23,840 bases of DNA from a virus, in IMG/VR virus record IMGVR_UViG_3300045738_000749, positions 1 to 23,840 of that record; one strand, written 5' to 3'. Made by a program: the position numbers and the translations under genes. Position 1 is the stretch's first letter. Each line of letters opens with the position of its first letter. The notes beneath the pieces are model-generated. The model was not told the DNA's origin. It made no database searches and saw only the letters and a list, made by a program, of their open reading frames with translations. Positions 1 through 23,840 of the stretch are shown piece by piece.

Positions 1-2
1 CG

Positions 3-182
3 TATGCCGTTTGGGAAAACGACTACTCCCGCAAACGAAGCGACGCATACGACGCTGCCGGTTGCACCATCGATGCTCTAGCGATAGCGACGTTCGAGTC
101 GGTGTTCGCTGACGACTCATCGGCTGCTGTGCAGTTGCAAATTGAGCGAGAGAAGGTTCGTGCGGCGATACCTAAACCCTAA
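3..182 (+). CDS. Unknown protein, C-terminal 59 codons only
   Basis: An open frame runs from the window edge to TAA at 180-182 and encodes 59 residues ending in AAIPKP. The start lies outside the window. The visible part is mixed in composition, with acidic and hydrophobic stretches (a DALAIATFESVFADD segment), and has no recognisable motif or membrane segment. Its stop overlaps the ATG of the next gene (TAATG at 180-184), so it is very likely translated in the same rightward operon. I do not recognise the family. The position just before lysis-type genes suggests the end of a late operon, which is inference. Confidence 0.6.
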   Translation, partial: YAVWENDYSRKRSDAYDAAGCTIDALAIATFESVFADDSSAAVQLQIEREKVRAAIPKP

Positions 183-343
183 TGTTCGCCTTTGCCTTCT
201 CAGTCCTTCGCACGATCCACTGGTTCTTGATCCCGGCGCTTGTGCTATGGATGGCAGTGGCACCAGATAACTTTTTACCCGCCTGTCTCGAAGAGGCGAA
301 AGAGGTGATGGGAGAAAAGTTTAAGGGCGGGTACTTTGGATAA
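182..343 (+). CDS. Small single-TM membrane protein (53 aa)
   Basis: ATG overlaps the previous stop. The protein starts MFAFAFSVLRTIHWFL and has one hydrophobic segment over about residues 2-27, followed by a short charged tail (EEAKEVMGEKFKGG). The stop TAA overlaps the next ATG at 343. Single-TM peptides of this size next to a holin are common in phage lysis cassettes, where they can act as spanin parts, antiholins or holin accessories. No sequence feature decides between these. It is real by its tight overlap on both sides rather than by homology. Confidence 0.6.
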   Translation: MFAFAFSVLRTIHWFLIPALVLWMAVAPDNFLPACLEEAKEVMGEKFKGGYFG

Positions 344-699
344 TGAAACGCCCGCTTTTCGCCATGGCGTTACTCTTCGCAGTATCAAGCGCGTCAGCGC
401 AACTGTATCCGCAACGTGGAATGTTCAACATGTTATGCGCGAAGGAAGCATCCGTTATGTTCGATGCGCTTGAGACGAGGGTGGGTGAACGAATTGCATA
501 TCATCTCGTGCTGACCTCAACAGGGGGCGTTAACTTCTCAATGTGGATAACCGAGAGCAAAGCAAACAAAACAATTACCGTACTTGTGACGCGCACAACC
601 GCAGCGGGGTCAGAGACATGTATGGTATGGGGTGGCTCGGAGATAATACCGCTCGACAATCCACCGATCGACACACCAAAGAATAAAACCGATGTCTGA
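343..699 (+). CDS. Secreted protein with signal peptide, unknown function
   Basis: 118 residues. The N-terminus MKRPLFAMALLFAVSSASAQ is a clear Sec signal peptide, with a basic start, a hydrophobic core and an ASA-Q cleavage site near residues 19-20. No lipobox Cys is seen, so it is not an obvious outer-membrane spanin lipoprotein. The mature part carries a Cys near the start (MLCAKEAS) and another in ETCMVWGGSE, which could pair in the periplasm, and reads as beta-rich. Similar small secreted proteins occur near phage lysis genes without assigned function; that recollection is from family knowledge, not a search. It overlaps the stop of the upstream gene and the start of the downstream one. 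Confidence 0.75.
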   Translation: MKRPLFAMALLFAVSSASAQLYPQRGMFNMLCAKEASVMFDALETRVGERIAYHLVLTSTGGVNFSMWITESKANKTITVLVTRTTAAGSETCMVWGGSEIIPLDNPPIDTPKNKTDV

Positions 700-976
700 G
701 TACACCGGGCCCGAGCGTCGTGGTAATGGCGGTGGGTTCACCTTTTCCAAATCATTAAATCTCAGTCATTTGTTTGTGACTGTAACCATGGTGTTCGGTG
801 GTATTAGTTATGTGTCTGGCATCGACACCAAGGTTCAACTGCTCGAAACCAAGTTGCTCTCGCTCGAGCGGTCGGTGGATAAATCCGAGGCTCGCGCTGG
901 CCAGGAATTCAACGAGCTAAAGACCGCAATCCAGAGGCTCGGAACAAAGATCGATAGGCTAACCATAAGAGGATAA
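692..976 (+). CDS. TM plus coiled-coil protein, lysis-cassette type
   Basis: 94 residues starting MSEYTGPERRGNGGG. After a Gly-rich polar N-terminus there is one membrane segment (about residues 25-43, LSHLFVTVTMVFGGISYVSG). A heptad-like coiled coil follows to the end (VQLLETKLLSLERS ... AIQRLGTKIDRLT). This layout resembles the XhlA-type hemolysin/holin-associated proteins and some inner-membrane spanins. It overlaps the previous gene by 8 bases and ends 2 bases before the next ATG. The function is an inference from layout and neighbours. Confidence 0.72.
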   Translation: MSEYTGPERRGNGGGFTFSKSLNLSHLFVTVTMVFGGISYVSGIDTKVQLLETKLLSLERSVDKSEARAGQEFNELKTAIQRLGTKIDRLTIRG

Positions 977-978
977 CG

Positions 979-1092
979 ATGGAACAACTAAAGGTGTGGT
1001 GGAACAATCAATCGACGAGCTTTAAGTTAGTCGCGGGTGTTGCAGCGTTAGCCGTTGCCATCGCGATTTTCCAAGGGATAACTGGCGCGTGA
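979..1092 (+). CDS. Very small single-TM peptide (37 aa)
   Basis: ATG at 979 opens a frame for 37 residues starting MEQLKVWWNNQS, with one hydrophobic helix at about residues 16-33 (KLVAGVAALAVAIAIFQG). The stop TGA at 1090-1092 overlaps the GTG start of the holin gene at 1089. A GGAT stretch upstream gives only a weak ribosome site, but the gene fits perfectly in the gap. It could be a second holin, an antiholin or a regulator of the holin; this cannot be decided from sequence. Confidence 0.6.
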   Translation: MEQLKVWWNNQSTSFKLVAGVAALAVAIAIFQGITGA

Positions 1093-1493
1093 AACTCGAC
1101 CTCTTCGGTATTGGCAAGGTTGCCGACTCCGTGATGGGTGGACTCGACGAACTCTTCACCTCTGATGAGGAGCGAGCCCTGGCGCGAATACGCGTTCTCC
1201 AAATTCTCGCAAAGGCGGACAACGCGCAGACATACATCAACGCTATCGATGCCCAATCAAATCATTTCTGGCAGTACGGGTGGAGGCCATCAATCGCCTG
1301 GGCTGGTACTGCTGCCCTGGTGTATTCGTGGATTGGCAAACCGCTCTTGTTAACCATCTACGCGGCGACCGGATGGGCACCGTTGATTCTTTCTTTGCCT
1401 GATGTCCCAATGGACGCGATCACACCCATCATCATCGGTATGCTGGGTCTTGGCGCGATGCGTTCCTTTGACAAAAATAAAGCGCGCCAATAA
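1089..1493 (+). CDS. Holin, three-TM (GTA_holin_3TM type)
   Basis: 134 residues with GTG start at 1089 (MKLDLFGIGKVADSVMGG). It has an acidic, amphipathic N-terminal part (SDEERALARIRVLQILAKADNAQ), the FWQYGWRPSIAW block typical of three-TM phage and gene-transfer-agent holins, then hydrophobic helices at about residues 64-80, 84-103 and 108-125, and a basic tail (FDKNKARQ). Such holins permeabilise the inner membrane so that endolysin can reach the cell wall. The matching muramidase of this phage is about 8 kb away at 9361, so the lysis genes are split. GTG is the only start that respects the overlap with the preceding peptide. Confidence 0.82.
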   Translation: MKLDLFGIGKVADSVMGGLDELFTSDEERALARIRVLQILAKADNAQTYINAIDAQSNHFWQYGWRPSIAWAGTAALVYSWIGKPLLLTIYAATGWAPLILSLPDVPMDAITPIIIGMLGLGAMRSFDKNKARQ

Positions 1494-1518
1494 ATGCTCC
1501 CACAATCTCATCCGAGTT

Positions 1519-1749
1519 GTGTGGGTCGATTCAGACCAGACGGCGGGTTGGTCTGAGCATAAGCGCGACCAGACCCAACACAATCTCCTCCATTCTTACG
1601 GGCTACTCGTCGATAAAGACGAGGACTACCTCTATATTGCAGACACGCACATGGGCGGCGACACCTGGGGTGGCTTGTCCAGGTTCCCCCTGGGATGCGT
1701 GCATAAGGTTGAAACAATGATAAAGGGAGTTCCGTGCAAGCCATGTTAG
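1519..1749 (+). CDS. Small conserved-looking phage protein (WVDSD), start uncertain
   Basis: The frame that ends with TAG at 1747-1749 encodes a protein-like stretch beginning VWVDSDQTAGWS and continuing through LLHSYGLLVDKDEDYLYIAD and SRFPLGCVHKVETM. It has the look of a compact beta-rich phage protein of about 75 residues. The start is not clear: GTG at 1519 is my choice, without a good Shine-Dalgarno, and the only in-frame ATG (1402) would overlap the holin gene by 92 bases. It overlaps the next gene by 16 bases. Function unknown. Confidence is for the gene being real, less for its start. Confidence 0.5.
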   Translation: MWVDSDQTAGWSEHKRDQTQHNLLHSYGLLVDKDEDYLYIADTHMGGDTWGGLSRFPLGCVHKVETMIKGVPCKPC

Positions 1750-2768
1750 AAGCGAAGGCCGTCCTCAATGCACTCGAAGAAACAGATGGCAACCAAAGCG
1801 CTGCTGCAAGATTGTTGCAAGTGCCGCGTACCACATTCCGCAAAGCGATTAAACGGATTCGTACGGCAGGAACAATAGAAAAGAACGGTATCGATTTTCC
1901 AGAGATACCCGAGGACGATATACCCGTCGATCAAATCATCGATCAGATGTCGCAACGATTCACACGGCGACAACAAGCCTACCGCGCCAGGCAGTGGATG
2001 CGTTACAAGGTGAAAGAAAAGAAACCTATCGGCATTGCGTGGGTCGGTGATCCTCACGTTGACTCGAACGGTTGCAACTGGCCGCTGCTGCGCGAGCACT
2101 GTCGGATCATGGCAGATACCCCTGGACTGTACGGCGCGTCGATTGGCGACCACAGCGACAACTGGGTGGGGCGCTTAACGAGGCTGTACGCAGAATCAGA
2201 ACAGTCTCGGAGCACGGCGATTAAGCTGGTCGATTGGCTGCTGCGTGATAGCGGTGTCAACTGGATGCTATTGTTACGCGGCAACCATGACATGTGGACA
2301 AACGAAAAGCGCGATGATCCGATCTATTGGATATCTCACTCGCTGAACGTGCCTCTCGAGGATTGGGCCGCGAGAATTACGCTCGATTTTCCCAACGGAC
2401 GTGAGGCACGTATCCATGCCGCGCACAATTTCAAAGGGCATAGCATGTGGAATAGTTTGCACGGCGCGCAGAAACAGGCGCACATGAAAGACCAGGCGCA
2501 CCTCTACGTTTGCGGACACACCCATAATTGGGCGTTGCACCAGGAGGAGTCAGCATCGCGCGAGTTCACATATTGGCTCGCCAGGGCGAGGGGCTATAAG
2601 TTTCTCGATGACTTCGCCGACGTGCTGGGGCACTCTCCACAGCAAGGTGGGGCTACAATATTGAGCGTGTTCGATTCCAATGCAAAATCTGATAGCGGGT
2701 TAGTTCAATGTTTCGCCGACCTGGAATCTGGTGCCGACTATCTTACCTGGGCGCGGGCGAAAAAATGA
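1734..2768 (+). CDS. Metallophosphoesterase with N-terminal Fis-type HTH
   Basis: 344 residues, GTG start at 1734 with a good ribosome site (AAAGGGAG, 1723-1730). Residues about 5-42 form a Fis/DNA-binding helix-turn-helix (GNQSAAARLLQVPRTTFRKA). After a linker, a calcineurin-like phosphoesterase domain carries all the expected metal motifs: GDPH (105-108), GDHSDN (138-143), GNHD (183-186), a His-rich HAAH (228-231) and GHTH (261-264). The family cleaves phosphoester bonds with two metal ions; relatives include nucleases of the SbcD/Mre11 type and phosphodiesterases. The fused HTH suggests it acts on DNA, but that is inference. Its stop overlaps the next ATG (ATGA at 2765). Confidence 0.85.
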   Translation: MQAMLEAKAVLNALEETDGNQSAAARLLQVPRTTFRKAIKRIRTAGTIEKNGIDFPEIPEDDIPVDQIIDQMSQRFTRRQQAYRARQWMRYKVKEKKPIGIAWVGDPHVDSNGCNWPLLREHCRIMADTPGLYGASIGDHSDNWVGRLTRLYAESEQSRSTAIKLVDWLLRDSGVNWMLLLRGNHDMWTNEKRDDPIYWISHSLNVPLEDWAARITLDFPNGREARIHAAHNFKGHSMWNSLHGAQKQAHMKDQAHLYVCGHTHNWALHQEESASREFTYWLARARGYKFLDDFADVLGHSPQQGGATILSVFDSNAKSDSGLVQCFADLESGADYLTWARAKK

Positions 2769-2956
2769 AGTACGCCGCTATCCTCGAGTCGGGTTCGATT
2801 ATCAATTTTGATTCAATGGATGTGTTCGCCGTGCGCCTGGCGGACGGGGGGAAGAGTGCAACGGTCGAGCTGTATGTGTCCCAAGAGCAAGCCGAAAGGC
2901 TTATTTCTGAATTATGGGAAATGGAACCACCAATCTCAAAGCTCGACATCAATTAG
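2765..2956 (+). CDS. Small unknown protein (63 aa)
   Basis: ATG at 2765 overlaps the previous TGA. The product starts MKYAAILESGSIINFDS and ends KLDIN. It has alternating beta-type segments (AVRLADGG, ATVELYVSQEQAERLISELW) and no membrane helix. Translationally coupled to the phosphoesterase. No family recognised. Confidence 0.62.
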   Translation: MKYAAILESGSIINFDSMDVFAVRLADGGKSATVELYVSQEQAERLISELWEMEPPISKLDIN

Positions 2957-3213
2957 ATCGATTGTGGCATCCAGAGCATCTCGAGCCGAACCCGGCTCTC
3001 CGCGAGTTCTCCTGTCCCGTCGTGGTTAAGGCACCGCAACAACCCTCGATGTCAATCCCCGAGTTAAGGGCTGCCGTCCTCGCTGCATCAAATAAAGGCC
3101 AAGCGCTCGAGGCGTTCTGGAAATGGGCAGCGCAACACGGCATTAACTCGGACGCTGACCCCGCCTGGTGGGAGAAGATGCAAAAACTAACAGCACCAAG
3201 GACACCCCCCTAA
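2914..3213 (+). CDS. Small unknown protein, last gene of the rightward operon
   Basis: 99 residues from ATG at 2914 to TAA at 3211-3213, overlapping the previous gene by 43 bases. The convincing part starts around LWHPEHLEPNPALREF and continues through SIPELRAAVLAASNKGQALEAFWKWAAQHG to PAWWEKMQ, a helical, Trp-containing protein. No ribosome site precedes 2914, so the true start may be an internal TTG near 2962. It faces the leftward operon tail to tail across 77 bases. No family recognised. Confidence 0.5.
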   Translation: MGNGTTNLKARHQLDRLWHPEHLEPNPALREFSCPVVVKAPQQPSMSIPELRAAVLAASNKGQALEAFWKWAAQHGINSDADPAWWEKMQKLTAPRTPP

Positions 3214-3236
3214 AAACAAGCACAGTTTGTGTGCCG
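3212..3236 (-). terminator. Weak intrinsic terminator of the leftward early operon
   Basis: Read on the minus strand, GCACA, a five-base CAAAC loop and TGTGC form a short hairpin followed by TTGTTTTTA. It lies about 55 bases past the last leftward stop (3291), just at the end of the converging gene. The stem is only 5 bp plus a possible G:T pair, so it may be inefficient. Confidence 0.4.
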
Positions 3237-3290
3237 GATGCTATAGAGGGGGGGGTGGGTCGGAGCTAAATGGCTTGTTTCCGCCGTTTG

Positions 3291-3605
3291 TCAAAAAGGG
3301 ACATCGTCCAGGCTGTCATTAAGGTCGCCTGGTCGTGGTTCGTATTCTGGTATTGGTGGCTTATTCTGATTGGCTTGGTGTGAGGGTTTGGATGGGTAGC
3401 CATCACTGTTAGCCTGGGGCTTGTCCTCGACCTCGAATGCTTGAATCCATCCGTCCCATTCGGCACTGATGGGCATCGCGTCGAGTTTTATTTTCAGTTT
3501 GTGGTCATCTTTGATTAGCCCGCCGACCGTTAGCCAGCGGGTTTTTTCCACACCCTCGACTGTGTAGGTACCGTTCGGTACTTTTAGGTTGTGTGTTCTA
3601 TTCAT
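3291..3605 (-). CDS. Candidate ssDNA-binding protein with SSB-type acidic tail
   Basis: 104 residues from ATG at 3605 (MNRTHNLKVPNGTYTVEG) to TGA at 3291. The first 60 or so residues are beta-rich (YTVEGVEKTRWLTVGGLI, KLKIKLDAMPISAEWDGWI), consistent with an OB-like fold but not proven. A Pro/Gln-rich linker follows, then the C-terminus DSLDDVPF, an acidic tail ending in Phe like bacterial SSB (DDDIPF) and T7 gp2.5. It is the distal gene of an operon with a Sak4-like ATPase and an exonuclease, where an SSB is expected. The start overlaps the exonuclease stop (ATGA), and the ribosome site GAGGAG is inside that gene. A longer in-frame start at 3659 would overlap the exonuclease more deeply and is rejected. 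Confidence 0.72.
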   Translation of the reverse strand: MNRTHNLKVPNGTYTVEGVEKTRWLTVGGLIKDDHKLKIKLDAMPISAEWDGWIQAFEVEDKPQANSDGYPSKPSHQANQNKPPIPEYEPRPGDLNDSLDDVPF

Positions 3606-4282
3606 GCTGCGCGTTTCTCCTCGAGCCTGTAGTCCTCCAGGCCCATTGTGTGAATCCATCGTGATAAATCATTCGCTACCTGGGCAACATCAGTTGCCAT
3701 GGCAGGGTATGGGTACAGCGGTAAGGTGTGTGTGTTGCCGACCGTCCAGATGGCGGAGTCCTTTAACAGCTTGAGTTCGACGATGCGGTAATGCACAGCG
3801 CTTGCGTTGAAGGCCAGCGAGTAAGTGCGCCACTGCATCGATTCCATATACCGCTCGAGTTTCTCTGGTTTAACAGGCTTTAGTGAGGTCTTGTACTCGT
3901 ACACATCTCGCCCCACTAACGCGTCCGCCTGGCAGACAATACGGGCGGGCCCGTAATCCGTTTCGATCACAAAATCCTCGGTCTTAAACTCGACCAAGGG
4001 GTTTTTCTCGTTGATGTCTTCGACAGCTTTATCGATTTCCTCGGCGTCGAAGGTTATCTCGTTCCAAACATACACGGGCGCGTCGTTGTACATCTCGAGA
4101 TATTGGTCGGGCTCCTGGGCGACGGCGTGAAAAGCATTACCCATTCGCATCGGGTGAGTCTCTTCGATGGGGTCTTTACGCACCCTCGAGATCATGTCCT
4201 CGACCGACACAATCTCGAAGCCACCGTCGCCAGCCTTAAACAGACGATACGAGTCGAGCAGCGTTGCACTAAGCCGCAGCAT
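3602..4282 (-). CDS. PD-(D/E)XK exonuclease (RecB/DUF3799-like)
   Basis: 226 residues from ATG at 4282 (MLRLSATLLDSYRLFK), chosen because AGAGGCAAGG precedes it and because the longer frame (ATG 4348) would overlap the upstream gene deeply. Motifs in order: GNAFH with His52, the catalytic Asp120 in QADAL, Glu129 and Lys131 in EYKT, and the following helix motif Q150 W..Y154 (MQWRTYSLAF). These are the RecB-like PD-(D/E)XK nuclease signatures found in phage recombination exonucleases, which resect dsDNA ends to give single strands. It overlaps the Sak4-like gene by 14 bases. Its C-terminus EEKRAA encodes the ribosome site of the next gene. Confidence 0.85.
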   Translation of the reverse strand: MLRLSATLLDSYRLFKAGDGGFEIVSVEDMISRVRKDPIEETHPMRMGNAFHAVAQEPDQYLEMYNDAPVYVWNEITFDAEEIDKAVEDINEKNPLVEFKTEDFVIETDYGPARIVCQADALVGRDVYEYKTSLKPVKPEKLERYMESMQWRTYSLAFNASAVHYRIVELKLLKDSAIWTVGNTHTLPLYPYPAMATDVAQVANDLSRWIHTMGLEDYRLEEKRAA

Positions 4283-5195
4283 TACCTTGCCTCTCAAACG
4301 CCGCTGCGTTTGGGTTGTAGATGAGATCGATATGCTTGGCATGGTCATTCAGCATTCCGCGTACCTGTGCCCACACTGCTGGCGCCTCGGAGAGTTCTGC
4401 CTTGGATGTGTTGAGCACCTCGGTTAACTCGTCCGGATCGATGCAGCCGTGGATTTTGTCGCGCCATTCGCCAACCTCTCCAGCAACGACAGAACTAGCG
4501 TGGTTGCGCTCGTTGAGTGTGTCTTTCGCGCCTTGAATGATGGTGCCCAGGAAGTCCGGCGCACTGTTCAAGTTCGGAACCTGGATTGGCTCGAGTCCTG
4601 GTGCGTTCTTACCGATCCATCGATCCGTCGGGGAAAAGTCGAGCACGGTATTCGATCCCGCTCTATACAAGATACCCACCATGTCGGCAACCTTGAGCAC
4701 TTCACCATAACTGCCGCCCTGGATGTCGGGTCGCATGATCCGCGTGTCGCCGTTCTTATCCTCTTTACCGTGGGCAATCATCACGATGTCTTTGCCCTGG
4801 GTTTGGAGCTGACGAATCCAGCCGGTGAATATTCCCTTGAGCACGCCCCAACCCTGCATCGACAGCGACCCATTCTTGTTGCCCTTGCGTGGGTCGTCGG
4901 CAATGATGTGCGCTGTAATCATATCGAGGGCACGGCCAACCGTGTCTATAACAATCGTGTCGTAACCCTCCAGGTCTTTGCGCGTGAGTTGTGATACCTC
5001 GCTCCACTCGTCGACCTGGACGCTATCGCCGCGTTGCAAGGCGCGGAATGCTCCGTGGTCAAAATCAAACATCAGGGGGTTAAAGGAACTAAATGATATC
5101 GACGATTTCCACGCACCAGGGTCGCCGTAGATTAAGACCACCGCCCGCTCGAACGCGAGGGGGTCTGTGGATTTAACGATTTTCAATTTGCTCAT
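4269..5195 (-). CDS. Sak4-like RecA-fold ATPase (AAA_24), variant Walker A
   Basis: 308 residues from ATG at 5195 (MSKLKIVKSTDP), with AGAGGA upstream. The P-loop is residues 24-31, GDPGAWKS, where Trp29 takes the place of the usual glycine before Lys. Walker B is TIVIDT (80-85, Asp84). A further segment (DIVMIAHGKE) and a family-like PDIQGGSYGEVLKVADMV stretch match the phage AAA_24/Sak4 proteins that promote single-strand annealing or act as RecA-like recombinases. The C-terminal 80 residues are helical and end in a basic/Ala tail. It sits between small early genes and the exonuclease, forming an end-resection and annealing module. The Trp codon TGG is at 5109-5111. Confidence 0.82.
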   Translation of the reverse strand: MSKLKIVKSTDPLAFERAVVLIYGDPGAWKSSISFSSFNPLMFDFDHGAFRALQRGDSVQVDEWSEVSQLTRKDLEGYDTIVIDTVGRALDMITAHIIADDPRKGNKNGSLSMQGWGVLKGIFTGWIRQLQTQGKDIVMIAHGKEDKNGDTRIMRPDIQGGSYGEVLKVADMVGILYRAGSNTVLDFSPTDRWIGKNAPGLEPIQVPNLNSAPDFLGTIIQGAKDTLNERNHASSVVAGEVGEWRDKIHGCIDPDELTEVLNTSKAELSEAPAVWAQVRGMLNDHAKHIDLIYNPNAAAFERQGNAAA

Positions 5196-5250
5196 GGGGA
5201 GTCCTCTTTACTTGAGTGAATACATGATTGATTTCTCTAGTCATTGCTCG

Positions 5251-5448
5251 TTACTCCTGTTCGCGCGCGAGGTTCTGCATGTTGGGGATGTGCGCCTCGA
5301 GGTCTTCGACCGTCGTTTTGATTTCGTCGAGTCGAGTGGGCATTTCCTCGGGGTCGCCCTTGTAAGCTAATTCAATCTGGTATAAGTGCTCCTCGATCTT
5401 ATTGCGGAGCGATACCCAGGCGTCGTATGTGGTGTTGGGTCTAATCAT
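5251..5448 (-). CDS. Small coiled-coil protein (65 aa)
   Basis: ATG at 5448 with ribosome site GAGGAGA, ending TAA at 5251-5253. The product starts MIRPNTTYDAWVSLRNK and is highly charged and helical (KIEEHLYQIELA, TRLDEIKTTVEDLEAH), which suggests a coiled coil. It overlaps the small membrane peptide upstream by 8 bases. No family recognised; probably a small early accessory protein. Confidence 0.62.
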   Translation of the reverse strand: MIRPNTTYDAWVSLRNKIEEHLYQIELAYKGDPEEMPTRLDEIKTTVEDLEAHIPNMQNLAREQE

Positions 5449-5551
5449 CGTTCAATCTCCTCTCGAGAAAATCGGCGATGGCACCGCCCACAATTAAGAG
5501 GGCGAGCCATGCCATGGTTATGATGAAGACATCTACAATCTCGACGCTCAT
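5441..5551 (-). CDS. Very small single-TM peptide (36 aa)
   Basis: ATG at 5551 overlaps the preceding stop (ATGA) and the frame runs to TAG at 5441-5443. The sequence starts MSVEIVDVFII and contains one hydrophobic helix (about residues 7-26, through AWLALLIVGGAIA), ending ERRLNDD. Its end overlaps the next ATG at 5448. The perfect chaining on both sides supports a real gene. Function unknown. Confidence 0.6.
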   Translation of the reverse strand: MSVEIVDVFIITMAWLALLIVGGAIADFLERRLNDD

Positions 5552-5838
5552 GCCGCGCCAGGCGGTGCGTTACCGTCTTCGCTGGCCGTCGTCATCACAC
5601 GTTCCTCTGGTGTGGCGTAGCGGAGGGGGGCGCTTATGTAGTCGAAAAAATCATCCATGTATTCGACCGCATTGGCGGCACCCGTACATGCGATTGTATC
5701 GACAAGGTGGGTGGTTCGGCGCGCTTCCGAGAATTCTGGGAACTTGATGAACTCAACGCTGTAGATGTCGAGTTTCTTAGACTCGGGACGAAAGAGTCCC
5801 TCGAACGTGCCTTTGTCGATTAATGTTGGTTTCTTCAT
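5548..5838 (-). CDS. Unknown early protein (96 aa)
   Basis: ATG at 5838 with GGAGGG about 8 bases upstream. The product starts MKKPTLIDKGTFEGLF and reads as a small soluble protein (DIYSVEFIKFPEFSEARR, ANAVEYMDDFFDYIS), ending in a flexible acidic/Gly/Pro tail NAPPGAA. Its start overlaps the end of the previous leftward gene by 4 bases and its stop overlaps the next start. No family recognised. Confidence 0.66.
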   Translation of the reverse strand: MKKPTLIDKGTFEGLFRPESKKLDIYSVEFIKFPEFSEARRTTHLVDTIACTGAANAVEYMDDFFDYISAPLRYATPEERVMTTASEDGNAPPGAA

Positions 5839-6110
5839 ATCGGCAACCCTCCAATCATTGCGTCCATCGCTTCACGCCCATTAACGTAGTCGTGGGCAGC
5901 TTTTGCACCAGGAACGTGCCAGCCCCACATCGAGCCAGCTATCCACGCCATCTCGACATCTTTGGATACCTTGTCGGAAACGTCGACGATGTTGTCGTCG
6001 TACTTGATGGCGTCCCAGGGGATGTATCCCTTCATGTCGTACGGTATAGCGACCGTGGTTATCATCACGTTGGCGGGATGATCCGGGGACAATTTAATTA
6101 CATAGGTCAT
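5835..6110 (-). CDS. Unknown early protein (91 aa)
   Basis: ATG at 6110, overlapping the previous stop by 4 bases, with GAGGAGAAAGC as ribosome site inside the upstream gene. The product starts MTYVIKLSPDHPANVMI. The N-terminal half is beta-rich and the C-terminal half is helical with several Trp (AWIAGSMWGWHVPGAK). No family recognised. It is in the leftward early operon ahead of the recombination genes. Confidence 0.66.
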   Translation of the reverse strand: MTYVIKLSPDHPANVMITTVAIPYDMKGYIPWDAIKYDDNIVDVSDKVSKDVEMAWIAGSMWGWHVPGAKAAHDYVNGREAMDAMIGGLPI

Positions 6111-6427
6111 GCTGCTTTCTCCTCTGCGATCCGCGCTGCAACTACCGCGCTGTGTTTGCTCACAGGCTTGGCGCTTTCAATGTGGGTCGAACCGTAGTGC
6201 TCGCCGACTACCGCGACAACCTCTTTCCCGAACAAATTGGGGAGCTCGTACGCGAATCCGCTATCGACCTTTGTTTTGAGGTTTGCGTAGTCGTACATCA
6301 AAAACGTGTTGCCTCCGAAATCGTTACGCGCATCGATGGAAACCAAGTAACGCGGGTTGCCGTTGTAAGAATTCGGCAAGCGCATAACGTTCTCGAGTGT
6401 GCCGGTGATTGTGTGTGTGTTCTTCAT
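6107..6427 (-). CDS. Unknown early protein, beta-rich (106 aa)
   Basis: ATG at 6427 with GAGGAAGC upstream, inside the preceding gene. The product starts MKNTHTITGTLENVMRL and has a run of beta-type segments (RYLVSIDARNDFGGNTFLM, EVVAVVGEHYGS), compatible with a small OB-like or other beta-barrel domain; this is only a guess from pattern. The last residues EEKAA encode the ribosome site for the next gene. No family recognised. Confidence 0.66.
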   Translation of the reverse strand: MKNTHTITGTLENVMRLPNSYNGNPRYLVSIDARNDFGGNTFLMYDYANLKTKVDSGFAYELPNLFGKEVVAVVGEHYGSTHIESAKPVSKHSAVVAARIAEEKAA

Positions 6428-6705
6428 GCTGCTTCCTCCATTGCGGTCATTGCTCGACCGAGGGGGTAGTTCAAACCAAGCGCCTCGACCATTCCTTTCG
6501 CCAAGAAATCGAGGTAGTGGAAAACGTCGCCATTCTTGAAGTCGATATAGACCAACGTCCTCTTAATCTCTTTGTGGTAGGTCTTGGCTTCGTGGATGTA
6601 GTCAAAAAGCATTCGGTATGTAAGACCGATGTGGCCGTCGAGGTTGATTTCATCATCGAGGTCGTGGCCCTTTTCTTCGACGAGTCGTTTGAGGTAGTTC
6701 TTCAT
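6424..6705 (-). CDS. Unknown early protein, first gene of leftward operon (93 aa)
   Basis: I choose ATG at 6705 (MKNYLKRLVEEKGHDLDDE), which has GAAGGGA upstream; a longer frame to 6744 would reach into the promoter -10 region and is rejected. The protein is charged and helical (RMLFDYIHEAKTYHKEIKRT) with a C-terminal MEEAA overlapping the next start. Being promoter-proximal, it is probably made very early. No family recognised. Confidence 0.66.
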   Translation of the reverse strand: MKNYLKRLVEEKGHDLDDEINLDGHIGLTYRMLFDYIHEAKTYHKEIKRTLVYIDFKNGDVFHYLDFLAKGMVEALGLNYPLGRAMTAMEEAA

Positions 6706-6731
6706 TTCGTTCCCTTCTCTCTTGAATAGAG

Positions 6732-6799
6732 TGACAAAGTACACCCAATGAGAAGTGATGTCAAGACAATTACGGAAAATAAATTAATGACTTTGTCAA
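6732..6799. repeat. Inverted repeat TGACAAAGT flanking the leftward promoter
   Basis: TGACAAAGT at 6732-6740 and its exact reverse complement ACTTTGTCA at 6791-6799 bracket the leftward promoter. The first arm covers the -10. This is the geometry of a pair of operators, but the binding protein is not known; the regulator encoded at 7037 is the nearest candidate. Confidence 0.5.
6736..6764 (-). promoter_or_regulatory. Leftward sigma70-like promoter of the early operon
   Basis: On the minus strand, a perfect -35 TTGACA (6764-6759) is separated by exactly 17 bases from TACTTT (6741-6736), with TGTG just before the -10. The first leftward gene starts about 30 bases downstream. The -10 overlaps one arm of the TGACAAAGT inverted repeat, suggesting control by a repressor. 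Confidence 0.68.
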
Positions 6800-6963
6800 C
6801 CTACAAAGCGTCTCTTCGAAATGTAGGGTGCGAACCTCAGTAATTCTGCTGCCTTAGGTGTGGTGTGCCCCCCCCCACTACTCGCCACACCGCATAAGAG
6901 CACTACCACATAAGGGGGTGTCGCAGTCAGAGGGGGGGTAAGTGCGACACCTGTACGAACCTC

Positions 6964-6992
6964 TTGCACGGGACAATGTTACCCTGTATGAT
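6964..6992 (+). promoter_or_regulatory. Rightward sigma70-like promoter
   Basis: TTGCAC (6964-6969), 17 bases, then TATGAT (6987-6992), a good -10 with a moderate -35. Transcription would start near 6999, about 38 bases before the regulator gene. One arm of the TGTTACC/GGTAACA dyad lies inside the spacer (6977-6983) and the other (7023-7029) near the ribosome site, so this promoter may be regulated at the DNA or RNA level. Confidence 0.6.
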
Positions 6993-7036
6993 TGGCTACA
7001 CTAACCTCAACCCACAAAATCAGGTAACACAACTGG

Positions 7037-7264
7037 ATGAAAGACCTCGAGAAAGCTCTAAACTGGGCGCGTAGCGAATTCCCCGCACCTAGTCGTAGAG
7101 GTGTCGAAGGCGTGGGGTATACCGCCCTGTCTCGCGCGCTTACCGAGGTCGGATTTCCCGCCCGCCGTCAGATGATTATGCGCTGGCATCAGCGGGGGAA
7201 AGTCCCCCCCTGGTGGCACAAACCAATCGAGATGGCGACCCGTGGTGAGGTTGAAATTATATGA
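7037..7264 (+). CDS. Cro/YdaS-like HTH regulator
   Basis: 75 residues from ATG at 7037 (MKDLEKALNWARSEFP). Residues about 26-70 fit a Cro/YdaS-type helix-turn-helix: TALSRALTEVGFPARRQMIM, then a recognition-type RWHQRGKVPPWW and a final helix with IEMATRGEVEI, close to the IE.AT.G.V ending typical of this group. It is first in the rightward operon, right beside the divergent promoters, as expected for an autoregulator or early switch protein. No CI-type partner is visible in the window. The family call is from pattern, not a search. Confidence 0.62.
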   Translation: MKDLEKALNWARSEFPAPSRRGVEGVGYTALSRALTEVGFPARRQMIMRWHQRGKVPPWWHKPIEMATRGEVEII

Positions 7265-7505
7265 GCCCGCCGGTGCTCATCCTCCGAAACCGGCTAAGTT
7301 CGTTCTCATTGGGCGGGGTCACGGCTGGGCGTCGTGGCTCCGCTTTTTTTTAGCGATGACCGCCTGGCAGTCGTTTTTTTCCGCAGCAGAGAAAGCACCG
7401 CCCGAGCACGTGTGTTTGTGTGCGCGCTGCCTTGAATTTGGTTGTGACTGCACCACTCCAGGCGAGGGTGATTGCGCCGATTGCCTGTGCGCGGAATGCG
7501 GCTAA
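7242..7505 (+). CDS. Small Cys-rich, possibly zinc-binding protein, start uncertain
   Basis: The frame ends with TAA at 7503-7505. The C-terminal 35 residues contain nine Cys, in CLCARC, FGCDC, and GDCADCLCAEC, suggesting a metal-binding knuckle. Upstream is a hydrophobic stretch (WASWLRFFLAM). Starts possible in this frame are GTG 7242 (87 aa), TTG 7251 or ATG 7356 (49 aa, no ribosome site). A different frame has an ATG at 7261 coupled to the previous stop but closes at 7353, right after a run of eight T. The next gene starts on its stop codon (TAATG). Function unknown. Confidence 0.5.
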   Translation: MVRLKLYEPAGAHPPKPAKFVLIGRGHGWASWLRFFLAMTAWQSFFSAAEKAPPEHVCLCARCLEFGCDCTTPGEGDCADCLCAECG

Positions 7506-8041
7506 TGGCTGGCGATTGGATTAAATTTGAGGTCGATACGTTTGATAAGCCCGAAGTGTGGGCGCTTGCCCAGGAGCTGTGTTTGCCCGTGGATACCGTG
7601 GTTGGAAAGCTCTTGCGTGTCTGGTCGTGGTTCGATGCTCACACAGAAGATGGTAACGCACCGAGCGTTACTACTGCGTTGCTAGACCACAGGGTAGGTG
7701 TAACGGGCTTCTGTCAGGCACTCACTAATGTGGGTTGGATGCACCTCGATGACAGTCATGTAAGCCTTCCGAACTTCGAGCGACACAACGGACAAAGCGC
7801 GAAAAAGCGAGCATTAACGGCGAAAAGAGTGGCCGATCATAGGAAACGCACAAGTAACGGTCGAAGCGTTACCAGAGAAGAGAAGAAGAGAGAAGAGAAT
7901 ACAACTACTCCTACCCTAATCCCACCCAATCCAGTTGAGAACTTTGTGAGGCATCATAGTGGAAAAAATAGGGCATCTCATCGAGAAGGGGTCGCTGGAA
8001 CAAGCGAAGCCCGCGAAGATATTATCGCAGCAAAAAACTGA
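7505..8041 (+). CDS. Replication initiator, lambda O-like
   Basis: 178 residues from ATG at 7505 (MAGDWIKFEVDTFDKPEVWA), overlapping the previous stop. The N-terminal 110 residues form a winged-helix-like domain (LAQELCLPVDTVVGKLLRVWSWFDAH, FCQALTNVGWMHL, SLPNFERHNGQSAKKRA) typical of phage replisome-organiser/O-like proteins. A basic, Arg/Lys-rich segment and a charged linker (TREEKKREEN) follow, as in many of these proteins. The C-terminal 35 residues look disordered and overlap the next gene by 83 bases. Together with the P-like gene it would load the host helicase. Repeats inside the gene may be the origin (see findings). Confidence 0.72.
   Translation: MAGDWIKFEVDTFDKPEVWALAQELCLPVDTVVGKLLRVWSWFDAHTEDGNAPSVTTALLDHRVGVTGFCQALTNVGWMHLDDSHVSLPNFERHNGQSAKKRALTAKRVADHRKRTSNGRSVTREEKKREENTTTPTLIPPNPVENFVRHHSGKNRASHREGVAGTSEAREDIIAAKN
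7653..7899. repeat. GTAACG repeats and purine tract inside the O-like gene, possible origin
   Basis: GTAACG-type words occur at 7653 and 7665 (GTAACGC and GCGTTAC, inverted, 5-base spacer), 7700, 7854 and 7866 (inverted, 6-base arms). The last is followed at once by a 26-base run of only A and G (7874-7899). Lambda-type origins lie inside O genes as iterons next to a purine-biased tract. GCGTTAC is also frequent elsewhere in this genome, so the call is tentative. Confidence 0.3.
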
Positions 8042-8396
8042 AGAGCTGGTAATTGCTAGGGTGTGGACGCGAATGGCACAAATCTATGGTCATCGATGGG
8101 TGAGTGCGTACGGTTATGTCTCGAGTGAAGATGGGAAGTTAACAGGGACGGCGAACACCTGGGGACACGCGTTAGCTATCCACCACATCAATGATCGCGA
8201 CCTAAAGCGAGCATTTCGTGCGCTGCTAACGAGGGATGGATGGCCGCCAACACTGCCCGAGTTTATCAACCTGTGCAAAATCTCGAAGCCCCTGGCGAAG
8301 TACCACGAACCATACAAGGCGTTGCCTCGGGCGGTGATTGATGCCGACCAGGTAGCGGGCTACATCGCGCAGATGCGAGAGGGGCGTGCAGCATGA
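7959..8396 (+). CDS. Helicase loader, lambda P-like
   Basis: 145 residues with GTG start at 7959, preceded by GTGAGG at a good distance. After a short N-terminal region, the core RVWTRMAQIYGHRWVSAYG, WGHALAIHHINDRDLKRAF and DGWPPTLPEFINLCK is characteristic of phage replication protein P, which in lambda brings host DnaB helicase to the origin-bound O protein. It overlaps the O-like gene by 83 bases and ends on ATGA with the next gene. It is shorter than lambda P and may represent only the conserved core. Confidence 0.75.
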   Translation: MEKIGHLIEKGSLEQAKPAKILSQQKTEELVIARVWTRMAQIYGHRWVSAYGYVSSEDGKLTGTANTWGHALAIHHINDRDLKRAFRALLTRDGWPPTLPEFINLCKISKPLAKYHEPYKALPRAVIDADQVAGYIAQMREGRAA

Positions 8397-8545
8397 CGAT
8401 GCCCCCATCGAATTCGTTCAATAAGCGCTGCGGGAGGTGTGGGCGAACGATGCACCGCAAGTATTTTGACGGCAGTCAGCCGCGCCCTGGGCAACTGCCA
8501 ACCTGTAGCGGGTGCCGTGCAGAGAAGCGAAGTGATGCCGACTAA
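8393..8545 (+). CDS. Small zinc-ribbon protein (50 aa)
   Basis: ATG at 8393 overlaps the P-like stop (ATGA) and follows GAGAGGGG. The product starts MTMPPSNSFNKRCGRCGR and has two CxxC knuckles, CGRC and, 26 residues later, CSGC, spaced as in a zinc ribbon. It is otherwise basic. Many phages have such small zinc proteins in the replication region, with unknown roles in DNA binding or host takeover. Confidence 0.65.
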   Translation: MTMPPSNSFNKRCGRCGRTMHRKYFDGSQPRPGQLPTCSGCRAEKRSDAD

Positions 8546-8744
8546 ACGCGCACCGTGGCAACGAACAGTCGCTAACGGCACCGACACCACCGAGGGATTC
8601 ATTCCGCACAAGAAACACCGCGGCGGGTTCGAGATGCCCGTTGCTATAGTCATCGACCAACACCCGCTCTCAACACCTAAACCAGTACGGCGTGGCAACA
8701 CATACGAGTGGGTGCTGCCAGGCGGGGGGCGATATGTCGAATGA
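8535..8744 (+). CDS. Small unknown protein (69 aa)
   Basis: ATG at 8535 lies within the end of the zinc-ribbon gene (11-base overlap). The product starts MPTKRAPWQRTVANG and ends GGGRYVE. It is soluble and basic in its N-terminal half, with a beta-type MPVAIVIDQHPL and YEWVLPGGG at the end. The stop overlaps the RusA start (ATGA). No family recognised. A longer frame from 8439 lies over the zinc-ribbon gene and is not favoured. Confidence 0.55.
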   Translation: MPTKRAPWQRTVANGTDTTEGFIPHKKHRGGFEMPVAIVIDQHPLSTPKPVRRGNTYEWVLPGGGRYVE

Positions 8745-9079
8745 GGATCGACCTACCTTGGCCGCCATCCGTCAATCGGTATTGGCGAAACTGGCGCGGG
8801 CGCATAGTCATCAGTGCAGAAGGCCGCGCGTTTCGAGAGTCCGTTCGAGCACTGCACGCGAACGCGGATACGTTCGGCCCGGATGTGCGGTTATTGGTGG
8901 CGGTTGATGTTTACCCGCCCGACCGTCGTAAGCGTGACATCGACAATCTTATGAAGGCCACGCTCGATGCGCTCGAGGGTTGTGTGTTCGAGGATGACAA
9001 TCAAGTTGACCACCTGGTGATTATTCGCCGTGAGGTTCGCCCAGGCGGAGCCCTGGAGGTTGAGATTGACCCCATCTAG
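8741..9079 (+). CDS. rusA: RusA-type Holliday junction resolvase
   Basis: 112 residues from ATG at 8741 (MRIDLPWPPSVNRYWR), overlapping the previous stop. The opening LPWPPSVNRYWR and the core KRDIDNLMKATLDAL are diagnostic of RusA: Asp66 and Asp68 are the metal ligands, Lys72 the conserved lysine, and FEDDNQV supplies the third acidic residue (Asp85 or Asp86). RusA is a small dimer that cuts four-way junctions, here probably resolving intermediates from the Sak4/exonuclease pathway and clearing branched DNA before packaging. Length is normal for the family. An upstream in-frame GTG/TTG start would add an unlikely N-terminus. Confidence 0.9.
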   Translation: MRIDLPWPPSVNRYWRNWRGRIVISAEGRAFRESVRALHANADTFGPDVRLLVAVDVYPPDRRKRDIDNLMKATLDALEGCVFEDDNQVDHLVIIRREVRPGGALEVEIDPI

Positions 9080-9374
9080 CGAAGAACGAAAGCTCTCCTG
9101 GTGGCGGTGGCATCAAGCCAATCCCCACGTCTATGAACTATTTGAGCGATTCTCTCTTGAGGCTGCACGGCATGGACACACGCGTTTCTCACATTGGTTG
9201 GTGATGAACCGAATCAGATGGGAAACCACCATAGATACGACCGGCGTGGACTTCAAAATCAGCAACAACCACATTGCGTACTATGCGCGGCTCTTTATGG
9301 CGCGTCACCCAGAACATGCTGGATTCTTTCACACCAAGAAGATGAAAGACGAAACACCCGATGAGTGTCACTAA
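9066..9374 (+). CDS. Conserved phage protein of unknown function (102 aa)
   Basis: I favour TTG at 9066 because GGAGG (9055-9059) sits six bases upstream; the GTG at 9030 would overlap RusA by 50 bases. The product is helical and rich in aromatic residues: WWRWHQANPHVYELFERFSL, RFSHWLVMNRIRWE, then a NNHIAYYARLFMARHPEHAGFF segment. This pattern, a His/Asn-Pro start followed by an RxRWE and NNH..YARxF block, is one I recognise as a widespread unnamed phage and prophage protein near replication genes. It overlaps the endolysin gene by 14 bases. Confidence 0.68.
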   Translation: MTPSSEERKLSWWRWHQANPHVYELFERFSLEAARHGHTRFSHWLVMNRIRWETTIDTTGVDFKISNNHIAYYARLFMARHPEHAGFFHTKKMKDETPDECH

Positions 9375-9867
9375 CTCTCACGCGTTCTGCCAGGCTTTTG
9401 AGTATGTGCTCGACCACGAAGGTGGTTTCGTCAACGACCCCGCCGACCCTGGTGGTGCCACTGCGTTCGGTATAAGCCAGCGCTCCTACCCGAACCTAAT
9501 CATTAATGAGATCACGGTCGAAGATGCGCGGGAGATTTATTGGCGTGATTGGTGGATGATGTACCATTACGACCGGCTGCCTCCGCGCTTGGCAATCAAG
9601 GTGATGGATACCGCCGTCAATGTTGGCCCGGTGCGTGCTCATTCATGGATGCAAGCGGGACTGAATCAAACGGGTGCCGACCTCGAGGTAGACGGCGTGA
9701 TTGGTCGTATGACGATTACAGCGAGCCACGACTGCACAGATATAATGGAGGTGATGTGTTGGGTGTCCAAGCGCCAGGCATCCCACTATCGTCGCCTGGC
9801 GAAGCGATCACCGAAGCTCGAGCGCTTTCTTGATGGGTGGATGAAACGCGCCAAGCTGTTGCCGTAG
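9361..9867 (+). CDS. Endolysin, GH108 muramidase with PG-binding domain
   Basis: 168 residues from ATG at 9361. The N-terminus carries the family signature HEGGFVNDPADPGGATAFGI (residues 19-38), with Glu20 as the expected catalytic acid of glycoside hydrolase family 108. The body keeps the YWRDWW and MDTAVNVGP elements. The C-terminal third (DGVIGRMTITA ... RRLAKRSPKLERFLDGWMKRA) matches the PG_binding_3 domain that normally follows it. The enzyme cleaves the glycan backbone of peptidoglycan. There is no signal peptide, so it needs a holin; the likely one is at 1089-1493. The following one-TM peptide may also help release. Confidence 0.9.
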   Translation: MSVTNSHAFCQAFEYVLDHEGGFVNDPADPGGATAFGISQRSYPNLIINEITVEDAREIYWRDWWMMYHYDRLPPRLAIKVMDTAVNVGPVRAHSWMQAGLNQTGADLEVDGVIGRMTITASHDCTDIMEVMCWVSKRQASHYRRLAKRSPKLERFLDGWMKRAKLLP

Positions 9868-9885
9868 TGAGGGTGAGATTGCCTA

Positions 9886-10032
9886 ATGCAAGCAGTAACG
9901 GAATGGTGGCCTGTTATCATTGCCATCATCACGCTAATTGTTATCCTGGCCAAGATGCACGCGTCTATTGAGGTGCTGCATGAAAAAGTAAAGGTGCTAT
10001 TTGAGCTCTTCAATAGAAACCCAAAGCAATGA
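9886..10032 (+). CDS. Small single-TM protein after endolysin (48 aa)
   Basis: ATG at 9886, preceded by GAGGGTGAGA, opens 48 residues starting MQAVTEWWPVIIAIITL. One membrane helix covers about residues 8-23, then a helical, probably coiled-coil tail (SIEVLHEKVKVLFELF). The stop overlaps the TerS start (ATGA at 10029). By position beside the endolysin it could be an inner-membrane spanin part or a holin/antiholin. Nothing in the sequence settles this. Confidence 0.65.
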   Translation: MQAVTEWWPVIIAIITLIVILAKMHASIEVLHEKVKVLFELFNRNPKQ

Positions 10033-10457
10033 GTAAATTAACCCAAAAACAAGAACGGTTCGCACAGGTCGTGGTCGAGACAGGAAACTATAACGAGGCA
10101 TATCGTCAATCATATGGACAGTTCAACAACATGAACAACAACAGTTCCAAGCGCCAAGCTATTATCCTCTCCAAGATACCAGTGATTTCCCAGGAGATAG
10201 ACAGGCTGCGTGGTGAAGCAAGGGAGCGGCACTCGGTATCGGTCGATACTGTAACGCTCGAGCTCGAAGACGCGCGGATCATTGCGATGGAATCGAGTAA
10301 CGCATCGGCAGCAGTACAGGCATCGATGGGCAAGGCCAAGCTACACGGGCTGTTAGTCGATAAACAGCAGATACAGGGCGCCGAGGGCGTTCGCTTTGAG
10401 ATGGTGATCGATGGAACAAGAGAAGACGATAAGGTACGAAGCGAGCCAGACGCTTAA
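10029..10457 (+). CDS. terS: Terminase small subunit
   Basis: 142 residues from ATG at 10029 (MSKLTQKQERFAQVVVETGN). The opening LTQKQERFAQ...TGNYNEAYRQSYG is the Terminase_2 helix-turn-helix pattern, followed by ILSKIPVISQEIDRLRGE and a helical oligomerisation region (LELEDARIIAMESSNASAAVQASMGKAKLHGL). It recognises phage DNA and recruits the large subunit. It overlaps the large subunit gene by 47 bases, a long overlap that ties their translation together. Confidence 0.88.
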   Translation: MSKLTQKQERFAQVVVETGNYNEAYRQSYGQFNNMNNNSSKRQAIILSKIPVISQEIDRLRGEARERHSVSVDTVTLELEDARIIAMESSNASAAVQASMGKAKLHGLLVDKQQIQGAEGVRFEMVIDGTREDDKVRSEPDA

Positions 10458-11811
10458 ACGGTTTCACACTTGCCAGGCGTTTGTGCGGGCAGTGATGGGG
10501 CCGGTAGGTAGTGGCAAGTCAAGCGCGTGCTGCTGGGAGATATTCAGACGCGCCCAGGAACAAAAGCCAGGGCCGGATGGAATACGCCGATCACGCTGGG
10601 CTATTGTTCGCAACACCTATCGAGAGCTCGCAGATACGACCGTGAAAACGTGGCTCGATTGGTTCCCCGAGGAGCACTTGGGCGTACTCACGATGTCCGA
10701 TATGACGCATCGAATTAGATACCAGGACATCGAGTGCGAGATATTGTTTCGTGCGTTGGATCGACCAGCGGATGTTAAGAAACTGTTATCGCTCGAGTTA
10801 ACCGGCGCCTGGGTGAATGAGTGTAAGGAAGTCCCGCGTGCTGTGATTGACATGCTGCAAGGTCGTGTCGGTCGTTATCCGAGTCAGCGTGATGGTGGCC
10901 CCACCTGGTTCGGTGTCATCCTCGATACCAACCCGCCAGATTCCGACTCATGGTTCTATCGAATGTTCGAGGAGGAGTTGCCGCAGGGTTGGGCAATCTT
11001 CCGTCAACCATCGGGACGATCCGAACAGGCGGAGAATGTCGCGAACCTACCAGATGGTTACTACGAACGACTCGAGGCGGGCAAGGATCAAGAGTGGATA
11101 CGCGTTTATGTCGATGGTGATTATGGTTACATCAGCGAAGGCCGACCCGTGTATCCCGAGTTCAAGGATAATTTGCACGTTGCATCGGCACCCATTGCTG
11201 CGAAACCAGGCGACCCGATTTATGTGGGTATCGACTTTGGTTTAACCCCTGCTGCGGTGTTCGGGCAACGTGACAACCTGGGCCGCTGGGTATGGTTGCA
11301 TGAGTTAGTGACCGAAGACATGGGCGCGGTGCGCTTCTCTGAATTGCTGGTGAGTGAGATGCAGCGAGAGTTCGGTGGGTTCGAGTTTCAAATCTATGGC
11401 GATCCTGCTGGAGAGCAGCGCAGCCAGGTCGATGAGCGTACCCCGTTTCAGATTCTCAGTGCTCGAGGACTACGGGCACGACCCGCCCCGAGTAATGACT
11501 TCACATTACGCCGAGAGGCAGTCGCGCAGCCATTATCTCGATTGATTGATGGTGTGCCTGGGCTGATAATTTCGCCAACGTGTCGCACGGTTCGCAAGGG
11601 CATGGGTGGTGGTTACAACTACAAGCGCGTCCAGGTATCGGGGGATGAACGATTCCACGACAAGCCCGACAAGAATGCTTATTCGCATCCGTGCGAAGCC
11701 GCGCAGTACCTCATGCTAGGAGCGGGTGAAGGTAGGGCCGTGATACGCCACCACCAACCCAGAGAAACACAATCGCAACCATCAGCCGATACCTCATGGC
11801 AAGTATTCTAA
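10411..11811 (+). CDS. terL: Terminase large subunit (packaging ATPase/nuclease)
   Basis: 466 residues from ATG at 10411. The Walker A motif GPVGSGKS is at residues 30-37. The Walker B strand and catalytic Glu are in GAWVNECKE (132-140). The C-terminal RNase H-like nuclease shows the acidic GIDFGLTPAAVFG and YGDPAGEQRS elements and a late Asp/His-rich KPDKNAYSHPCEA segment. The protein pumps DNA into the procapsid through the portal and cuts concatemers. Length is typical for podovirus TerL. It is followed at once by a small GTG-started gene. Confidence 0.93.
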   Translation: MEQEKTIRYEASQTLKRFHTCQAFVRAVMGPVGSGKSSACCWEIFRRAQEQKPGPDGIRRSRWAIVRNTYRELADTTVKTWLDWFPEEHLGVLTMSDMTHRIRYQDIECEILFRALDRPADVKKLLSLELTGAWVNECKEVPRAVIDMLQGRVGRYPSQRDGGPTWFGVILDTNPPDSDSWFYRMFEEELPQGWAIFRQPSGRSEQAENVANLPDGYYERLEAGKDQEWIRVYVDGDYGYISEGRPVYPEFKDNLHVASAPIAAKPGDPIYVGIDFGLTPAAVFGQRDNLGRWVWLHELVTEDMGAVRFSELLVSEMQREFGGFEFQIYGDPAGEQRSQVDERTPFQILSARGLRARPAPSNDFTLRREAVAQPLSRLIDGVPGLIISPTCRTVRKGMGGGYNYKRVQVSGDERFHDKPDKNAYSHPCEAAQYLMLGAGEGRAVIRHHQPRETQSQPSADTSWQVF

Positions 11812-12222
11812 GTGGCGCGCGTTCGAACGCTTCTCGAGTTCGAGGGCGAGAGGTATATCGATTGGTATGTGGTGTTTGGTAATACGGGTGAGCGTCACTG
11901 GTGGAACCACGTATTAAAACAAGGGTTCCAACACTGTTGGGCACTGCGACACCAGGGCGATCTATGGATAATCTTCCACACCGGGTTGGGTGTGACGGAG
12001 ACTTACGCCGTAATGGGCGAGCTCGAGGATGTGGTGCGATTCATTGATGATCGCGTTATAATCAGAGTTAGCGGATGGGTTGATACTTTACGCATTCGCG
12101 TCCCCTGGGTGGTCGCTCCTCAAACGTGTGTCGAGCAAGTCAAGAGCTTGCTCGGTATCCGTGCGTGCTGGGTCTTAACGCCGTATCAACTCTATCGCCA
12201 TTTAGGGGGCGCAGATGGGTAA
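11812..12222 (+). CDS. Conserved small phage protein, possible permuted papain-like fold
   Basis: 136 residues, GTG start right after the TerL stop. It is rich in Trp (FGNTGERHWWNHVL, FQHCWALRHQGDLW). A His (His41) in the first part and a helix-starting Cys (Cys106 in PQTCVEQVKSLLGI) followed by TPYQLYRHL form the conserved-looking features. Proteins with this pattern often sit between terminase and portal in podoviruses, without known function. The His-before-Cys order resembles circularly permuted NlpC/P60 (papain-like) proteins; that is my inference only. It overlaps the next gene by 8 bases. Confidence 0.7.
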   Translation: MARVRTLLEFEGERYIDWYVVFGNTGERHWWNHVLKQGFQHCWALRHQGDLWIIFHTGLGVTETYAVMGELEDVVRFIDDRVIIRVSGWVDTLRIRVPWVVAPQTCVEQVKSLLGIRACWVLTPYQLYRHLGGADG

Positions 12223-12760
12223 ACGAACACCAGCAACTACTCGATCAACCTATATCCGCGCAACAGAAGCTGGCGGCACTAAGATGCCGTCGGGCGATAG
12301 GAGGGACTCATCGACCACTCAGGGAATGTATGGGATAACTCTGCCAGGCAATACGCGCCAATCGTCAAACTACGCAGTACAGGGCACCTCATTGATGCAG
12401 TGGGAAGAGTTTGAAGGCGGAACCTGGATGGACACGGGTAGAACCCTCGGCCCGCAAGACTACGAACCCGCCGCCGCTCCCGCCCCAGGCCCAGCCGCTC
12501 CAGCTCCAGCTCCAGGCCCAGCTCCCGCTCCAGGCCCAGGCCCAGCACCTAGCCCCTCTCCATCATCGTGGGAGTCATACGCGACCCAGACAGAAACTCA
12601 AGCAATGAGTGATGCGGAAACTGCACGGGTTACTCGTAGGAAACTGTTAGAACAAATCGAAGCACGCCGAAAATTGAGACTTAAAAACCCGCGCAAGTAT
12701 GGCCGCTTCTCTTTAATATCAAATCTGGAAACCGGGCTGCCCTCATTACTCAGTGGATAA
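12215..12760 (+). CDS. Pro/Ala-rich protein between terminase and portal
   Basis: 181 residues from ATG at 12215, with AGGGGGCG upstream. The N-terminal 85 residues are polar and apparently disordered (TPATTRSTYIRATEAGG). A linker of repeated AP, APGP and PGP units fills about residues 86-117 (DNA 12470-12565). The C-terminus is basic and helical (TRRKLLEQIEARRKLRLKNP) and ends RFSLISNLETG, a tail I associate with small head-proximal phage proteins. Function unknown; it may be a minor virion protein. The linker DNA is a degenerate repeat that could vary between relatives. Confidence 0.7.
   Translation: MGKRTPATTRSTYIRATEAGGTKMPSGDRRDSSTTQGMYGITLPGNTRQSSNYAVQGTSLMQWEEFEGGTWMDTGRTLGPQDYEPAAAPAPGPAAPAPAPGPAPAPGPGPAPSPSPSSWESYATQTETQAMSDAETARVTRRKLLEQIEARRKLRLKNPRKYGRFSLISNLETGLPSLLSG
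12470..12565 (+). repeat. Degenerate Pro/Ala/Gly codon repeat
   Basis: Tandem variants of CCAGGCCCAG, GCTCCAGCTCC and CCCGCTCC encode the AP/PGP linker of the enclosing gene. The imperfect units suggest growth by slippage or unequal recombination. Confidence 0.7.
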
Positions 12761-12764
12761 CTAA

Positions 12765-14309
12765 ATGGCGAAATATCGCATACCCCCAACACTCGGCAGC
12801 GTTAAAGACTTAATCAGCCGGTTCGATGCGGCAAAGGCTGCACGCGAAACGTGGTCGAGTCATTTGCGTGAGTGTTACGAATACGCATTGCCGCAGCGTG
12901 AAACATTTACCGCACATTCTCCAGGCCAGAAAAAGAACACCGACATATACGACGCGACCGCAGTGATCGGTGTGCAGAAGTTCGCGTCGCGCCTCCAGGC
13001 GGCGTTGGTTCCGCCCTGGCGTCGCTGGTCTATCCTTGCTCCAGGCTCGGAGATTCCCGAGAAAGAGCACGAAGAAGTACAGCGCACACTCGACGACATT
13101 ACGAAGATCGTATTCAACCACATCAATCACAGCAATTTCGCGCAGCAGTCACACGAGGCGTTCCTCGATCTAGCAGTATCAACGGGCGTGATGAGCCTGG
13201 AAGAATCAGACGGGCCGGATTTGCTCGAGTTTCATGCTGCACCACTGGCTGAGATTTACCCAGAAGCTGGGCCGTGGGGTTCTATCGAGACTGTGTGGCG
13301 TAACCATTCAGTACCCGCACGTCATGTCGAGCGATTGTGGGCAGGGGCGACGTTACCGGCCAGCGTGAAAAAGAAAGCGAAAGAAAGCCCGGACGATAAA
13401 ATTCTTCTTATTGAGGGCACGGTATACGAGCCAAAGGCGCAGATGTATTACCAGTGCGTGATCGAGCGGGAAACAGAGCACGTTGTATTTACCCAGGAGT
13501 ATGAGGTATCGCCCTGGATTGTCTTTCGCGAATACGTTGTACCTGGTGAAACCCTCGGTCGTGGTCGATTGATGCAAGTGTTACCAGACGTTAAAACGTG
13601 CAACAAGATTGTCGAGTATGTGTTGCGTAATGCTGCGCTATCGATATCTGGTATCTATACTGCTGCCGATGATGGTGTGATTAACCCGTACTCGATACGA
13701 CTTGCGCCAGGCGCCATCATTCCAGTGGGCTCGAACGACAGCAGAAACCCGAGCCTACGCCCGCTCGAGCGTTCCGGCGACATTCAACTCGGTGCCCTGG
13801 TGCTCGAAGACTTACGCAGCCGCATCAATAAAGCGTTATTCGCTGAACCGTTTGGGGAAATGGATCAGCCAGTTAAGAGTGCGACGGAGATGGCGTTACG
13901 CAATCAGGAGCTGGTACAGGATGCGGGTAGCGCATTCGGTCGAATGCAAACCGAGTTCGTTGAGAAAGTATTGCGCCGCGTTGTCTATATACTGACACGG
14001 GCGGGCAAGATTCCACCCATCAGAGTCGATGGCCGTGAGGTCACGATTAAACACACCTCGCCGCTGGCTAGGGCGCAAGACCAAGAGGATTTAGTGGCGC
14101 TTAATCAATACATTTCGACAGTAGGACAACTCGGCCCCGAAGTACTCGCACTAGGCACAAAGCTCGAAGATTTGCCAGCCTTTGTTGGCGATAAACTCGG
14201 GATCGATCAAGACCTGTTGCGCGATGAGGCAGAGCGTCAAGAAATGCAAGAACAAGCAGCAGCAGCAGCACAACAACAGCAAGAAGCGGCAGCGATTGGC
14301 GGCGCTTGA
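12765..14309 (+). CDS. Portal (head-to-tail connector), T7 gp8-like
   Basis: 514 residues from ATG at 12765. The N-terminal region DLISRFDAAKAARETWSSHL...YEYALPQRE, then DIYDATAVIGVQKFASRLQA and LVPPWRRWSIL is the hallmark of the T7-type portal family (head-tail connecting protein). Later elements TYEVSP-like VSPWIVFREYVVPGETLGRG, LPDVKTCNKIVE and the long C-terminal helices (RAQDQEDLVALNQYIS) are also family-like. The dodecamer forms the DNA channel, docking terminase and then tail proteins. The C-terminus ends in a Gln/Ala-rich tract encoded by CAG/CAA repeats. Length matches T7 gp8 (536 aa) closely. Confidence 0.93.
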   Translation: MAKYRIPPTLGSVKDLISRFDAAKAARETWSSHLRECYEYALPQRETFTAHSPGQKKNTDIYDATAVIGVQKFASRLQAALVPPWRRWSILAPGSEIPEKEHEEVQRTLDDITKIVFNHINHSNFAQQSHEAFLDLAVSTGVMSLEESDGPDLLEFHAAPLAEIYPEAGPWGSIETVWRNHSVPARHVERLWAGATLPASVKKKAKESPDDKILLIEGTVYEPKAQMYYQCVIERETEHVVFTQEYEVSPWIVFREYVVPGETLGRGRLMQVLPDVKTCNKIVEYVLRNAALSISGIYTAADDGVINPYSIRLAPGAIIPVGSNDSRNPSLRPLERSGDIQLGALVLEDLRSRINKALFAEPFGEMDQPVKSATEMALRNQELVQDAGSAFGRMQTEFVEKVLRRVVYILTRAGKIPPIRVDGREVTIKHTSPLARAQDQEDLVALNQYISTVGQLGPEVLALGTKLEDLPAFVGDKLGIDQDLLRDEAERQEMQEQAAAAAQQQQEAAAIGGA

Positions 14310-14619
14310 CAAGCTACTCGAGCAGTCCGGTTGGGACGCGCTCGAGATAGATGGATTAGCGCAAACCAGGGGGAGGCACGACCAGGCAAATGAAGCGCGT
14401 GAAATCGCCACACGATTCCATGAGTGTTTTCGCTCTGATTCCGGGCGCTATGTTCTTAATCGATTGATTCAGATTACGGTGCTGCGACCGACCGTTACAC
14501 CGACATCAACACAATTCGAGGCTGGCATTCGAGAAGGGCGCGCCGATTTAGTTCGTCAGATTCTCGCGCAGCTTGATATAGCAGAAAACGACCAACCAGG
14601 AGCACTACTTAATGAGTGA
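14296..14619 (+). CDS. Bbp19-like small structural-region protein, start uncertain
   Basis: The frame to 14619 gives about 107 residues from TTG at 14296 (then AALDKLLEQSGWDALE). The core EIATRFHECFRSDSGRYVLNRL ... STQFEAGIREGRADLVRQIL matches the pattern of Bbp19-family phage proteins (FxxCFxxxxGxxVLxxL ... REGxRxLVxxIL), usually found next to the portal gene. An ATG at 14182 would overlap the portal gene by 128 bases and translate its Gln tract in another frame, so I prefer the TTG. It overlaps the scaffold gene by 8 bases. Confidence 0.62.
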   Translation: MAALDKLLEQSGWDALEIDGLAQTRGRHDQANEAREIATRFHECFRSDSGRYVLNRLIQITVLRPTVTPTSTQFEAGIREGRADLVRQILAQLDIAENDQPGALLNE

Positions 14620-15406
14620 TGAACCCCAGGCAGAAGCAACGGAAGCTACGCCAGAAACCGAAGCAGTAGCAGAACCCACACCAACCGAGGGCAGTTTGCT
14701 CGAGGGTGTATCTGAAACACCAGAACCCAGCGCAGTAACCGGCGATTGGCGTTGGGTTGATGGCATCAACGGCGAAGGTGATAGACCCGAGTGGTTTCGG
14801 GACAAGTACAAGACGGTCGCAGACCAGGCTAAAGCGTATACCGATCTCGAGAAGAAGGTCGGACAAGCTGCGCCGGATGAGTACGAGGTGGTATTACCCG
14901 AAACGGTTAACGCGGCGATGTTGGAAGGCGATCCGATGCTGGACTGGTTTAAGACGGCAGCAAAAGAGGCGAATCTGGGGCAGGAATCATTTAACCACAT
15001 GTTAACGGGGTATATCGAGAACCAGGTGCGTGGGATTAACCACGACCGGTCGGCAGAAATGGACGCCCTGGGCCCGCAAGCGCAGTCACGATTGAAGACG
15101 CTGGCATCCTGGGGGCAGGGCAATCTGTCAGCCCAACAGTGGGAAGTATATAAAGGGGTCGCCTCAAGCGCCGAAGGGGTTGAACTGCTCGAGGCGTTGG
15201 TCGGTAAATCGCGAGAAGCTCCGTTAGCGAAAGCAACACCGGCAGCGAACACCAATACACCCGACGACTTACGCAAGATGCGTTACGCAAAAACAGAAGA
15301 AGGCCAGCTTCGTATGGCAGTCGATGCGCCTTATAAGAAGCGCGTTGAGTCGGCATATAAAGATTATTACGGGGAGCAATCTGTCGAAGCACAGGTTACG
15401 CAGTAA
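14612..15406 (+). CDS. Scaffold / capsid assembly protein, T7 gp9-like
   Basis: 264 residues from ATG at 14612, with AGGAG nine bases upstream. It starts with a very acidic, Thr/Pro/Glu-rich 50 residues, then DRPEWFRDKYKTVADQAKAY, the standard scaffold motif (PEWFxxKYKxxxxQAKAY). LEKKVGQAAPDEYEVVLPE follows, then helical segments, and a basic C-terminus (PYKKRVESAYKDYYG) of the kind that contacts the capsid protein. Scaffolds template the procapsid and leave before DNA filling. The normal neighbour is the capsid gene, but here an unrelated AT-rich gene lies between. Confidence 0.9.
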   Translation: MSDEPQAEATEATPETEAVAEPTPTEGSLLEGVSETPEPSAVTGDWRWVDGINGEGDRPEWFRDKYKTVADQAKAYTDLEKKVGQAAPDEYEVVLPETVNAAMLEGDPMLDWFKTAAKEANLGQESFNHMLTGYIENQVRGINHDRSAEMDALGPQAQSRLKTLASWGQGNLSAQQWEVYKGVASSAEGVELLEALVGKSREAPLAKATPAANTNTPDDLRKMRYAKTEEGQLRMAVDAPYKKRVESAYKDYYGEQSVEAQVTQ

Positions 15407-15408
15407 CC
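15394..15408 (+). repeat. Perfect hairpin at the end of the scaffold gene
   Basis: GGTTAC (15394-15399), loop GCA and GTAACC (15403-15408) span the scaffold stop codon. It is followed by CTATATT, not a T run, so it is at best a pause, weak terminator or mRNA-end stabiliser. It marks the left side of the AT-rich insert. Confidence 0.4.
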
Positions 15409-15423
15409 CTATATTGAGCAGCT

Positions 15424-15765
15424 ATGATTCCAATATCTAATCAGATAAGCGAATTGATAACTCCGTTTATTGTAGCGTTAATACTTCTTGTTATATCTTT
15501 GTGGTTCAAAGATTTTGCAACCAAGATTGCGAAAGGGTTATCGTTTTCATTCAACAAGTCTTTTCAAGAGGGCGATAAAGTTATCTTGGATGGCGAAAGG
15601 GCGCTTATTGTCAAAGTTGGGTTAACTCAAACTGTATTTGGCATCACCAAAAGTGACGGCGAGTGGGAGGGTGATTACGTTTGGAGATATGTTCCCAATG
15701 AGAGAATACCGTATCTAAAATTAGAAAAGGTGGTGGAAGAACACATTAAAAATGGTGGTTGTTAG
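15424..15765 (+). CDS. MscS-like small membrane protein, probable moron gene
   Basis: 113 residues from ATG at 15424. One membrane helix (residues 11-28, LITPFIVALILLVISLWF) is followed by an amphipathic segment (KDFATKIAKGLSFSFN) and a beta-domain: SFQEGDKVILDGERALIVKV, LTQTVFGITKSDGE and RYVPNERI. This follows the MscS channel pattern of TM3, then PFxxGDxVxxxGxxGxVxxI...T...(I/V)PN. Full MscS has three TM helices and a C-terminal domain, so this is a minimal form. GC is about 38% by hand count (129 of 342), far below the flanking genes, and it separates scaffold from capsid. This suggests recent acquisition. The call rests on pattern recognition. Confidence 0.66.
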   Translation: MIPISNQISELITPFIVALILLVISLWFKDFATKIAKGLSFSFNKSFQEGDKVILDGERALIVKVGLTQTVFGITKSDGEWEGDYVWRYVPNERIPYLKLEKVVEEHIKNGGC

Positions 15766-15848
15766 GTGTACACCAACCCTTAAATACTATATATTGTGTT
15801 TTGTTGTAGCTCCTGTGAAACGGACACCTCGATAAGCACCTGGGGTTA

Positions 15849-15967
15849 GCCGCTCGAGCCCGCGCAATGCGGACACCTTGAGAGGCCCAAGTTCCCGAGC
15901 CCGCTGAACGGAGCCGGACTAAGCGCCCGCAAAAGCGCTAGAACCGGCCCGCTTTTTGGCGGACACC
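15849..15967 (+). ncRNA. Candidate structured RNA element upstream of the capsid gene
   Basis: Read as RNA, four hairpins follow one another: CCGC/GCGG with loop GCAAT (15860-15872), CCG/CGG with loop CTGAA (15902-15911), a two-step stem GCCGG/CCGGC enclosing AGCGC/GCGCT (15913-15948), and CCGC/GCGG with loop TTTTTG (15949-15962). The first and last are both directly followed by ACACC. The repeated module CCCGC-loop-GCGGACACC with differing loops argues for a conserved structure. It may be a leader controlling or processing the capsid mRNA. No known RNA class is recognised. Confidence 0.42.
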
Positions 15968-15981
15968 CGGATCGCAAAAGG

Positions 15982-16004
15982 ACGCTCGAAAGAGCGTGAT
16001 TTTT
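15982..16004 (+). terminator. Terminator-like hairpin before the capsid gene
   Basis: ACGCTC, a GAAA tetraloop and GAGCGT form a perfect 6-bp stem (15982-15997), followed by GATTTTT. It lies 21 bases upstream of the capsid ATG, so full termination would cut off capsid expression unless a promoter lies within the leader. Partial termination, antitermination or an mRNA 5' stabiliser are alternatives. Confidence 0.5.
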
Positions 16005-16025
16005 ACGACACCGGAGAGACTATAA

Positions 16026-16850
16026 ATGTCTAAAACTCTATCGGCTGCTGCACAACAGCAGTTCGACGATGATGTTAAGCACGCCTTTCAAACGGCGGGG
16101 AGCTTACGCAGCACCGTCACAATCCGAAACGGCGTCGTCGGCGATATCTACAAGTTCCGCAAGATGGGCAAAGGCACGGCAAACCAGAAGGCGAGCCAGG
16201 CTGATGTTACGCCGATGGACGTTACCCACTCACTAATCAACTGCACTTTGGGAAATTGGAACGCACCAGAGTACACCGATATTTTCGACTCAGCCGAAGT
16301 GAATTTCGACGAGCAGCGGGAATTGGCACAAACCATCGCGGGAGCGTTGGGTCGTCGCCTTGACCAGCTAATCATCGATGCACTGGGTGCAGAGGCGAGC
16401 CCAGCGGGAACCATTGCACATGGTTCGGCTGGCATGACGGTGGCGAAAGTGGTTGAAGCATCGAAGCACCTCAACGACAAGGGTGTGCCCGGAGAAGGGC
16501 GGCATTTTGCTATTACTGCTGCCGGGCTCGAAGACCTCCTCAACATCTCAACCGTCACCAGTGCCGATTACAACTCGGTACGTTTGCTGATGTCCGGTGA
16601 GTTTGATTCGTGGATGGGCTTCAAATGGCACATGATTGAGACACGCGGCGAAGGCGGGCTGACCGTTTCTGGTGGTACGACAGAGGGGTTTGCTTGGCAC
16701 GAAAGTGCAATCGGCCTTGCTATCGGTATCGATATCAAATCCGAAGTCAACTATGTACCGCAGAAAACCTCCTGGTTGTGTAATGGAGTGTTGAAAGCGG
16801 GTTCTGTTTCACGCGACGGCGACGGTTCTGTATCCGTTAGCTACCAGTAA
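16026..16850 (+). CDS. Major capsid protein
   Basis: 274 residues from ATG at 16026, with GGAGAG upstream. The protein starts MSKTLSAAAQQQFDDDVKHA and has the usual features of a compact HK97-fold podovirus capsid protein: FQTAGSLRSTVTIRNGVVGD, the E-loop-like NQKASQADVTPMDV, the spine-helix-like FDEQRELAQTIAGALGRRLDQ, and a C-terminal beta-rich part with WLCNGVLKAGSVSRDG. Place after scaffold and before tail genes agrees. It carries its own strong ribosome site and leader, fitting high expression. Confidence 0.88.
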   Translation: MSKTLSAAAQQQFDDDVKHAFQTAGSLRSTVTIRNGVVGDIYKFRKMGKGTANQKASQADVTPMDVTHSLINCTLGNWNAPEYTDIFDSAEVNFDEQRELAQTIAGALGRRLDQLIIDALGAEASPAGTIAHGSAGMTVAKVVEASKHLNDKGVPGEGRHFAITAAGLEDLLNISTVTSADYNSVRLLMSGEFDSWMGFKWHMIETRGEGGLTVSGGTTEGFAWHESAIGLAIGIDIKSEVNYVPQKTSWLCNGVLKAGSVSRDGDGSVSVSYQ

Positions 16851-16861
16851 GGGGATACATC

Positions 16862-17128
16862 ATGGCATATGCATTAAGTGGTTTGCAGCAAGTCGGCCCT
16901 GGTGGGAATGCACCCCGCATTTGGGTCTACTCAACAACCGACGCTATAGCAACAGTCAACACAGCGGCGTATTTCAATAACGCTTCTGATCTGTTGCAAG
17001 TGCGCGACATTATTTTTGTGTGCGATACCAATACGCCCACAACGAGTATTTGTAGCGTGCTTACCAACGCGTCTGGAGTGGTTGACGTTTCCGATGGCAC
17101 TGCCATCTCAGAGACTGATTCCGACTAA
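16862..17128 (+). CDS. Small virion protein after capsid, decoration-like
   Basis: 88 residues from ATG at 16862, with AAGGGGA upstream. The product starts MAYALSGLQQVGPGGN and reads as one compact beta domain (RIWVYSTTDAIATVNTAAYF, LLQVRDIIFVCDTNT), ending in an acidic tail (TAISETDSD). Similar small proteins follow the capsid gene in podoviruses and siphoviruses and probably decorate or stabilise the head. It shares the capsid transcript and is followed by a strong terminator. Confidence 0.75.
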   Translation: MAYALSGLQQVGPGGNAPRIWVYSTTDAIATVNTAAYFNNASDLLQVRDIIFVCDTNTPTTSICSVLTNASGVVDVSDGTAISETDSD

Positions 17129-17180
17129 GCAGTTCTGTACATGATCCAGCCAAAAACTGGAGAGTGTCACCTGGGGAGAT

Positions 17181-17208
17181 GTGGGGGCGTTCGCGCCCCC
17201 ACTCTTTT
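17181..17208 (+). terminator. Strong rho-independent terminator after the capsid genes
   Basis: A perfect 9-bp stem, GTGGGGGCG paired with CGCCCCCAC, around a TTCG tetraloop (17181-17202), is followed by TCTTTT. Stem, loop type and T tract are all textbook. It would reduce transcription of tail genes relative to capsid. A minor hairpin CCAG/CTGG lies upstream at 17146-17160. Confidence 0.9.
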
Positions 17209-17221
17209 CACGAGGTAGGAA

Positions 17222-17773
17222 ATGGCTACCGATATTTCTTTATGTTCAAACGCCTTGCTACTGATAGGGCATGGCACGATATCCAGCTTTACCGAGGGCG
17301 GCGCCGGGGCAACCGTAGCGGCGAATCTCTACACCAGCAGTTATGAATCCTGTTTAACGATGCACCGCTGGCGCTTTGCCAGTGCGAAGTCGCAATTAGC
17401 ACGACTGACGGCAACGCCGTTAAATGAATGGACGTATGCGTATTCACTGCCGTCCGGTTATCTCCTAGGCATTAAGGTATACCCCGATGTTGACTATGAG
17501 ATATACGAGGACAAGTTATATGCACACGCGAATACCGTCGCGCTTGATTACATCTTTAAGCCCGACGAATCCCGGCTGCCCGCGTACTTTGTCAAGATGA
17601 TGGAGTACAACCTGGCGTCCCAGTTTTCTGTACCAGTGACCAGCAACAAGTCAACCGGTGAACTTTATGCGGCAATGTACGAGGCGCAATTAAGACGATC
17701 AAAATTCCTCGATTCACAATCTCGCCCACAGAGCAGCATTATGGATTCGCCATTTACCGAGATTAGGCAGTAG
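17222..17773 (+). CDS. Tail tubular protein A, T7 gp11-like adaptor
   Basis: 183 residues from ATG at 17222, with GAGGTAGG upstream. The opening MATDISLCSNALLLIGHGTI, then ANLYTSSYESCLTMHRWRFA, is the standard signature of the gp11/gatekeeper family, in which the LCNxAL..IG and Y...R...L..H.W.FA blocks recur. PLNEWTYAYSLPSGYL and the C-terminal helices (LYAAMYEAQLRRSKFLDSQ) agree. Twelve copies bind below the portal and link it to the nozzle. Length is close to T7 gp11 (196 aa). Confidence 0.9.
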   Translation: MATDISLCSNALLLIGHGTISSFTEGGAGATVAANLYTSSYESCLTMHRWRFASAKSQLARLTATPLNEWTYAYSLPSGYLLGIKVYPDVDYEIYEDKLYAHANTVALDYIFKPDESRLPAYFVKMMEYNLASQFSVPVTSNKSTGELYAAMYEAQLRRSKFLDSQSRPQSSIMDSPFTEIRQ

Positions 17774-19452
17774 TGCCTCGGGTTCTAAACTTTCAGACGA
17801 ATTTTGTGTCGGGGGTATTAGACCCCCGGCTGGCTGCGCGTACTGATATCAAACAGTATTACCAGGGCTGTGCAGAAGGCACTAACGTCCTGTCATTGCC
17901 GCAAGGCGGATTAAAGCGTCGCCCAGGCATGGCGTATCAGGCAACCCTTCCAGGTAAGTCGCGCATCTGTATGTTTGCGTTTAACGTCGAGCAAACGTAT
18001 TTGATTTCATTCTCGAACAACAACATCGCAATCTATAAAGACGGCGTTAAACAAGCGGACGTTACCTCGACCTACACCGAAGCACAGATATTCGATATTA
18101 ACTGGACGCAATCAGCCGATACGATGATTATCGTGCATGAGGATCATGCGCCCGCTAAGTTGGTGCGTGGTGCTTCACACACCTCTTGGACGTTATCGGC
18201 CATCACGCTAACAAACATTCCGACGTTTGATTACGGGTCGGGTGCCGAGGCTGTGTGGAGTGCAACGAAAGGTTATCCTAAAACTGCCACATTCTTTGAG
18301 CAGCGGTTATGGTTTGGTGGAGCGAAGAATCGACCCCAAACAATGTGGGCATCGGTGATTGGTGATTTCTTTAATTTCAATGTAGGCACAGGTGCCGACG
18401 ATGATGCGATTGATATTACGCTCGATACTGACCAGGTAAACGCAATCAAAGCGGTATACGCCGGTCGTCATCTAACGGTATTCACTTCTGGTGCAGAGTT
18501 TTATATATCTGATTCACCGATCACCCCTGCGAAATCCGCTGTTAAACGACAAACGCAATACGGGTCGGGCAGTGTGCGCCCTATGAATATCGACGGCGCG
18601 ATTCTATTTATTGAGCGATCTGGTAAGGCAGCGCGTGAGTTTCTGTGGACATACGAAGAAGAAGCATACACGGCTAATTCATCGTCATTGATGGCGTCAC
18701 ATTTAATCACCAGCCCGGTCGATATGGACGCCAGGCGGGGCACTTCAACGGATGATGCTAACTATGTTTACCTCGTCAATAGCGATGGCACGATGGCGGT
18801 TTTTAACACTCTACGACATCAGGAAGTGGGAGGATGGACAAAGTGGAGCACCACAGGAACCATCGAGTCGGTCGCCGTCATTGTCGACGATGTTTACTTT
18901 TCCGTCTTACGCACCATTAACTCGGTTGCTGTCCGCTTTCTCGAGAAGGCGAACGAAAGCACCTATACAGACGCCAACAAACTGCAAACCCTTGGCTCGC
19001 CAGGCACAGCAGTCTCGGGGCTTACCCATCTCAACGGGGAATCCTGTCGAGTAAGGGCGGATGCTGCGCTCATGGATGACGCAACGCCATCAGGCGGAGC
19101 GATTACCCTGGTGCGTAATGGAACAACGGTAGAGGTGGGGCTCGATTACGACATCACAGTTAAGACGATGCCGCTTAATTCGGATTTTCAAAACGGGCCG
19201 ATACTGACCAGATATAAGCGTTTGGTGCGCGTAGTGACTGATCTTTATCAATCGCTTGGTGTGTATGTGAATGACATATACCTGGCCGATAGGGATTTTG
19301 GCGAGGATGTTCTTGATGACACACCGCCAGGCTTTACCGGGATAAAGGAAACACATCTGCTGGGTTGGGATCGCCTGGCGCAAATCACTATCACTCAACA
19401 AGACCCGCAGCCGTTTACCTTGTTAGCGATAGCGATTGAGGTGGAGGCTTAA
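17773..19452 (+). CDS. Tail tubular protein B / tail nozzle, T7 gp12-like (short form)
   Basis: 559 residues, GTG start overlapping the previous stop. The N-terminus FQTNFVSGVLDPRLAARTDI, NVLSLPQGGLKRRPGMAYQ is the family hallmark (F.GGE.SP....R.D...Y..G...N....P.GG...RPG). Next come the beta-propeller-like repeats, including FFEQRLWFGGAKNRPQTMWAS and GDFFNF, and C-terminal FTLLAIAIEVEA. It is about 240 residues shorter than T7 gp12 (794 aa), as in many compact podophages. The hexamer forms the tip that carries fibres and the DNA exit. Confidence 0.9.
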   Translation: MPRVLNFQTNFVSGVLDPRLAARTDIKQYYQGCAEGTNVLSLPQGGLKRRPGMAYQATLPGKSRICMFAFNVEQTYLISFSNNNIAIYKDGVKQADVTSTYTEAQIFDINWTQSADTMIIVHEDHAPAKLVRGASHTSWTLSAITLTNIPTFDYGSGAEAVWSATKGYPKTATFFEQRLWFGGAKNRPQTMWASVIGDFFNFNVGTGADDDAIDITLDTDQVNAIKAVYAGRHLTVFTSGAEFYISDSPITPAKSAVKRQTQYGSGSVRPMNIDGAILFIERSGKAAREFLWTYEEEAYTANSSSLMASHLITSPVDMDARRGTSTDDANYVYLVNSDGTMAVFNTLRHQEVGGWTKWSTTGTIESVAVIVDDVYFSVLRTINSVAVRFLEKANESTYTDANKLQTLGSPGTAVSGLTHLNGESCRVRADAALMDDATPSGGAITLVRNGTTVEVGLDYDITVKTMPLNSDFQNGPILTRYKRLVRVVTDLYQSLGVYVNDIYLADRDFGEDVLDDTPPGFTGIKETHLLGWDRLAQITITQQDPQPFTLLAIAIEVEA

Positions 19453-19454
19453 TT

Positions 19455-20231
19455 ATGGGTGCTGCTGCTGGCCCGATGATTCAGTTGGGAATGGGGGTGG
19501 TATCGGCTGGGGTGTCTGCATCCGCTGGCAGTAAGGCCAAGGCCGGACTGTATGAACACGCGAGCCTGATCGAAGAATTCGGCGAAGTAGATGCAACGAA
19601 TGTCGAAGAGTTTGGTGCGTTACAGGTTGCCTATCAGAAGGCCCAGGCGGGTTATAAACACGACTTCGCGATAAAGAGCTCCAGGCTCGAAGATAAAAAG
19701 GTCGATCTATTCGAGCAGGGTGTTAAAAAAGATATTCGCGATGAGAAACGCGCAGCGCGTGATCGAATGATGATGCGAACTAAAAGCATTCTCGACACAC
19801 TCAGCACGCAAACGGCAGCGCGAACCGCCCAGGGCATCGTCGCGTTTGAGGGTAGCCCGTTACATATGCAGCGAGTCGATTTTCTTGAGTACGAGGCCGA
19901 CAAAGCGATTGATCGAGGGGATACTGCCGAACGTGTCGTCGATCTCAAATTCTTTGGCGGTGAACGCGCGAAGCTGATGCGTGAACGTAATTCGCTATTG
20001 CGTGATATTGCTGGGGTTGAACTCGGTAGCGCGATGGCGTCGGCTGGCCTCACCGAAGGTGCGTACGAAATGCAAGCTGGGAGTATGCGTCGATCTTATG
20101 CGCTCGAGGCGGGCTCTTACCGTATACAAGGACAATCTGCAAAACGTCAGAGCTACATGAGCGGAATGAATTCGTTGTTTACTGGCATCAATCGTTATCA
20201 ATCACTAGGCGGGACATTTGGGCAATCCTAA
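19455..20231 (+). CDS. Internal virion protein, gp14-like
   Basis: 258 residues from ATG at 19455, with GGAGG upstream in the end of the nozzle gene. It begins with a hydrophobic, Gly/Ala-rich segment (GAAAGPMIQLGMGVVSAGVSASAGS), as gp14-type ejection proteins do, then long polar helices (EEFGALQVAYQKAQAGYKHD, RMMMRTKSILDTLSTQTAARTAQG) with the GIVAFEGSPLHMQ motif, and ends Gly/Tyr/Ser-rich. Such proteins enter the cell envelope first and help form the DNA conduit. Assignment is by position, start and composition. Confidence 0.78.
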   Translation: MGAAAGPMIQLGMGVVSAGVSASAGSKAKAGLYEHASLIEEFGEVDATNVEEFGALQVAYQKAQAGYKHDFAIKSSRLEDKKVDLFEQGVKKDIRDEKRAARDRMMMRTKSILDTLSTQTAARTAQGIVAFEGSPLHMQRVDFLEYEADKAIDRGDTAERVVDLKFFGGERAKLMRERNSLLRDIAGVELGSAMASAGLTEGAYEMQAGSMRRSYALEAGSYRIQGQSAKRQSYMSGMNSLFTGINRYQSLGGTFGQS

Positions 20232-23200
20232 TGGTCGAACGTTACAAAAGCGACGCGCAGTATAAGCCGGGGATGAATCCGTACCGTTACGCGGAAGGGA
20301 TCACTACGCCCGCTGCACCCCAGTTAACGCCGCCACCGCCAGCACCTAATCTGCGACGACCGCGCACAACGCCAGGGCTTGCCAAGGCAGCGGCAGCAAA
20401 GCAGGAAGGCTCGCAATTAACGCAGATGCTCGGTCAATGGTCGGATACGTTGTACGAGCAAGCGGCAGAAAAAATTGCAATCGAGGCCGAGGCTGAAGGG
20501 ATCGAGGCGGGCAACCATACCGACGCAGATGGGAACCTGATACCGCCAGAACTAGACACGCGAAACATTAACGTTCGGTCTAAAGCCTATTACAAAGGGC
20601 AAGTGCTGGCCTATAAGAGCGCAACACAAACCGACATTATTACAAGCGTTGCACGTTTTGAGCTCGAATCCCCAGAGAATGATGACGATTATAGTCGAAA
20701 GATCGAGGCATATCGGGCGGGCCTTACCGAAGGATTAACCGGCAAGAACAAGCTGTGGGCTAATAATGAAATCAATACGCGGGCCGCACACGGATTGGTA
20801 AGGATTCGCGAGCGGGCGTTACAGACTTCACGCGAGAACCAGGCGGCAGAGGTTAGACGCAACGCCGAAGCGCTGGGTGGAGAGGCGCTTGTTGATGCGT
20901 TTAATGGGGAGACAGACGAGTCGTTTATTAAATACTCGCAAATCGAGGATGCGTTACTTGAGTCGGTGGACAGCCTATTGATGGATCGAGATAAGGCTGA
21001 TGACATCCTGTCCAAGTTGCGGGACGAAATTACAGTCCAAACATTAAAGGGGGTATTCGTTAGAACAATCAAGAATGAGGGGCTGTCGGCAGCAGAGGAG
21101 GCATTGCAGCGGTTGGAGGAAATGAGCCCGGATGATATGCGTATTCGAGTGTGGAAAGATGAGGATGGCAACCTCGACCCCAATGGCGAATATGCAGATT
21201 ATTTATCACTGACCCCGGCATTACGCGACCGATTGATTCGAGAAGCAAAAACCGAGATTAGCTCATCACGTACACGGTTTAATAAGGAGAAAGCACTCGC
21301 CAATGCAGAGCGGTCAGCGGTTAATACACTGATTGCTAAAGAGTTAGGCAATATAGAAAACACAATTAAAAACGGAGAAGAACCGGTCAAGGCGGATATG
21401 GCCGCACTCGATAAAGCGACTCAAGAGAACCCCAAACATCGCTCCCGTTTTACGAAGTGGAAAGAGATTCTACAGAGGGTGCAGTATTGGAAGTCGCAGC
21501 CACTATTGAAGGTCGAGCAAAAGATTGCTTTGGCTAGAGCGCAAGATGAAGTAAGTGATATCTCAATGCGAACGCTCTTGATAATCGAGAAGATGTACAA
21601 GGCGCGCCAGGCGGAGACAACGGGAGATAATCGCGCCGCCGTTGAACGTGTGGTTGACGAGATGAAGACGATGCTGTCGGAGGTGAGTCCTCACAATCCC
21701 GAGTTGAGGGTAGACCTCGAAAAACTTGACGAGTTAGTTGGGGCAGTAAAAGGCACCTCGTTATATGAAAAGTTAGAAGACGAAAAATATTATTACAAAA
21801 CACTGAGCAAGATACTCGGCCTTTCAAAAGAGCAACGAGTAGCCATGATGGATCAGTGGGAAAAATCGAAAAAGTCAGACCCATACCGTGCAGAACTTTT
21901 CGCTCGCCTGGAGCCGCTACACAATGCACTGATAGCGGATAAGGAAACAGAGATAGCAGAGCAAGTTGGTCACATGAGAACCGCCCTGCTGTCGGATAAG
22001 AAAATCGACAAGAATGAATTACAGGCGCTTGAAGACGCGGCAAGACACACCAAATACGAAAAACCTCTCGCATTAGCACTTCAAAAATACGAGGCACTCA
22101 ACAGTTTTCAAATGATGCCAGTTGTCACCGATGATGGCAGTCCGAATCAAAATGATTGGTTACTTGAACAAAGGGGTAAAACGTTTGGTGCGAGAGAGGC
22201 TGAAGTAATCGACCATCTTGCCGCCTTTCACGATAAAGCACTAACCCGCATCAAAGCGGGCAAGGGTTTGGACGTTGCGATAGATATGGGCATATTAGAT
22301 GAGCGTGATTTGCCCGCGCTGAACAGTGCGACTGTAGGGAGCCGAGAGAACTTTAGCGCATTCCTCTCGCTGCGCGCGGATGCGGCGGCGAAAGCACAGG
22401 CGGGATTTGGGCCGCAAACAGTGGTAGGGCTAGAGGCGGATTTCGATCCAGAAGCAGAAACACGCATACCAGGGCGTAGGGGTGTTGGTTTTAATGTGCC
22501 CGCGTTAAGGCCCGCCGAGGTGGATTTATTAGTGGAGCAGATGACGGCTGCGAGCCCGGATGCCCAGGTGCAGATACTTGAGACACTAGTCGAGAATCTC
22601 GATACACAGGGAGCGATGCTGATTTTTGGGCAGTTCGATAAGAAGGGCGCGACCGTGTTGGCGATGGCGGGTTCGTTAATGACCGATGATGCTGCGGGTG
22701 TTGCGCGCGAAGTCGTGATAGGACGCACCATGGTGAATGCACCATTCATGCCGCCAATCGCTACACTGCGCTTGGAGATCATGCAAGAGTTGATGGGCGC
22801 AATGCCGGTCAGTACTAACTTAGAGTACGCACAGTTAGATGCACTGACGGATACTATTGTCGCGAACATAGCGTATAAGGCTGCTGTAAACATGAGCTCT
22901 ACCGATGCATCGTATGATCCCACATCATTCAAGGACAATTATGGAACGACTTTAGATGCTGCGGTAGACGATGTCACGGGCGGAATCATTACGGTTAATT
23001 GGGATGAATCGAGCGCGGGTAGTGATACAGAATACAGGTTATTCGCGCCTCGACGCGGGTGGACGAGGGAGGATTTTGTTCAAGCACGGCGAGCGATCAC
23101 ACCAGAGCACCTCATCAATATGGGCGGGCTTAGTGAACACCACGACAAGGCGGCAGTATTAGAAGGGATTAGAGGCAACGTTGGACTTGTAAGTAACCAG

Positions 23201-23713
23201 GGTTCGGTTTATAAATTTGAGCCCGTCGGTGGATTGGGTGAACGCGGTAAGGGTTATTACTTAAAGCAGTCCGGTGGTGATGAGAAATATGTCGCTGGGA
23301 AAGACGGGAAGGTATTCGTGTTTCGATTCCCAGAGGGCAAGTATTGGCCGGATCGAACGCCGTCTGTTAAGAGCTTTTTCGGATTCAAAGATACTAAACC
23401 GTCTGCTACTGACCCCGGTTCTGGCATGAAGGAAGCGCTACCCGATGCGAAGCGTGATGAGTTAGCTCACGCGACTGTCACTTCAATAATTGATGGCAAG
23501 GCTACGCTAGACATCATAGATGGGTTGCCTCAAAAAACTGCTGACAAGGTTGTTCGTCTTTTGGAGGAAAATTTTAAATATGCGGGAGAACACTTCAAAC
23601 CATCAGGGGACGACGATAAAGGATCGACCCCATACCTTGACGAACTTGAAGATCGTTTGCGCGGAAAGAAGCTCGCCGAAGGCAAACCAATACTTGTGAA
23701 GAAGAAAAGGTAA
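20231..23713 (+). CDS. Large internal virion (ejection) protein
   Basis: 1160 residues from ATG at 20231, on the previous stop codon (TAATG). The N-terminal 65 residues are Pro-rich and flexible (TTPAAPQLTPPPPAPNLRRP). The rest is mostly long charged helices with many coiled-coil-like segments (AAEKIAIEAEAEGIEAG, LRDEITVQTLKG, EKALANAERSAVNTLIAKEL), then a more globular C-terminus from about residue 730. Size and place match gp15/gp16-type ejection proteins. I see no lysozyme or transglycosylase active-site motif. It contains no CTCGAG, unlike the rest of the genome. Its stop overlaps the next ATG. Confidence 0.82.
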   Translation: MVERYKSDAQYKPGMNPYRYAEGITTPAAPQLTPPPPAPNLRRPRTTPGLAKAAAAKQEGSQLTQMLGQWSDTLYEQAAEKIAIEAEAEGIEAGNHTDADGNLIPPELDTRNINVRSKAYYKGQVLAYKSATQTDIITSVARFELESPENDDDYSRKIEAYRAGLTEGLTGKNKLWANNEINTRAAHGLVRIRERALQTSRENQAAEVRRNAEALGGEALVDAFNGETDESFIKYSQIEDALLESVDSLLMDRDKADDILSKLRDEITVQTLKGVFVRTIKNEGLSAAEEALQRLEEMSPDDMRIRVWKDEDGNLDPNGEYADYLSLTPALRDRLIREAKTEISSSRTRFNKEKALANAERSAVNTLIAKELGNIENTIKNGEEPVKADMAALDKATQENPKHRSRFTKWKEILQRVQYWKSQPLLKVEQKIALARAQDEVSDISMRTLLIIEKMYKARQAETTGDNRAAVERVVDEMKTMLSEVSPHNPELRVDLEKLDELVGAVKGTSLYEKLEDEKYYYKTLSKILGLSKEQRVAMMDQWEKSKKSDPYRAELFARLEPLHNALIADKETEIAEQVGHMRTALLSDKKIDKNELQALEDAARHTKYEKPLALALQKYEALNSFQMMPVVTDDGSPNQNDWLLEQRGKTFGAREAEVIDHLAAFHDKALTRIKAGKGLDVAIDMGILDERDLPALNSATVGSRENFSAFLSLRADAAAKAQAGFGPQTVVGLEADFDPEAETRIPGRRGVGFNVPALRPAEVDLLVEQMTAASPDAQVQILETLVENLDTQGAMLIFGQFDKKGATVLAMAGSLMTDDAAGVAREVVIGRTMVNAPFMPPIATLRLEIMQELMGAMPVSTNLEYAQLDALTDTIVANIAYKAAVNMSSTDASYDPTSFKDNYGTTLDAAVDDVTGGIITVNWDESSAGSDTEYRLFAPRRGWTREDFVQARRAITPEHLINMGGLSEHHDKAAVLEGIRGNVGLVSNQGSVYKFEPVGGLGERGKGYYLKQSGGDEKYVAGKDGKVFVFRFPEGKYWPDRTPSVKSFFGFKDTKPSATDPGSGMKEALPDAKRDELAHATVTSIIDGKATLDIIDGLPQKTADKVVRLLEENFKYAGEHFKPSGDDDKGSTPYLDELEDRLRGKKLAEGKPILVKKKR

Positions 23714-23840
23714 TGGTCGGTTTTTATGAGGAAGTGACAGACTATCGCCGACGGTTGGTGAATCGTAACGTTGTCAGCAGTCCAGAAGAAGCACAAGAAA
23801 GAGTCACGGGCGGTGATGTGTTCTCGGCGGTGCGTAAATC
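23713..23840 (+). CDS. Partial CDS, probably another ejection or tail protein
   Basis: ATG at 23713 overlaps the previous TAA and the frame stays open to the window edge for 42 codons, starting MVGFYEEVTDYRRRLVNR and reaching VFSAVRKS. It is charged and helical with no motif. By gene order it would be the next internal virion protein or a tail component. Confidence 0.65.
   Translation, partial: MVGFYEEVTDYRRRLVNRNVVSSPEEAQERVTGGDVFSAVRK

Follow-up and report, generated by a model that had tools for sequence, protein, structure and literature searches.

The window, a stretch of 23,840 nucleotides of DNA from a marine virus of bacteria, encodes on its plus strand, at positions 15424–15765, a small protein of 113 aa which we call mini-MscS. 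The gene is preceded by a capsid-assembly (scaffold-like) gene (14612–15406, +), assigned by its BLASTP match to gp32 of MEP301, a 'capsid assembly protein' (4e-12), and by its conserved position in relatives. It is followed by a capsid leader with a structured element (15766–16025, +) and by the major capsid gene (Phage_capsid_2; 16026–16850, +; PF19821, 7e-66; phrog_3437, 3e-70). In the isolate MEP301, the capsid-assembly and capsid genes adjoin.

Hydropathy analysis reveals a single strong transmembrane (TM) helix near the N-terminus of mini-MscS (residues 8–26, mean Kyte-Doolittle value 2.48). A TM3b-like helix follows at residues 29–46, which is amphipathic with a hydrophobic moment of 1.32 vs 0.53 for residues 11–28, and the subsequent beta domain (residues ~47–102) finishes in a VPN motif, as part of VPNERI, in the sequence as well as in the predicted model. 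An earlier note on this DNA had read the same elements from the letters, and they are seen again by hydropathy and fold model. There is no positive charge before the TM helix, and K29, K34, and K37 lie after it; this fits a predicted N-out, C-in topology like that of MscS TM3.

When used as a single sequence, the window protein matched no family in a Pfam scan, and profile scans found no specific Pfam or PHROG family for mini-MscS. A phmmer search against the PDB returned MscS channels exclusively (best E 0.0036). The first fold model, based on a 19-sequence alignment, was moderate (pLDDT 64.6) and was superseded by a good second model from 51 sequences (pLDDT 82.6); the leading Foldseek rows for both are MscS-family channels. 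By VIA-align, model residues 3–113 correspond to residues ~85–189 of E. coli MscS with Z up to 9.1, and hhalign of the mini-MscS profile against three MscS proteins gave E 3e-5, so the MscS beta domain is matched by profile and by structure. PF00924 (MS_channel_2nd) was hit weakly by 14 of 51 family members (best E 0.024), the window protein alone being unmatched. Throughout the 51 sequences G38, which aligns with G121 of E. coli MscS, is invariant, as are P91 and N92. The agreement of these methods bears out the kinship with the TM3 and beta domain of MscS that had been proposed before, and mini-MscS is almost certainly an MscS-derived module with putative channel activity.

The likeness to E. 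coli MscS (PF00924) comprises the amphipathic TM3b with its conserved glycine, the beta domain, and the PN motif, while P129 is not kept and large parts of the channel are missing. With one TM helix in 113 aa, mini-MscS has no tension-sensor helices TM1–TM2. The Gly/Ala-rich pore helix (TM3a) is likewise absent, the 20 residues preceding TM3b having a mean of 2.0 G/A vs 9 in E. coli MscS, which speaks against a pore. The C-terminal alpha/beta vestibule is lacking as well, as mini-MscS stops just past the beta domain.

The top PDB sequence match is to the 9sdg chains, which, together with related chains, we take to be microsporidian MscS2. It is also a reduced MscS that keeps the TM3 region and the beta domain, but it is eukaryotic and has 171 aa in the matched chain and more hydrophobic sequence at the N-terminus. 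Microsporidian MscS2 is a proven heptamer (PMC11262690), whereas the oligomer of mini-MscS is presumed. Text searches of the open-access literature revealed no study of this mini-MscS family. One MscS-like phage protein was reported earlier, gp51 of Paraglaciecola phage PANV1, which HHpred matched to MscS 6RLD; a phospholipase, gp36, is predicted in PANV1 as well (PMC9239159). We liken gp51 to mini-MscS by its published description, which in the passages concerned proposes no lysis link (PMC9239159).

A working reduced MscS could act as an osmotic safety valve, venting solutes under tension and preventing the cell from bursting before virion assembly. The MscS fold kept in the predicted model is consistent with such a valve; furthermore, the much-reduced microsporidian MscS2 still assembles into a heptamer with a channel pore (PMC11262690), and viral mechanosensitive-channel (MscL) genes are reported to increase with salinity in estuarine viruses (PMC13288924). 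However, mini-MscS has neither the tension-sensing TM1–TM2 nor the Gly/Ala pore helix. The genes named beside it in other phages (see below) belong to lysis or to late structure or encode lipases, and osmolyte genes were not recognised in these loci. We consider the valve unlikely.

The scaffold and capsid genes have GC contents of 0.548 and 0.540, respectively. At 0.378 (GC3 0.381), the mini-MscS gene is the minimum-GC stretch of the window at 339-bp length; the values stated previously, about 38% against more than 50% in the capsid gene, were accurate. As the earlier note proposed, the same locus was compared in related phages. The gene is missing in two near relatives, L108 and L109, whose capsid is 98 and 97% and whose scaffold 91 and 87% identical to that of the window phage; in both, 268–269 bp of ORF-free DNA lead from scaffold to capsid. 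The outcome that the note had named as refuting, presence in all relatives, is thus not what is seen. Alignment of the filled and the empty sites delimits an inserted stretch of 348 bp at approximately 15415–15762 (+), and the stop codon TAG of mini-MscS (15763–15765) belongs to the flank common with L108. In L107, a near copy of the window phage, the scaffold-capsid gap measures 618 bp and contains the gene. Searches with the capsid or the scaffold protein retrieved 85 loci, which include a few of the same contig and some that end before the scaffold gene; mini-MscS was found in two of them (L107 and L113, both on the contig of L002) and was absent from the 83 others. We therefore regard a recent insertion into the window phage as almost certain, and horizontal acquisition as a single-gene insertion (moron) between the capsid-assembly and capsid genes is supported.

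The gene had been described as splitting the scaffold-capsid pair. It does sit between both genes, but the insertion is intergenic and disrupts neither. Its lack of the word CTCGA, formerly put forward as evidence, carries no weight, since the capsid gene itself has just one CTCGA and its absence from 342 bp has p ~0.08. Across the whole window, CTCGA occurs 175 times on both strands, compared to ~54 expected from dinucleotide shuffles (0/100 shuffles as high), and is sparse at 16–18 kb. Two further relatives have other single ORFs in the same gap (L138, 1176–1481; L182, 2920–3303), one of them, judged by eye, like an IscA/HesB-type Fe-S carrier and one lipoprotein/TM-like. The gap may thus be a hot spot for cargo.

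Single-gene insertions that occur in some strains and are missing in near relatives are typical of genes for superinfection exclusion or membrane counter-defence, and mini-MscS might modify the inner membrane against a second phage or a host defence. The SieB profile was touched by 17 of 51 members (best E 0.015), but these weak matches may stem from nothing more than hydrophobic helices. Moreover, exclusion would leave the linkage to endolysin, spanin, and lipase genes unexplained, and we hold it to be quite unlikely. SieB identity of mini-MscS was rejected, the matches being too weak.

The family extends beyond this phage to hundreds of uncultured marine phages: in IMG/VR, 450 viral stretches encode relatives of mini-MscS. 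In the tree, the window protein groups with those of L002–L005. The closest relatives outside the window phage reside in lower-GC phages, two of which have T4-like genes: a helicase loader in L004, and in L005 a neck gene along with a T4-type terminase. Against the close relatives L002–L005, dN/dS of the gene is ~0.04–0.19. Purifying selection acts on mini-MscS, which is therefore not a chance ORF.

Two matches, L192 and L193, both among phage genes, came from a single scan of 84,980 prokaryote genomes. L192 lies on a 335-kb contig assigned to a Marinimicrobia MAG, with phage genes in the stretch examined, and this contig may be a large phage. In 50,697 GenBank phage records, no mini-MscS relative was found with three queries. 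A match in Klebsiella phage May was dismissed as a chance match, since the ORF encodes a different, signal-peptide-like protein. Full-length MscS queries against phage records mostly hit bacterial-DNA-like or unannotated fecal contigs, plus a Microcystis phage. PF03420 and PF05838 matched none of a set of selected phage records, the control records among them, and are uninformative there.

Both MAGs that contain L192 and L193 encode a full-length MscS. This would suit a dominant-negative or mixing subunit that enters or caps the MscS heptamers of the host and alters its turgor control. Also in favour, mini-MscS retains of the channel just TM3b and the beta domain, two parts that pack in the ring of MscS. 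Nevertheless, the protein is not close to any particular host MscS, and the family spans very different phages, presumably with different hosts, while its own sequence is strongly conserved. Such a subunit is very unlikely in our view.

The gene neighbourhoods were studied in 103 distinct loci, composed of the best 80 of the 450 stretches and 27 from the first scan; they are best matches of two scans and many are closely related, so that the following counts are not independent. In T4-like phages, mini-MscS recurs in lysis cassettes with endolysin, Rz/Rz1 spanins, and small TM proteins. Cluster 2, located within two genes in 47 of the 103 loci, is a protein of ~100 aa with two hydrophobic stretches (phrog_10198, no function label), which we infer to be holin-like. 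A class-3 lipase (PF01764) occurs within two genes in 31 loci, representing at least four different neighbourhoods, and GxSxG is present in all 31 lipases. Spanin-like genes are found within six genes in 25/103 and a GH19-type endolysin in 15/103 loci. The clearest case is L192, with a GH108 endolysin, Rz-like, Rz1-like, cluster 17, mini-MscS, and cluster 2 in this order, the last three abutting or overlapping. In L193, mini-MscS is accompanied by a cell-wall hydrolase and cluster 2. The L031 genes for lipase, mini-MscS, cluster 17, and cluster 2 adjoin or overlap one another.

The linkage to lysis genes is not universal, as a baseplate-hub gene lies within two genes in 39 of the 103 loci, and AmtB-, PiT-, and FTR1-type transporter-like genes were recognised by eye at or near mini-MscS in others (L096/L100, L036/L040/L069, and L006). 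Given these baseplate-hub genes, and the capsid genes that adjoin mini-MscS in the window and in L098/L104, a membrane-anchored beta ring might help to build capsids or baseplates at the inner membrane. Phages closely related to that of the window manage without the gene, though, and the neighbouring lysis genes and lipases would be left without explanation; we regard an assembly helper as most improbable.

Since its relatives are often found beside lysis genes, mini-MscS probably acts on the host inner membrane late in infection, and its gene neighbours in related phages suggest the lysis programme more than osmotic protection. As a serious possibility that falls somewhat short of probable, we tentatively propose that mini-MscS serves the lysis programme in the inner membrane at a late stage, perhaps as an oligomeric pore or as a holin partner. 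Mini-MscS would be made late in infection and enter the inner membrane with its N-terminus outside and the beta domain in the cytoplasm. There it would oligomerise, probably to a heptamer as MscS does, and join lysis as a small pore, holin partner, or lysis timer. The trigger may be membrane tension or, where a phage has both genes, lysolipids from the lipase. Lysophosphatidylcholine activates MscS (PMC9739000), which makes the lipase partner suggestive, its lysolipid output being putative. By analogy only, pinholin S21-68 of phage phi21, also a small phage inner-membrane protein, forms heptameric pinholes of ~2 nm (PMC6139136); it has no MscS beta domain, and no homology to mini-MscS is claimed.

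The window phage has lysis genes of its own, a 3-TM holin (1089–1493, +; PF11351, 6e-11; phrog_3427 holin, 4e-24) and a GH108 endolysin (9361–9867, +; PF05838, 1e-22; phrog_315, 3e-44) of the same family as the L192 endolysin near mini-MscS. Beside mini-MscS in the window there is neither cluster 2 nor cluster 17 nor a lipase, and holin profiles matched neither the window protein nor the L192 member. The description as a small membrane protein in a lysis cassette is true for relatives such as L192, while the window gene lies between structural genes. Having its own holin and no lysis partners beside the gene, the window phage need not use mini-MscS for lysis; where the gene stands alone, the putative role is borrowed from the relatives. 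Synteny speaks for a lysis function of mini-MscS indirectly, and we rate such a function at slightly less than even odds.

A further reading, which we hold to be unlikely, is a new kind of lysis system: many uncultured marine phages would have their holin replaced or timed by a one-TM MscS-derived ring together with a small 2-TM protein, often with a class-3 lipase whose lysolipid products would gate the ring. If the lysis role is true, it ties the well-studied MscS fold, gated by tension and lysolipids, to the timing of lysis in marine phages, and mini-MscS would be a small natural construct for asking what minimum of MscS suffices for a pore.

Phage C48C1 was examined in its cluster-2 neighbourhood. 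The cultured Vibrio phage KVP40 (L106) encodes a cluster-2 homologue at 4980–5279, ~3 kb from annotated Rz-like spanins, and the match runs upstream of the annotated start. In the 10-kb region of KVP40 examined, no mini-MscS match rose above noise, though cluster-2 homologue and spanins are there. The homologue is a holin candidate.

Finally, the capsid leader (15766–16025) occurs with and without the mini-MscS gene and therefore lies outside the insertion. Rfam gave no match near mini-MscS, in the leader, or anywhere else in the window. The structured element at 15821–16018 has a fold z of −3.7 and reveals two-sided changes in 14 of 41 predicted pairs among 14 relatives (0/500 shuffles as high), and CGGACACC is repeated three times in the region of this element.
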